Below, in pieces: positions 1 to 64,000 of a DNA stretch of 64,000 nt. The first letter of the stretch is position 1; the number at the start of each line of letters is the position of its first letter. The position numbers and the translations under genes are program-made. The DNA is from an uncultured Acinetobacter sp. (GTDB taxonomy: Bacteria; Pseudomonadota; Gammaproteobacteria; Pseudomonadales; Moraxellaceae), in the NCBI RefSeq assembly GCF_947626835.1, contig NZ_CANQTS010000007.1, positions 1 to 64,000 of the forward strand, given 5' to 3'. The notes below the pieces were generated by a model, which was not told the DNA's origin, made no database searches, and was given only the letters and a program-made list of their open reading frames with translations.

Positions 1-45
1 CTGACCCCTGTTGAATACAGAAATCAGTCCTTAGAATCTACCTAA
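1..45 (+). CDS. IS3-family transposase (OrfB), last 14 codons only
   Basis: Frame 1 reads LTPVEYRNQSLEST and then TAA. A P-x-E-Y-R motif just before the stop is characteristic of the extreme C-terminus of IS3-family OrfB (DDE) transposases, and a terminal inverted repeat follows within 25 bases, as expected for that family. Everything upstream, including the catalytic residues, is off the window, so it cannot be judged whether the element is intact. Confidence 0.6.
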   Translation: MTPVEYRNQSLEST

Positions 46-70
46 CTTGGAGTCCAACTTTTTGGGGTCA
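1..70 (+). mobile_element. Right end of an IS3-family insertion sequence (partial)
   Basis: The window opens inside an insertion sequence. The last codons of a transposase are followed by a terminal inverted repeat reading GGAGTCCAACTTTTTGGGGTCA and ending near position 70. Its reverse complement starts TGACCCCAAAAAGTTGGAC, a typical IS3-family tip. The left end and target duplication lie outside the window, so subgroup and exact boundary are uncertain. Confidence 0.65.
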
Positions 71-92
71 GATCATCATGTTGGGCTTTTTG

Positions 93-2747
93 TTATTTAG
101 AGTCACTAGGCATCGGAGCAATATAAGCAATAATTAGCATAATCACACCTGCGCCCAAAAATGACAAAACACGGCTTAAAGTACCAATATTGGCCAAATC
201 GAGTAACACTAATTTTAGATTGACCAACACCAAAATACTGCCGCCTAACACCCATATCCCTTTTAAGTGACGACGACTAGCAAATTGCATGGTGATTAAA
301 GCCAAAACTGCCCAAAGTAAAGTCAGACTCAGTTGTACGGTCGAATCTTGCCAAAGGCCAGTTTCGTTATACGGCGTGTCTAAATACACATGTAAAGCAC
401 GTAGCATGATGTAACTACTCAGCCATAAGCCGCCAAGCACACTACACACCCCAACTAAACCTTGCTCTAAGCCAGATTTTTGTTGTTGTAGCAACACCCA
501 AATAAAAGCAATCAATACCGCAAGGCTCACCGCATCAAAAGGATTTAAAATCGGCAAAATATAAGCATTAAAACTATGCTGCTCAAACAACTGCGAACTG
601 ATCATCCACATCGCCATTAGTACCAACGCGCTTCTAGCTTGCCAAAATTGCTGCCACGGTTGACCTTGTTTGGCGCACCACAGCGCAAAACCAAGCGGTA
701 AAATCACTAAACCCACAAATGGCATATGTGGTAACAGACTACTACTTGCCAAAGCCAAACTGATTAAGGTGGTTAAGCTAATCCATTCACGATCCTGCTC
801 AAGTGCGCTTAGCGGTCGCATACAGACTGCAGCAATACACAGCAAAGCTGCGCAGAATAAGCCTTGTTCAAGCCCGCTATCCCAAACAATCACGCCCGCT
901 TGCGTATGGGCAAACAGCAACCAAAAAGCGTAAGCAAACATAGGTACTAAACCAATCCATTTTGGCAAAGCCCATGTCCACGTTGCACCGCGATACGTCA
1001 ATAACTCATTGATGATCAGGTATGCCACGCTCAAGATTAAAAGCGTGCTGACACTTTGCAGTGGACCTGTTAATGCATCGAGCACTAACCACTGTAACAA
1101 CACCACATTGACCAACATTAAGCCGCTCAGCAATAACACATCTAAGCTTTTGAGTTGCTGACGTGCATGTGGCTGAATATTGCTAAAAATGATTGCTGCG
1201 CTATAACATACCGCTAAAATCCAATATACCGTACGTGGTACATCGCTTAATTCCACAAAGTAATAGGTAGCCACCCCACCTGCAATTGCCAGCAAAGCCA
1301 TGGCAATATAACGCCCAATGTCAGAATCACGTTTTAAAGCAATCACCAGCATCGCTATACCTAAAATAGCCCAACCCATGACGCCCCATTCGGCAGGCAA
1401 AATAATTGCAGGAATAAAAGCTGCGAAAATTAAGCTTAAAGCTAAATAGCTTTGTTTAATCCAGCCCATCTGTTGTTGCTGTTTAGCAAGCACATATAGA
1501 ACAGCATATAACACGGCGTAACCAGCACTTAAAGCAGCTTGCATCATGGTCTGTTCAAAATAAATCAAATATAAACACGCATAGGCAAGTAATGGTGCAC
1601 CAAATAACAAGCCTAAATCTAAGCTCGGTTGCAAAGAAAAGCTGTGTAAATCTTGCTTACGCAGTAATTGACTAAAACGAAAAGCCAACCAAATAAACAA
1701 CAGGCTGTGTAATACCACCAAAAGCGCAATCTGATCTTGTTGAGTGTCATTGGCATGCAACAGCACATAGCCGCCTGCAATGCCTAAGGTAATTAAAAAG
1801 CCCACCTGATTGAGCACTTTCCATGGACGCAATGTGGTGAGTACGCCCATCACTAAATTGACCACCAAGTAGTAGCTCAAAAATTCAGTGGCACTGGCAT
1901 TGCGAATCGGCAAAGTAAAAGGCGCAACATAAGCAATCAGCATGGCCATGAGTGCCAATTCGCGACTGTTTTGCTTGAGGCTTAAATAAATACTTAAAGC
2001 CATCAGTGCTAAAAACAGCACACTGACCACAGCAAAATTGGCTAGGATTTGATTGTAGTAGCTAAAAAATAACGTGAAGCACAACGTGGCGATCCCTAAA
2101 CCCTGTAAGGCCAAGGCAAAGCTACGATTTTTAGCGCTTAAATACACCCCAAAGGCGGTGATGGCAGTAGCAGTGATCGCCACAGCAGCCAGTTTTAGAT
2201 TTAAACTGATTTGCCAATGTTCGGTGGCAAAGCGCAACAACAGCACCACGCCAATCACTAACACTAAAATGGCGCCCTTTAGCACCAAATTTCCGCTCAA
2301 TAACCAATCGGTCAAACTGTTGGGCAAGGAAGCTTGATACTCAGCAGAAGGTGTATTACTTAGGTTAGTGCTAGCAAAGGGTGCTTCTACCGCTGTATTG
2401 GGAATGTATTGCGGCTGTTGTTCTAAGCGCTGCTCGATATGCCGTAGCCAACTGAGTAAAAAATAAATCCATAGGCTCAATGCAGCCGCCAATAACCACG
2501 ACCACGACATAAACGCGGCAAATACCGCCAAAATTGAGGCCAAATATAAAGGAACCCGTGAACGTGCCATGTGCTGTGGCTCGGCTTTGTGTGCCAAAGC
2601 ATTCACGTACTGCATAATACTGATCACAAATGCAGCCCCACATAACAAACTCACGATGGGATGATCAAGCACAAACCACGAACCAATCCCCACCACGAGC
2701 AAGCTCAACAGCCACATCATGCGTTGTTCAGATTGCTGACTCACCAT
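93..2747 (-). CDS. DUF2339 polytopic membrane protein
   Basis: An 884-residue inner-membrane protein made almost wholly of hydrophobic helices. The N-terminus has two closely spaced segments, then a short polar stretch (about residues 100-145, 'LRHIEQRLEQQ' followed by Ser/Asn/Pro-rich sequence), then some twenty or more further segments to the end. Length and layout fit the DUF2339 family, whose function is not established. It is divergent from polA, with about 110 bases between the starts. Its stop lies only about 20 bases from the end of the IS3-family remnant, so that insertion sits just behind the gene without breaking it. The start (ATG preceded by a GAGAA-like site) is reasonable. Family assignment is from overall character, not from a motif. 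Confidence 0.75.
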   Translation of the reverse strand: MVSQQSEQRMMWLLSLLVVGIGSWFVLDHPIVSLLCGAAFVISIMQYVNALAHKAEPQHMARSRVPLYLASILAVFAAFMSWSWLLAAALSLWIYFLLSWLRHIEQRLEQQPQYIPNTAVEAPFASTNLSNTPSAEYQASLPNSLTDWLLSGNLVLKGAILVLVIGVVLLLRFATEHWQISLNLKLAAVAITATAITAFGVYLSAKNRSFALALQGLGIATLCFTLFFSYYNQILANFAVVSVLFLALMALSIYLSLKQNSRELALMAMLIAYVAPFTLPIRNASATEFLSYYLVVNLVMGVLTTLRPWKVLNQVGFLITLGIAGGYVLLHANDTQQDQIALLVVLHSLLFIWLAFRFSQLLRKQDLHSFSLQPSLDLGLLFGAPLLAYACLYLIYFEQTMMQAALSAGYAVLYAVLYVLAKQQQQMGWIKQSYLALSLIFAAFIPAIILPAEWGVMGWAILGIAMLVIALKRDSDIGRYIAMALLAIAGGVATYYFVELSDVPRTVYWILAVCYSAAIIFSNIQPHARQQLKSLDVLLLSGLMLVNVVLLQWLVLDALTGPLQSVSTLLILSVAYLIINELLTYRGATWTWALPKWIGLVPMFAYAFWLLFAHTQAGVIVWDSGLEQGLFCAALLCIAAVCMRPLSALEQDREWISLTTLISLALASSSLLPHMPFVGLVILPLGFALWCAKQGQPWQQFWQARSALVLMAMWMISSQLFEQHSFNAYILPILNPFDAVSLAVLIAFIWVLLQQQKSGLEQGLVGVCSVLGGLWLSSYIMLRALHVYLDTPYNETGLWQDSTVQLSLTLLWAVLALITMQFASRRHLKGIWVLGGSILVLVNLKLVLLDLANIGTLSRVLSFLGAGVIMLIIAYIAPMPSDSK

Positions 2748-2856
2748 GATTTTATTCTCAAGTGTTTTGTTGATAATACATCAGTCGATGGGATGTTGAA
2801 TGGCATAGTGTTAAAATCAAAGCCAATACTGTTAGTTGCAAAAATTAGGATCTCTC

Positions 2857-5607
2857 ATGCCCCCATTTGTTTTGGTGGATGGCTCATATTTTTTATTTCG
2901 TGCCTTTCACGCCCTGCCGCCTTTAACCACGTCAACAGGCTTACATACCAATGCGGTACGTGGCGCAATTTCTGCCATTCAAAAATTGATGCGTCGCACC
3001 CAACCAACCCATATGGCCGTGATTTTTGATACCGCAGAGCCAACTTTTCGTCATCATTTATCGCCCATGTATAAAGGTGATCGTCCAAGTATGCCAAGCG
3101 AGTTGGCCGAGCAAATCCCTTATTTACACGACTTAATTCGTGCGTTAGGGATTCCACTGCATTATTTATCGGGTGCCGAGGCTGACGATATTATTGGCAC
3201 ATTAGCAAAACGTGCCGAAGCTTTAGGACATCAAGTTTTGATCTCCACAGGCGATAAAGACATGGCGCAATTGGTGACTGAAAAAGTGACCTTAGAAGAC
3301 AGCTTTAAAGAGCGCCCAATGGATGTACAAGGCGTCTTTGATAAATTTGGGGTGTGGCCACATCAAATTATTGATTACTTAACCCTCATGGGCGATGCCT
3401 CTGATGGCATTATGGGGGTACCGGGTGTCGGACAAAAAACCGCAGCCAAGCTACTCACCGAATATGGCTCGATTGGCAGTATTTTAGAAAATGTCGATCA
3501 AATTAAAGGTAAGGTTGGTCAAAATATTAAAGACAGCGTAGAAGGGATTGCGCTTGATCATCAACTGGCGAGTATTGTCTGCGACCTTGATTTAACTTTC
3601 GGTTATGACGATCTTAAAATTCAAGAACCTAATGTCAATGAATTACGTCGTTTATACACCGAACTTGAGTTTCGTAATCAATTACAGTCGCTTGATCATC
3701 CCAACAACCCTAACAGCTCGCAATATCAAAAAATCAATCAAGCTTTGGCTACGCAAAGCCCTGAAGCTGTACAACAAGCCGCAGAAACCAGTCAAGATGA
3801 CCAATTGGGCCAAGCCAAATACCATACCATTTTAAGCCAAGCCGATTGGGACAGCTTATGGGCACGTTTAAATACCGCAACCCGTTTTGCTTTTGACACC
3901 GAAACCACGAGTTTAGATTATCGTATTGCGGAAATTGTCGGCTTTTCGGTGGCATTTGATGCCCAAGATGCCTATTACGTCCCATTGGCACATGATTATG
4001 AAGGTGCACCGCAACAATTAAATCGCGATGTCATCTTAGCGCAAATTAAACCGATTTTAGAAAATCCAAATATTGATAAAATTGGCCATCATCTTAAATA
4101 CGATGCGCATGTGTTAGAAAATCATGGCATTCATTTACAAGGTTGGTATTTTGATACCATGCTCGCCTCTTATGTCTTAAATTCTGTGGCGACTCGTCAT
4201 GGTATGGATGATGTAGCGCGCGTGTATTTAAGTCACTTTACCACTACGTTTGAGCAAATTGCCGGTAAAGGCGCCAAGCAAAAAACCTTTAATCAAATTG
4301 AACTTGAAGTGGCTGCCGCTTATGCTGCAGAAGATGCTCATGTGACCTATCGTCTATATGAAGTCTTAGATGAAAAGCTCAAAGCTGTGCCTGAACTGAG
4401 CCATATTTTACACCATATTGAAATGCCAACCGCGCGTGTACTCACGCTTATGGAAGAAAATGGAATTCAACTGGATTTGGCTTTTCTTGCGCAATTGGGC
4501 AATGATTTTGAAGCTGCCATTGCAAGTTTAGAGCAGCAAATCATTGAACTTGCCGGTGAAAGCTTTAACGTCAGCTCACCTAAACAAGTCGGTGAAATCT
4601 TATTTGAAAAATTAGGACTCAAAGGCGGTAAAAAAACCTCAACAGGTCAATACAGCACCAATGAAAGTATTTTAGAAAAATTAGAGCACCCGATTGCTGA
4701 GTTGATTTTAGACTATCGCGGCTTAACCAAGCTGAAAAGCACGTACACCAATGGCTTAATCAAACAAGCCAATGAAAGTAGTGCGCGTGTGCATACCAGT
4801 TATCATCAAGCTTTAACTGCAACAGGTCGTTTATCATCAACCGACCCAAACTTGCAAAATATTCCAGTGCGTGAGCAAATTGGGCGTCAAATTCGTAAAG
4901 CGTTTGTGGCACCACAAGGTCGTGTATTACTGGCAGCCGATTACTCACAAATTGAGTTACGCTTAATGGCGCATTTTTCTCAAGATGATGCTTTAGTGGA
5001 TGCTTTTAATCACAATCAAGATGTGCATCGTCGTACAGCGGCCGAAGTCTTAGGCATTGCATTAGAAGATGTAACCGGTGATCAACGTCGTCAAGCCAAA
5101 GCGGTTAACTTTGGTCTGCTGTATGGTATGTCAGAATTTGGTTTAACCCGTCAGTTGGGTTTTAGTCGTCAAGAATCACAAGATTATATTAAGAAATACT
5201 TCCATCGTTATCCGGGTATTTATGAATATATGCAACGCACCCGTCAAGTGGCTTTAGAGCAAGGCTATATTGAAACCATTAGCGGTCGCCGTTTATATAC
5301 GCCAGACATCAACGCGCGCAACATGATGGTACGTAAAGCAGCTGAACGCGCAGCCATCAATGCACCGCTACAAGGGTCAGCAGCTGATATTATTAAAATG
5401 GCCATGATTGAAGTAGATAAAATTTTGCCTCAAGATCAAGCTAAATTATTACTGCAAGTACACGATGAATTGGTATTTGAAGTGGATGCTGAAATTGCCG
5501 ACCAATTGGCTGAGCAATTGCGTGAGGTGATGCAATCGGTGATGCAGTTGTCTGTACCGTTAATTGTTGAAGTAGGCAAAGGACTCAACTGGGACGAAGC
5601 TCACTAA
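2857..5607 (+). CDS. polA: DNA polymerase I
   Basis: Fills gaps, removes RNA primers and acts in excision repair. The 5'-nuclease domain (about 1-300) has the AEADDIIG, STGDKDMAQLV and GDASDGIMGVPGVGQKTA motifs. The 3'-5' exonuclease domain (about 330-510) keeps the catalytic pair in FDTETTSLD (D347, E349), so proofreading is probably active. The polymerase domain has motif A (AADYSQIELR, D695), motif B (RRQAKAVNFGLLYGMS) and motif C (VHDE, 869-872). The 916-residue length is normal. The ORF track begins at a TTG (2836); the ATG at 2857 is preferred because AGGA lies 8 bases upstream and the family's usual N-terminus (PPFVLVDGSYFLFRAF) begins there. The gene ends in a strong terminator shared with yggT. 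Confidence 0.98.
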   Translation: MPPFVLVDGSYFLFRAFHALPPLTTSTGLHTNAVRGAISAIQKLMRRTQPTHMAVIFDTAEPTFRHHLSPMYKGDRPSMPSELAEQIPYLHDLIRALGIPLHYLSGAEADDIIGTLAKRAEALGHQVLISTGDKDMAQLVTEKVTLEDSFKERPMDVQGVFDKFGVWPHQIIDYLTLMGDASDGIMGVPGVGQKTAAKLLTEYGSIGSILENVDQIKGKVGQNIKDSVEGIALDHQLASIVCDLDLTFGYDDLKIQEPNVNELRRLYTELEFRNQLQSLDHPNNPNSSQYQKINQALATQSPEAVQQAAETSQDDQLGQAKYHTILSQADWDSLWARLNTATRFAFDTETTSLDYRIAEIVGFSVAFDAQDAYYVPLAHDYEGAPQQLNRDVILAQIKPILENPNIDKIGHHLKYDAHVLENHGIHLQGWYFDTMLASYVLNSVATRHGMDDVARVYLSHFTTTFEQIAGKGAKQKTFNQIELEVAAAYAAEDAHVTYRLYEVLDEKLKAVPELSHILHHIEMPTARVLTLMEENGIQLDLAFLAQLGNDFEAAIASLEQQIIELAGESFNVSSPKQVGEILFEKLGLKGGKKTSTGQYSTNESILEKLEHPIAELILDYRGLTKLKSTYTNGLIKQANESSARVHTSYHQALTATGRLSSTDPNLQNIPVREQIGRQIRKAFVAPQGRVLLAADYSQIELRLMAHFSQDDALVDAFNHNQDVHRRTAAEVLGIALEDVTGDQRRQAKAVNFGLLYGMSEFGLTRQLGFSRQESQDYIKKYFHRYPGIYEYMQRTRQVALEQGYIETISGRRLYTPDINARNMMVRKAAERAAINAPLQGSAADIIKMAMIEVDKILPQDQAKLLLQVHDELVFEVDAEIADQLAEQLREVMQSVMQLSVPLIVEVGKGLNWDEAH

Positions 5608-5616
5608 ACTTTAAAT

Positions 5617-5647
5617 AAAAAAAAGGACGCCACGGCGTCCTTTTTTT
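5617..5647. terminator. Bidirectional terminator, polA / yggT
   Basis: The hairpin GGACGC-CACG-GCGTCC is flanked by an A-run on the left and a T-run on the right, so it can act for polA (+) and the convergent yggT (-). Confidence 0.9.
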
Positions 5648-5657
5648 AAATCTTGAT

Positions 5658-6206
5658 TTATACAATTGAGCTGAGCATCATTTGTGCAATATACAAGGTA
5701 AAAAACGCTAAGATAGGCGACAAATCAATCATTCCCATATTGGGCATAATCTTACGAAACGGCGCCAGCATAGGTTCGGCCAATTCTTGAATCACGTCAA
5801 TATAAGGCGAACGTGTTTGGCTAAACATTAAAATCCAACTACAAATAATATAAGCAAACAATAAGTACTTTAAGATCGATACTAATGAATGCAGCATCGA
5901 CAACACCGTGGTTAAAATAAAGTAGCCTGCCCCACCTGTGGGTTGTGCATTTAAATATTTAAAGCCAAATACTTTCAGGAAATACAATAAAACGGTTAGT
6001 ACCAATGCCGCCAAATTGACACGTCCACCTGCAATGGTAGGCAAAATACGCCCAAATACATCAACAATTTTAGTGGCTTTGGTGGTAGACAGCACCACAG
6101 GGTTATAGCTATTCACCCCAGCCAATTGCATTAAAAAGCGGAAGAACAGCAATAAAATTGCGACATTAATAATAATGTCAAAAAATAGCGCAGAGGTTGA
6201 ACCCAT
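5658..6206 (-). CDS. yggT: YggT family integral membrane protein
   Basis: A 182-residue protein with two related hydrophobic halves, each a YGGT-type unit (about residues 10-30 and 60-80; 95-120 and 150-180). The motif PMLAPFRKIMPNMGMIDLSPI in the second half is the family hallmark. YggT proteins are small membrane proteins of uncertain role, linked to osmotic tolerance and, in some lineages, to cell-division or envelope functions. The gene lies 24 bases downstream of proC, the classic proC-yggT arrangement, so the two are probably co-transcribed. The start has AGGAAAA upstream. Confidence 0.9.
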   Translation of the reverse strand: MGSTSALFFDIIINVAILLLFFRFLMQLAGVNSYNPVVLSTTKATKIVDVFGRILPTIAGGRVNLAALVLTVLLYFLKVFGFKYLNAQPTGGAGYFILTTVLSMLHSLVSILKYLLFAYIICSWILMFSQTRSPYIDVIQELAEPMLAPFRKIMPNMGMIDLSPILAFFTLYIAQMMLSSIV

Positions 6207-6230
6207 ACTTGAATTTTCCTAATCAAAAAT

Positions 6231-7061
6231 TTATTTGCTGCTTTCGCTTAACTCTTGTGCCAGTTCTTGACTACGGCTTTTGGCTGCAGCTAAGGCAGCT
6301 TGAATATTTTGCGAAATTTGTGCATGGTCAAATACTTCAATCGCCGCTTGTGTGGTGCCATTTGGCGACGTGACATTTTTGCGTAATTGGGCTGGGCTAT
6401 TGGCACTGGTGATCGCCATTTGGGCAGCCCCTAATGCTGTTTGTAAGGTTAAAGCTGTTGCAGTTTTTTCATCTAAACCTAAATTCTTACCAGCACGGAT
6501 CATGCTTTCCATCATATAGAAGAAATAAGCAGGTCCTGAACCTGATACCGCAGTTACTGCATCAATTTGCGATTCAACAGGTACCCAAATGGTTAAACCT
6601 GTTGCCGCCAAAATTTGGCTGGCTAAATCACGATCTGCCTGATTCATAGCTTCATTGGCAAATAAACCATGTGCACCAATTTGCACCAAAGCTGGTGTAT
6701 TTGGCATCACACGTACTACACGCTCTGTGCCTAACAAATTGGCAATTGTTGCCACTTCTGCACCCGCGACAATAGATACAATCAATTTGCCATCACATAA
6801 ACCATGTAGTGGTTTTAACACCTGAGACAAGACTTGTGGCTTGACTGCAAATACCACAACATCGGCAACTAAAACCGCAGCTGCATTGTCTGTGGTAACT
6901 TGCACGCCTTTTTCAGCAAGGAGATCACGCACCCCTTCTACTGGATCAGACACTGTAATACGTGTCGGTGCTAAACCGCGAGCAATTAAGCCACCAATTA
7001 AGGCTTGTGCCATATTGCCGCCACCAATAAAACTAATATTACAATCTAAAACAGCGCTCAT
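6231..7061 (-). CDS. proC: Pyrroline-5-carboxylate reductase
   Basis: Catalyses the last step of proline synthesis, NAD(P)H-dependent reduction of 1-pyrroline-5-carboxylate. The N-terminal Rossmann fold starts with ISFIGGGNMAQALIGGL. The central part has VVRVMPNTPALV. The C-terminal dimerisation domain contains the substrate-binding signature around AVSGSGPAYFFYMMESMI and ALGAAQM...LRKNVTSPNGTT. The 276-residue length is typical. It is first of a two-gene unit with yggT; AGAGAGA precedes the ATG. tilS ends 12 bases upstream, so read-through from the accA-tilS side is possible. Confidence 0.97.
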   Translation of the reverse strand: MSAVLDCNISFIGGGNMAQALIGGLIARGLAPTRITVSDPVEGVRDLLAEKGVQVTTDNAAAVLVADVVVFAVKPQVLSQVLKPLHGLCDGKLIVSIVAGAEVATIANLLGTERVVRVMPNTPALVQIGAHGLFANEAMNQADRDLASQILAATGLTIWVPVESQIDAVTAVSGSGPAYFFYMMESMIRAGKNLGLDEKTATALTLQTALGAAQMAITSANSPAQLRKNVTSPNGTTQAAIEVFDHAQISQNIQAALAAAKSRSQELAQELSESSK

Positions 7062-7073
7062 GATCTCTCTTGC

Positions 7074-8420
7074 TCAAGGGGTAGAAAACAATAATTGAGG
7101 TTGCCAGCCATGCTGTTGATTATACTGCGACTCGGCAAGCCAAAATCCTTTGGGGGTAAAAACACCTAGCATAACATTATCTTTACTTAATATTTGTATC
7201 TGATGTCGTTGCCAAGGAAAAATTTGCGCCGCTTGAATGGCTTTTTTAAGTGGCCAATGTCCAACGCGCCCATGTAAGTGAATCTTCTCGCCACCTATAC
7301 GCGGCATGACAGACAAAGGCTGCTCAAGCAAATCCCAACTTAGACCCCACGCCTGTTGCTCAATACAAAATTCACCGGCTGCCAGCTTAATCTTTTGGTC
7401 TAAAGACACACTCAATTCTTGAGGCACTGGGCTTTGCTGTTGGGCTAAATACTCAGCTTTGCTTAGTTTATATAAGACATTTTGATAGCGCAGATAATAA
7501 AATCCTGCATGATGTAAAGCTGACCGTGCATCGCTTTTTGCGGCAATCACTTCACTTTGTATGCGCTCCACTGTGGCTAAACTTGGGCGATATGCTGCTT
7601 GACCTTTGATCCAATTGGACAGCAACTGCCGTTGTCTTGGCATAGACAACTGTTGTAATAAGTTAAGATCAAGTTGATGGGCATCGCCACAAAACTCTAA
7701 ATCTTGCTTTGCTACCTCTGCCAAAATCTCAGCAGCATCTTGCATCAGCACACTGCTGCGGCTAATGGCTTGCTGCATTTGAGGAAAACGCGATTGTAAT
7801 AACGGCCATAGCTTTTCACGGCACCACGCCCGATCATAATGGGTATCAAAATTGGTGGGATCTTGAATATAGGCAATATGGTGTTGCTGCACCCATTGGC
7901 TAATCTGCTCACGCGATAGATTTAACAAGGGGCGCCAAATATTCAAATGTGTTCTTTGATCATGGATGCGCATAGCGCTTAAACCATCTACCCCACTGCC
8001 TGAAAACAAATGCAGTAATACCGTTTCGGCTTGATCTTGTTGATGATGAGCCAGCACTAAAATTTCATCAGGGGCAATATGCTGCTCAAAAGCCTGATAA
8101 CGGGCAATACGGGCTTGGTTTTCTAGATTGCCGTTTTGTACGTCAACCTCAGCCACCACACAGTTAAGATTGAGTTTTTCACATTCAAGGCGCACAAATT
8201 CGCCCCAACTGGCACTGTGTTGTTGCAGTTGATGGTTAATGTAAATGGCACGGATTTTGTGAGGAAATAATGCAGACATCACATGCAGCAGCAGCATGGA
8301 ATCCATGCCGCCACTACACGCAATTAAGAATTTTACATCAGCACTTGGCCAAGTGTTTAAGAGGCAAGACCTAAGTTGCTGCTGCCAAACTTCATTAAAC
8401 GTTGGTAACGTGCTTCGCAT
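7074..8420 (-). CDS. tilS: tRNA(Ile)-lysidine synthase
   Basis: Converts C34 of the CAU-anticodon isoleucine tRNA to lysidine with ATP and lysine, making it read AUA. The PP-loop ATP-binding motif is clear ([18 protein letters not shown], about 30-48). The N-type catalytic core follows, with [28 protein letters not shown]. The C-terminal domain (about 365-445) carries the [21 protein letters not shown] region expected of full-length TilS. Length is 448 residues. The chosen start puts the first 64 bases inside the 3' end of accA; the N-terminal residues [15 protein letters not shown] are plausible lead-in helix, but the ribosome site is weak, so the start is less certain than the function. Confidence 0.94.
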
Positions 8421-9178
8421 CGCTCTTCGGCACTCATTGGTTCTAATTCAGCTAAGGCTTGTTTTAACACATCTTTGAGTGCATACATCACTTTTTCTGT
8501 GTTTAAATGCGCGCCTTCACCTTCATCGACCACATATTCAACAATTCCAATTTGCTTGAGCTTCTCTGCCGTTAAAGCTAAAGCTTCGCTGGCCTGTTCA
8601 GCTTTTTCAGCGGTTTTCCATAAAATAGAGGCACAGCCTTCAGGTGAAATCACCGAATAAATACTGTGTGATAACATCACCACACGATCGGCTACACCAA
8701 TACCTAAAGCACCGCCCGAACCGCCTTCACCCAGTACAGTAGCAACCACAGGTACTTTTAAGCTCGACAATTGCGCAAGGCTGGTTGCAATTGCTTCAGC
8801 TTGACCGCGTTCTTCTGCACCTACACCCGGGTATGCACCCATAGTGTCAATAAACGTAAAGACAGGTAAATTAAAACGCTCTGCCATATCCAATAAGCGT
8901 TGTGATTTACGGTAGCCTTCAGGGTTACACATACCAAAATTATGTTGCAGTTTTTCACGCGTGCTACGACCACGGTGTTGACCAATCACCATCACAGGTT
9001 GACCATCAAAGCGGGCTAAACCACCAATCATGGCACCATCATCACCAAATAAGCGGTCGCCATGCAACGCGTCAAATTCGTCAAAGATTTCACCAACGTA
9101 ATCCAAAAATTGCGGACGCTCCAGATGACGTGCAATTTGAACTGTTGTCCATGCTTTAGATACAGCTTTATTTTTCAT
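8357..9178 (-). CDS. accA: Acetyl-CoA carboxylase carboxyltransferase subunit alpha
   Basis: Forms, with AccD, the carboxyltransferase that moves CO2 from biotin to acetyl-CoA, the committed step of fatty acid synthesis. Visible family features are the N-terminal helix ([21 protein letters not shown]), [22 protein letters not shown], and the crotonase-fold oxyanion region [23 protein letters not shown] followed by [14 protein letters not shown]. At 273 residues it is shorter than the E. coli protein, which has a longer N-terminus. accD is not nearby. It overlaps the start of tilS by 64 bases and probably shares its transcript. Confidence 0.97.
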
Positions 9179-9211
9179 AGGTCGACCATTATCCCTTAAT
9201 TAACCCGTTCG

Positions 9212-10732
9212 TTAATCGATAAATTGTTCCGACTGAATATTCAATTCAATATCCCAATGCTTAAATTGCACTTGTTCATCATGTAACTCGGCAACGAGCA
9301 GAGGCCATTGTTTGGCATCACCAGAAACGCTAAGTTGCCATTGTTGCGCATTGATGACCTTTAATTCAATGGCAGGAAGCATCTCATCACTACGACTGTG
9401 ATTGAGCAAAACAGCCAAGCGTAGCAATAAACATAAGTACATTAAGCGTTGACCACCGATACGTAAAACATCCAATTTGGCATCAAGGCGTAACTTACGA
9501 CGATGATACGCCACTAAATGCGACAGGTAGTTTTGGTCAATTTGCGAGAAGCCGGCAATATCGGAGTGTTGTAACAAATAAGCACTATGACGATGGTAAC
9601 CGCTGTGACTAATCGCCAATCCAATTTCATGTAAATACGCGGCACGACGCAGTAAATCACTGTCATCCACAGTTAATTTCAAGGCATCTGCGACATGTTC
9701 AAATAAGTTTTGTGCTGTAGCCACCACGCGTTCTGCTTGCTTAGGATCGGCATTGTAACGCCCCATTAAGGCATGCACAGAACGGTCACGGATATCTTCA
9801 TGTTGAAAACGACCCAAGAGGTCGTACATTACGCCTTCACGTAAAGCGCCATCTGAATAAACCAATTTATCAATATTAAGAACATCAAAAACAGCGTACA
9901 AAATGGCAACACCGGCTGGCAAAACTGCTCGACGGTCTTCTTTTAAGCCCTCAAATTCCATATCCGAGATATGTTTATATTTGAGCATTTTGTCTTTGAG
10001 TTTGTCTAAACCTTCACGGGTGAGCTCTTCTTTTTCGTTGCTCCAGCCCATATTCACGCAAATCTGACGACAGGCTTTAATGGTGCCACTTGAACCGACC
10101 ACTGTATCCCAACCGGCTTCTTTATAGGTGTTGACTAAACCTGACACTTCTTTACGTGCAGCAGTAATCGCGCGTTCAAAAGCTTTAACGCTAATTTCGC
10201 CCTCTGCAAAATAGGCTTTGGTAAAGGCCACACAGCCCATTTGCACAGATTCGGTATGAATCGGTTCAAATTCTTCACCAATAATCAGTTCGGTTGATCC
10301 ACCACCAATATCAATCACCAAACGGCGACCGCTATTTTCCATGCTGTGCGACACACCTAAATAAATTAAGCGCGCTTCTTCACGACCAGCAATAATCTCA
10401 ATTGGTTTGGGTAAAATTTCTGCGGCTTTTTGAATAAATTCATGTCCGTTTTTGGCTTGACGTAAAGCATTGGTCGCCACAATACGCAAACGGTTGGCTT
10501 GCACTGAGCTTAAACGTCCAACAAAACGCGCCAAACATGCCAAACCACGCTGCTGCGCGGCTTCGGTTAGGTTTTTATTTTCATCAAGACCGGCTGCCAA
10601 TTGCACTTTTTCTGACATCGAGGCAACTTTTTTGACTTCGCCATGATCTACACGCGCAATTGCCAAATGGAAGCTGTTTGAACCCATATCAATGGCAGCA
10701 AGCAACTCTTCATCAATCAAAAAATCAGACAT
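9212..10732 (-). CDS. ppx: Exopolyphosphatase (Ppx/GppA family)
   Basis: Degrades inorganic polyphosphate from its ends. The ASKHA-fold N-terminal half has AAIDMGSNSFHLAIARV (about 11-27), the GREEARLIYLGV motif, and the phosphate-binding loop LVIDIGGGSTELIIGE, followed by a second glycine motif GSSGTIKACRQI. The C-terminal half (about 315-500) is the HD-like helical domain, with YLHEIGLAISHSGYHRHSAYLL. The 506-residue length fits Ppx. Ppx and the paralogue GppA cannot be fully separated by eye; the start MSDFLIDEELLAAIDMGSNSFH resembles Acinetobacter/Pseudomonas Ppx. It is divergent from trxA. No ppk is adjacent. Confidence 0.9.
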   Translation of the reverse strand: MSDFLIDEELLAAIDMGSNSFHLAIARVDHGEVKKVASMSEKVQLAAGLDENKNLTEAAQQRGLACLARFVGRLSSVQANRLRIVATNALRQAKNGHEFIQKAAEILPKPIEIIAGREEARLIYLGVSHSMENSGRRLVIDIGGGSTELIIGEEFEPIHTESVQMGCVAFTKAYFAEGEISVKAFERAITAARKEVSGLVNTYKEAGWDTVVGSSGTIKACRQICVNMGWSNEKEELTREGLDKLKDKMLKYKHISDMEFEGLKEDRRAVLPAGVAILYAVFDVLNIDKLVYSDGALREGVMYDLLGRFQHEDIRDRSVHALMGRYNADPKQAERVVATAQNLFEHVADALKLTVDDSDLLRRAAYLHEIGLAISHSGYHRHSAYLLQHSDIAGFSQIDQNYLSHLVAYHRRKLRLDAKLDVLRIGGQRLMYLCLLLRLAVLLNHSRSDEMLPAIELKVINAQQWQLSVSGDAKQWPLLVAELHDEQVQFKHWDIELNIQSEQFID

Positions 10733-10996
10733 TATTTACACAAATCCTTGCACAATTGCGCCTAGATTAATTCACCTATCGGCAATTTAAAAGGCATTTA
10801 TGCACTGATTTTGCTAACTTTAGCTTTTTTCTCCTGATGTGACAATTGTGTTACACGATAGTCACTATCGTGATCATCTATTAGACAAATTCTCAAGAAA
10901 ACGGCAAAATCGTCATATTCCCCTACATTGTTATAGGCGGCTATGTAATACTAATAATTATAGAGCTGTCTTAAAAATTCATCTGGAGCCAAATCC
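10733..10996. promoter_or_regulatory. Divergent intergenic region, ppx / trxA
   Basis: 264 bases without a gene between divergent starts. A weak sigma-70-like pair for trxA can be proposed (TTGTTA at 10928-10933, 18-base gap, TAATAA at 10952-10957), with GGAG upstream of the trxA ATG. The stretch GATAGTCACTATCGTGATCATC (near 10857) contains a short inverted repeat (GATAGTCACTATC) that could be an operator. All of this is inference from sequence only. Confidence 0.35.
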
Positions 10997-11317
10997 ATGT
11001 CTATCGTAAACACTACTGAAGCGACTTTCGCAGCTGATGTTTTAGAATCTGAACTTCCTGTTCTTGTAGACTTCTGGGCAGGCTGGTGTGCGCCATGCAA
11101 AGCGATTGCACCGGTACTTGAAGTCCTTGCAAGCGAATACGAAGGTAAAGTGAACATCGTAAAAGTTGATGTCACTCAATTACAATCTGTTGCTGCAGAC
11201 TACAATATTCGTAACATCCCTGCATTATTGATGTTTAAAAATGGTGAAGTGGTTGCCACTCAAGTGGGTGCTGCACCAAAATCTAAGTTAGCGGCGTTTA
11301 TTGAAGACAACATCTAA
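10997..11317 (+). CDS. trxA: Thioredoxin
   Basis: Cytosolic dithiol reductant serving ribonucleotide reductase, peroxidases and methionine sulfoxide reductases. It is a single thioredoxin fold of 106 residues: LPVLVDFWAGWCAPCKAIAPVLE holds the redox centre, and the cis-proline motif is NIRNIPALLMFKNGE. The active site is CAPC, not the CGPC of E. coli thioredoxin 1. Both cysteines are present, so activity is expected, although the residue between them influences redox potential in this family. It stands alone with a good ribosome site (GGAG) and its own terminator, upstream of rho as in many gammaproteobacteria. Confidence 0.96.
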   Translation: MSIVNTTEATFAADVLESELPVLVDFWAGWCAPCKAIAPVLEVLASEYEGKVNIVKVDVTQLQSVAADYNIRNIPALLMFKNGEVVATQVGAAPKSKLAAFIEDNI

Positions 11318-11338
11318 TTCAATGTCATCAGCCCAATC

Positions 11339-11368
11339 ATACGCTGAGACCACTCGGCGTATTTTTTT
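11339..11368 (+). terminator. trxA terminator
   Basis: ATACGC(t)GAG pairs with CTC(g)GCGTAT and is followed by a T-run, 22 bases after the trxA stop. Confidence 0.8.
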
Positions 11369-11635
11369 GCACTAAAATTGACAAAAACCCGTTTGTCTTC
11401 TATATTAGCTATTCAAGAAATAAAGGATGTCAATCCTGTCATTTTCTTACAAGACACAACACATAACATGCCACTCGGCAACAGCAATTGTTTTTACACA
11501 ATTCTGAAATGATCGTTCCAAATTTTGAATTGTTGCTTTACAAAACAATGACGTGCATCTCTTGTCCGTTTGCGCCCGTATGTTGCTTCCTTTCTTACAC
11601 TTTATCCCAGAATCTTACATTCTATCTGACCACCT
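11369..11635 (+). promoter_or_regulatory. rho leader region, pyrimidine-rich
   Basis: About 270 bases precede rho after the trxA terminator. The last 85 or so (about 11550-11635) are strikingly rich in C and T and poor in G (for example CTTCCTTTCTTACACTTTATCCC), the composition expected of a Rho-loading (rut) site. E. coli rho is autoregulated by Rho-dependent termination in its leader, and the same arrangement is inferred here. No convincing leader peptide is seen. A promoter is not clear. Confidence 0.45.
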
Positions 11636-12904
11636 ATGAATTTAACAGAACTCAAGAAAAAACCGATTGGCGAACTGATCAAGATTGCCGAATTTATGGG
11701 CCTTGAAGGAATGGCACGTAATCGCAAGCAAGACATTATCTTTGCGATTTTGAAGCGCCACGCAATGAATGGGGAAGAAATCTTTGGTGACGGCGTTCTC
11801 GAAATTCTGTCAGATGGTTTCGGCTTTTTACGTTCAGCAGCAGGCTCTTATCTTGCCGGTCCAGATGACATCTACGTCAGCCCGTCGCAAATCCGTCGTT
11901 TTAACTTACGTACTGGCGATACCATTACCGGTACCATTCGTCCACCGAAAGAAGGTGAACGTTATTTTGCTTTACTCAAAGTGAACCAAATTAACTACGA
12001 CACGCCTGAAAACTCGCGTAACAAGATTTTATTTGAAAACTTAACGCCACTGTTCCCAACTGAACAGCTGATTATGGAGCTCGGTAACGGCACCACTGAA
12101 GATTTAACTGCACGTGTGGTGGACTTAGTGGCTCCAATTGGTAAAGGTCAACGTTCTATTATTGTTGCCCCACCCAAAGCCGGTAAAACCATGTTGTTAC
12201 AAAACATCGCGCAATCGATTGTTCGTAATAACCCTGAAGTCATTCTAATTGTGTTGCTTATTGATGAGCGACCTGAAGAAGTGACTGAAATGGAACGCAC
12301 AGTTCGTGGTGAAGTCGTGGCTTCTACTTTTGATGAATCCCCTGCTCGTCACGTTCAAGTGGCTGAAATGGTGATTGAAAAAGCCAAGCGTTTGGTGGAA
12401 CACAAAAAAGATGTGGTGATCTTACTCGACTCAATTACCCGTCTTGCCCGTGCCTATAACACCGTGATTCCATCATCAGGTAAAGTTTTAACCGGTGGTG
12501 TGGATGCACACGCTTTAGAGCGTCCAAAACGTTTCTTTGGTGCAGCACGTAATATTGAAGAAGGTGGCTCACTCACCATCATCTCGACTGCTTTGATTGA
12601 AACAGGCAGTAAGATGGATGAAGTGATTTACGAAGAATTCAAAGGTACAGGTAACCAAGAAATTACCCTTGATCGCCGTATTGCTGAAAAGCGAGTCTTC
12701 CCTGCCATGAACATCAAAAAGTCAGGTACACGTCGTGAAGAGCGCTTAATGTCTGAAGATAATCTACGTAAGGTTTGGATTTTACGTAAATTACTACATA
12801 CTCAAGACGAACTTGTGGCCATGGAATTCTTACTTGATCGTATGAAAGAAACCAAAACCAATGATGATTTCTTTGATCAAATGAAGCGTAAAGCCAGCAA
12901 CTAA
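11636..12904 (+). CDS. rho: Transcription termination factor Rho
   Basis: Hexameric RNA helicase that ends transcription at rut sites. The N-terminal helical bundle ([25 protein letters not shown]) leads into the cold-shock-like RNA-binding domain ([16 protein letters not shown], about residues 55-120). The RecA-like ATPase domain has Walker [11 protein letters not shown] (about 180), Walker [16 protein letters not shown], the secondary RNA-binding Q loop and R loop around [30 protein letters not shown], and the arginine finger segment. The 422-residue length is canonical. It is monocistronic: own leader upstream and a terminator 30 bases downstream. Confidence 0.98.
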
Positions 12905-12934
12905 TCTGGCACAAAAAATTCTGATTTAAAGCAG

Positions 12935-12960
12935 AGGCTGTCTATAACGACAGCCTTTTG
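12935..12960 (+). terminator. rho terminator
   Basis: AGGCTGTC-TATAAC-GACAGCCT hairpin followed by TTTTG. Confidence 0.85.
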
Positions 12961-13325
12961 TTTAGGTTGACAAAAGTTACACAACGACACAATTGATGCC
13001 AATTTATGTAAACTTATTTTCAAAATTTTAATCAATTCAAGGACAAGCTAAAAAAACCGAAGTTTTTTAACTAGTTATTTGTTATTTCTCCAATATAAAC
13101 CTTCGCCTTGATTGTTATTTTCTGTTAAAAAATCAGCGATTCTTTACGTTTTTGTGGCTTTTTTTCACATTGCCTAGTGGTATTTCAAAAAGCGCAGTGA
13201 TAGCATATTCGCATACCCGTTAGACTGCTCCTGCCTTGTTAAACCTAATAAAAAATTAGGCGCAATAACAGCACACAACAGGCTAACCCAGGTCTTTTTT
13301 TATCTCATATTTAGAGAGTGATGCC
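12961..13325. other. Intergenic region upstream of the alanine-rich lipoprotein
   Basis: 365 bases with no credible ORF on either strand, AT-rich and with long T- and A-runs. A small hairpin, CCTAAT-AAAAA-ATTAGG, lies near 13243-13259. Such length before a small, probably abundant lipoprotein suggests a long leader or a small RNA, but I see no recognisable RNA family and no confident promoter. Confidence 0.3.
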
Positions 13326-13613
13326 ATGTTATTCAAAAAAATCGCTATTGCTGCTGCAGTTGCTACTACTTTAGCTTTCGTTGGTTGTGCTAAAAAAACT
13401 GAAGAAGCTGCTGCTGACGCTAACGCTGCTGCATCTGAAGCTGTTGTAGCTGCATCTGAAGCGACTGCTGCTGCTGAAGCTGCATCTGTTGCTGCTCCTG
13501 CATCTGAAGCTGCTGCTGCATCTGAAGCTGCTGTTGCTGCATCTGAAGCTGCTGCTGTAGCTGTTGACGCTGCTGTTGAAGCGACTGCTGCTTCTGAAGC
13601 TGCTGCTCAATAA
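13326..13613 (+). CDS. Small alanine/glutamate/serine-rich lipoprotein
   Basis: A 95-residue protein of unknown function. The N-terminus MLFKKIAIAAAVATTLAFVGC is a lipoprotein signal with the acylated cysteine at about residue 21 (lipobox FVGC, with Phe in place of the usual Leu). The mature part is almost only Ala, Glu, Ser and Val, built from degenerate repeats of A-A-S-E-A, and is probably one long helix or coiled coil, reminiscent of Lpp-like or spacer lipoproteins. The DNA is correspondingly a degenerate GCTGCTGCATCTGAA repeat, so the copy number may vary between strains. Start ATG with AGAGAG upstream; own strong terminator. No partner gene is in the operon. Confidence 0.8.
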   Translation: MLFKKIAIAAAVATTLAFVGCAKKTEEAAADANAAASEAVVAASEATAAAEAASVAAPASEAAAASEAAVAASEAAAVAVDAAVEATAASEAAAQ

Positions 13614-13633
13614 TCTAAACTTTAGATTATTTG

Positions 13634-13663
13634 AAAAAAGAGAGCCCTTTGGCTCTCTTTTTT
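13634..13663 (+). terminator. Lipoprotein gene terminator
   Basis: AAAGAGAGCC-CTTT-GGCTCTCTTTTTT, 22 bases after the stop. Confidence 0.9.
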
Positions 13664-13678
13664 ATTGTCTAAAATTTA

Positions 13679-13710
13679 ATAAAAAAAGAGCAGATCAATC
13701 GATCTGCTCT
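13679..13710 (-). terminator. ihfA terminator overlapping its last codons
   Basis: On the minus strand AGAGCAGATC-GATT-GATCTGCTCT is followed by a run of seven T. The 5' arm encodes the last residues of IhfA (E-Q-I-D) and the stop codon lies within the hairpin. Confidence 0.9.
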
Positions 13711-13991
13711 GTACCTACGCGTTGACGGAACTTTTGTCCGGCACGGAAAGTCACCACACGGCGTGCAGAAATCGGAATTTCTTCACCCGTTTTCGGATTT
13801 CGACCCGGACGCTGACGTTTATCACGTAGCTCAAAGTTACCAAAACCCGAAAGTTTAACTTGTTCCCCAGAGATCAGCGCTTGGCTGATCTCATCGAAAA
13901 ATAACTCAACCATTTGTTTCGCTTCACGACGATTTAAACTCGTGAGCTCACTTAAATGATCAGCCATTTCTGCTTTTGTTAATGCTGTCAT
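13695..13991 (-). CDS. ihfA: Integration host factor subunit alpha
   Basis: DNA-bending nucleoid protein that pairs with IhfB. The 98 residues show the HU/IHF fold, with [30 protein letters not shown] (helical body), [29 protein letters not shown] (beta arm with the intercalating proline in GRNPKTGE) and [15 protein letters not shown]. The leading [13 protein letters not shown] and the arm sequence mark the alpha subunit. Its ATG overlaps the pheT stop by four bases, so it is translationally coupled to the pheST operon, as in E. coli. The transcription terminator is folded into its 3' end. Confidence 0.97.
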
Positions 13992-16369
13992 GAAGCCCTC
14001 AATGTCGCTTGGTAAGTGTCTTGCAACACTTGTAGGATATTATCCATACCTGATTTAATTTCAGCATCTTCGAGTGTACGACTTGGATGCTGCCATAAAA
14101 TAGCAAATGCCAATGAGCGTTTGCCGTCTTCTACACCTTGTCCAGTATACACATCGAATAACCAAGTTGAGTCTAGTAACTCGCCGCCAGTTTTTTCGAT
14201 AAGTTGCTGAATTTCGCTAACATTAATCTTATCACTAATTAAAAGCGCAATATCACGTCGAACAGACGGAAAACGTGATAATTCTGTAAAATTAGATACA
14301 TAAATTTGCAAAACAGCCGCTTGATCAAGTTCAGCGACCCAAGTCATGCCTAAATCAAGCTCAGTTTCTAAAGATGGATGCAAACGACCTAAGTAACCGA
14401 TTGACTGACCATTGACCATAATCTCTGCCGATTGACCCGGATGTAACCAGCTACGCTCTGAACGTACATAATCCGCTTTGACACGCGCTGCTGCCAATAG
14501 TTCTTCAATGTCGCCTTTAAAATCAAAGAAATCCATTGGCTGTGGTTTACCATGCCAAGATTCTTGAGTTTTAGCACCCACTGCAATTAAGGCTAAGGTT
14601 GGGATTTGTTTTAAATCATGAATAGTGTTTGCATCTTGATAATCAAAACGTAAACCTAATTCAAAGAAACGTACACGGCTTTGTTGACGGTTAATGTTGT
14701 GCTGTACACAAGGGATTAAACTCGATAACAAAGTTGAGCGCATCACCGCTAAATCGCTTGAAATTGGGTTTGCCAATGCCAATGGATTAACCGCAGGATT
14801 CAGTTGCTTTTCAAGTTTTAAATCAGCAAAGCTAAAGCTAATGGCTTCTTGGTAGCCCAATGTCACCGCAGTTTGACGCAACTGAGCCAATTCAAATTGA
14901 TCTTGATATTTGGCCAATTGAGCATCAATCACAGGTAAGCTGATTTGAATGTTGTCGTAACCGTGAATACGCGCCACTTCTTCAATCAAATCTTGGTAAA
15001 TGGCCATGTCATAACGATGCGATGGCGGTACAACTGACCATTGACCTTGTGCGATCACGTCTACCTTACAACCAAGGCGTGTGAGCGCATCTGTAATAAA
15101 GTCAGAAGCCACTTCATAACCTAACAATTGATCCACTTGAGCTTGATTAAGTTCAATTGCATCGCGTGTTGGTAACACGCTTGGGTTTTCTGCTACAGTA
15201 ATTGGACCAAACTCACCGCCTGCCAACTCAGCAATTAACTGTGAAGCACGGTGCATCGCCAGCATTGGCAATTCAAAATCTACACCACGTTCATAGCGCT
15301 GTGATGCATCGGTATGTAAACCAAAGCTACGCGCACGACCAGCAATCGCAAGTGGTGCAAAGAATGCAGATTCTAAGAAAATTTCAGTGGTTACATCGGT
15401 CACAGATGATGACAAGCCACCCATAATCCCTGCAATTGCTAACGCTTTTTCATCATCAGCAATCACCATCACATTGTCTTGTAATTCAACTTCTTGCTCG
15501 TTAAGTAAAACAAGCTTTTCACCAGCTGTGGCTTGACGTACATGCACTGAACCTTGAACTTGACCCGCATCAAAAGCATGTAATGGCTGACCAAGCTCCA
15601 TTAACACGTAGTTGGTAATATCCACCAAAATACTGTGCTGACGGATGCCTGAACGTGCTAAAGCACGCTCCATCCATACTGGTGTTGGTGCTTTGGTATT
15701 GACGTTTTTAATGACACGACCTAAATAACGTGGGCAACCTTCTGTTGACACCACAACTTGCTTTTCGTCGCTAATGGTTGCTGCAACTTCTTTGATGTCA
15801 GGTGTAGTCACTGCCAATTGGTTAATCACGCCAATCTCGCGTGCGATACCGCGAATGCTAAAGCAGTCACCACGGTTTGGGGTGATACTGATGTCAATCA
15901 CGTTGTCATCAAGCTCAAGATATTCACGGATATTAACACCTACAGGTGCATCTTCTGGTAGCTCTAACAGACCATCAATTTTGTCTTCTAAATCAATTTC
16001 AGATGCGCCGCACAGCATGCCTTGTGATTCAATGCCACGTAGCTTACCTTTTTTGATCTTAAAATCGCCCGGTAAAACAGCACCAATAGTAGCCACTGGC
16101 GCTTTCATGCCTACGCGTACGTTGGGTGCACCACATACAATTTGTAGTGGCTCAGCAGCGCCAATATTTACAGTCGTTACACGTAAACGATCTGCGTCTG
16201 GGTGTTGTTCAACCGTTAAAACTTCACCCACCACTACACCTGTAAATGGTTTTGCGGCTGGTGATAAGTCATCAACTTCTAAACCCAACATGGTCAGTTG
16301 ATCAGACAGTTTGTCGCTATCAATAGCTGGGTTGACCCACGTACGTAACCAATTTTCGCTAATTTTCAT
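13988..16369 (-). CDS. pheT: Phenylalanine--tRNA ligase beta subunit
   Basis: Larger subunit of the (alpha-beta)2 synthetase; it binds tRNA and edits mischarged Tyr-tRNA(Phe). The N-terminal tRNA-binding (EMAP-like) domain spans about residues 40-150 ([24 protein letters not shown]). The B3/B4 editing region and the B5 domain follow. The C-terminal ferredoxin-fold anticodon-binding domain is about 700-793 ([12 protein letters not shown]...[30 protein letters not shown]). The track's start at 16411 adds 14 unlikely residues; ATG 16369 gives [16 protein letters not shown], the family's standard start, and 793 residues. pheS lies about 110 bases upstream with no terminator between; ihfA overlaps downstream. 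Confidence 0.97.
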
Positions 16370-16476
16370 TAAAATAAAACCTGTAATTTGAATCTTTAGA
16401 ATCCCCCTCAAACTCCAATCAAGGAGTAGCCCTCCTGTATAAGCTAAGAGGTTAAGAGAGGATTAAATAAAAAGTT

Positions 16477-17499
<1,023 letters not shown>

Positions 17500-17501
17500 T
17501 C

Positions 17502-17531
17502 ATTCTAACAGTTTTTCGCTATTTTTATGAA
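17502..17531 (-). promoter_or_regulatory. Candidate sigma-70 promoter of pheST-ihfA
   Basis: On the minus strand TTCATA, an 18-base gap and TAGAAT, with TG one base before the -10 (TGTTAGAAT, extended -10), about 45 bases from the pheS ATG. Because pheS is separated from rplT here, a promoter is expected in this gap. Confidence 0.45.
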
Positions 17532-17611
17532 GCGTGTCTTTAACGAAAATTTAATTGCTAGGCGCTTTTGACAAAGGCTAAGATAAATACAAATTTCAAT
17601 AGAGTGATGGC

Positions 17612-18607
17612 ATGGCGCTAGACCCCATTTGGCAACAACAATTGACCTTAGTCAGCTATGGCAATCAATATCTTGCTCACGACTTAAATTTGAGTCGTTG
17701 GCTCAATCACGCGATTTTTGCGCAACATGCCTTTTTCTTTCGGGATTTAAACTCACAGCAGTTGTTGGCACAGCATTTTCAGATTTGGCTTGAAGGCTTA
17801 AAAGCCCAAGGTGTGACTCGCTTAAGCCTACATTGCTCCAGTTTATTGCTTAACGAAAAAAATCCCAACCCCAATATTGAGCTGATTCCTTATGCACATT
17901 TTATTGTCAGCCATAGCCCAAAAGCCCAACATGCTTGGCTGTGTGGTCGTGAACTTGCTGCTTGGTATCAATCGGAACAAGATTACGAAGCGCCAATTGG
18001 ACAAGAGATGGTAAACCGCGTAGAAACTTTATGGCGTTATGAACTTAACAGCAAACTGGCTAAACACATCGCTGCTGATTTACAATGCCCCAATTGGGAT
18101 GAAATTGAGCAATTTTTACAAACCGAATTGTTTAACCACCCATTGGCTCAAGATTTTACTGTGCCCCATGCAGGCATGGCTTACTATGGCATTCCAGATC
18201 CGCAAGATCAAAGTGATTATCTGGCTTTAATCCCAAGCGAGGTGCAAGCAGATTATGCGCATGAACGCCTACATCAGTTAGATGCATTGACGCAACATAT
18301 CGCGACACTAAGAAAATTAGCACAGCAGCAAGACGCTCAAGATTTGCCTGCAGAACGACATCTGCAATATAAACACTTTGCTGAAAAAATTGAGGATTTA
18401 CACGCTAAATTTATTGTAAAAGTCGCCAACCACTATGCAACTGCTCACTTAAGTCATCAAAGTGCGCAGACACCATTAGATAGCGCTATAGATGAAAAAC
18501 TCGATTTTCCAACAGCATCAAGCAAGAAAGTCGGTGCAACACATGTGATTAAACTGATTTTAATGACTGCCCTGATTTGTGCAGCTGCATATTATTTTGG
18601 ATTTTAA
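17612..18607 (+). CDS. Tail-anchored protein of unknown function
   Basis: A 331-residue protein that I do not recognise. It has no signal peptide. The body is soluble and rich in Gln, His, Leu and Ala, with a likely coiled coil near 225-270 (LHQLDALTQHIATLRKLAQQQ). A single hydrophobic segment at the very C-terminus (about 311-331, IKLILMTALICAAAYYFGF) suggests an inner-membrane tail anchor with the body in the cytoplasm. The region VETLWRYELNSKLAKHIAADLQCPNWDEIEQFL looks helical. It lies convergent to rplT and divergent from pheS, so it splits the usual rplT-pheS junction. Start ATG with GAGTG upstream. Base composition resembles its neighbours, so recent transfer is not indicated. Confidence 0.8.
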   Translation: MALDPIWQQQLTLVSYGNQYLAHDLNLSRWLNHAIFAQHAFFFRDLNSQQLLAQHFQIWLEGLKAQGVTRLSLHCSSLLLNEKNPNPNIELIPYAHFIVSHSPKAQHAWLCGRELAAWYQSEQDYEAPIGQEMVNRVETLWRYELNSKLAKHIAADLQCPNWDEIEQFLQTELFNHPLAQDFTVPHAGMAYYGIPDPQDQSDYLALIPSEVQADYAHERLHQLDALTQHIATLRKLAQQQDAQDLPAERHLQYKHFAEKIEDLHAKFIVKVANHYATAHLSHQSAQTPLDSAIDEKLDFPTASSKKVGATHVIKLILMTALICAAAYYFGF

Positions 18608-18610
18608 ACA

Positions 18611-18642
18611 AAAAAAAGACCGCAAAAGCGGTCTTTTTTTCA
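18611..18642. terminator. Bidirectional terminator, 17612 gene / rplT
   Basis: AAAGACCGC-AAAA-GCGGTCTTTTTTT, with A- and T-runs on both sides, between convergent genes. Confidence 0.9.
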
Positions 18643-18654
18643 AGTCATAAAGAC

Positions 18655-19014
18655 TTATGCAGCCAATGCATCTTTCGCTTTTTGAGCGATAGCAGCAAAC
18701 GCAACAGCGTCATGCATAGCGATGTCAGCAAGTACACGACGGTCGATGATCACTTGAGCTTTTTTCAAGCCAGAGATCATACGGCTGTACGATAAACCAT
18801 TTTGACGAGCACCAGCATTGATACGCGCAATCCATAAAGCACGGAATTGACGTTTCTTTTGACGGCGGTCACGGTAAGCATATTGACCAGCTTTGATTAC
18901 CGCTTGGAACGCTACGCGGTAAACGCGTGAGCGAGCACCGTAGTAACCTTTAGCGCGAGCAAGAATTTTTTTGTGACGGCGATGAGCCTGTACACCACGT
19001 TTTACACGAGCCAT
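18655..19014 (-). CDS. rplT: Large ribosomal subunit protein bL20
   Basis: Early-assembly 23S rRNA-binding protein. The 119 residues are complete and typical: [34 protein letters not shown] at the basic N-terminus, then [32 protein letters not shown] and an acidic-neutral C-terminal globular part. In E. coli bL20 also represses translation of the rpmI-rplT mRNA by binding it; whether this holds here is not visible. It follows rpmI by 11 bases, and infC is not adjacent as it would be in E. coli. Confidence 0.98.
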
Positions 19015-19025
19015 TTATAATCTCC

Positions 19026-19220
19026 TTAGATGTACGGGCACATAGCGCGAACTGCTGCAACGTCACTTACGTGAACCATTACACAGCCGCGTAATTGACG
19101 AATACGCTTAGCAGATTTTTTGGTCAAAATGTGGCGTTTGAACGCTTGTTTACGCTTAAAACCGTTTGCAGTCGCTTTGAAGCGTTTAGCTGCACCACGG
19201 CGGGTTTTCATCTTAGGCAT
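19026..19220 (-). CDS. rpmI: Large ribosomal subunit protein bL35
   Basis: A small, very basic 64-residue ribosomal protein ([27 protein letters not shown]...). The track's ORF reaches back to 19406, but the added N-terminus has no family counterpart. The ATG at 19220 has AGAGG 6-10 bases upstream and gives the exact family start and length. First gene of the rpmI-rplT pair. The 200-base gap upstream to the divergent TonB_C-like gene must hold the promoter; a TAGAAT -10 lies on the minus strand near 19295. Confidence 0.97.
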
Positions 19221-19424
19221 AACAACCTCTTTTGAACACCTGTTCGGAACGTCTGCACCATTGCAAAAACGACCTGCAGGTAAGGGAGCCGATATTCTAA
19301 AGCATCTTTGTCTAAAACAAAAGCATTGTTGCTTAATATAAAATGATCTTTTTACTTGCGAGCCATATGATTTTTGGAAATACTGGAACGCATTATTTTT
19401 GCCCATTTTATTAAAATATTGGTT

Positions 19425-20150
19425 ATGAAAGCAATTATCGCTGTAGCACTGTTTAGTTTACCTTTTTGCCTTGCCCATAGTGAGCCAGTCAAAACCCAAC
19501 AATTAACCCCACAAACTTCAGCTGCCCTGCCCGCTCATCTCACCACACGTATTGATTGGCAGCAATTTCCAAAGCCGCATTATCAAAATCAAGACTTAAA
19601 TCGGCAAGATCGTAGCGCAATTGTACGTGTTTCTGCTGATGAAACAGGTAAAGTGACCCAAGCCAGTATCCAAGAAAGTAGTGGTATCAAAAAAATTGAT
19701 CAGGCACTACTCAAAGCCGTAGCAAGCGCGCAAGTCAAACCGCATCAGGTTCAAGACACCACCTTACCTATTATTGGCTATCAAGTCTTTAACTTGAAAT
19801 ATCAACACGATGATCAAGAACTTTGCCAATATCAGTTTAATTCGCAAGTATGGCAAGTACAGCAACAGGGTCAAAAAGCTGCTTTTACTTATCAGCAACA
19901 ACCCGTTTTGGCTTTAACAGAAGATGATTTAAATCAGCATACACGTCGTGTTGCTTTTGAATTAAAAGTGAATAAAAAAGGCGATGTTAAACAAGTCAAA
20001 ATTAACAAAGGCTCAGGCATCTATAACATTGATCAACAAGTGAAAAACGCTGCACAATCGGTACGGTTGAACGTAGCACGTAAATATTGGCTGTATAAAC
20101 CCAATACCTTAAAAGATGAGATTGTATTTAAACTTAATGATTGCGCTTGA
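19425..20150 (+). CDS. Periplasmic protein with two TonB C-terminal-like domains
   Basis: A 241-residue exported protein. The signal peptide is about residues 1-20 ([19 protein letters not shown]). Two related repeats follow: about 60-115 ([36 protein letters not shown]) and about 170-225 ([37 protein letters not shown]). Each has the V-x-V/G-x-V-x-x-x-x-I-x-x-S/G-S-G-x-x-x-I-D pattern of TonB_C-type domains. There is no N-terminal anchor with a proline-rich spacer, so this is not a standard TonB energy transducer; it may bind partners in the periplasm. ATG 19425 chosen over the track's 19374, because the signal peptide begins there. Its stop codon directly abuts the stop of the convergent YqaA gene. 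Confidence 0.75.
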
Positions 20151-20573
20151 TTACCATAACCAAAATACCAGATAAATAAACAGATAACGTCCGATTTTTG
20201 CCACACTCACCATCAGTAAAAATCGGATGAAATTTTCTCGCATTAAACCAGCAATCAAGGTAATGGGATCACCAATGATCGGGGTCCAACTCAACAATAA
20301 CGACCAAAACCCATAACGATGATACAGCTTTTGTGCGCGATTAAGTTTTTGCTCTGATACAGGAAACCATTTTTTATCTTTAAAATGTTGTGCCTTAACG
20401 CCTAAGTACCAATTGACACAACTGCCTAAAATATTCCCCACGCTTGCCACAACAATCAGCAAAGCTGCTGCGTAATCGGTTTGGCTTAATAAACCTAGCA
20501 ATACCGCCTCAGATTGTAACGGCAATAAAGTGGCTGCACCAAAGGCACTTAGAAACAGCAGCAACAGTGCCAA
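20151..20573 (-). CDS. YqaA/DedA-like (SNARE-associated) small membrane protein
   Basis: A 140-residue membrane protein of the VTT/SNARE-associated group, close to E. coli YqaA. Evidence: the start ALLLLFLSAFGAATLLPLQSEAVLLGLL, VGNILGSCVNWYLGVKA (re-entrant loop glycine motif), a cytoplasmic stretch FPVSEQKLNRAQKLYHRYGFWSLLLSWTPIIGDPITLIAGLMR and a final helix. Members of the wider DedA family move lipids or maintain the proton gradient; YqaA itself has no settled function. It begins at TTG two bases beyond the stop of the gene upstream (20575-20859), so it is probably made by coupled translation from the same mRNA. Confidence 0.82.
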   Translation of the reverse strand: MALLLLFLSAFGAATLLPLQSEAVLLGLLSQTDYAAALLIVVASVGNILGSCVNWYLGVKAQHFKDKKWFPVSEQKLNRAQKLYHRYGFWSLLLSWTPIIGDPITLIAGLMRENFIRFLLMVSVAKIGRYLFIYLVFWLW

Positions 20574-20574
20574 A

Positions 20575-20859
20575 TTACAAACCTAAACGCTTTTTGGTAC
20601 GGCTATATTCAAGACTTGACCAAACACACATCAAAATCAACACCACAATACGCGCCCATGAATAAATCTCTGCAATCGGACTAATCGCAGCGCGCAACAT
20701 ATTTTGATCTTTAGTGGCTAAACTTTCCGCAATTTTTTGCACATGCACTGCTTCTGCCACAAACAACAATAAGCATAAGGCAATACCAAAAATAATACTT
20801 AAATAGATTCGTGCGTTATTTTCAACAATACGCGTTAAATTTAAGAAAAACTGTTGCAT
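20575..20859 (-). CDS. Small two-helix membrane protein, unknown
   Basis: 94 residues with two predicted membrane segments (about 18-38, IYLSIIFGIALCLLLFVAEAV, and about 65-83, ARIVVLILMCVWSSLEY). Charged residues at the C-terminus (SRTKKRLGL) suggest a cytoplasmic tail. I do not recognise a family. It is directly upstream of the YqaA-like gene, separated by one base, which suggests a two-gene unit. The ribosome site at the ATG is weak. Confidence 0.6.
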   Translation of the reverse strand: MQQFFLNLTRIVENNARIYLSIIFGIALCLLLFVAEAVHVQKIAESLATKDQNMLRAAISPIAEIYSWARIVVLILMCVWSSLEYSRTKKRLGL

Positions 20860-20903
20860 TGACCCAGACCATTGAAAAAAGATTCATCTGCATGGTAGCA
20901 GAT

Positions 20904-21527
20904 TTAAGCCGTGAGCTGAATTGCCAAGGCACGTTGCACCGCAGGACGTGCAGTGAGACGCTGCATATAAGCCAAAACATGCGGATAGTCTGCCAAATCA
21001 ATTTGTTGCCACTCATGGCGTAAAATCCAAGGCAAAATTGCCATATCTGCAATCGAGTAATCACCTGCAACATAGTCACGATTTGTAAGCTGCGTATCTA
21101 ACACCCTGTATAAACGCTTAGTTTCTGCCACATAACGCTCGGTTGCATAAGTAATTCGCTCAGGAGCAAAGCGACTAAAATGATGGTTTTGTCCTAGCAT
21201 TGGGCCAAAACCACCCATTTGCCACATCAACCATTGCTCTACTTCTATACGCTCAACTGCATCGTTTGGATAAAACTGAGCACTTTTACGAGCTAAGTAT
21301 TGCAAAATTGCGCCTGATTCAAATACCGAAATTGGCTCACCACGCGGTCCATCTTGATCAACAATGGCAGGAATTTTATTGTTGGGTGAGATTTTTAAAA
21401 AATCAGCTTGAAATTGATCATCTTGGCTAATATTGATCAGCACAACTCGATACTCAAATCCCATTTCTTCTAAGGCAATGCTAATTTTATGACCATTGGG
21501 GGTGGGCCAATAATAAAGATCAATCAT
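20904..21527 (-). CDS. Glutathione S-transferase (YfcG/nu-class-like)
   Basis: A 207-residue soluble transferase. The N-terminal thioredoxin-fold domain has IDLYYWPTPNGHKISIALEEMGFEYRVVLINI, then NNKIPAIVDQDGP with the cis-proline and FESGAILQYLARK for glutathione binding. The all-helical C-terminal domain (about 87-205) has VEQWLMWQMGGFGPMLGQNHHF and DYVAGDYSIADMAILPWI. This pattern, with WPTPNG near the start and WQMGGFGPM, resembles E. coli YfcG/YghU, which act as disulfide reductases with glutathione. The substrate cannot be told. Start has GGAG upstream. It is divergent from the small heat-shock gene. Confidence 0.88.
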   Translation of the reverse strand: MIDLYYWPTPNGHKISIALEEMGFEYRVVLINISQDDQFQADFLKISPNNKIPAIVDQDGPRGEPISVFESGAILQYLARKSAQFYPNDAVERIEVEQWLMWQMGGFGPMLGQNHHFSRFAPERITYATERYVAETKRLYRVLDTQLTNRDYVAGDYSIADMAILPWILRHEWQQIDLADYPHVLAYMQRLTARPAVQRALAIQLTA

Positions 21528-21655
21528 GAACTATTAAACTCCGTTTTTTTAATCAATAGAATTTTTATAACATGCTTTAAGCAGATTTTTTGTAAAGAAA
21601 ATGTTTTATAAAAACAATTAATTAAAATTTTATAAATAAATTTTTTTATTTTTTT

Positions 21656-21684
21656 CTTGAAATTTTTTAAGCTAAACCTATATA
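21656..21684 (+). promoter_or_regulatory. Candidate heat-shock (sigma-32) promoter of the ibpA-like gene
   Basis: CTTGAAA, a 13-base gap and ACCTATAT resemble the sigma-32 consensus CTTGAAA / CCCCATNT (full -35, 6 of 8 at -10). The same bases can also be read as a sigma-70 pair (TTGAAA, 18-base gap, TATAAA). Transcription would give a leader of about 95 bases. Confidence 0.45.
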
Positions 21685-21689
21685 AAAAA

Positions 21690-21788
21690 TACGCAAACGA
21701 TCTGTTTTGGATGTTGAGCGTCAGGTTGCGAATATTGAATTGCAGCCACTTATTTGTATGACTTTGCTAACCTTAGGAGGTTTTATCA
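21690..21788 (+). promoter_or_regulatory. ROSE-like RNA thermometer in the ibpA-like leader
   Basis: The leader ends in a hairpin at 21760-21783: GACUUUGCU pairs with AGGAGGUU across the loop AACCUU. The anti-Shine-Dalgarno strand is UUGCU with the G unpaired, the hallmark of ROSE elements of small heat-shock genes, and the masked strand is the full ribosome site AGGAGG. At low temperature the site would be closed and on warming it would open. This is seen by hand-folding only. Confidence 0.6.
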
Positions 21789-22235
21789 ATGAGTAACATG
21801 ACTTTAAGCCCATTATTTCGTCGTGGTATTGGCTTTGACCGTTTAAATGATTTCTTCGACTATGCCATGCAAAGCGACACTCCAAATTATCCGCCATATA
21901 ACATCGAAAAACGCGGTGACAATACTTACCGTATTGTGGTGGCAGCCGCAGGCTTTGATCAAGATGAATTGGCCATTCACCTTGAAAATCGCGTGTTAAG
22001 CATTACGGCACAGCCTAAAGCACAAGACCAAGAACAGGTTGAGTTCTTACATAAAGGCATTGCCCGTCGTGCATTTAAACTGTCATTACGTTTGGATGAA
22101 TATATTGAAGTGCAACAAGCCGATTACCAAAATGGTTTGCTGTCAATTGACTTACAACGCATTATCCCTGAAGAAAAGCTACCGCGCCAAATTCCAATTG
22201 GACATCAACTTGAGCAAATTGAAACACAGGCTTAA
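21789..22235 (+). CDS. ibpA: Small heat-shock protein, IbpA-like (Hsp20)
   Basis: ATP-independent holdase that coats denatured proteins for later refolding by DnaK/ClpB. Its 148 residues have the IbpA-type start FRRGIGFDRLNDFFDYAM, the alpha-crystallin domain (about 35-125; YPPYNIEKRGDNTYRIVVAAAGFDQDELAIHLENRVLSI...FKLSLRLDEYIEVQQADYQNGLLSIDLQRIIPEE) and a C-terminal IPI motif (RQIPIGHQ) used for oligomer contacts. It is a single gene, flanked by a candidate heat-shock promoter with a ROSE-like leader and by a strong terminator. Confidence 0.94.
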   Translation: MSNMTLSPLFRRGIGFDRLNDFFDYAMQSDTPNYPPYNIEKRGDNTYRIVVAAAGFDQDELAIHLENRVLSITAQPKAQDQEQVEFLHKGIARRAFKLSLRLDEYIEVQQADYQNGLLSIDLQRIIPEEKLPRQIPIGHQLEQIETQA

Positions 22236-22260
22236 TATTCTTGCCGTAGAATAAGGCATA

Positions 22261-22290
22261 AAAAAAGCGCTGCAACTGCAGCGCTTTTTG
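22261..22290. terminator. Bidirectional terminator, ibpA-like / infC
   Basis: AAAAAGCGCTGCA-AC-TGCAGCGCTTTTT between the convergent ends of the small heat-shock gene and infC. Confidence 0.9.
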
Positions 22291-22298
22291 ATGGGTGA

Positions 22299-22847
22299 TT
22301 ACTTTTTCTTTTTCGGTCCAAGTAACATACCCATTTGACGACCTTCCATTTTTGGAGATTGCTCAACAACACCAAAATCAACTACGTCAGCTTCAACTTT
22401 TTGTAATTGCGCTAAACCTAATTGTTGATGGGCCATTTCACGACCACGGAAACGAAGGGTGATTTTCACCTTGTTGCCTTCTTCAAGGAACTTGATGATT
22501 GAACGTAATTTTACGTTGTAATCACCAACATCAGTACCAGGGCGGAGCTTGATTTCTTTCACCTGTACTTGATGTTGTTTTTTCTTCGCTTCTTTTTGCT
22601 TTTGCTTAAGGTCAAACAAATGCTTGTTAAAGTCCATAATTTTACAAACTGGTGGCTCAGCATTGGCAACGATCTCAACCAAGTCAAGATCAACAGCTTC
22701 TGCAGCGCGCACGGCGTCTGCTAAGCTTACAATACCTTTTTGCTCACCATTTTCGTCTACAAGACGAACTTCTTTAGCACGAATTTCATCATTCAAAGCA
22801 GGACGGTTTGACTTACCGCCCTGTTGATTACGGTCAGGCTGTTTAAT
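22299..22847 (-). CDS. infC: Translation initiation factor IF-3, starting at ATT
   Basis: Binds the 30S subunit and checks the start codon-initiator tRNA match. The N-domain has [23 protein letters not shown] and [26 protein letters not shown]; the C-domain has [44 protein letters not shown]. The track starts at an internal TTG (22796), which would remove the basic lead-in. Extending 17 codons upstream gives [21 protein letters not shown], beginning with ATT at 22847. That codon is 8 bases after GGAG, which itself overlaps the last codon and stop of thrS. E. coli infC also starts at AUU and uses it for autoregulation. I therefore annotate 182 residues with ATT as start. Confidence 0.93.
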
Positions 22848-22852
22848 CGCTG

Positions 22853-24775
22853 TTACTCCACAATGTACCGGCCGCGTTCGGCAACGGCTACTTTCACTAA
22901 GTCAACGAAAGCATCGATTGACATAGTACCCAAATTTTTCCCTGAGCGGGTACGCACGTTTACAGTACCTTCTTCAACTTCACGGTCACCTAAAACCAGT
23001 AAGTAAGGAATACGTTCTAACGTACGTTCACGAATCTTAAAGCCGATTTTCTCATTTCTCAAGTCTGAAATCGCGCGGATACCGCTTTCTTTAAGTTTTG
23101 CGACGACTGACTCACACGCTTCGGCTTGTGAATCAGTAATGTTCATCACGCAGGCTTGAGTTGGTGCCAACCAAGGTGGCATAAAGCCTGCATAGTGCTC
23201 AATTAAAATACCAATGAAGCGTTCAAAACTGCCTAAGATCGCACGGTGTAACATCACAGGCTGATCACGGTCGTTGTCTTCAGTGACATACGAGGCGTCT
23301 AAACGCTCTGGTAAGTTAAAGTCACACTGAATAGTACCACATTGCCATACACGACCTAAGCAGTCTTTTAAAGAGAATTCAATTTTTGGACCGTAGAATG
23401 CGCCTTCACCCGGTTGTAATTCCCACTCAAGACCGGCTGCATCTAAAGCATCAGCTAAAGATTTTTCTGCCATATCCCAAAGCGCGTCATCACCTACACG
23501 TTTTTCAGGACGTGTAGAGAGTTTCATTTGCACATCTTCAAAACCAAAGTCTTTATAAACATCTAAGGTTAATTTAATGAAGTCTGCAACTTCTTGACCA
23601 ATCTGTTCTTTAGTACAGAAAATATGCGCGTCATCTTGAGTAAAGCCACGTACACGCATAATGCCATGTAATGAACCCGATGGTTCGTTACGGTGACAAG
23701 AACCAAACTCGGCTAAACGTACCGGTAAATCACGGTAAGATTTTAAACCTTGATTGAACACTTGTACGTGACAAGGACAGTTCATAGGTTTAACGGCATA
23801 GTTACGATTTTCAGAATGGGTGGTAAACATGTTATCTGCGTAGTTGGCAGCATGTCCTGATTTTTCCCATAAAGTAAAATCAACCACTTGTGGGGTACGA
23901 ATTTCTTCATAACCATTGTCTTGTTGTACTTTACGCATGTATTGCTCAAGTACTTGGTAAATCGTCCAACCGTTTGGATGCCAGAACACCATACCCGGTG
24001 CTTCTTCTTGCATATGGAACAAATCAAGCGCTTTACCAATTTTACGGTGATCGCGTTTTTCTGCTTCTTCAATACGTTTTACATAGGCAGCAAGCTGCTT
24101 TTTATCTGCCCAAGCAGTACCGTAAACACGTTGTAATTGTTCGTTTTTCGCATCACCACGCCAGTAAGCACCTGACATTTTAGTCAGTTTAAAGGCTTTT
24201 AAGAATTTGGTGTTTGGAACGTGCGGACCACGACACATATCCAAATAGTCTTGATGGTAGTACAAGCCCATTTCGGTTTCTTCAGGCATGTCTGCAATCA
24301 AGCGTAATTTGTAGTCTTCGCCACGCGCTGTGAACTCTGCAATCACTTCATCACGCGGTGTCATTTTTTTAATGACATCATAATCTTGGTCGATGAGCTT
24401 TTTCATGCGCGCTTCGATGGCAGCCATGTCATCTGGCGTAAACGGCTTTTCACTGAAAATATCGTAATAAAAACCATCTTCAATGACAGGACCAATCACC
24501 ATCTTCGCTTCAGGGAACAATTGCTTAACCGCATGACCCACTAAATGTGCGCAAGAGTGACGAATGATGTGAACACCATCTTCATCTTTTGGCGTGATGA
24601 TTTGTAAGGTTGCGTCTTCAGTAATTAAGTCAGAAGCATCAACGAGTTGACCGTTAACACGACCTGCAACTGTATTTTTTGCAAGACCCGGACCGATGCT
24701 CAGCGCAACGTCCATCACAGATACGGCTTGATCAAACTGTTTTTGATCGCCATTTGGCAAAGTGATAATTGGCAT
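22853..24775 (-). CDS. thrS: Threonine--tRNA ligase
   Basis: Class II synthetase of 640 residues. It begins with the TGS domain (about 1-61, [24 protein letters not shown]), then the N2 editing domain ([37 protein letters not shown]...; HxxxH-type site and the [11 protein letters not shown] motif), the catalytic core with zinc-binding [10 protein letters not shown], motif 2 ([30 protein letters not shown]) and motif 3 ([20 protein letters not shown]). The anticodon domain (about 535-640) follows. Its stop TAA lies 5 bases before the ATT start of infC and forms part of that gene's ribosome site. The 5' flank has AAGGA upstream of the ATG and a 13-base palindrome, GAGGAAATTCCTC, near 24836. Confidence 0.98.
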
Positions 24776-24924
24776 AGAAAATCCTTAAGGAGTGATGCCC
24801 CGTACCATAGAGCATGTCACCGCGAGATTATGATCGAGGAAATTCCTCAAAAGATAAAAACGGTGGATAAATAAAAATCGTCTTGAATTTTACACGGCTT
24901 AACCCATGGATTAAACCTTTCGAA

Positions 24925-24950
24925 TTAAAAAAAGCGGCCACAGCCGCTGT
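24925..24950 (-). terminator. Terminator of the pcnB...darP operon
   Basis: On the minus strand AGCGGC-TGTG-GCCGCT is followed by TTTTTTTAATTC, just after the darP stop. Confidence 0.85.
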
Positions 24951-24952
24951 TT

Positions 24953-25486
24953 TTATTGATCCGAGATGAGTGCTACTTGTTGGATGTAGTTAAATAATTT
25001 TAACTTCGATGCCGCAAGCTCTTCTTCAGAGACTTGTTTGTTGATATCACGCTGAATTCGTAAAATATGCTGACGAATCGGGTGATGCTCAGCGGCATTG
25101 TGCGCCTTCATAAACTCTTTAATGACAGGGTCGCCTTGATTGATCATACGATCAACCCAACGTTGTAACTGTGCAGTTTTTTTCGCGCCTTGTTGTGGCG
25201 TTAAGTAAGATAAAATCACGCTTTCATCTTCATTGCGCAATAATTTACCAATACGTAAAAATTGACGACGACGTGCCTCACCTGAAGTGATCGCACGGAC
25301 ATCAAGCAGTGCCTCAATTAAGCGTTCTTCAACAGGGAGATTATTGATTTGCTTAACATTAAGTTGTGCAAGCTGCTCACCTAAAGCGGCCATACGTTGT
25401 ACGGCTTTTTTCTGTTCGGTTTTACTTGCACGTCCTTCCAAAGATTCAAAGTCTTCTTCGGTAAAACGGGTTGATCGACGTGCCAC
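24953..25486 (-). CDS. darP: Ribosome biogenesis protein DarP (YjgA, DUF615)
   Basis: A 177-residue helical protein that associates with late 50S precursors; E. coli YjgA/DarP promotes maturation of the peptidyl-transferase region. Recognised by the start ARRSTRFTEEDFESLEGRASKTEQKKAVQRM and by EERLIEALLDVRAITSGEARRRQFLRIGKLLR, both characteristic of DUF615. It starts at GTG, two bases after the npr stop, with GAGGC upstream. Last gene of the seven-gene leftward operon from pcnB. Confidence 0.92.
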   Translation of the reverse strand: MARRSTRFTEEDFESLEGRASKTEQKKAVQRMAALGEQLAQLNVKQINNLPVEERLIEALLDVRAITSGEARRRQFLRIGKLLRNEDESVILSYLTPQQGAKKTAQLQRWVDRMINQGDPVIKEFMKAHNAAEHHPIRQHILRIQRDINKQVSEEELAASKLKLFNYIQQVALISDQ

Positions 25487-25488
25487 GA

Positions 25489-25758
25489 TTAATCTGCCTC
25501 GTAAAATTTTGCTGCAAATAGTGCTTGAATCTCAGACAAAGCTTTTTCTTCATCTAAACCTTCAATCACCAAGCGTAAAGTTGTGCCCTTGCCTGCACCA
25601 AGCATCAGCAAAGACATAATATTTTTTGCATCGACTAATTTGTCACCTTTGCCAATTTGAATCGATGAACGAAATTTGGTAGTGACCTCAATTAGCTTAC
25701 CAGATGCACGCGCATGTAAACCTAGTTTATTCATTACGTCAACAGTTGTTTCGATCAT
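25489..25758 (-). CDS. npr: Phosphocarrier protein NPr (HPr family)
   Basis: Phosphocarrier of the nitrogen phosphotransferase system (PtsP-NPr-PtsN). It has 89 residues, with the phosphorylatable histidine in [16 protein letters not shown] (about residue 16) and the HPr-like [22 protein letters not shown]. Glycine/lysine after the helix and the absence of sugar-PTS genes nearby favour NPr over HPr. The track's start (25800) adds 14 residues from inside rapZ; ATG 25758 overlaps the rapZ stop as ATGA and gives the correct HPr start. ptsN is not in the window. rapZ-npr adjacency is conserved in gammaproteobacteria. Confidence 0.92.
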
Positions 25759-26606
25759 GACCAGTGCTTCATTTCTCGGTGGAGGACTTGAATAGACCAT
25801 TTTGCCTCAAGGGCTTGTCTGAGTCTATCGACAATATATACAGAACGGTGTTGCCCACCGGTACAGCCAATCGACACTGTAATATAGTGACGATGCCCTT
25901 CGGCAAAGGTTGGCAACCATTTATCTAAAAACCCATGCAGATCATTAAACATCTCATTGACTTGCTCACTTTGGCTTAAAAAATCTTTGACCGGCTGATC
26001 AAGTCCTGAATATTGACGTAAGCTTAAATCCCAATGCGGATTGGGTAAATGTCTGACATCAAAGACATAATCGGCATCGAGTGGAATGCCATGCTTATAA
26101 CCAAAAGATTGTAAAATCACCACCAAGCGCTCATTTTGCCCTAATTTAGACAGCAAAACATGTTTTAAATCATGCACGCTTTTGTCGGTGGTATCAATAC
26201 TCACTGTTGCGCGCATTTGAATCGGCAAGAGTAATTTTTTTTCTTCTTCAATACATACACTTAAGCTTTGAAAACGACTCGATAATGGATGCGGACGACG
26301 TGAGGCACTAAAACGGGCAAATAATTCTTTGTCTTGTGAGCTTAAAAAAATCACTTCAACATCGCCGTGTTGTTGCAATAAAGCAAACACATCATCAAAT
26401 TCTTGCAAATCAGCACGCGTGCTTCTGACATCTACCCCAAGCGCTAACAGCTCTAGATTATTTTCATAATCAAGTTTAGATACAATTTCAGGAAGCAATG
26501 CCAAGGGTAAATTGTCGATACAGTAATAGCCCAAATCCTCTAGCACCTGTAAGGCAGATGATTTACCTGAGCCTGATTGTCCTGTCACAATTAAAATACG
26601 CTTCAT
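25755..26606 (-). CDS. rapZ: RNase adapter protein RapZ
   Basis: Nucleotide-binding protein which in E. coli hands the GlmZ small RNA to RNase E, tuning glucosamine-6-phosphate synthase. 283 residues. N-terminal kinase-like domain with Walker [13 protein letters not shown] (about 7-18) and the family motif [24 protein letters not shown]-terminal RNA-binding domain with [22 protein letters not shown] and the phosphate-binding [24 protein letters not shown] precedes the ATG. It overlaps npr by four bases. The GlmY/GlmZ RNAs are enterobacterial, so the target in this organism is unknown. Confidence 0.95.
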
Positions 26607-26626
26607 GGCATTACTCCTTTGAGTTT

Positions 26627-27472
26627 TTAAGCGCTATGTTTAACCTGTAAGTTATCAATTAAACGTGTTGCACCTAATTTGGCTGCCACAAACAGCACTA
26701 CATCTTGATCAAACTGCTGAACTTGTTGCAGTTGAGGACTACGTGCCTCTACATAATCGACCTCAAAACCAGCATCCGTTAAGCTTTGACGTAGGATTGC
26801 TAAAACATCGGCTAAAGCTTCACCTGCTTGTAACTGTGTTGCCGCAGCTTTTAAGCTTTGATAGATGGTTGGCGCAATAGCACGATGCTCAGGGCTTAAA
26901 TAACCATTGCGTGAACTTAAAGCCAAACCATCTTCAGCACGGGCAATCGGTACACCAATCACCTCCAGCGGGATGTTTAAATCACGTACAAATTGACGAA
27001 TCACTGCCAACTGTTGATAGTCTTTTTCCCCAAAGAAAGCATATTTTGGCTGCACCATATTAAATAGTTTGGTCACCACCACCGCAACACCATCAAAATG
27101 ACCAGGGCGTTGTAAACCACATAAGTCGTTGGTAATACCCCCAACTGAAATATTGGTTAAACGTGGCTGATTGCCATACATTTGTTCAACGGTGGGTGCA
27201 AAAACAATGTCACAGCCCACTTCAGCCAATAATCGCTGATCTTGCTCTAAAGTACGTGGATAGCTGTCGAAATCTTCGTTAGGTCCAAATTGAATTGGAT
27301 TGACAAAAATACTGACCACGACCACATCACACAGTTTTTTGGCTTCACGCACAAGGTTTAAATGACCTTGGTGTAAATTACCCATCGTGGGTACAAAACC
27401 AATGATTTTACGTGCTGCACGAGCTGGACTGAGTGATGCACTTAAGCCTTGAATTGTGGTTTCTGTTTTCAT
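26627..27472 (-). CDS. panC: Pantothenate synthetase
   Basis: Joins pantoate and beta-alanine with ATP to make pantothenate. 281 residues. Nucleotidyltransferase motif [18 protein letters not shown] (HxGH equivalent), then [51 protein letters not shown] and the KMSKS-like loop [15 protein letters not shown]. All the key segments are present. It starts 3 bases after the panB stop, so translation is probably coupled. Confidence 0.98.
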
Positions 27473-27475
27473 TGT

Positions 27476-28285
27476 TTACAGCTCTACCTGAAAGGTGTGT
27501 TCTTTGGCGGGAAAAGATCCATCTAATACGGCCGTATGATAGGCTTTAAAAGCATCTAAAATAGCGGTCTCACCTGCTTGCTCTTTCATAAAGTTACGCA
27601 CAAATTTTGCTACGCGACCAAAAGTTAAGCCCAACATATCTTGTACAACTAAGACTTGACCATCGGTTGCATTGCCGGCCCCAATGCCAATCACGGGCGT
27701 ATGTGGAAATAATTCGCTAATTTCTTGTCCCAATTGTGCCGGTACACATTCAAGCAACAATAGCGCAGCACCTGCTTCCACTACAGCCTTACAATCGCTA
27801 ATCAGTTGATCGGCTGCTTCACGGGTACGTGCTTGAAGCTTATAACCACCCAATACATGAACTGATTGCGGTGTTAAACCTAGATGCACACATACCGGAA
27901 TACCATTACGGGTTAACACTTCAACAGTTTCGGCCAACCATGCACCACCTTCCATTTTGACCATTTGCGCACCAGCTTGCATCACAGTACGTGAGTTTTG
28001 CAAAGCATCGTTTAAAGTGGCATAACTCATAAACGGTAAATCGGTCATAATAAAAGCGTGACTGTTGCCACGGCGTACCGCAGCAGTGTGATAAGCCATA
28101 TCGTCTACGGTGACAGGCAAAGTCGAATCACGCCCTTGAATAGACATCCCCAAGGAATCGCCAATCAAAATGCTATCAATTTGGGCAATTTCCATGGCTT
28201 TGGCCATACTGGCGTCATAACATGTAAGACATGAAAATTTACGTGCTTCAGCTTTAAAGCGGCGCAAATCGCTTAGACTAATCAT
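27476..28285 (-). CDS. panB: 3-methyl-2-oxobutanoate hydroxymethyltransferase
   Basis: First committed step of pantothenate synthesis: transfers a hydroxymethyl group from methylene-tetrahydrofolate to 2-oxoisovalerate. It is a TIM-barrel protein of 269 residues with LTCYDASMAKAMEIAQIDSILIGDSLGM (metal-binding Asp region), MVKMEGGAWLAETV, HLGLTPQSVHVLGGYKLQ and the catalytic VPAQLGQEIS / IGIGAGNATDGQVLVVQDMLGL. AGAGGAAT precedes the ATG. The pantothenate pair lies next to folK, linking folate (donor of the one-carbon unit) and CoA precursors in one operon. Confidence 0.98.
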   Translation of the reverse strand: MISLSDLRRFKAEARKFSCLTCYDASMAKAMEIAQIDSILIGDSLGMSIQGRDSTLPVTVDDMAYHTAAVRRGNSHAFIMTDLPFMSYATLNDALQNSRTVMQAGAQMVKMEGGAWLAETVEVLTRNGIPVCVHLGLTPQSVHVLGGYKLQARTREAADQLISDCKAVVEAGAALLLLECVPAQLGQEISELFPHTPVIGIGAGNATDGQVLVVQDMLGLTFGRVAKFVRNFMKEQAGETAILDAFKAYHTAVLDGSFPAKEHTFQVEL

Positions 28286-28329
28286 GTAGCTATTCCTCTA
28301 TGGAAGTAAAAGGACATCCCTAAAAAATA

Positions 28330-28815
28330 TTATAATGCTGCCCAATCGGCATCAGCGCAAACGGCTAAACTTGCCTGTTGAACCAAGGCTAAGTCCTGTA
28401 GTTTTTGACCTTTCACCTGTAAATGTGGGTCGAGATCTAAAAGTGGCAACACCACAAACTCACGCTCCAACACACCCACATGTGGCACAGTTAGACGCTC
28501 ATTTTGAATGTGTTGATCAGCATAGAGTAATAAGTCCAGATCTAAAGTGCGTTCGCCCCAATGACGTAAGCGTACACGACCAGCTTCTTGCTCAAAGCGT
28601 TGTAATTGATCCAACAAAGCAAGCGGCGCTAAATCTGTACTGAGTTGCACCACAGCATTCAAATAATCCGGTTGATCTTGTGGACCCATGGGTGGGGTTT
28701 GGTACAACTTAGAGGTTTTGACCTGACCTAAAGTGGCAAGTTTTGCCACCGCTTCGGTTAAAATTTCTTTTGAATCGCCAAGATTGCTGCCTAAGCCAAT
28801 ATAGGTGATGATCAT
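28330..28815 (-). CDS. folK: 2-amino-4-hydroxy-6-hydroxymethyldihydropteridine pyrophosphokinase
   Basis: Transfers pyrophosphate from ATP to 6-hydroxymethyl-dihydropterin in folate synthesis. 161 residues with the HPPK pattern TYIGLGSNLGDSKEILTEAVAKL, the YQTPPMGPQDQPDYLNAVVQL loop, and the signature GRVRLRHWGERTLDLDLLLYADQ carrying the magnesium-binding DLDLL. Its ATG overlaps the pcnB stop by four bases. The same pcnB-folK-panB-panC order is found in E. coli and pseudomonads. Confidence 0.97.
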   Translation of the reverse strand: MIITYIGLGSNLGDSKEILTEAVAKLATLGQVKTSKLYQTPPMGPQDQPDYLNAVVQLSTDLAPLALLDQLQRFEQEAGRVRLRHWGERTLDLDLLLYADQHIQNERLTVPHVGVLEREFVVLPLLDLDPHLQVKGQKLQDLALVQQASLAVCADADWAAL

Positions 28816-30275
28816 TGTGTTGGTCCAAAAATCACTTGTGTTAAATCACGTTGAACGCGTTTACGTTTTAAAATCGGATGATCATGACCAATCGTGCCAT
28901 CGGTACTGCCTGATGCCACCGAACGCTGCACCTGGGTTTGTACTTCTTGCTTGGCTTTACGCTGACGACGGCTACGTGATTCAGGCTCTTGCACCAAAGG
29001 CTCAAGCTCTTGTGGCTGTCTTGCCAACACCACGTCATCTTCATGCGATTTTGAACGACGGCTCTTGCTACGTTGACGGTTATACTGTCCAATCACACGT
29101 TCTTTTTGATCACTGCTCATGATCTGATAAGCATCCCACCATTCGCCCATGCCTTGGGTGGTAGTGTCGCCTGATTTTTCACGTAACAATAAAAAGTCAA
29201 ACCCAGCACGGAAACGCGCATGTCCTGATAATGCTTCAATTTGTTGTGGTTTTGGATTGAGCAAACGCGTTTGCATTTCCCAAACTTCACGAATAAAAGT
29301 TTCGGCAAAACGTGGAATTACAGTACGGGTACTTTGACGTTTAAGCACATCTAAGCCTGCTTGAGCGCGTGCTTCGGCGGCCACAACACCTTTATGTTGA
29401 TAAAAATGACAACGTTCTAGGAACTGTTCCCACAACAATACCGCATAGAAAAATGCAGGATTAATGGTTTTACCAATTGAAATACGTTGATCGGTATTTT
29501 TTGCTGCACGTTCAATAAATGGCGTGATTTTAGGTGCAATATCAGCAAACAATTGTTGCCAAATACCAAACTCAATCAACATTGGCATCACACGATTTAA
29601 GTGACCCATGGTAAAGAGTTTTTGTGACTCATCGTATAAACGGTGTGGCGATACATCACGTAATAAGTACGCTGCTTCTGGATTAAAGATGTCTAAAATT
29701 TCAGGTGCAATACTAAAATTTAATTTGGCTGCAAAACGTAAGGTACGCAGCATACGCACTGGATCTTCTTCAAAACGCGTTTGCGGATCACCCAACAGAC
29801 GTAAAGTTTTATGTTTAATATCATCGGCTGCATTACAAAAATCCAGCACAATGCCTTTACGCGGTTGGTAATACATGGCATTAATTGAAAAGTCCCGACG
29901 AACAAAGTCTTGCTCAATCGTGCCCCAATTATTATCACGTAAAATCATGCCTTGGGCTGATGTTACCGCTTTTTTGGGTGGCGCACGGAAAGTGGCTACT
30001 TCGACCAATTCACGACCTGAATAAACATGTGCCAATTCAAAACGACGACCGATAATTCGGCAACGACGACCGAATACTTCCTTGATTTGGCTTGGAGTCG
30101 CATTCGTGACAGCGTCAAAATCCTTTGGATTAAGACCAAGCATTAAGTCACGAACACCACCGCCCACAATATAAGCTTCATAACCTGCTTTGGTTAAAGC
30201 ATCGATGACATCTAAAATATAAGAAGGTAATTGTGCGGTAGATAAACCGCATTTTGACGCGCGCAAGGTTTGCAA
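28812..30275 (-). CDS. pcnB: Poly(A) polymerase I
   Basis: Adds 3' A-tails to RNA, marking them for decay. 487 residues. The nucleotidyltransferase head has GYEAYIVGGGVRDLMLGLNPKDFDAVTNATP, with the catalytic GG-x-VRD and DxD; then CRIIGRRFELAHVYSGRELVEVATFR and the RRDFSINAMYY and DPVRMLRTLRFAAKLNF motifs typical of CCA-adding and poly(A) enzymes. The long basic tail (QRSKSRRSKSH, RSRRQRKAK) is typical of PcnB rather than a CCA enzyme. The start codon is TTG, 10 bases after AGGAG. E. coli pcnB also uses an inefficient non-ATG start, thought to keep this enzyme scarce. First gene of the operon running to darP. Confidence 0.95.
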   Translation of the reverse strand: MQTLRASKCGLSTAQLPSYILDVIDALTKAGYEAYIVGGGVRDLMLGLNPKDFDAVTNATPSQIKEVFGRRCRIIGRRFELAHVYSGRELVEVATFRAPPKKAVTSAQGMILRDNNWGTIEQDFVRRDFSINAMYYQPRKGIVLDFCNAADDIKHKTLRLLGDPQTRFEEDPVRMLRTLRFAAKLNFSIAPEILDIFNPEAAYLLRDVSPHRLYDESQKLFTMGHLNRVMPMLIEFGIWQQLFADIAPKITPFIERAAKNTDQRISIGKTINPAFFYAVLLWEQFLERCHFYQHKGVVAAEARAQAGLDVLKRQSTRTVIPRFAETFIREVWEMQTRLLNPKPQQIEALSGHARFRAGFDFLLLREKSGDTTTQGMGEWWDAYQIMSSDQKERVIGQYNRQRSKSRRSKSHEDDVVLARQPQELEPLVQEPESRSRRQRKAKQEVQTQVQRSVASGSTDGTIGHDHPILKRKRVQRDLTQVIFGPTQ

Positions 30276-30415
30276 AAGACGCTGTCTCCTACGTCTGAAC
30301 GTAATTTTATTAAGATAACGCTAATCATATCGCTTAGCTGCTCAAAGGGCAATTTGATAATCCATTAGAAATTATCGAAGCAGGCTTAAGATCAGCTGTT
30401 TTATGCAAAATTGGC

Positions 30416-30808
30416 TTATAAAGCCAGTCGCGCGCGATTTTTTTCTAATAACTTAGGTCCAATACCTTTGACATTTTCAAGCTCTTCAATACGCTTAAAG
30501 CCACCATGTTGCTGGCGATAATCAATAATGGCTTGGGCTTTTTTAGCCCCCACGCCTGACAATTGCTGTAATTCTGCCAAGGATGCCCGATTTAAACTGA
30601 CTTTACCAGCTGTAGTGGTAGTTGCACCCGTTACTTGGGTACTGGGTTTACCTAAATAATAATTGGGATCTTGAGCTGCTTTTTTGGCCTGTAAGCGCAT
30701 ATCTATGGCTTGTTGCTCGGCTTGCCATTTGGCATAGTCACGATCAAATTGATTCGCCTGTGTTGGATGGGCGAACATGAGTAACAACAGTATCACGATG
30801 ATGGGCAT
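30416..30808 (-). CDS. ComEA-like helix-hairpin-helix DNA-binding protein
   Basis: A 130-residue exported protein. The signal peptide is about 1-18 ([18 protein letters not shown]). After a charged helical stretch, two helix-hairpin-helix units occupy about 70-130 ([58 protein letters not shown]). This is the ComEA pattern: periplasmic binding of incoming DNA during natural transformation, a trait widespread in Acinetobacter. The ATG at 30808 has a perfect AAGGAGG six bases upstream, although this start lies 65 bases inside mazG. Whether it is the main competence ComEA or a paralogue cannot be told. Confidence 0.85.
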
Positions 30809-31574
30809 GATGAGCCTCCTTGGCAGTTTTGGCCGCCTCCCATAATTGATCCATCTCAGCGAGGCTCATCTGATCAACTGATTTGCCTTGTAACAAGGCC
30901 TGTTGTTCGATATAAGCAAAACGGCTACGAAACTTATGGATGGTGCCAAGTAATGCGCTTTCACTTGATACTCCTAGTTTACGCCCAACATTGACCAATG
31001 AGAACAAACAATCGCCAAACTCGTCTTGAATCTCGTCGGAATGCCCATTTTGCATGGCCTGTTGTAGTTCACTCAATTCTTCTTCTAATTTCTCATACGC
31101 ATCTTCTACATGTGCAAAATCAAAACCAATTTTAGCGGCATTTTTTTGCATGGCTTCGGCCTGTTGTAAACTTGGACCCGGTTTAATGGCATCTAAGCGG
31201 GCTTGCGGCTTGCCTTGTTTTTCTTGGTTTTTAATATCTTGCCATAAATTAGACACTTGTTCAGGCGTTAACTGCTCAAATTTTTCTGCTTCAAATACAT
31301 GAGGATGGCGACGAATCAATTTTTGTGTAATAGCATCAACCACATCCTGAAAATCAAATGCACCTTGTTCACTATACATTTGCGCTTGAAACACCACTTG
31401 CAGCAATAAGTCACCCAATTCATCCCGAATATCATTCAGATTGCCACTACGCACTGCATCTTCAACTTCGTATGCTTCTTCAATGGCGTAACGGGTGAGG
31501 CTGTGTGGGGTTTGCTCGCGATCCCAAGGGCACTTTTCGCGTAATTCGCGCATAATATCAAGTAACTGTTGCAT
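30744..31574 (-). CDS. mazG: Nucleoside triphosphate pyrophosphohydrolase MazG
   Basis: Hydrolyses (d)NTPs to the monophosphate, cleaning damaged nucleotides and, in E. coli, lowering ppGpp under starvation. 276 residues with two tandem MazG domains. The first (about 1-110) has [27 protein letters not shown] and [14 protein letters not shown]. The second (about 150-245) has [15 protein letters not shown] and [17 protein letters not shown]; EExxE/ExxD metal motifs are in both. The His-rich tail [17 protein letters not shown] extends past the domain and is the part overlapped by the comEA-like gene. Confidence 0.95.
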
Positions 31575-31610
31575 GGTTGTGTAGCTCTTTTGCTTTATGA
31601 CGAGTATAAA

Positions 31611-31640
31611 TAAAAAAACCCAGTCATAAAGACTGGGCTT
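31611..31640 (-). terminator. der operon terminator
   Basis: On the minus strand GCCCAGTC-TTTAT-GACTGGG is followed by TTTTTTTA, after the der stop. Confidence 0.9.
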
Positions 31641-31657
31641 ATGTGCCTAAACAGAAA

Positions 31658-33067
31658 TTAACGTTTAAATTTCTTTTCAGCTTTCTTAAATTTCTGTACA
31701 TAACGACGTTTACGCGCAGCTGCACGTTCGTCCATTTGTGACTTACGTCCTTCAAATGGGTTTTCTGAGGTTTTAAACTCAATACGTACAGGCGTACCTT
31801 CAAGTTTATACACTTTACGGAATACGTTTTCTAAATAACGACGGTAATCGGCAGGCGTTTTATCGACTTTGTTACCATGAATCACAATCGTTGGTGGGTT
31901 TTGACCACCAATATGTGCATAACGCATTTTAATACGACGACCTTGTACCATACCCGGTTGATGCGCTTCGGTTGCATCATTTAAGATTTGGGTAATTTTA
32001 GCAGGCGATACTTTTAAGCGTGCTGAATCATAGGCACGGTGGATAGAAGGATAAAGATCACCAACACCCGTACCATGTAATGCAGAAATTAAATGCACTC
32101 TTGCCCAAGGAATAAAGTCAAAGCGACGTTCAATGTCGAGTTTACATTGCTTACGGTCATACTCGGTCATGTTGTCCCATTTGTTGACCGCAATCACCAT
32201 GGCACGACCAGCTTCTAACGCATAGCCAATTAAATGTAAATCTTGCTCAACAATACCGTCACGTGCATCAACCACCACCACAATCACGTTGGCGTCTTTA
32301 ATGGCTTGGAGTGTTTTAACAATCGAGAATTTCTCGATCATTTCATCCACTTTACCCTTACGACGTACACCGGCGGTGTCAATCAGCGTATATTTACGTT
32401 CATCACGTTCAAACGGAATATAGACCGAGTCACGCGTTGTACCCGGTTGGTCAAAGGCAACCACACGTTCTTCACCCAATAAACGGTTCACAAGTGTTGA
32501 TTTACCCACGTTTGGACGACCAATGATCGCTAAACGTAAACCTGTGTCTTTGTCGTGTTCATCTGGATTTTCATCTTCAGGCACATCGTGTAACACTTCT
32601 TCAAGCATTTGTTGCACACCACGACCGTGGCTGGCTGCCACTTGCATCGGCTCGCCCATACCGAGTTTATAAAACTCAACCAAGGCAGCTTCGGCATGTA
32701 CACCATCAACCTTGTTGGCTACAAGGAAAACTTTTTTACCAAGTGTACGTAAATCACGGGCAATTTGTTCGTCAGAGGCAAGCAAACCTGCACGAGCATC
32801 CACCACAAAAATAATCATGTCTGCTTCGTGAATGGCAGTTTTTGATTGCTCTGCCATGTAATTGTCGATCCCACCTTCGGATTCGCCAATACCACCTGTA
32901 TCTACCACGATAAAGGATTTGTTTTGGTAGGTCGCATCACCATATTTACGGTCACGAGTCAGACCTGCAAAGTCTGCCACCAGTGCGTCACGGCTCTTGG
33001 TAATTTGGTTGAACAGCGTTGATTTTCCGACGTTCGGACGACCAATGAGCGCAATTACGGGTTTCAT
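31658..33067 (-). CDS. der: GTPase Der (EngA), 50S assembly
   Basis: Double-GTPase essential for large-subunit assembly. 469 residues: G domain 1 (about 1-165; [27 protein letters not shown]), G domain 2 (about 178-345; [26 protein letters not shown]) and the KH-like C-terminal domain (about 350-440), ending in a basic tail ([22 protein letters not shown]). All G1-G4 motifs of both domains are intact. It ends the long leftward cluster rlmN-pilF-rodZ-ispG-hisS-yfgM-bamB-der, the same order as in E. coli. Confidence 0.98.
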
Positions 33068-33232
33068 AGATTAACCTTATAGTTAAGATCGGCCATTCAT
33101 TAAGTGGCCTGAACATCAGAAACAATGGGAAGAAAAAATGAGTCAAAGACTAAATAAAACACGGGGGCGTGCTGTGCATGTCCCCGTGTATAAAATACGA
33201 TGGCGCCTAGTTTACCACAAGCGGGTAAAAAA

Positions 33233-34381
33233 TTAACGATTCTGCCAAATGCTATAGGTACCCTTTTGACTTGATACATATAATTGTTGGTCAACACTAC
33301 GTAACGAGCGCACTTCGCCTGAGGTTTTGGCGCGTCCAATCAAGTTACCGCTATTCGGATCAACCAGATGTAGTACACCATCTAAATCACCGACCACCAA
33401 TTGATTGCCTAAAACAGCAGGGTTACTTAAACGACGATTGAGCAACTGCTCATTTTGCCACAGTTGTTGACCTGTAGTGATATCATAGGCTGTGAGTTGA
33501 CCGCCACTTTGAGCCACAAAAACTTTGTTATCAAAAATAACTGGGCTACGTAAGCTTGATGCATCTTCACTCCAAATCACTTGTTGTGAAGCCAAATCCA
33601 TAGCCGTAAGTTGACCTTGATAACTGGTGCTAATTAAGTAACGTCCTGCGACTACAGGCTCACCATCAATATCATTTAAACGCTGAATATCAGAGCGGCC
33701 ATCATTAATTGATACACGGCGCTGTAATTGTGGAATACCAGTTACTGTATCAATCACATACACATAACTATTTGCCCAAGCCACCAATACAGTACGTGGA
33801 TCAACCGCGACCGGTGCTGCTGTACCACGCATGCTAAAGTCGACTTTTGGCAAATTATAGGTCCAAATTTGCTGACCAGTGCTGATGTCGTGTGCAAATA
33901 CAGTCCCATCATTGGCCAAAGTAATGACACGACCTGCTTGAATCAAGGAGGGTGCAAGTACTGCACTACTGAGTTGGCTTTGCCATTTGGTTTGACCGGT
34001 GGCTTGATCAAGTGCAAACAATTGACCTTTTTTATTGGCCACCACTACAATACCTTCGCCAGCGACAGCACCAGCACTAATGCCAGCTTTAGAGATTTTA
34101 CTTTGCCAAATACGTTGCTTGCCTTGATAGGCTGTCACTTCACCTTTAGGGTCGGCAGCAAAGACCTGACCTTGGGCTAAACCCAACTGTAAACGTAGTG
34201 GGTCAACTGCATTGGTTGCAGCCACACTATAGTTGGCAATAGCAACCAAACTGCTTGAAGCAGAAATTTTAGGTAATGGACTTGGCTTTTGTTCTGCAAC
34301 CTTAATGGCTTTATTTGAACAACCGACCAAAGCCAAACTCAGTAGGCCCAAAGCCAATGGCGCTTTATAATTCATTTTCAT
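33233..34381 (-). CDS. bamB: Outer membrane assembly lipoprotein BamB
   Basis: Beta-propeller lipoprotein of the BAM complex, which folds outer-membrane proteins. 382 residues. Lipoprotein signal MKMNYKAPLALGLLSLALVGC with acylated Cys21, then repeated PQQ-type blades (GQLFALDQATGQTKWQSQLS, GTVFAHDISTGQQIWTYNLP, GQLTAMDLASQQVIWSED, GQLTAYDITTGQQLWQNE, GVLHLVDPNSGNLIGR). The ATG overlaps the yfgM stop as ATGA. About 165 bases separate it from der, with no T-run terminator between. Confidence 0.96.
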   Translation of the reverse strand: MKMNYKAPLALGLLSLALVGCSNKAIKVAEQKPSPLPKISASSSLVAIANYSVAATNAVDPLRLQLGLAQGQVFAADPKGEVTAYQGKQRIWQSKISKAGISAGAVAGEGIVVVANKKGQLFALDQATGQTKWQSQLSSAVLAPSLIQAGRVITLANDGTVFAHDISTGQQIWTYNLPKVDFSMRGTAAPVAVDPRTVLVAWANSYVYVIDTVTGIPQLQRRVSINDGRSDIQRLNDIDGEPVVAGRYLISTSYQGQLTAMDLASQQVIWSEDASSLRSPVIFDNKVFVAQSGGQLTAYDITTGQQLWQNEQLLNRRLSNPAVLGNQLVVGDLDGVLHLVDPNSGNLIGRAKTSGEVRSLRSVDQQLYVSSQKGTYSIWQNR

Positions 34382-35085
34382 TGAGGCTCATCCATTTTCA
34401 TCTCTAAAACAGGGCGTTCGATTTCAGGATCATCAACTAAAACACCCACACTTTCGAGTTTAATTTGTAAAATTTGACGTTCTTGTTGACGTTCTAATAA
34501 ACCATCCCATGCGCTCATATAGGCTTTTTTGGCATTTTCAATATCGTTTTTTGCCACATAAACATCACCACGCGCTTCATCTGCGGTGGCTTTAAAGGCA
34601 GGATCAGTGACTGCGCTTAAGCTTTTTAAGGCAGTATCAAATTTATCTTGTGCCAATTGGCTATACGCTAGACGCAATTTAACCACATGAATAAGGCCTT
34701 GGTCATCGACTTTGGCATTTTCAACTTTCATTAAGGCTTTTTCAGCAGTGGCATAATCGTTACGCTCAAATGCCAATTTTGCCAACATTAATTGTGTTTG
34801 AATGGCTTGGACTGAATCTGGATAATTTTTGACGATTTCATCAGCCGTTTTGGTCAAGCTGTTCCAAGCATTGTCATCTTTAACATCCACTGTGGCAGCC
34901 TGATCCATGAGCTGCTGAACCTTGGCAGTTTGCAGCTGTGCTTCGCCTTGCTGCTTATTCTGCCAATAGGTCCAACCAGAATAGGCAATCAGCGCAATTA
35001 AAACCCCAGAAATCACAGTTGAACTGTACTTTTTGGTGTTGTTTTTTAAGCTATTAAGTTGTTCTTCATCACTTAGTGCGCTCAT
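34378..35085 (-). CDS. yfgM: YfgM-like TPR protein, ancillary SecYEG subunit
   Basis: 235 residues. A short cytoplasmic N-terminus (MSALSDEEQLNSLKNNTKKY) is followed by one membrane helix (about 22-40, TVISGVLIALIAYSGWTYW) and a periplasmic TPR-like domain (AKLAFERNDYATAEKALMKVENA, RLAYSQLAQDKFDTALKSL, EARGDVYVAKNDIENAKKAYMSAWD). This is the YfgM family (TPR_21), which in E. coli links SecYEG with periplasmic chaperones such as PpiD. The place between hisS and bamB is the conserved one. Confidence 0.92.
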   Translation of the reverse strand: MSALSDEEQLNSLKNNTKKYSSTVISGVLIALIAYSGWTYWQNKQQGEAQLQTAKVQQLMDQAATVDVKDDNAWNSLTKTADEIVKNYPDSVQAIQTQLMLAKLAFERNDYATAEKALMKVENAKVDDQGLIHVVKLRLAYSQLAQDKFDTALKSLSAVTDPAFKATADEARGDVYVAKNDIENAKKAYMSAWDGLLERQQERQILQIKLESVGVLVDDPEIERPVLEMKMDEPQ

Positions 35086-35106
35086 GTGATTACCCTATTC
35101 CTTATA

Positions 35107-36402
35107 TTATTGTGAAGAAAGTTGTTCAAGCATAAATGGGACAATCGCCTCGACTGCCACTTCACTTTGCTCGGCAGTTGCAAGCTGTTTAAACAATACT
35201 TGCTTAGCTTCCCATTCGCGATCACCACAGATCAAGGCATACACTGCACCTGATTGATCGGCTTTTTTCATTTGTGACTTCATTGAGCCTTGTGAACCTA
35301 CTTTAAGACGTAGATTTGAGCCTACTGCTTCAAGTTGGTCACGAATCTGTTCTGCCAACACTAAAGCTTTGCCTTGTGCAGCAGGTTCAGACACCAAGAA
35401 TACGTCACAATCACGCACAAGACTGGTTTGTTCTACTTGTTCAAGTAACAATAACAAACGTTCCATCCCCATGGCAAAACCCACCGCAGGCACGGATTGA
35501 TCTGCTTTGCCTTTGAGCTGACCGACTAAACCATCGTAACGACCACCGGCACAGACTGTGCCTTGTGAACCTAAATGGGTCGTGGTCCATTCAAATACCG
35601 TTTTGTTGTAGTAGTCTAAACCACGTACCAATTTTTGATTGATAACAAAGCTCACCCCAGCATCGCTCAAATATTGTTGTAACTGAGCAAAATGCGCCAG
35701 AGTTTCTTCACCCATAAAATCATGTAATTTTGGCGCGTTTTCTAAAATGCTTTGGGTTTTAGCATCTTTAGAATCCAAAATACGTAACGGGTTTGTGGTT
35801 AAACGACGCTGTGAATCTTCGTCTAAATCGGCTTTATGCGCTTCTAAGAAATCAACCAAAGCCGCGCGATAAGCAGCACGCTCATCTGACTCGCCCAAGG
35901 TATTGAGTTCTAGCTGAACTTTGTCGCTCACCCCCATACGCTTCCACAAGCGCGCAGTCATTAAAATCAATTCTGCGTCCATATCTGGTGTGGCAACACC
36001 AAACGTTTCTACACCAAACTGATGGAACTGACGGTAGCGACCTTTTTGTGGTTTTTCATAACGGAACATGGGGCCAACATACCATACACGAGGGGTCGCC
36101 CCGCGCAGTAAGTTATGTTCGAGCATGGCACGTACACAACCTGCTGTCCCTTCAGGACGCAAAGTTAATGACTCAGGTGGGTTACCTTTGTCTAAGAAGG
36201 TGTACATTTCTTTTTCAACGATATCGGTGGCATCACCAATCGAACGTTTAAACAAATTAGTTTGTTCAACAATCGGTAAACGGATTTGTTGATAGCCATA
36301 CGCATCCATCAAACTGGATAAATGCTGCTCTAGACGGCGCCATGCAGGTGTTTGCGTTGGCAAAATGTCGTTAAAACCTTTAATTGCTACAATTGAACTC
36401 AT
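35107..36402 (-). CDS. hisS: Histidine--tRNA ligase
   Basis: Class II synthetase of 431 residues. Motif 1 region [38 protein letters not shown], motif 2 [19 protein letters not shown]...[23 protein letters not shown], the histidine-specific signature [27 protein letters not shown], and motif 3 [16 protein letters not shown]. The C-terminal anticodon-binding domain covers about 330-431. It starts 3 bases after the ispG stop. Confidence 0.98.
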
Positions 36403-36405
36403 GAT

Positions 36406-37527
36406 TTACTCAGAAAAACTTGTACGAATAATTTCTTTGGCTTTGGCATCTTCCAGCTCAATCACGCGTTGACGCACCATCGTTTCGATTTCGTCAACCA
36501 ACTGTGCTGTGTCAATCAAATGGCTTTTTTCGCCATTACGATAAACCAAAGAACGTGGCGCTGCACCCACTACACCAATATCAGCTTCTTTGGCTTCACC
36601 CGGACCATTGACTTTACAACCAATGACCGAAACATCCATTGGGGTACGAATATCTTCAAGACGCTCTTCAAGCTGCTGCATCACCGAAATCACGTTAAAT
36701 TCTTGACGTGAGCAACTTGGGCAGGCAATGAAGTTAATCCCATTTGAACGCAAGCTCAATGATTTTAAGATATCAAAACCAATTTTAATTTCTTCTTCAG
36801 GCTCAGCCGCCAATGAAATACGCATGGTATCGCCAATGCCTTCCATTAACAAACCACCTAAGGCGATGGCAGATTTTACCGAACCTGTGCGGTAAATTCC
36901 GGCTTCGGTTACACCTAAATGCAGTGGATTATCAATTTGTTGTGACAACAAACGATACGCATCCATGGTTAAAAACACATTCGATGCTTTAACCGATACT
37001 TTAAATTCATGGAAATTTAAACGATCTAAAATATCAATATGACGCATCGCAGATTCAAGCAAAGCTTGACCAGTTGGCTCACCATATTTTTTTTGAATGT
37101 CTTTTTCAAGCGAGCCGGCATTCACACCAATACGCATCGAAATATCATGGTGACGTGCAGCAGCCACCACTTCACGAATTTTGGCTTCTGAACCAATATT
37201 ACCCGGGTTAATGCGTAGACAATCGGCACCAAAATCAGCCACCGCTAAGGCAATTTTATAATCAAAATGAATGTCGGCCACCAAAGGTACATTCACTTGC
37301 TTACGAATTTCACCAAAGGCTGCGGCAGCTTCCATGCTCGGTACAGACACCCGCATGATATCGGCACCAGCATCCACGCAGCGCTGGATTTGCGCAATCG
37401 TCGCGGCCACATCACAGGTTTCTGTGTTGGTCATACTTTGAATGCTAATCGGGGCATCACCACCGACATATACCGAACCGACGCGAATCTTACGCGTTGC
37501 ACGGCGCTGAATTGGATTGACGATCAT
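36406..37527 (-). CDS. ispG: 4-hydroxy-3-methylbut-2-enyl diphosphate synthase (IspG/GcpE)
   Basis: Iron-sulfur enzyme of the MEP isoprenoid pathway that reduces MEcPP to HMBPP. 373 residues. N-terminal TIM barrel ([33 protein letters not shown]...[17 protein letters not shown]...[13 protein letters not shown]...[17 protein letters not shown]) and a C-terminal 4Fe-4S domain with [14 protein letters not shown] and [21 protein letters not shown], holding the three cluster cysteines and the following glutamate. AAGG is upstream of the ATG. No sign of alteration. Confidence 0.98.
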
Positions 37528-37544
37528 GATCTTTACCTTATGCC

Positions 37545-38324
37545 TTAACGTGACAGACGGAATTCTGCTTTGCCATTAACTGTATATGGCGACAATGAAA
37601 TATTTTCATTGTTTAAATTTAATGACACCGCAGTTGCATCATCTAGACGAATCTGAAATGGTGCTTCACCGCTAATGGTCGCGGTATTGGCTTGACGACC
37701 AGTGAGTAATACTTTACCGGTTGAATCCACAATATGTACCGAGGTTGGACGATTAAAGCTTAATGCCAACTGATCGCCCGTTGAAGCGACTGTTGAACCA
37801 TCGAGTGATAACACCTCAACTGCACTTTCAGGCTCGAGTGCTTCAGGTTCATCACTACGATTTTTAAGTGCTGCGATAGCAGCCCACAATACAATCACCA
37901 CTGCCACAGCAATAGCGCTACGCTTTAACCATTTACGGTTACGGTCACGGTTGGAACCTGGCAATTTACCCATAATTTTAATGGGCGAATTATCTAAAGC
38001 GTGATTCGGCAATAAACCTGTGTCATTGGCATAGATTTCATCAAAACGTTGAATAATGTTATTGGCATCCACCTTTAAAAACTTAGCATAACTGCGATAA
38101 TAACCCTTAATAAAGGTTGCTTCAGGCAATGCCTTGTATTGGTCTTTTTCCAATGCAGCTAAGGTTTTTTCAGGAATATTTAAGGCTTTAGCGATATCCG
38201 CTAACTCACGTTTTTGATTGATACGAACTTGACGTAAGTACTCACCTGGACGTTGTACATTTCCTAATGCGTTTGGAACTGTGCTTGAACCAGTCGATTG
38301 CGATGAATTAGGATTTATTTCCAT
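37545..38324 (-). CDS. rodZ: RodZ-like cytoskeletal helix-turn-helix protein
   Basis: 259 residues. A cytoplasmic helix-turn-helix domain (about 27-95, [58 protein letters not shown]) is followed by a basic linker, one membrane helix (about 133-152, [18 protein letters not shown]) and a periplasmic DUF4115 domain (about 170-259). This is the RodZ architecture, which ties MreB to the wall-elongation machinery. The HTH is used to contact MreB rather than DNA. Its start overlaps the pilF stop by ten bases, and the rodZ-ispG neighbourhood is conserved. Confidence 0.93.
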
Positions 38325-39130
38325 ACGGCCTCAGTACTGTACTGTAATTGCAGATAACGTTGGTATTCTTGACTATTTGGGAACAAGGCGCGCATTTGAT
38401 TGACTAAGGCCTGCTGCCCTAGTGAATCATTGTTGGCACGCGCAATACGTATTCCAAGCCAAAGCGCGCGTGAACTTTGATTATTTGAGCCGACACGATG
38501 TACAAATTGTTCATACAATTGCGTCGCACTCGCATATTGTTCACGTAAATAAAAAATTTCAGCTAACTCTAACATTGAAATTGTCGAATCACGATTGACA
38601 GACAAGGCTTGTTTGAATGTTTTTTCAGCATTCACCACATCGTCTTTGCGTAAATAAACCCGACCTAAATTTTCAAGTGCTAAGTAGCGCTGCTCATAAC
38701 CCAGCGCAGCGCCTGCAATTGTCAGCTGCTCAATTGCATCATCATAACGCCCTAAACGATACAAATAAGTACCATAATTATTACGTGCCTGAGCATTATC
38801 AGCATCACTGCTAATGGCACGTTTAAAGTAAGTTTCCGCTTTTTCTAAATTGATCGGGCTGCCTTCTTGTTGCAGCAAGATTCCCATCATCATATTGGCG
38901 TTACTGTCACGCGCATCATATTCTAAGGCTTGATCAAGTGAACGCTTGGCCGCGTCTAAATCACCATTACGCAAATGCTCACCAGCCAGTTGGGTGCGCA
39001 CTTGAATGGATTTAACTGGATCTTTTTTATAGGGTGTGGAGGAAGCCGTGGTTTGACAACCGGTTAAGATTGCTGTCGTTACAAGCATCAGGCCTAAGCT
39101 TAGGTATTGATTTATTGTCTTTGTCACCAC
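38315..39130 (-). CDS. pilF: Type IV pilus lipoprotein PilF (PilW family, TPR)
   Basis: Pilotin that places the PilQ secretin in the outer membrane. 271 residues. Lipoprotein signal ending LTGCQTT (Cys about 25), then six or so tetratricopeptide repeats (VRTQLAGEHLRNGDLDAAKRSLDQALEYDARDSNA, NLEKAETYFKRAISSDADNAQARNNYGTYLYRLGRYDDAIEQL, LENLGRVYLRKDDVVNAEKTFKQALSVNRD, LAEIFYLREQYASATQLYEQFV). Position between rlmN and rodZ matches pilF/yfgM-type gene order in pseudomonads. Acinetobacter uses type IV pili for twitching and DNA uptake, consistent with the comEA-like gene elsewhere in the window. Confidence 0.93.
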   Translation of the reverse strand: MVTKTINQYLSLGLMLVTTAILTGCQTTASSTPYKKDPVKSIQVRTQLAGEHLRNGDLDAAKRSLDQALEYDARDSNANMMMGILLQQEGSPINLEKAETYFKRAISSDADNAQARNNYGTYLYRLGRYDDAIEQLTIAGAALGYEQRYLALENLGRVYLRKDDVVNAEKTFKQALSVNRDSTISMLELAEIFYLREQYASATQLYEQFVHRVGSNNQSSRALWLGIRIARANNDSLGQQALVNQMRALFPNSQEYQRYLQLQYSTEAVWK

Positions 39131-39149
39131 GTTGTTCCCCCTTATTCAA

Positions 39150-40382
39150 TTATCCTTGCGAACGCATAATCTCGTTTTGCGCTGCAACTTTCTTTTTCCA
39201 TTGTTCGGCACGGCGTGTACGGTCGGCCACTTGACCGACCAATTGACCACATGCGGCATCAATATCATCACCACGGGTCTGACGAATCGTACACACAAAA
39301 CCAGCATCAGACAAAGTTTTTTGGAATGCAATAATACGATTTCGGCTTGAACGACCATATGGTGCATGCGGGAATGGGTTAAATGGAATTAAATTGATTT
39401 TACTTGGTAAGTCTTTTAACAACTTAATCATTTGCTGTGCATGTTCAGGTTTATCATTTACGCCATCTAACATCACATATTCAATAGTCACGTGTTTACG
39501 TGAGCTTTCATTGCCGTCTTTGGCAATATAACGCTGACATGCAGCAATCAATTGCTCTAATGGATATTTTTTATTAATAGGTACAAGTTCATTACGCAAT
39601 TCATCATTTGGCGCATGTAATGAAATGGCTAAAGCTACATCAATATCTTTCACCATTTGGTCAATTTTAGGCACTACACCTGAAGTTGACAAAGTGACAC
39701 GACGTTTAGACATACCATACGCGAAGTCATCCAGCATGGTACGCATTGAGTTTAAAACAGCATCGTAGTTGAGCAATGGTTCGCCCATGCCCATCATCAC
39801 CACGTTCGTCACCGAGCGCTCACGCTCAAGTACAGGCACATCTTCCATATACGAGTAATTGGCCATCCATAACTGACCAATAATTTCAGCTTGGTTTAAG
39901 TCACGTTGGAAACCTTGTTTGCCCGTTGAGCAAAACGAACAATCCAGCGCACAGCCCACTTGTGATGAAATACACAAAGTACGACGCAAGCCACTGCGGT
40001 GTTCAGCAGGAATCAAAACCGTTTCAACCAAAGAGCCTTCACCATCACCGACACGGAACACCCATTTACGGGTACCGTCTTTAGAATAGTTTTTGTGCAC
40101 CACTTCTGGAGCTTTAATCTCAGCAATTTTTTCTAATTTTTCGCGTAATTTACCCGAAATATTGGTCATTTCGGCAAAATCAGTCACAAAGAATTGGTGA
40201 ATCCATTTCATCACCTGACCGGCGCGAAACTTCTTCTCTCCCATGTCCTCAAAGAATTTTTCCATTTGTGGACGTGACATGCCCAGTAAATTCACTTTTT
40301 CCACCGGTGTATGCGTCTGAATAGACGTAGATTGTTGCTTTTCATCAAGATGTGCAGATGAAGCGACCACTTCAGTACTCAT
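39150..40382 (-). CDS. rlmN: Dual-specificity 23S rRNA/tRNA methyltransferase RlmN
   Basis: Radical-SAM enzyme making 2-methyladenosine at A2503 of 23S rRNA and A37 of some tRNAs. 410 residues. N-terminal accessory domain ([36 protein letters not shown]), the cluster motif [15 protein letters not shown] (CxxxCxxC), [29 protein letters not shown] and, near the C-terminus, the methyl-carrying cysteine region ([16 protein letters not shown]). The first ~25 residues ([21 protein letters not shown]) are polar and not conserved. Everything needed for activity is present. Confidence 0.97.
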
Positions 40383-40453
40383 GTGTAATTACCTAGATCA
40401 TGCGTTTATAGAGGAAGAGATGTTCAAGAAGTGAACAAATTAAATTTCAGGAA

Positions 40454-40492
40454 TAAAAAAACCAGATAAGTATAATAACACTTATCTGGTTT
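40454..40492 (-). terminator. ndk terminator
   Basis: On the minus strand ACCAGATAAGT-GTTATTAT-ACTTATCTGGT, an 11-bp perfect stem, is followed by TTTTTTATTC. Confidence 0.9.
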
Positions 40493-40504
40493 GAATACTG
40501 CGTA

Positions 40505-40936
40505 TTAACGAGTACGTGGAGCAATCTCAGTTTGCGCGAAGAAGTAGTTCACTTCACGGTCAGCAGATGCTACAGAGTCAGAACCGTGAGCAGCGTTTTC
40601 GTCGATGCTTACAGCGAAGTCAGCGCGGATAGTACCAGGAGCAGCTTCTTTAGGGTTAGTCGCGCCTAGGATGTCACGGTGAGCAAGAACAGCGTTTTCG
40701 CCTTCAAGAACTGAAACAACAACTGGACCTGAAGTCATGAAAGCAACTAGGTCAGCAAAGAAACCACGTTCTTTGTGCTCAGCGTAGAAGCCTTCAGCTT
40801 CAGCTTGAGTTAAGTGTTTCATTTTAGTTGCAACGATTTGAAGACCCGCTTTTTCAAAACGAGCGAAGATTTCGCCTACAACGTTTTTAGCAACTGCGTC
40901 TGGTTTTACGATAGATAAAGTACGTTCAATCGCCAT
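40505..40936 (-). CDS. ndk: Nucleoside diphosphate kinase
   Basis: Balances NTP and dNTP pools by phosphate transfer through a histidine. 143 residues: [77 protein letters not shown] and the active-site [28 protein letters not shown] precedes the ATG. It has its own terminator, so it is separate from the rlmN cluster downstream. Confidence 0.98.
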
Positions 40937-41042
40937 GATAGGCTCCTTAAGTCAAATTGACATGAAAATTTTGCGCATTATACCCAATAATAGGCGGTGT
41001 TCTGCGCTTAATCTGTAAAAAAAATGCTTTTTTTCGTACTGA

Positions 41043-41243
41043 TTAACGTGCTTCGTCAATCCAAGCCATCTGAATCGCTTCTAATAAGCCTTCTGTTGAT
41101 TTGTCTGGATTGTCTTCAAACTCAGGTAAAGCACAAATCCATGCATGTAAATCGGTAAAACGAATCCACTGTGGGTCCACATCTGGATGTGCTTCATACA
41201 ATTCAATTGCAATATCAATGGTGTCGGTCCAACGTAAGCCCAT
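41043..41243 (-). CDS. iscX: Fe-S cluster assembly protein IscX
   Basis: A small acidic protein (66 residues, GLRWTDTIDIAIELYEAHPDVDPQWIRFTDLHAWICALPEFEDNP...) that binds IscS and iron and modulates cluster assembly. Sequence and length match IscX/YfhJ, with the conserved DP-x-x-I-RFTDL-x-x-W segment. In E. coli it closes the isc operon, but here no other isc gene is adjacent, so it seems to be expressed as an orphan next to ndk. No clear terminator is seen. Confidence 0.93.
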   Translation of the reverse strand: MGLRWTDTIDIAIELYEAHPDVDPQWIRFTDLHAWICALPEFEDNPDKSTEGLLEAIQMAWIDEAR

Positions 41244-41289
41244 AACTCATCCTAAATCAATATGTGTGCTTACTTTAGCAAATTTTATG

Positions 41290-41841
41290 TTACAGCAGCA
41301 CTGCAAAATACGGTGCGCATAGAATAATTAATCCCCCCACCGCTGCACCAATTAATGCACCCACCATGACATCGCTTGGATAATGTAAGCCCAAAATCAT
41401 GCGCGATAATACCACTAAAACTGTAAAAGGTAACATCAGCAATAATAGTAACGGTTCAATATAGCCAATGACGGTGGTGGCTAACACCGCATGTAAGGTA
41501 TGCCCTGAGGGAAAACTAAAGTGATCCAGTGGTCGCTCCCCTAAACGAATCACTTGATGCACCTGATAAGGCCGTGGACGAATGGTTTTGGCTTTTAAAA
41601 TTTTATAAATTACCGTACCTACTAGGGTACCAAGCAAAACATAGACAATGCTGAAGCTAAAGTCCCAACCACGAACCCACCATGCCAAGGCCAACATGGT
41701 GTACCAAAAAGGGCCATCGCCTAAGCGGCTAATGGCACGAAAAAAGTAACAAATTTTGTGTGAGTGGGAAAAATGATTTAAATACAAACATCCTTTTAAA
41801 TCCATGGCTAATATTCTTATTTTGGCACGTTTAAAATTCAT
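41290..41841 (-). CDS. PAP2-family membrane phosphatase
   Basis: 183 residues, mostly membrane helices, with the three acid-phosphatase motifs: KAKTIRPRPYQ (KxxxxxxRP-like), FPSGHTLHAV (PSGH) and SRMILGLHYPSDVMVGALIGA (SRxxxxxHxxxD). All catalytic residues are present. Such proteins dephosphorylate undecaprenyl or phosphatidyl lipids on the outer face of the inner membrane. A strong ribosome site (AGGGGAAG) lies upstream. It follows the GT4 glycosyltransferase by 26 bases, and the two probably form an operon for a glycolipid or membrane lipid step. Confidence 0.88.
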   Translation of the reverse strand: MNFKRAKIRILAMDLKGCLYLNHFSHSHKICYFFRAISRLGDGPFWYTMLALAWWVRGWDFSFSIVYVLLGTLVGTVIYKILKAKTIRPRPYQVHQVIRLGERPLDHFSFPSGHTLHAVLATTVIGYIEPLLLLLMLPFTVLVVLSRMILGLHYPSDVMVGALIGAAVGGLIILCAPYFAVLL

Positions 41842-41867
41842 CTGCTTCCCCTGATTGGCGAGGATGG

Positions 41868-43148
41868 CTAGGTGTGCATGACACTCTCCCGAGCCACACG
41901 ATACAAGGCGTGTTCAAACTGTTTAACTGGATGATCCCAACCAATTTGAGCAGCCAGTTGACAGGCTTGACGTCCCATGTGCTGTAAAGTTTTATTATTG
42001 GGTAATTGTTGTATAAATTGGCAAAAGCCGTGTTGATCCCCAAGCGGTGCTAACCACCCCATATAATGATGCTTCACATATAAATGTGCTGCGGCATAAT
42101 CGTAAGCAATCACAGGTAAACCACTGGCCATGGCTTCTAATACCACATTGCCAAAAGTTTCCACTTGACTGGCAAATACAAACACATCACAGCTTGCATA
42201 AACAGTTGCAAGTTCTGTAGCGTATAAGTTACCGGTAAATATAATGTTACTGTCTGCGGCCAAAGCCAACAGTTCTTGGCGCTGCGGCCCATCGCCTACA
42301 ATCACCAACTTCACCGCCTGCCCTGCAGCCTGCATTTGCTTATAAGTTTGAATAATCAGTGGGATTTCTTTTTCAGGCGATAAACGTCCCACATATAACA
42401 AGACCCGCGTATCAGGCTGTGCACCCCATTTTTGCCGTAAGCGTTCAGAGCGCAATTCAGGTTTAAAATGTTCGACATCTACCCCACGCCCCACCACCGT
42501 CAACGGACAGGTCACACCAAAATCACGTAAGGCTTTTTCGGTATCGTGACTAGGTACACAGGTAAGTGCAGTATTGTTATGAAACCAGCGTAAATACGTT
42601 TGAATAGGTTTGACCAAAAAAGCTAAATCAAAAAAACGGCTAAAATCTTGAAAAGGTGAATGAAAGCCACTTGAGATGGGAATATTTTTGGCTTTTGCTG
42701 CATGTAACAACGCCAAGCCCAATGGCCCTTCGGTCACAATATGCACCACATCGGGCATAAATTCTTCTAAAGCTTGATTGACCTTTTGCATTTGCGGTAA
42801 GCCAAATTGCAAAGTCGGATAGCGCGGAATAGTCTGTGCTTTGACTAAACATTCTTTATTAGGCACAAAACTCGCCACTGTGCTGCGTTGCTCAGGACGA
42901 ATCAGTAAAATTTTATGACCTTGTTTTTGTAAACCTTGACTTAAATGCAATAAAGAATGTGCTACGCCATTGACCTCGGGCGGCCATGTTTCTGTCACGA
43001 TTGCAATTTTAAGTCGGGGTCGCACTAACGCTTGTAAAACAGTGATTTCATCGGCGAAATTATGATGCTGTTGTTTTAAATAAAATTTAAAGCTATCCGG
43101 AAAATCTTGTTGTTTTAACAGGCTGCCAATACCGGTGTGTTCCATCAT
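41868..43148 (-). CDS. GT4-family glycosyltransferase
   Basis: About 426 residues with a two-domain GT-B fold. Acceptor-side domain: KIAIVTETWPPEVNGVAHSLLHLSQGLQKQGHKILLIRPEQ and DVVHIVTEGPLGLALLHAAKAKNIPISSGFHSPFQ. Donor-side domain: LLYVGRLSPEKEIPLIIQTYKQM, LVIVGDGPQRQELLAL and the E-x7-E region FASQVETFGNVVLEAMASGLPVIAYDYAAA. It resembles enzymes that glycosylate diacylglycerol or phosphatidylinositol-type lipids, but the sugar and acceptor cannot be read from sequence. The track start is a TTG (43160); ATG at 43148 or 43145 after AGGT is more likely. Its partner is the PAP2 gene downstream. Confidence 0.87.
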   Translation of the reverse strand: MMEHTGIGSLLKQQDFPDSFKFYLKQQHHNFADEITVLQALVRPRLKIAIVTETWPPEVNGVAHSLLHLSQGLQKQGHKILLIRPEQRSTVASFVPNKECLVKAQTIPRYPTLQFGLPQMQKVNQALEEFMPDVVHIVTEGPLGLALLHAAKAKNIPISSGFHSPFQDFSRFFDLAFLVKPIQTYLRWFHNNTALTCVPSHDTEKALRDFGVTCPLTVVGRGVDVEHFKPELRSERLRQKWGAQPDTRVLLYVGRLSPEKEIPLIIQTYKQMQAAGQAVKLVIVGDGPQRQELLALAADSNIIFTGNLYATELATVYASCDVFVFASQVETFGNVVLEAMASGLPVIAYDYAAAHLYVKHHYMGWLAPLGDQHGFCQFIQQLPNNKTLQHMGRQACQLAAQIGWDHPVKQFEHALYRVARESVMHT

Positions 43149-43218
43149 GCACCTAGCCAATTCTGTCTATTTTTCCGCTAGCATAGCCCTGTTTTGTGAC
43201 AGTTTAATGTCCTGTGCT

Positions 43219-43989
43219 TTAATCCGTTACAGCATGCAACAAACCATTTTTGACTTTAAAGCGCTGTGTACCAAAATGAACTTCTTGTTTAACTGCATCT
43301 ACATACGGTGTACCTTGCAGTTTTTCCAGCGCTGCTGCACGTTGAAATTGCGCAGTTTTAGGGTTATATATCCAATATAAATAATTTTGATCGTTTTCAT
43401 TCTCAGCCAGTGTTGCAGCTTTTAACGCCAAGTCAAAATAGCCATCAAAATTTAAATCGATATATTGCATTTGACTTGCGTCAGCATTAAAGCCCACCAA
43501 ACTTTGGTAGAGTTGTTGATTGCTGCGTTGTAATACATCTACGCGTTGAATAAGGTTGTGACCATAAAATTTAAAATTAAAAGTTGGACGATTCGCAACA
43601 TAGATTAATGGCTGAAAATGGATTTTTCTTTGCCAACCATCGAGTAACAATTGGCTACTCATACTACCTAATTTAGAATTTAGCTCACCTTTGAGTTGCA
43701 AATCTGGCTGCTCAGCATTGCTGCCTTTTAGCTCAATAGCATTGCCTTTTTGTAAGCCACTCAGTTGATAATCTTGATTTAACACTTGATCATGCAAACG
43801 TGCGCTTGGGTTCCAAATGCCCGATTTAAGCTCTAAAAAATAACGTCCATCTTCTGACATCATGACTCGATGCACAGGTACATAAATGCTTTTTAATTCT
43901 GTATTAATATCATTGGCAGATGCCGTTGAGGTTAAAGCCAAAACAGGTAAAGCAAGTACAAGTGATTGTATCAGCAAATGTTTTTTCAT
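43219..43989 (-). CDS. Secreted protein of unknown function
   Basis: 256 residues with a clear signal peptide (MKKHLLIQSLVLALPVLALTSTASA, cleavage about residue 25). The mature part is beta-rich and contains one YIDLNFDGYFDLALKA motif resembling the D-x-N-x-D-G calcium-loop pattern of FG-GAP or XAC2610-like periplasmic proteins, followed by an aromatic segment (NDQNYLYWIYNPKTAQFQRAAALEKL). I cannot name a function. It stands alone between the glycosyltransferase and the DUF2971 gene; no clear terminator follows. Confidence 0.7.
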   Translation of the reverse strand: MKKHLLIQSLVLALPVLALTSTASANDINTELKSIYVPVHRVMMSEDGRYFLELKSGIWNPSARLHDQVLNQDYQLSGLQKGNAIELKGSNAEQPDLQLKGELNSKLGSMSSQLLLDGWQRKIHFQPLIYVANRPTFNFKFYGHNLIQRVDVLQRSNQQLYQSLVGFNADASQMQYIDLNFDGYFDLALKAATLAENENDQNYLYWIYNPKTAQFQRAAALEKLQGTPYVDAVKQEVHFGTQRFKVKNGLLHAVTD

Positions 43990-44092
43990 GATTTAACCTC
44001 AAAATAGTTAGATTGGGAGAAAGCTAATTTAGCATAAGATTCGCTATAAATAGTGAAGTAAAACTTAATCTTTTTATTGTCTTCACTAACAT

Positions 44093-44947
44093 TTAAGTAA
44101 CCTTATTAATCAAGCTACTTTTTAACTTCCATTGTTCAATATCAACATCAACCCGATAAAAATTGATATTGTTATCTGAGCAAATTTTTCTTAATTCTTC
44201 AAATTTCGGAATGATATGATCTTCAACCTTCTCACCCGACATTTGATATTTTCTGCGCTGATCAACGTACACATTTTTGCCTATATATAATTCCACAAAG
44301 GCATCTTGAGGAACCTCGATAGTGTAAATAGGTCTTGTACCTAAAGAAATTCTTTTCCAAATTTGTCCATCAACTATCTTTTCTCGACTATATGGAGAAT
44401 GATAAGAAAATTTTGCCGGATAAATATTTTTTACAACTCGAACTTCCTCCTCATAAGCCCAATATAAAGATTTATACAAAAAAGCTCTTTTACATAAATC
44501 CTCATACTTTTGTTTATCAATATCAATTGCTTCTGCTATCTGCTGTATTTCGTATTGAGTCAATTCAATGGGATTTTTAGGTGCGGTCGCTAAATAGATG
44601 ATTTCACCACGTTGTGCGGGAATCATAAATTTTTCAATATCTTCTAGGCCTGCTTTTTGTGTATCTATCCCAATGACAACACCTTTATAACTATCTGCAT
44701 AATGTGACCACATCAAAGGATTAAGTGGTGCACGAGTTAAGGATAAAACACCAAATCGCCTAGAAAATTTATCTTTGCATTGTTGAATAAATCTATCAGA
44801 AGAAATACCTTCTATATCAGATTGAATCACCCCCAAAGCAGTTCCTTCAAACGGATCATTAAAATCCTCTAAATGAGAAAAACCCAAAGACTTAGTTTTT
44901 AAAATAGTTAAAGCTGCTTCAAAACTTACATATTTATATAAAATCAT
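44093..44947 (-). CDS. DUF2971 domain protein, accessory gene
   Basis: 284 residues. The start ILYKYVSFEAALTILKTKSLGFSHLEDFNDPFEGTALG, then FGVLSLTRAPLNPLMWSHYADSYKGVVIGIDT and a later YIGKNVYVDQRRKYQ, identify the DUF2971 family, whose molecular role is unknown and which is often found in variable genomic regions. Lysine, isoleucine and asparagine content and AT richness are higher than in the neighbours, suggesting transfer. The ribosome site at the ATG is weak. It lies beside a decayed second copy of the ilvC 3' end, which supports arrival by recombination at ilvC. A signalling or defence role is possible, but nothing in the sequence shows it. Confidence 0.8.
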   Translation of the reverse strand: MILYKYVSFEAALTILKTKSLGFSHLEDFNDPFEGTALGVIQSDIEGISSDRFIQQCKDKFSRRFGVLSLTRAPLNPLMWSHYADSYKGVVIGIDTQKAGLEDIEKFMIPAQRGEIIYLATAPKNPIELTQYEIQQIAEAIDIDKQKYEDLCKRAFLYKSLYWAYEEEVRVVKNIYPAKFSYHSPYSREKIVDGQIWKRISLGTRPIYTIEVPQDAFVELYIGKNVYVDQRRKYQMSGEKVEDHIIPKFEELRKICSDNNINFYRVDVDIEQWKLKSSLINKVT

Positions 44948-44960
44948 TTTTATAATCCAA

Positions 44961-44986
44961 TAAAAAAACCTCGTTTACACGAGGGT
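44961..44986 (-). terminator. Terminator behind the ilvC 3'-end remnant
   Basis: On the minus strand CCTCG-TGTAAA-CGAGG is followed by TTTTTTTATTGG. It lies at the same place relative to the remnant as the real ilvC terminator does to ilvC, but with a different stem. Confidence 0.75.
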
Positions 44987-45020
44987 CTTTGTAGCATTTA
45001 AAATCTGCTAGATCAAAGAA

Positions 45021-45070
45021 TTAGTTCTTTTCTTTTTCTATGATTTTGTTTGCTTGAATCTATGGTATGA
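45021..45070 (-). pseudogene. ilvC: Decayed duplicate of the ilvC 3' end
   Basis: The 50 bases match the last 50 of ilvC (45211-45260) at about 42 positions, exactly 190 bases apart. In the ilvC frame the copy reads I-P-stop-I-Q-A-N-K-I-I-E-K-E-K-N-stop against [15 protein letters not shown]-stop. The Trp codon has become TAG, and the other changes (V to I, D to E, AAA to AAG) are conservative. The copy therefore looks like the end of a diverged ilvC from another lineage rather than a fresh duplication. Confidence 0.8.
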
Positions 45071-45154
45071 GCAAGCTCAGAACACTGTTCTAAGTGAAGC
45101 GCAAGGAATGAAAAGCACTGCTTTTCAATTTGTGAGGCACGAAGTTTCTTATGT

Positions 45155-45183
45155 AAAAAACCCACTCAAATTGAGTGGGTTTT
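45155..45183 (-). terminator. ilvC terminator
   Basis: On the minus strand CCCACTC-AATTT-GAGTGGG is followed by TTTTTTAC, about 30 bases after the ilvC stop. Confidence 0.9.
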
Positions 45184-45210
45184 CGCATTCAAATCAATTG
45201 ATTTAAGAAA

Positions 45211-46281
<1,071 letters not shown>

Positions 46282-46341
46282 TTAAGCCTCTCCTAGTTGT
46301 ATAGGTTTGTATTGAGGTTGTCAAAAAAATGTTTCGTTAAA

Positions 46342-46833
46342 TTAGATTGTTAAAACTTTTTCGCCACGCGCGATACCCGATACGCCAGAACGCACAACTT
46401 CTAAGATTGTGTTTTCAGCTAAGGCATCAATAAAACCGTCGATTTTCTCGGTTGTACCTGCGATTTGAATGGTGTAAGTGGTTGGTGTGACATCAACCAC
46501 TTGCGCACGGAAAATATCTGCGGTGCGTTTAATTTCATCACGCGCTGAACCCAATGCTTTGACTTTAATCAGCATCAATTCACGTTCGATGTGTGGACCT
46601 TCAGACAAATCAACCACTTTAACCACTTCAACCAATTTGTTGAGTTGTTTAGTGATTTGCTCAATCTTATGGTCGTCGCCATAGGTGGTGAGGGTTAAAC
46701 GTGAAAGTGTTGGGTCTTCGGTTGGAGCAACGTTTAACGTCTCAATGTTATAACCACGTTGAGAAAATAAACCCACTAAACGAGAAAGCGCACCTGCTTC
46801 GTTTTCAACTAAGACAGAAATAATGTGTCTCAT
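46342..46833 (-). CDS. ilvH: Acetolactate synthase small (regulatory) subunit
   Basis: 163 residues. The N-terminal ACT domain [49 protein letters not shown] binds valine for feedback inhibition. The second, ACT-like C-terminal domain runs from about 80 ([50 protein letters not shown]). The ATG overlaps the ilvB stop as ATGA, so the subunits are translationally coupled. Residues of the N-terminal ACT domain are complete, so normal valine control is expected. Confidence 0.97.
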
Positions 46834-48557
46834 GCTGTACGCTCCCCTTTACCTAACCACATATCTTTCATTGATTGACCGGCAATCAGCATTGGATATA
46901 CATGCTCAGTACGGTCAACAGTTACGTTAATAAATACGCACTTGTCGTTAATCGCCATGGCTTCTGCAAGCTTGCTTTCAAGCTCATCGGCATGGTCAAT
47001 TTGAATACCGACGTGACCGTATGCTTCCATCAATTTTGCAAAGTCAGGTAAAGACTCTACATATGAGCTTGAGTGACGACCTTCATAGTTCATGTCTTGC
47101 CACTGTTTTACCATACCTAAAGCACGGTTGTTTAAGCACAAGATTTTGACATTTAAGCCGTATTGCTTACAGGTAGAAAGCTCTTGGATACACATCTGAA
47201 TCGATGCTTCACCGGTAATACACACCACTTGCTGTTCAGGGAAAGCAAGTTTTGCCGCCATTGCGTATGGTAAACCTACGCCCATGGTGCCTAAGCCACC
47301 TGAGTTGATCCATTGACGCGGACGACGATATTTGTAGTACATCGCACCAAACATTTGATGCTGACCTACGTCAGAAGTAATAATGGCTTGACCATTGGTC
47401 ACGCGGTCTAATGCTTCAACCACTTGTTGTGGCTTCATGCTACCGTCAGTTGGAAGGTCGTATTTTAAACCGTGAACTTGACGCCATTCATTAATCTGTT
47501 TCCACCAATCAGCAAGTGCTTCTGGATTTGGTTTAGACACATTTAATTGTTTTAACTGCGCCAACATTTCATTGAGTACTGGCTCAACCGCGCCCACAAT
47601 TGGAATGTGCGCCATAATGGTTTTTGAAATGGTTGCAGGGTCAATATCAATATGAATGACTTTAGCGTTTGGACAGAATTTTGCAGGGTTATTGGTCACA
47701 CGGTCATCAAAACGCGCGCCAATACACAAGATTACATCTGCATTATGCATGGTCATATTGGCTTCGTATGTGCCATGCATACCGAGCATACCGATGAATT
47801 GTTCATCGTTACCCGGGAATGCACCAAGACCCATTAAGGTATTGGTCACAGGGAAACCTAAAATATGCGCAAGTTCAGTCAATTGCTCAGAAGCATTTCC
47901 TTGAACTACACCACCGCCTGTATAAATTACAGGGCGTTTAGCATTTAATAATTCTTCAATCGCTTTACGGATTTGACCTGAATGACCACGGTGTGGTGGT
48001 TGATACGAACGCATCTTCACTTTTTCAGGGTATTCGTAAGCAAATTTTTCTGCAGGATTGGTTGCATCTTTTGGAATATCAACCACAACAGGACCCGGAC
48101 GACCTGACGCTGCGATATAAAATGCTTTTTTAATAATGGCAGGAATTTCGCTGGCGTGACGCACTTGGAAGCTGTGTTTTACGATTGGGCGAGAAATACC
48201 GACCATATCGGTTTCTTGGAACGCATCCTCACCGATCAAATGGCTTGCAACCTGACCTGACAAAATCACCATTGGGATTGAGTCCATATAGGCAGTTGCA
48301 ATTGGCGTTACAGTATTGGTCGCACCTGGACCTGATGTTACGAGAACAACACCAGTTTTACCTGTGACACGCGAATAAGCGTCGGCCATGTGACCTGCTG
48401 CTTGCTCATGACGTACGAGGTAATGATTGATTCTTTCTTGTTGAAAAAGCGCATCATAAATATGAAGTACTGCGCCGCCTGGATATCCAAAAACATGTTC
48501 AACGCCTTCGTCCGCTAATGCGCGAACAAGCATTTCACCACCAGATAAAAGTTCCAA
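46830..48557 (-). CDS. ilvB: Acetolactate synthase large (catalytic) subunit
   Basis: Thiamine-diphosphate enzyme that condenses pyruvate into acetolactate or acetohydroxybutyrate. 575 residues with [14 protein letters not shown] and the catalytic [32 protein letters not shown] (Glu of the TPP cycle), an FAD-binding middle domain ([31 protein letters not shown]) and the TPP-binding [29 protein letters not shown]. The form is the ilvI-ilvH type. The start is TTG ([10 protein letters not shown]), supported by AGGGTG upstream and by the family's conserved MELLSG start. Gene order is ilvB-ilvH-ilvC on the minus strand. Confidence 0.96.
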
Positions 48558-49191
48558 CGTGATTCACCCTAATATTTTTAAGATATACGATTTTTGTGAC
48601 CGTATATACTTTCATTCATTCATTGTCTGCACTGTTATAGCACACATATTTCATAGTTTTGATAGCAATAAGAAAAAAATCTGATCCATTGGCTGTTTGA
48701 GCACTAAAGGATCTAAAACATGTTGGGATAAACATATTTTGTTGGCTTTGTGCATCTTCTCGGCTAGAGAAAACGTCCATTGCTAAGATGTATTCATTCG
48801 AAGGGTGATCGAATTCAGACATATAAAACTAAAGACAGCATTTTTGTAGTTTCAAACCACAAAGTCAAGTTGAAAAATTGGCTTTTTTTGCATTCACTGC
48901 CATGCGCTTAAAAAATAAACTTGTTGTGTATTTTTAATCCAATACTCTAACTATTTAAAATGACTCAGAAATTATTTTTTAATAATTTATTTATATGAAT
49001 GATATAAATAAATATAATACCAAAACACAGTTATAAAAATTTTATGGCGCAGGCCATGACATCTAAAAAGCCATAATTGTTTAAATAAAATACGTTAAAA
49101 TCAAAAATTATCATCTTACACATTGTGCTTTTGTTGTCATCAACCTGACAAGCTTAAGCTTTAACACTGTACATTATTGAAGGGGAAAATC
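48558..49191. other. AT-rich intergenic region, ilvB / DUF4124 gene
   Basis: About 630 bases between divergent genes, with no gene I trust. The 68-codon ORF at 48616-48822 lacks a ribosome site and recognisable sequence. The right half is very AT-rich and holds two perfect inverted repeats that share bases: AAATTATT-TTTT-AATAATTT (48969-48988) and ATTTATTTATAT-GAATG-ATATAAATAAAT (48985-49013). No attenuator-type leader peptide rich in Leu, Ile or Val was found for ilvB. An rpoD-type promoter cannot be picked with confidence. Confidence 0.4.
48969..49013. repeat. Two overlapping perfect inverted repeats
   Basis: The first repeat has 8-base arms with a 4-base loop. The second has 12-base arms with a 5-base loop. 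The right arm of the first and the left arm of the second share 48985-48988, so only one hairpin or cruciform can form at a time. All arms are A/T only. Confidence 0.8.
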
Positions 49192-49512
49192 ATGGCTATT
49201 CAAACCATTCAGATTAAAAAATTACTGCTGATCACGGCGTTGATGTGCAATAGTTCTGCACTCATGGCGCAAAGTTTTTATAAATGGGTCGATCAACACG
49301 GTTCCACCCATTACACCACTACACCACCCCCTAAAAATGCCAAAAAGCTCTCTAAAGTGGACACCTATCATCATCCACAAAGTAAGGTGACTACGCCGGC
49401 ACAACCAAGCAATCCAAGTCACAATACTCCACCTCAAGCTGCACCAAATCAAATGGATCAGCAGCAACAAGAAGCCAACGCAGCACTTGAGCAAGGCCGT
49501 ACAAGTCTGTAA
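49192..49512 (+). CDS. DUF4124 domain exported protein
   Basis: 106 residues. Signal peptide about 1-26 (MAIQTIQIKKLLLITALMCNSSALMA), followed at once by the DUF4124 motif SFYKWVDQHGSTHYTTTPPP, then a His/Pro/Gln-rich low-complexity tail (NPSHNTPPQAAPNQMDQQQQEANAALEQ). The family is a small periplasmic domain of unknown role. The track start (49177) is a TTG; ATG 49192 with AAGGGGA upstream is preferred. It lies about 90 bases before leuS, with no obvious terminator between. Confidence 0.85.
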   Translation: MAIQTIQIKKLLLITALMCNSSALMAQSFYKWVDQHGSTHYTTTPPPKNAKKLSKVDTYHHPQSKVTTPAQPSNPSHNTPPQAAPNQMDQQQQEANAALEQGRTSL

Positions 49513-49582
49513 GGCAATTTTTGCCATGCTTAAAATTCACTTTTAGGTGCATTTTGCGCTATGCTGTGGCTTAAATTTTTAA

Positions 49583-52225
<2,643 letters not shown>

Positions 52226-52260
52226 TCCTGCTCTTTCTGAGGATTTCACAATTCCCAAAC

Positions 52261-52287
52261 AAAGCCCGTTGCCAGTCAACGGGCTTT
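52261..52287 (+). terminator. Hairpin between leuS and lptE
   Basis: AAAGCCCGTTG-CCAGT-CAACGGGCTTT is a strong 11-bp stem, but it is followed by GAATTT rather than a T-run. It is therefore a weak terminator or an RNA-stabilising hairpin, and lptE-holA may be transcribed partly with leuS. Confidence 0.5.
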
Positions 52288-52335
52288 GAATTTACAATCA
52301 CCACAGAATTTAAACTCGATAACAGAGGACAACGC

Positions 52336-52857
52336 ATGCATTTAGGCAAACGTTTAGCAGCAATTGTTTTAACTTGTGGTCTTGGTGCAAGCTTAACCGG
52401 TTGTGGTTTTCATTTAAAAGGCACCAATCCAAGTGTTGCGCCTGTGGCTTATCAAAAAATGAATCTTGTGTTACCCAATAACCCTGACAGTGACTTATTA
52501 CAAGAAAAACTCGCCATTTATTTAGGCACAGCAGGCGTACAACTCAGCGATTCATCGGACGCTTATGTATTGCGTGTGTTGGACTATACTCCACGTCGTT
52601 TAGAACTCAATGGCAAACTGATTGAAGTATTATTGCGTTTAAATGTGACCTTTCGTATTGAAGATGCACAAGGCAATGCTTTAACCGAACCACGTACCGT
52701 GATTGCAACCCGTACCTATCAATATGACTTGGCGACCGTCAACACCGATGACCAAGAAAACAAATATTTAAATCAGGTGATGGTGGATGATGTGGCACAG
52801 CAAATTGTGCGCCAGATTTCATCTAACCGTTTACCTAAAACCCAAGCTGCTCAGTAA
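52336..52857 (+). CDS. lptE: LPS-assembly lipoprotein LptE
   Basis: Partner of LptD in the outer-membrane translocon for lipopolysaccharide or lipooligosaccharide. 173 residues: lipoprotein signal ending SLTGC (Cys about 23) followed by GFHLKG, the usual LptE start; then LLQEKLAIYLGTAGVQL, RLELNGKLIEVLLRLNVTFRIEDAQGN and a C-terminal helix (NKYLNQVMVDDVAQQIVRQIS). GAGG lies upstream of the ATG. The leuS-lptE-holA order is that of E. coli; lptE and holA are 3 bases apart. Confidence 0.96.
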   Translation: MHLGKRLAAIVLTCGLGASLTGCGFHLKGTNPSVAPVAYQKMNLVLPNNPDSDLLQEKLAIYLGTAGVQLSDSSDAYVLRVLDYTPRRLELNGKLIEVLLRLNVTFRIEDAQGNALTEPRTVIATRTYQYDLATVNTDDQENKYLNQVMVDDVAQQIVRQISSNRLPKTQAAQ

Positions 52858-52860
52858 TTT

Positions 52861-53856
52861 ATGAAACTTGACTATCTGCAAGCCTTAAAACGTATTGAAT
52901 CAGCGCGTGGCGCTTGGGTGCTGCATGGTCAAGAACCGCTGCTTGAACAAAATCTACTAGACGCTTTTCGTCGGCATTGGCAGGCTCAAGGTATTGAGCG
53001 GCAGCGTTATGATTTAAGCAATGTCGGCGATTGGAAAACTGTATTTAGTGCGCTTAATAGTTTGTCTTTATTTGCAACCCAACTGGCGATTGAAGTACAT
53101 GGCAATATTAAGCCCGATGCCAGTGCCTTAAAACAGTTAGACAATTATTTATTGCAAGGTGACAGTAACGAAAATCTGTTGCTGATCGTGATGCCGAAGC
53201 AAGACAGTGCCAGTTTAAAAACTAAGTTTTTTCAAACCCTTGATGCCAATGGCACATTAGTGGCTTTAACCGCCAACTATGCGCAAGATCGGCAGCAAAT
53301 TTTAAGCGTCGAAGCTGAAAAACTTGGTCTTAAACTGCATACAGATGCTTGGGCATGGTTAGAGGCGCATCACGAGCATAACTTACTGGCCGCTAAAAAC
53401 AGTCTAATGCGAGTTGCTGATACCTTTGCTGAAGTTGAAACCATTGGCATTGCTGAACTGCAAGCTTGCTTACAAGATCAATCACGCTATAGCACCTTTG
53501 ATTTAAGCGATGCGATGTTGCAAGGTGATCTTGCCCAAGCGATCAAAATTTTTCAGTATTTAGTCGCCTCAGGCGAAGCCATGACTTTAATTTTATGGAG
53601 TGTCAGTAAAGAAATGCGTTTGCTGATGCAACTATTTGAACAGCCGCATAACCCATTGCAATTGGGGATTTGGAAGACCAAAGTGGCCGTATACCAACAG
53701 GCATTACGCCGTTTAAATCCACAAGATTTTTTAACATGGCCAGATGTGTTATTACGTATTGATAGTGCGGTGAAAGGTTTAGGCCATGAAAATCCCGAAC
53801 ACTTGATTCAACAAGCCATTGCTTTGATCTGTGGACAGCGCTTATTTAACACGTAA
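52861..53856 (+). CDS. holA: DNA polymerase III subunit delta
   Basis: Opens the beta sliding clamp within the clamp-loader complex. 331 residues: N-terminal AAA+-like domain without a working Walker A (WVLHGQEPLLEQNLLDAFRRHWQAQGIERQRYDLSNVGDWKTVFSALNSLSLFATQLAIEV), a middle domain (SKEMRLLMQLFE) and a C-terminal collar helix set. These match HolA. It is translationally close to lptE. About 100 AT-rich bases follow before macA. Confidence 0.96.
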   Translation: MKLDYLQALKRIESARGAWVLHGQEPLLEQNLLDAFRRHWQAQGIERQRYDLSNVGDWKTVFSALNSLSLFATQLAIEVHGNIKPDASALKQLDNYLLQGDSNENLLLIVMPKQDSASLKTKFFQTLDANGTLVALTANYAQDRQQILSVEAEKLGLKLHTDAWAWLEAHHEHNLLAAKNSLMRVADTFAEVETIGIAELQACLQDQSRYSTFDLSDAMLQGDLAQAIKIFQYLVASGEAMTLILWSVSKEMRLLMQLFEQPHNPLQLGIWKTKVAVYQQALRRLNPQDFLTWPDVLLRIDSAVKGLGHENPEHLIQQAIALICGQRLFNT

Positions 53857-53953
53857 CAAATAAGAATGATTTTCGATTTGTGAAAAATATCCACGCTTTA
53901 TCCTTATTTCAGACATATAATTTGAGCAATTTTTGGAACAAATCATATTGCTC

Positions 53954-55291
53954 ATGGTCAAAATAAAACCGATTAAAATATTACTCGCATTGCTCTGTGC
54001 CGCAGCGATAGCGGTCACTGCATGGTATTTTCTTAGCCCTAAAGAGCAGGCACCGCAATATATTACGGCAAGCGTTGCCAAGGGTGACATTGAAGACTCT
54101 GTATTAGCCACAGGCATTTTAGAAGCCACTAAAATGGTGAGTGTTGGTGCGCAGGTTTCAGGTCAAGTTAAAAAAATGTATGTAGAACTTGGCGATCAAG
54201 TCAAACAAGGTCAGTTGATTGCTGAAATTGACTCTGTGCGTCAAAAAAATGATGTAAAAACCGCAGAAGCGAGCATTAAAAATCAACAAGCCCAATTGGC
54301 AGTCCGTCAAGCCAATTTAGCTAAGGTCGAAGCCGAGTATCGTCGTCAACAAGCCATGTTTGCTGAAGATGCCACCTCGAAAGCCGAACTTGAAGGCGCA
54401 ATGGCAAGTTATAAAACTGCGCAAGCAGAAATTGTTGCCATTAACGCGCAAATTGAGCAATCACGTTTAACCTTAGCCACAGCCAAAGAAGACTTAGGCT
54501 ATACCCAAATTGTGGCACCCATGGATGGTACCGTGGTGGCGATCGTGACTGAAGAAGGTCAAACCGTAAACGCCAATCAAAGTGCGCCAACCATTGTGAA
54601 ATTGGCCAAATTAGATACCATGACCGTTAAAGCTGAAATTTCTGAAGCAGACGTGATGAAAGTCCAAGAAGGTCAAACGGTGTATTTCACTACCCTTGGA
54701 AACAATGAGAAGAAATACTACGCCACTTTGCGTCAGGTTGAACCTGCACCCAATTCAATCAATACCGAAACCAGCAATTCAAGCTCATCTTCAAGCACAG
54801 CAGTGTATTACAACGCGTTATTTGATGTACCTAATGAAGATGGCAAATTGCGTATTGATATGACCGCACAAGTATATATCGTATTAAATGAAGCGCGTAA
54901 TACCTTAACCATTCCAGCATCTGCGATTCAAGCATCTAACCGTCCGGCACGTGCAGCAAATGCCCCACCTCGCCCTGAACGTAGCGAGCGTACCAACCAA
55001 GAGCGTCCACAAGGTGAACGCCCTGCTCGTTTAGAATTAAATGCCGCAGAAAAAGCGTTGGTTGATCAAGGTCAAGCGTCTGTTGCCATGGTACGTGTGT
55101 TGCAAGCTGACGGTACAGCCAAACCTCAACAAGTATTAATTGGTTTAAATAACCGTGCTAATGCCCAAGTCATTCGTGGCTTAAACCAAGGCGACCAAGT
55201 CGTGATTGCAGATGCTGCAGACACCTCAAATGATGCTGCTAAACGCAGTACCAGCCGTGCCGGTGCCGGTGGCCCACCAATGAGAATGTAA
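53954..55291 (+). CDS. macA: MacA-like periplasmic adaptor (membrane fusion protein)
   Basis: Links the MacB ABC transporter to an outer-membrane channel. 445 residues. One N-terminal membrane anchor (about 6-26, [21 protein letters not shown]), then a lipoyl half-motif ([29 protein letters not shown]), a long coiled-coil hairpin (about 100-170), the second lipoyl half ([24 protein letters not shown]) and beta-barrel domains. An unusual Arg/Pro/Glu-rich insert (about 330-370, [20 protein letters not shown]...) interrupts the membrane-proximal part. The ATG at 53954 is preferred to the track's TTG at 53933. macB starts one base after its stop. Confidence 0.92.
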
Positions 55292-55292
55292 T

Positions 55293-57269
55293 ATGAGCCA
55301 GACACAAACACCGCTGTTGGCGGTTAAAGATCTGGTGCGTGAATTTCCTGCAGGTGAAGGCACTGTCCAGATTTTAAAAGGGGTCAATTTAGAAATTTAT
55401 CCGGGCGAATTGGTGGCCATTGTCGGTCAATCGGGTTCGGGTAAATCGACCTTAATGAATATTTTAGGCTGTTTGGATAAACCGACGTCGGGCAGTTATC
55501 AGGTCAAAGGGCGTGAAACACGTGAACTTGAAGCCGATGAATTGGCACAATTACGCCGTGAATATTTTGGTTTTATTTTTCAGCGCTACCATTTACTTGG
55601 CGATTTAACCGCAGCAGGCAACGTTGAAGTGCCTGCCATTTATGCCGGTCACGACAGTGAAGAGCGTCATCAACGTGCGGTGAAACTCCTCGGTGATTTA
55701 GGTTTAAGCGAAAAAACCCAAAACCGTCCAAGTCAACTTTCAGGTGGTCAACAGCAACGGGTGTCAATTGCCCGCGCCCTCATGAACGGCGGTGATGTCA
55801 TTTTGGCCGATGAGCCCACTGGTGCATTAGACAAAAACAGTGGTATTGAAGTGATGCGTATTTTACGTGAGCTCAATGCCAAAGGGCATACCATTATCTT
55901 GGTGACCCATGATTTAAACGTCGCTAAAAACGCCACCCGAATCATTGAAATTTCTGACGGAAATATTGTTTCTGATCGTGCCAATGTACCCGCAATTGAT
56001 GATGGCTTTGAAAAACAAAGCCTAAACCGTGCCCCACAGAAGAAAACCTCAAGTTTTCGAGCGGTGTTTGACCGTTTAGGTGAAGCCTTCCGTATGGCGG
56101 TGCTGGCCATGAATGCGCATCGTATGCGTACCTTTTTAACCATGTTGGGTATTATTATCGGGATTGCCTCGGTAGTTTCGGTGGTGGCACTAGGTAACGG
56201 ATCACAGCAACAAATTTTAAAAAATATTAGTAGCTTAGGTACCAATACCATTACCGTATTCCAAGGTCGAGGCTTTGGCGATACCTCAAGGTCATCCCAA
56301 GCCAAAACCTTAATTCCCGCCGATGCCGATGCCTTAGCCGAACAACCTTATGTGGACGGTGTAAGTCCATCAGTTAATACCAACGTCACAGGGCGTTTTA
56401 AAGATACTGAAGCATCCACTACGGTCAATGGGGTCAGCGAAGACTTCTTTTACGTTAAAGGCTTAACTTTCCAATCGGGTCAGCCATTTGATCGTGCCAG
56501 TGTCAATCAACAAACCCAAGATGTGGTGATTGATACCAATACGCAACGCACCTTTTTTAGCGATGGTAGCAATCCTGTTGGACAAGTGTTGTTATTGGGC
56601 AGTGTACCAAGTCGTATTATTGGTGTCGTCGATGCTCAAGCAGGTGCGATGGGTGGCTCTGATACACTTAACGTGTATTTACCTTATTCAACCGTCATGA
56701 GTCGTATGTTGGGCCAACCGAATGTGCGTCAAATTATTGTACGGGTAAAAGATGAATACCCAAGTGCAACCGCCGAAAATGCGATTTTAAGTTTATTAAC
56801 CCAACGTCACGGCGCACAAGATGTATTTACCCAAAATGCCGACAGTATTCGTGAAACCATTCAACAAACCACGCAAACCATGACCTTGCTGATTTCAGCA
56901 ATTGCGGTGATTTCATTGGTGGTGGGTGGTATTGGCGTGATGAATATTATGTTGGTGTCGGTCACCGAGCGTACTCAAGAAATTGGCGTGCGAATGGCCG
57001 TCGGTGCGCGCCAAAGCGATATTTTGCAGCAATTTTTAATTGAAGCAGTCTTAGTGTGTATCTTAGGTGGTGTGTTGGGTGTGTTACTGTCACTTGGCAT
57101 TGGTCAGCTGATTACCCATTTTGCCGGTGGAACTTTCCAAATGGTTTACTCTACCACCTCAATTGTAGCAGCCTTTGTTTGCTCCAGTTTAATTGGGATT
57201 GTGTTTGGTTTTATCCCCGCACGTAATGCTGCCCGTCTCAACCCTGTAGATGCACTTTCTCGTGAATAA
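55293..57269 (+). CDS. macB: MacB-like ABC transporter, fused ATPase and permease
   Basis: 658 residues. The N-terminal ATPase (about 1-235) has Walker [14 protein letters not shown], the Q-loop, the signature [15 protein letters not shown] and Walker [13 protein letters not shown]. Then come one membrane helix (about 270-300, [24 protein letters not shown]), a large periplasmic domain and three C-terminal helices of the FtsX type ([41 protein letters not shown]). In E. coli MacAB-TolC exports macrolides, heat-stable enterotoxin and protoporphyrin; the substrate here is not evident. It is the middle gene of the three-gene export operon. Confidence 0.95.
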
Positions 57270-57279
57270 GGTAATGTTT

Positions 57280-58671
57280 ATGAAGCTTTCCAAACTCTGC
57301 ACAGCTTTACTGATCGGCACGGCATTTACAGGCTGTGCTGCGGTGGTTAAGACCCCCTATCAAGCGCCTGTGGTGGATATACCACAAAGTTTTGCGCTGA
57401 ATGCCAAAAAATCTGATCAGATTCATGCCGATGTTTATGCAGATCGTTGGTGGACTTTGTTTAATGATGCCAACTTAAATCAGTTGGTAGAGCAGGTCTT
57501 AGCCAGCAACAGTGATTTGGTCGTGGCGGGTATCAATTTACAACAAGCACGTTTACAAGCAGGTTTAGCCCAAGATCGCCAAGGGGTACGGGTCAATTCA
57601 AGTGTCTCTACAGGACACAATTTTGACTTAAATTCAGGTGAAGATAGCGCTCGCGGTGTGTCTTTAAGTGGCGGTGTCAGCTACGAAGTAGATTTATTTG
57701 GACGTTTGGCCAGTCAAACTGAAGCGGCACGTTGGGAGGCTTTGGCCACCGAACAAGATTTACAAGCCACGGCACAAAGTTTGATTGCCACCACCACGCA
57801 ATTGTATTGGCAGTTGGGCTATTTAAATGAACGCTTCGCTGTGTCGGAGCAAAATTTAAATAGCACCCAACAAACCTATAATTTGGTGCGTAGTCAGTAT
57901 CGTGCAGGAGCGGTTTCAGGCTTAGAAGTGACTCAAGCGGAACAAGCCCTACAAAGCCAACGTGCCAGTTTAAGTCAAATTCAGCAGCAATTGCTTGAAA
58001 CACGCACGGCGCTTGCCGTATTACTCAATCGCCCAGTACAACAATTGAGCATCACCGAACCTAAAGGTTTAGGAACACTCAAACTACCCAATATTGAGGC
58101 AGGTTTACCGGCAAGTTTGCTCGCGCGTCGTCCAGATTTACAAGCTGCTGAGTTACGTTTACGTAAAGCCTTAGCCAATAAAGATGCCACCAAAGCCAGT
58201 TATTATCCATCGATTAGCTTAACCGGCAATTTAGGTGCATCAAGCACGTCGTTAACGCAATTATTGCAAAATCCAACCTTAGCTTTAGGGGCAAGTCTAA
58301 GTCTGCCATTTTTGCAATATAACGATATGAAAAAAGACTTAGCCATTAGCGATTTAGACTATGAAAAAGCCATTGTTCAATATCGTCAAACCTTGTATCA
58401 AGCCTTTGCCGATGTAGAAAATGCGCTGTCGAACCGTACCGAACTTAACCGACAAGTGGCACTACAACAACAGAATGTAGCATTGGCTGAAAAAACCGAA
58501 CGTTTAACCCAAGTGCGCTATAAAAATGGTGCAATTGCTTTAAAAAATGTTTTAGATGCCCAAGCCACTACCCGTAATGCACGTTTGTCTTTGGTGCAAA
58601 CCAAACAAAGCCAATACAACGCGTATGTGACTTTAATGCAAACTCTAGGTGGTTCACCACTTAAAAATTAG
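57280..58671 (+). CDS. Outer membrane factor lipoprotein, NodT/OprM-type
   Basis: Outer-membrane channel for the MacAB pump. About 463 residues. Lipoprotein signal MKLSKLCTALLIGTAFTGC with Cys19; a tandem OEP structure with WWTLFNDANLNQLVEQVLASNSDLVVAGINLQQARLQAGLAQ and the second-half counterpart RRPDLQAAELRLRKALANKDATKASYYPSISLTGNLGASS. The track start overlaps macB; ATG 57280 with AAGG upstream and a proper lipoprotein signal is preferred. The stop is TAG, formed by the last two bases of host DNA and the first base of the IS1-family element. Without the element, the frame would stop at TAA at the same codon, so the protein is unaltered. Confidence 0.93.
   Translation: MKLSKLCTALLIGTAFTGCAAVVKTPYQAPVVDIPQSFALNAKKSDQIHADVYADRWWTLFNDANLNQLVEQVLASNSDLVVAGINLQQARLQAGLAQDRQGVRVNSSVSTGHNFDLNSGEDSARGVSLSGGVSYEVDLFGRLASQTEAARWEALATEQDLQATAQSLIATTTQLYWQLGYLNERFAVSEQNLNSTQQTYNLVRSQYRAGAVSGLEVTQAEQALQSQRASLSQIQQQLLETRTALAVLLNRPVQQLSITEPKGLGTLKLPNIEAGLPASLLARRPDLQAAELRLRKALANKDATKASYYPSISLTGNLGASSTSLTQLLQNPTLALGASLSLPFLQYNDMKKDLAISDLDYEKAIVQYRQTLYQAFADVENALSNRTELNRQVALQQQNVALAEKTERLTQVRYKNGAIALKNVLDAQATTRNARLSLVQTKQSQYNAYVTLMQTLGGSPLKN
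58663..58670. repeat. Left 8-bp target-site duplication of the IS1-family element
   Basis: AAAAATTA directly precedes the left terminal repeat and is repeated at 59458-59465 directly after the right one. An 8-base duplication fits IS1-family transposition. Confidence 0.9.
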
Positions 58672-59457
58672 GTGGTGTATCAAAAAGTATGCTAAAAAAA
58701 GCAGGTTGAATTTTGATAAAATAGAGAAATGCAAATAACTCTAGAAATCAAATGTCCAACCTGCCTCAGTGACAGTATAAAGAAAAATGGCATCAAAGTA
58801 GATGGGAAACAAAACTACCAATGCAAAGACTGCAAACGTCAGTTTATTGGTGACCATGCTCTGAGCTATCTAGGATGTAATTCTGGCATTACTCGTAAAA
58901 TATTACAGTTAATGGTCAGAGGCAGCGGTATACGAGATATCGCTGAAGTTGAGCGCATTAGTATCGGTAAAGTCTTACGGACTTTAACTGAATCGGCCTA
59001 TCAAATTCAGCCTAAACAAAGTCATTATGAATCTCTCGAAGTAGATGAATTCTGGACTTTTGTTGGAAATAAAAATAATAAACAATGGCTTATTTACGCC
59101 TACCATCGAGAAACAGGTGAGATTGTTGCTTATGTTTGGGGTAAGAGAGATTTAGCTACAGTCCAAAGGTTGAAGACAAAGCTTAAACAATTAGGTATTC
59201 ACTACACCCGAATTGCAAGTGATCATTGGGACAGTTTCATCACTGCTTTTAAAAACTGCAAGCGAAGTATTGGTAAGTTTTTTACTGTAGGAATTGAAGG
59301 TAATAATTGCAAAATAAGGCATCGAATAAGGCGTGGTTTTAGAAGAAGTTGTAATTTCTCCAAAAAGCTTGAAAACCATTTTAAAGCCTTCGACTTAACC
59401 TTCTTTTACATCAATAATGGCTTCATTTAATGTCAGCATACTTTTTAAAACACCACC
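58671..59457 (+). mobile_element. Complete IS1-family insertion sequence
   Basis: A 787-bp element. Left end GGTGGTGTATCAAAAAGTATGCT and right end (reverse complement) GGTGGTGTTTTAAAAAGTATGCT form inverted repeats that differ at two of the first 23 positions. It is flanked by the 8-bp direct repeat AAAAATTA and carries one transposase ORF in the same direction as macAB. Both ends, target duplication and ORF are intact, so it may be active. Confidence 0.93.
58729..59430 (+). CDS. IS1-family transposase, single-ORF type
   Basis: 233 residues. An N-terminal zinc ribbon with two Cys pairs (CPTCLSDSIKKNGIKVDGKQNYQCKDCKRQF, about 9-38), then a helix-turn-helix region (GSGIRDIAEVERISIGKVLRTL). The DDE catalytic part has VDEFWTFVGNKNNKQWLIYAY, IASDHWDSF and the E-x-N-N...R-x-R motif (GIEGNNCKIRHRIRRGFRRSC), the InsB-like signature of IS1. 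Unlike classical IS1, where InsA and InsB join by frameshift, here one uninterrupted frame encodes both. The C-terminus FYINNGFI is typical. Confidence 0.93.
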   Translation: MQITLEIKCPTCLSDSIKKNGIKVDGKQNYQCKDCKRQFIGDHALSYLGCNSGITRKILQLMVRGSGIRDIAEVERISIGKVLRTLTESAYQIQPKQSHYESLEVDEFWTFVGNKNNKQWLIYAYHRETGEIVAYVWGKRDLATVQRLKTKLKQLGIHYTRIASDHWDSFITAFKNCKRSIGKFFTVGIEGNNCKIRHRIRRGFRRSCNFSKKLENHFKAFDLTFFYINNGFI

Positions 59458-59465
59458 AAAAATTA
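59458..59465. repeat. Right 8-bp target-site duplication of the IS1-family element
   Basis: AAAAATTA, identical to 58663-58670. Together with the following AACTG it preserves the sequence that originally followed the outer-membrane-factor gene. Confidence 0.9.
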
Positions 59466-59476
59466 AACTGTAGATC

Positions 59477-59508
59477 AAAAAACCGAAGCTCAATGCTTCG
59501 GTTTTTTT
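59477..59508. terminator. Bidirectional terminator, macAB-OMF / Sel1 gene
   Basis: AAAAAACCGAAGC-TCAAT-GCTTCGGTTTTTTT. Before the IS1-family insertion it would have lain just behind the outer-membrane-factor gene; it now lies about 800 bases downstream of that stop and directly abuts the stop of the Sel1-repeat gene. Confidence 0.88.
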
Positions 59509-61297
59509 ACTCATATTCTTGTTGTAAAGAGTCGGCTAGCTTTGCCGCTTGCACATGACCTAAATGCTTGGCTTGTTCAAGCCACTCCAACGCTTGATCA
59601 ATGTTACGCACCACCCCATGCCCTTGCGCATACAAACGTCCCATATGGAAATAGGCTTCGGGCTCACCTAGAGCAATCGCTTGTTGATAAAGCGACAAAG
59701 CGCGTGGCAGATCCACCACCACACCCAAACCTTGTTCATAACAACGGGCGAGATGGGTCAGGGCTAAGCTGTCTTGTTGGGCGGCTGCTTGTAAATACTC
59801 AAAGGCTTGGGCTTGATCTTGCGCTCCACCGTGTCCATCTAACAACAATAAGGCATACTGAGTTTGTGCTGTTACATGGCCATGCTGCATAGCAAATTCA
59901 AAATATGCACGCGCTTGGGCTAAATCGACATCAAAGCCAGATTGACCATTTAAATAGGCATGTGCAATATCAAGCATGGCTTGACTTGAACCCATGTTAG
60001 CAGCTTGTTGTAAGTAATGATTGGCTTTGTCTTGATCAGTAAATACATGTAAAGGTTGTGCGTAAAATAAAGCCAAAACATACAGAGCATCGGCTGCTGT
60101 ATTCACTTCAACTGAAAAATTCTTAGCAACAGTGCTCAATAATTGCTGCGCTTGTAAGGGATTGGCAGCAGTGCCTACCGCATTCAAATAACATTCAGCG
60201 TATAAACACAGGGCAGCAACCTCTCCTGTTTGTGCCGCTTGTTGATACAAAGCCAATGCCTGCGCAAAGTTTGGCTGCTCAAGTAAAATTCCTTGCTGTT
60301 GCAAAAACCCAAGGCTACATAAGGCAATCGGCTCATTTTTGGCTGCGGCACGCGTCCAATATTGAAACGCTTGGCGTGTATTGGCGCTCACGCCCCAACC
60401 GTGATAATAGGCACTACCAAGTAAACTTAAGGCATAGGCTTTTTGCTGTTGGCTTTCTTGTTGAAGCAGCGCTATGACTGCCTCGTTTTGTTCTGTATCT
60501 AGCAGTTGTTTAAGTACAGCCAAACAATAGCGATATTGTGCTGCTTGGTCACCTGCAAAAGCTTGTTGTTTTAAATATTGTAAATCAATGCTGTGATCTG
60601 TATTAAAGCCTTGGGTCTCTTGAATCTGTTTAAACAAAGCAATCGCATGTGGATGTTGTTGTTGGACTGCTTGATGTAAATATTGTTTGGCGCGTACTTG
60701 GTCTTTGGCAAAATATTGTCCTTGCCACAAATATTCAGCCAGACGATATTGCGCTTCTACCTGCCCTTTTTTGGCCGCATCCATCCAAATATGTTGTGCT
60801 TTTTCTATATCCTGTTCAACTTCAATACCGTGTAAATAAAATTCAGCCAACTGATATTGCGCATTTGGATTACCACGCGCCACACCATATTGATACCAAT
60901 ATAAGGCTTTGGCATTATCTTGCTCGGCTTGGCAGATTTGCCCTAAATAGTAACTTGCTTCATCACTACCGCGTTGATGTGCAGTTTCAAGTAAAGCTTT
61001 GGCAGCGCTGATGTCTACAGGACGCCCTAAACCTTGTTGCTGCATAAAGGCCATATACATATAGGCTTCAGGCAATTCATGTTGCTGACTTAAATTTTGT
61101 AATAAGGTATAGGCACGCTCGTAATCAGGATTTTTTCCCTCAAACAAAGATCTTGCCAACGCCAATTCAGCATCCACTTGATCCACCCATAAGGCATCAC
61201 TTAAGACCTGCTGATCCCGTTCCACAGGCGATTTACGCTGATATAACCATATCCCAAAGCCAATAACGCTTAAGATCACAAGCCCTAAAAACCACAT
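59507..61297 (-). CDS. Sel1-like repeat protein, membrane-anchored
   Basis: 596 residues. One N-terminal hydrophobic anchor (about 2-20, WFLGLVILSVIGFGIWLYQ) with KSPVERDQQ after it, then at least a dozen Sel1-like repeats of about 36 residues (ASYYLGQICQAEQDNAKALYWYQYGVARGNPNAQYQLAEFYLHGIEV, RLAEYLWQGQYFAKDQVRAKQYLHQAVQQQHPHA, LGSAYYHGWGVSANTRQAFQYWTRAAAKNEPIA, MGRLYAQGHGVVRNIDQALEWLEQAKHLGHVQA). Such alpha-solenoids act as protein-binding scaffolds; no catalytic domain is present and the partner is unknown. GGGGAAG precedes the ATG. A single-gene unit. Confidence 0.88.
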   Translation of the reverse strand: MWFLGLVILSVIGFGIWLYQRKSPVERDQQVLSDALWVDQVDAELALARSLFEGKNPDYERAYTLLQNLSQQHELPEAYMYMAFMQQQGLGRPVDISAAKALLETAHQRGSDEASYYLGQICQAEQDNAKALYWYQYGVARGNPNAQYQLAEFYLHGIEVEQDIEKAQHIWMDAAKKGQVEAQYRLAEYLWQGQYFAKDQVRAKQYLHQAVQQQHPHAIALFKQIQETQGFNTDHSIDLQYLKQQAFAGDQAAQYRYCLAVLKQLLDTEQNEAVIALLQQESQQQKAYALSLLGSAYYHGWGVSANTRQAFQYWTRAAAKNEPIALCSLGFLQQQGILLEQPNFAQALALYQQAAQTGEVAALCLYAECYLNAVGTAANPLQAQQLLSTVAKNFSVEVNTAADALYVLALFYAQPLHVFTDQDKANHYLQQAANMGSSQAMLDIAHAYLNGQSGFDVDLAQARAYFEFAMQHGHVTAQTQYALLLLDGHGGAQDQAQAFEYLQAAAQQDSLALTHLARCYEQGLGVVVDLPRALSLYQQAIALGEPEAYFHMGRLYAQGHGVVRNIDQALEWLEQAKHLGHVQAAKLADSLQQEYE

Positions 61298-61345
61298 AGC
61301 TTCCCCAAGTTGTCGTTTTTAAAAATTTATTCTAACCTTAAGCCA

Positions 61346-61376
61346 TAAAAAAGCACCTAAAAAGGTGCTTTTTTTA
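61346..61376. terminator. fabI terminator
   Basis: AAAAAGCACCT-AAAA-AGGTGCTTTTTTT, between the fabI stop and the Sel1 gene start. Fits fabI on the minus strand. Confidence 0.9.
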
Positions 61377-61388
61377 AACAAGATGGAA

Positions 61389-62192
61389 TTAGTCACCCAT
61401 CATTAATTCAGGGCTCATGCCTACGGTGTTAAAGCCTGCATCTACATACAAGATTTCACCAGTAATCCCGTTTGCCCATGGTGAGCATAGGAAAAGTGCA
61501 GCATTACCGACATCTTCAATGGTCACGTTACGGCGTAATGGTGCAGTTTTTTCGTTGGCATCTAACATTTTACGGAAAGATTTAATGCCTGATGCTGCAA
61601 GCGTGCGAATAGGACCGGCAGAAATCGCATTGACACGAATACCTTCAGCACCTAAGCTTGATGCTAAATAACGTACACCCGCTTCTAAAGATGCTTTGGC
61701 TAAGCCCATCACGTTGTAGTTTGGTAAGACACGCTCAGAACCTTGATAAGTTAAAGTCAATAAACAACCTTGACGTGCTAACAATAATGGCTTCGCTGCA
61801 CGCGCCATCGCAATAAAGCTATAGGCACTGATGTCATGCGCGATTTTAAAGCCTTCACGGTCAGTAATATCGGTAAAGTCACCATCTAAAGTATGCGCAG
61901 GTGCAAAGCCAATTGAATGCACCACACCGTCTAAACCGTCCCAATGCTTCGCCAATTCTAAGAATGCATTGTCGATGTCAGCATCGCTTGCAACATCACA
62001 TGGAAAAACTAAAGTTGAACCAAACTGTGCAGCAAAATCATCCACGCGTTTTTTTAATTTTTCGTTTGGATAGGTAAAGGCAAGTTCTGCACCTTCGCGG
62101 TGGAGGGCTTGGGCAATACCAAATGCAATCGATAATTTACTGGCGATCCCTGCGATCAAGAAACGCTTACCTGCCAATAGTCCTTGTGACAT
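61389..62192 (-). CDS. fabI: Enoyl-[acyl-carrier-protein] reductase [NADH]
   Basis: Last step of each fatty acid elongation cycle. 267 residues, short-chain dehydrogenase fold. [26 protein letters not shown] binds NADH, and the catalytic Tyr/Lys lie in [29 protein letters not shown] (Y-x6-K). The positions whose mutation gives triclosan resistance in E. coli FabI keep the sensitive residues: Gly in [11 protein letters not shown], Met in NYNVMGLAK and Phe in [11 protein letters not shown]-terminal tail ([13 protein letters not shown]) is complete. It is alone, with its own terminator. Confidence 0.97.
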
Positions 62193-62293
62193 GTGACTTC
62201 TCTCTTAAAATAATTTAACAGCATAATGCCAACTCTGAAGGCTTTGGGAAATTGCATAATGCATCTTTTTTTCACTATCTATGCAAAAGCCAT

Positions 62294-62322
62294 AAAAAAT
62301 CGCGCTTAACTGCGCGATTTTA
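62294..62322 (-). terminator. Terminator of the Bax-inhibitor-like gene
   Basis: AATCGCGC-TTAACT-GCGCGATT, followed on the minus strand by TTTTTTATGG, just after the stop. Confidence 0.85.
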
Positions 62323-62339
62323 AATTTGATCTATGGAGC

Positions 62340-63074
62340 TTAGTCATCGCCTTGAATCAAACTCAATAAGCGTAAGAATGAATAATACATCCAAACCAAA
62401 GTGGCCAATAAGGCAATGGCAGATACCCATTCCATAGCTTTGGGTGCATACTGAGCAGCACCGCTTTCAATTAAATCAAAATCTAAAATTAAATTTAACG
62501 AGGCAATCACTGCCACAAAAGCGGCAAAACCAATGCCAAGCCAATTGCTTTCAAACACATACGGAATACTTGACCCAAACACCAAGCTCATGATGATTTG
62601 TACCACAAACACCATGGCAATCGCTAAACTTGCCGACATCACCACCGCTTTAAATTTTTCCGTAGCACGAATCAGTTCCATACGATACAAAGCAAACATC
62701 ACCAAAGTGGTCACAAAAGTAGCCAGTAAAGCTTGTAATGGCACACCTGGAAATTTTTGCTGAAAAATCACCGAAATTCCGCCTAAAAACGCACCTTCAA
62801 ACAAGGCATAAGGAATGGCCAGCATACGTGCAGTATTGGGTTTAAATGTAGCAATTAACGCCAAAATCAAACCACCAATGGCACCCACTATGGCTGCTGC
62901 ATACGCAATTGCCGCTTGACCAGTCAGCATCGTGTAGAAAAATAAACCTAAACCCAGCACGGCGGCAATCACGGTTAACAATACTGATTTTTGAATCGCA
63001 CCTTGTACCGTCATCGGTTGGCTATAGTCGCCACTGACCTCAACACGGGTCAAAATTGGGTTATTACTTTGCAT
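62340..63074 (-). CDS. Bax inhibitor-1/YccA-like membrane protein
   Basis: 244 residues with seven predicted membrane helices after a polar N-terminus of about 28 residues. The stretch LEGAFLGGISVIFQ-type (FEGAFLGGISVIFQQKFPG) and the late-helix motif LNLILDFDLIESGAAQYAPKAMEWVSAIALLATLVWMYYSFLRLLSLI, containing the paired aspartates thought to sense pH in BI-1/YetJ relatives, identify the family. Role in bacteria is probably cation leak or membrane stress; not established. AAAAGGG lies upstream of the ATG. Single-gene unit. Confidence 0.9.
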   Translation of the reverse strand: MQSNNPILTRVEVSGDYSQPMTVQGAIQKSVLLTVIAAVLGLGLFFYTMLTGQAAIAYAAAIVGAIGGLILALIATFKPNTARMLAIPYALFEGAFLGGISVIFQQKFPGVPLQALLATFVTTLVMFALYRMELIRATEKFKAVVMSASLAIAMVFVVQIIMSLVFGSSIPYVFESNWLGIGFAAFVAVIASLNLILDFDLIESGAAQYAPKAMEWVSAIALLATLVWMYYSFLRLLSLIQGDD

Positions 63075-63157
63075 ATTGTTGCCCTTTTAAACTGAAGCTT
63101 TACTTAGTTTAAGCAGTTTTTATGCACAACCGATGGCAAAGCGATTTATTTTTGTAA

Positions 63158-63186
63158 ATAAAAAAGAGGCACATGGCCTCTTTATT
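63158..63186 (-). terminator. orn terminator
   Basis: AAAGAGGC-CATGT-GCCTCTTT followed by TTTTATTTAC on the minus strand, adjoining the orn stop. Confidence 0.88.
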
Positions 63187-63741
63187 TTACTTGTTCATAA
63201 TGAAGAAGTATTCACGGTAATATTTCAGTTCTGCAATCGAATCACGAATATCGTCCATCGCCAAATGCGAGGCATTTTTCTTTAAGCCTTGCATAATTTC
63301 AGGGCGCCAGCGTTTAGCTAATTCTTTGACACTTGATACATCTAAATTACGATAGTGGAAAAATTGTTCAAGCTCCGGCATTAAACGGTGCATAAAACGG
63401 CGATCCTGACAAATCGAGTTACCACACATGGGTGACGATTTTGGGCTGACCCATTTTTTCAAAAACTCAAGTGTTTGTAATTCAGCATCACGCGCGGTGA
63501 GTTTACTACGGCGCACGCGTTCAATTAAGCCCGATTGACCATGTTGACGCGTGTTCCACTCATCCATGGCATTTAGCTTAATCGATGATTGATGGATGGC
63601 AAGCACAGGACCTTCAGCCAAAATATTTAAATTATCATCGGTCACAATGGTTGCAATTTCAATAATTTGGTCGTTATCGGTATCTAGACCTGTCATTTCA
63701 AGGTCGATCCAAATGAGGCGAGTGTCAGGGGTGCTGCTCAT
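63187..63741 (-). CDS. orn: Oligoribonuclease
   Basis: Degrades RNA dinucleotides (including pGpG from cyclic-di-GMP breakdown) to mononucleotides. 184 residues, DEDDh exonuclease: [22 protein letters not shown] (first D and E), [19 protein letters not shown] (second D) and [27 protein letters not shown] (H and final D). All catalytic residues are present. It is divergent from rsgA, an arrangement conserved in gammaproteobacteria. Confidence 0.98.
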
Positions 63742-63865
63742 AAATGTGCAATCTTATTCGGTTAAAAAACAATTATAGTAGCAAATTTATTGCCCGAGTG
63801 CTGTAACTTGCCCCCTGCTTCATGCTATTTTGCCTTTCTCAGTTTTAGGTTTTTTTAGGATGTGA

Positions 63866-64000
63866 ATGGCCTTAATTCGTAAACGTCGTTTAACTGAACA
63901 GCAGCAACGCCGAATTCAGAAACAACACAAAACACGCCAAGAAGAGCTGGATACTTCAAATGATTTAGAAGGCTTGGTGGTACAACATTATGGTCGCCAG
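63866..64000 (+). CDS. rsgA: Ribosome small subunit GTPase RsgA, N-terminal 45 codons (partial)
   Basis: Runs off the right edge. The visible residues MALIRKRRLTEQQQRRIQKQHKTRQEEL...LEGLVVQHYGRQ form the basic N-terminal tail and the beginning of the OB-fold domain of RsgA (YjeQ), a circularly permuted GTPase of late 30S assembly. Evidence is the K-R-R-L-T-x-Q-Q-x-x-R-I-Q-K lead, the GLVxxxxGRQ strand and the divergent orn neighbour. AGGA is 5 bases upstream of the ATG. Confidence 0.88.
   Translation, partial: MALIRKRRLTEQQQRRIQKQHKTRQEELDTSNDLEGLVVQHYGRQ

Follow-up and report, generated by a model that had tools for sequence, protein, structure and literature searches.

The leader of the hsp20 gene in the window, as we call the whole 64,000-nucleotide stretch of Acinetobacter DNA analysed here, very probably ends in a ROSE-type RNA thermometer that acts on a sigma32-transcribed gene, with opening by heat assigned by analogy; we put the probability of this reading at roughly 87%. 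Matters of observation are the gene, the promoter-like site and a predicted structure that is conserved and confined to hsp20. The features concerned are the following.

21656 to 21683, forward strand: sigma32-like promoter CTTGAAA-N13-ACCTATAT, with two mismatches against CTTGAAA/CCCCATNT
21690 to 21788, forward strand: 5' leader of about 99 nt, its start deduced from the promoter spacing
21691 to 21721, forward strand: leader hairpin I, predicted in the full-leader fold
21724 to 21747, forward strand: leader hairpin II, GGUUGCGA...UUGCAGCC, 8 pairs, from the fold
21748 to 21794, forward strand: putative ROSE-type terminal hairpin of 19 pairs over the Shine-Dalgarno (SD) sequence and AUG, from the fold, 51 leaders and covariance-model matches
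21760 to 21769, forward strand: anti-SD strand GACUUUGCUA with a bulged G at 21766, from sequence, fold and alignment
21775 to 21780, forward strand: SD sequence AGGAGG, read from the sequence 8 nt before the ATG
21789 to 22235, forward strand: hsp20, an ibpA-like small heat-shock gene of 148 amino acids (PF00011, 53.7 bits, E 2.4e-14)

The product of 21789-22235 is the one PF00011 protein found in the 2.56-Mb genome, and its closest NCBIfam types are IbpB (135 bits) and IbpA (127 bits), both scores lying below the equivalog cut-offs. A promoter-like site similar to that at 21656-21683, with a spacing of about 13 nt, precedes nearly all hsp20 orthologues at about -118 to -145. In the window this site places the putative transcript start near 21690, so that the leader start assumed in the original prediction agrees with the sigma32-like promoter spacing. 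Downstream, hsp20 converges with infC (IF-3; 22299-22847, reverse strand), and a symmetrical terminator-like hairpin, AAAAAAAGCGCTGCAACTGCAGCGCTTTTT, lies between the two genes at 22260-22290. The E. coli infC gene is known to start at AUU; in the window the probable infC start is the ATT at 22847, which TGGAG precedes, and the internal TTG at 22796 is the start that ORF callers would pick.

A ROSE leader would be expected to hold two to four hairpins; in the window leader three are predicted, of which the upstream ones differ from species to species. In the terminal hairpin, GACUUUGCU (21760-21768) is paired with the SD strand AGGAGGUU (21775-21782), giving a core GACUUU-[G]-CUA / UAG-GAGGUU in which the SD sequence is paired throughout and the bulged G21766 lies within UUUGCU opposite AGGAGG. 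The loop is formed by the four bases ACCU (21770-21773) and not by six as had been proposed, since CUA and UAG also pair. Past a one-by-one internal loop the outer stem continues as GUA/UAU (21756-21758 with 21784-21786) and then as ACUUAUU/AAUGAGU (21748-21754 with 21788-21794), so that the original prediction, which was right about the SD pairing, missed ten further pairs that bury the AUG. For the 53-nt end of the leader the predicted structure is ...(((((((.(((.((((((.(((....))))))))).))).)))))))..., at -11.6 kcal/mol. In the full-leader fold the start codon has a probability of being unpaired of about 0 at 37 C, and the mean unpaired probability of the SD sequence rises from 0.05 (25 C) through 0.08 (37 C) to 0.10 (42 C). 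An alternative hairpin, AACCU-UAGG-AGGUU (21769-21782), is the minimum-energy fold of the isolated hairpin at 48 C; we rejected it as a switch, its loop CCU being absent in many relatives and the hairpin itself being suppressed by the outer stem in the full leader.

Taken as a single sequence, this structure is mildly unusual, and the case rests on conservation across species. The 53-nt hairpin has a stability z-score of -1.76 against shuffles, 12 of 200 of which are equally or more stable; when the upstream leader is shuffled, 27 of 1000 versions reach the SD opening energy of 8.0 kcal/mol and 75 of 1000 the SD-to-AUG opening energy. UYGCU occurs within 12 nt of the SD sequence in 5.9% of shuffles, and among the 39 gene starts of the window this leader ranks eighth in opening energy. 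Such weak results would be compatible with chance, since U-rich partners for AGGAGG are easily met in a leader so rich in A+T, yet this explanation is largely refuted, and we consider it exceedingly improbable, because 51 distinct leaders retain the 19-pair architecture while changes in loop length and changes on both sides of pairs are tolerated.

These leaders come from a set of 65 distinct terminal regions gathered from relatives, and alignment A1 takes in the 51 that belong to the main group of Acinetobacter orthologues. Across them 89.0% of the pair cells of the architecture are formed, compared with 40-57% when the partners are slid and 85.1% when the 3' letters are shuffled (none of 500 shuffles as high). 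Cells with a double change number 34, as against 13.3 in the shuffles (again 0/500 as high). The number of pairs with any double change in A1 is three, no more than in the shuffles, which is explained by the fact that most pairs hardly vary. The most informative positions are alignment pair 26-36, which closes the upper end of the core (GC 27, UG 9, AU 5, CG 1) and ranks first of 597 column pairs, and alignment pair 12-49, a lower-stem pair (AU 24, UA 17) that ranks third. When substitutions are replayed on the gene tree as a null, the two have P = 0.0015 and 0.011, respectively, with E = 0.92 for the best pair across all 597; the covariation among orthologues, which had been put forward as a check on the original prediction, is therefore real but modest, supportive rather than decisive. 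Run unguided on A1, RNAalifold recovers the six-pair SD/anti-SD helix and nothing more, an outcome for which gaps in the loop and rearranged rows are probably responsible. The central claim of the original prediction, that the leader of an ibpA-like gene masks its SD sequence, stands: the sequence is as it was described, the predicted fold buries the SD sequence and the relatives keep the architecture.

The bulged G opposite the SD sequence is borne out by the fold, but calling it the "exact hallmark" of ROSE elements was slightly too strong: 42 of the 51 leaders have a G at the bulge, the others a U or A. UYGCU is present in 39 of them. Read by eye, leaders with the SD sequence GAGAAGG or GAGAGAG keep the pairing through U-A/U-G exchange, and one orthologue (L055) could adopt ACUUC-[A]-UUCA/UGAG-GAGGU, which follows this plan but bulges a different base, although its computed fold differs. 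The cores of L055 and three further orthologues (L056, L059, L087) are eroded or rearranged. Orthologues of the A. terrae type (L056, L059, L080, L107) carry a degenerate core, AAUUAUUUUUAAAUUAAGAGG or AAUUAUUUGCACUCAAGAGG, and a changed SD sequence, which possibly represents a retuned or decaying thermometer. In Alkanindiges the orthologues have ACUUUGCUGA...UCAGGAGGU ahead of the start, with the core visible by eye.

A covariance model built from A1 was run on 149 Acinetobacter genomes and matches in 52, at one place each, with E-values from 1.7e-12 to 5.1e-5; many of these 52 genomes had fed the model, so that their match is by construction. The matches are 52-56 nt long, and their 3' ends fall within the first codons of hsp20 loci. 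More informative is that with this model no second copy was found in any of the 149 genomes, and none in genomes lacking the gene. A single element without an hsp20 match (G136) is no orphan, as unread bases (N) begin just after the gene start. Of these 149 genomes, 55 have an Hsp20 protein by our search, a patchy distribution across the genus that the element tracks. When the A1 model was compared under strict filters with 295 genomes of the order, the sole match was the window's own genome, and no other genus was hit. Second hsp20 paralogues of some Acinetobacter (L093, L095, L096, L116) have leaders that lack UYGCU and show other predicted pairings of the SD sequence (in L093, GUUGAUAAAAUCAGGAGG); they are perhaps under different control.

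At gathering thresholds Rfam has no match in the window or in 19 relatives, and ROSE_3 (RF02523) reaches its threshold in none of the 149 Acinetobacter genomes. Under loose settings ROSE_3 is the only family that aligns in the leader, at the final hairpin, with 12.1 bits against a threshold of 43, so that the Rfam search proposed along with the original prediction fell short in score and agreed in family and placement. At the same place ROSE_3 scores 21.7 bits in A. baylyi and 20.7 bits in Alkanindiges (threshold 43), and it reaches up to 77 bits at Pseudomonas-type loci. ROSE (RF00435) and ROSE_2 (RF01832) give no match at the window leader, with E-values as high as 10 admitted. The assignment to a ROSE-like class is nonetheless sustained by the Hsp20 gene, the sigma32-type promoter, U(U/C)GCU with a bulged G, the position in the final hairpin and the conservation, all of which fit; the element is most likely a lineage-specific thermometer of the ROSE type, in a version proper to the genus that Rfam misses. 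Our literature search found no paper on an Acinetobacter ROSE element, and a survey published in 2005, which covered such elements in alpha- and gammaproteobacteria, may list one.

The nearest known system is the ROSE-like element of Pseudomonas ibpA (ROSE_3), for which fusions, 30S-binding experiments and probing have proven thermometer function (PMC3669281) and which shares with the window the type of gene, the sigma32 promoter and the position in the final hairpin. Its core, written ACUU-[G]-CUGA...UCAGGAG or ACUU-[G]-CUGA...UCAGGAGAU, likewise places a bulged G in U(U/C)GCU opposite the SD sequence, and Pseudomonas-type ROSE_3 matches in genomes of the order have this core. The two differ in that the Acinetobacter leader is about 99 nt long with two predicted upstream hairpins, whereas that of Pseudomonas has about 62 nt; the Acinetobacter anti-SD strand contains one more U (ACUUUGCU) and faces AGGAGG instead of AGGAGA; and the AUG, paired by the extended hairpin in Acinetobacter, is predicted to be unpaired in Pseudomonas. 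The ROSE and ROSE_2 elements of rhizobia and enterobacteria also belong to small heat-shock genes and set UYGCU against the SD sequence in the last hairpin, in leaders with several hairpins, as is predicted for the window leader (PMC4166951). FourU (Salmonella agsA) similarly lays a U-rich strand on the SD sequence of a small heat-shock gene; unlike it, the Acinetobacter element has three U followed by the bulged G and CU, with no four consecutive U facing the SD sequence.

By analogy with Pseudomonas and E. coli, we infer that the hairpin melts at physiological temperatures and controls translation. Upon heat shock, sigma32 RNA polymerase would transcribe hsp20 with its leader of about 99 nt. 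At growth temperature the U-rich anti-SD strand would hold the SD sequence in a helix made less stable by the bulged G along with three G-U pairs, and the outer stem would pair the AUG too, so that 30S ribosomes could not load; heating would open the A-U/G-U-rich helix and allow translation to begin. The predicted SD opening energy in the window falls from 10.2 kcal/mol at 25 C to 7.4 at 42 C, a remaining cost at which the energy model does not predict outright melting at 42 C; five Pseudomonas-type leaders treated in the same way open more cheaply, at 2.3-5.1 kcal/mol at 42 C. This remaining cost, together with a sigma32-like promoter that could suffice for heat induction, is what a static attenuator would show, in which the hairpin lowers hsp20 translation constitutively and the heat response comes from transcription alone. 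We judge that explanation unlikely, as the destabilising bulged base and the G-U pairs opposite the SD sequence are conserved and not swapped for stable pairs, and as the core is the same as that of the Pseudomonas thermometer, in which point changes that strengthened it left several constructs with reduced heat induction or none (PMC3669281).

Conservation of the entire hairpin, including parts beyond the SD sequence, would also be expected if the leader served chiefly to bind the Hsp20 protein, the hairpin being a recognition element through which the protein represses its own mRNA. Such autoregulation by IbpA has been reported for the E. coli ibpAB mRNA (Miwa et al. 2021, as cited in PMC8155344). 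The pairing of SD and anti-SD strands with its bulge requires no protein, however, and as the main role of the leader we regard autoregulation as very unlikely, although it could coexist with a thermometer on the same leader.

Beyond the thermometer reading itself, the energies allow a more speculative proposal. At 37 C, opening the SD sequence costs 4.9 kcal/mol in the core by itself and 8.2 once the outer stem is included, as compared with 2.4-5.7 in the five Pseudomonas-type leaders. We tentatively suggest, while considering it rather doubtful, that Acinetobacter and Alkanindiges share a ROSE subclass outside Rfam and that the Acinetobacter version joins the core to a conserved stem over the start codon which nearly doubles the opening cost, so that SD and AUG might open together in two stages with a higher or sharper set point.

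If the thermometer reading holds, the ROSE class would extend to Acinetobacter and Alkanindiges, where curated RNA models have overlooked it. The genus-specific model and the 51 natural variants constitute a resource, in which changes of the bulged G to U or A, the one-by-one mismatch and swapped upper-stem pairs form a natural series on the determinants of opening temperature. In these bacteria hsp20 is probably under double control, by sigma32 and at the level of translation.
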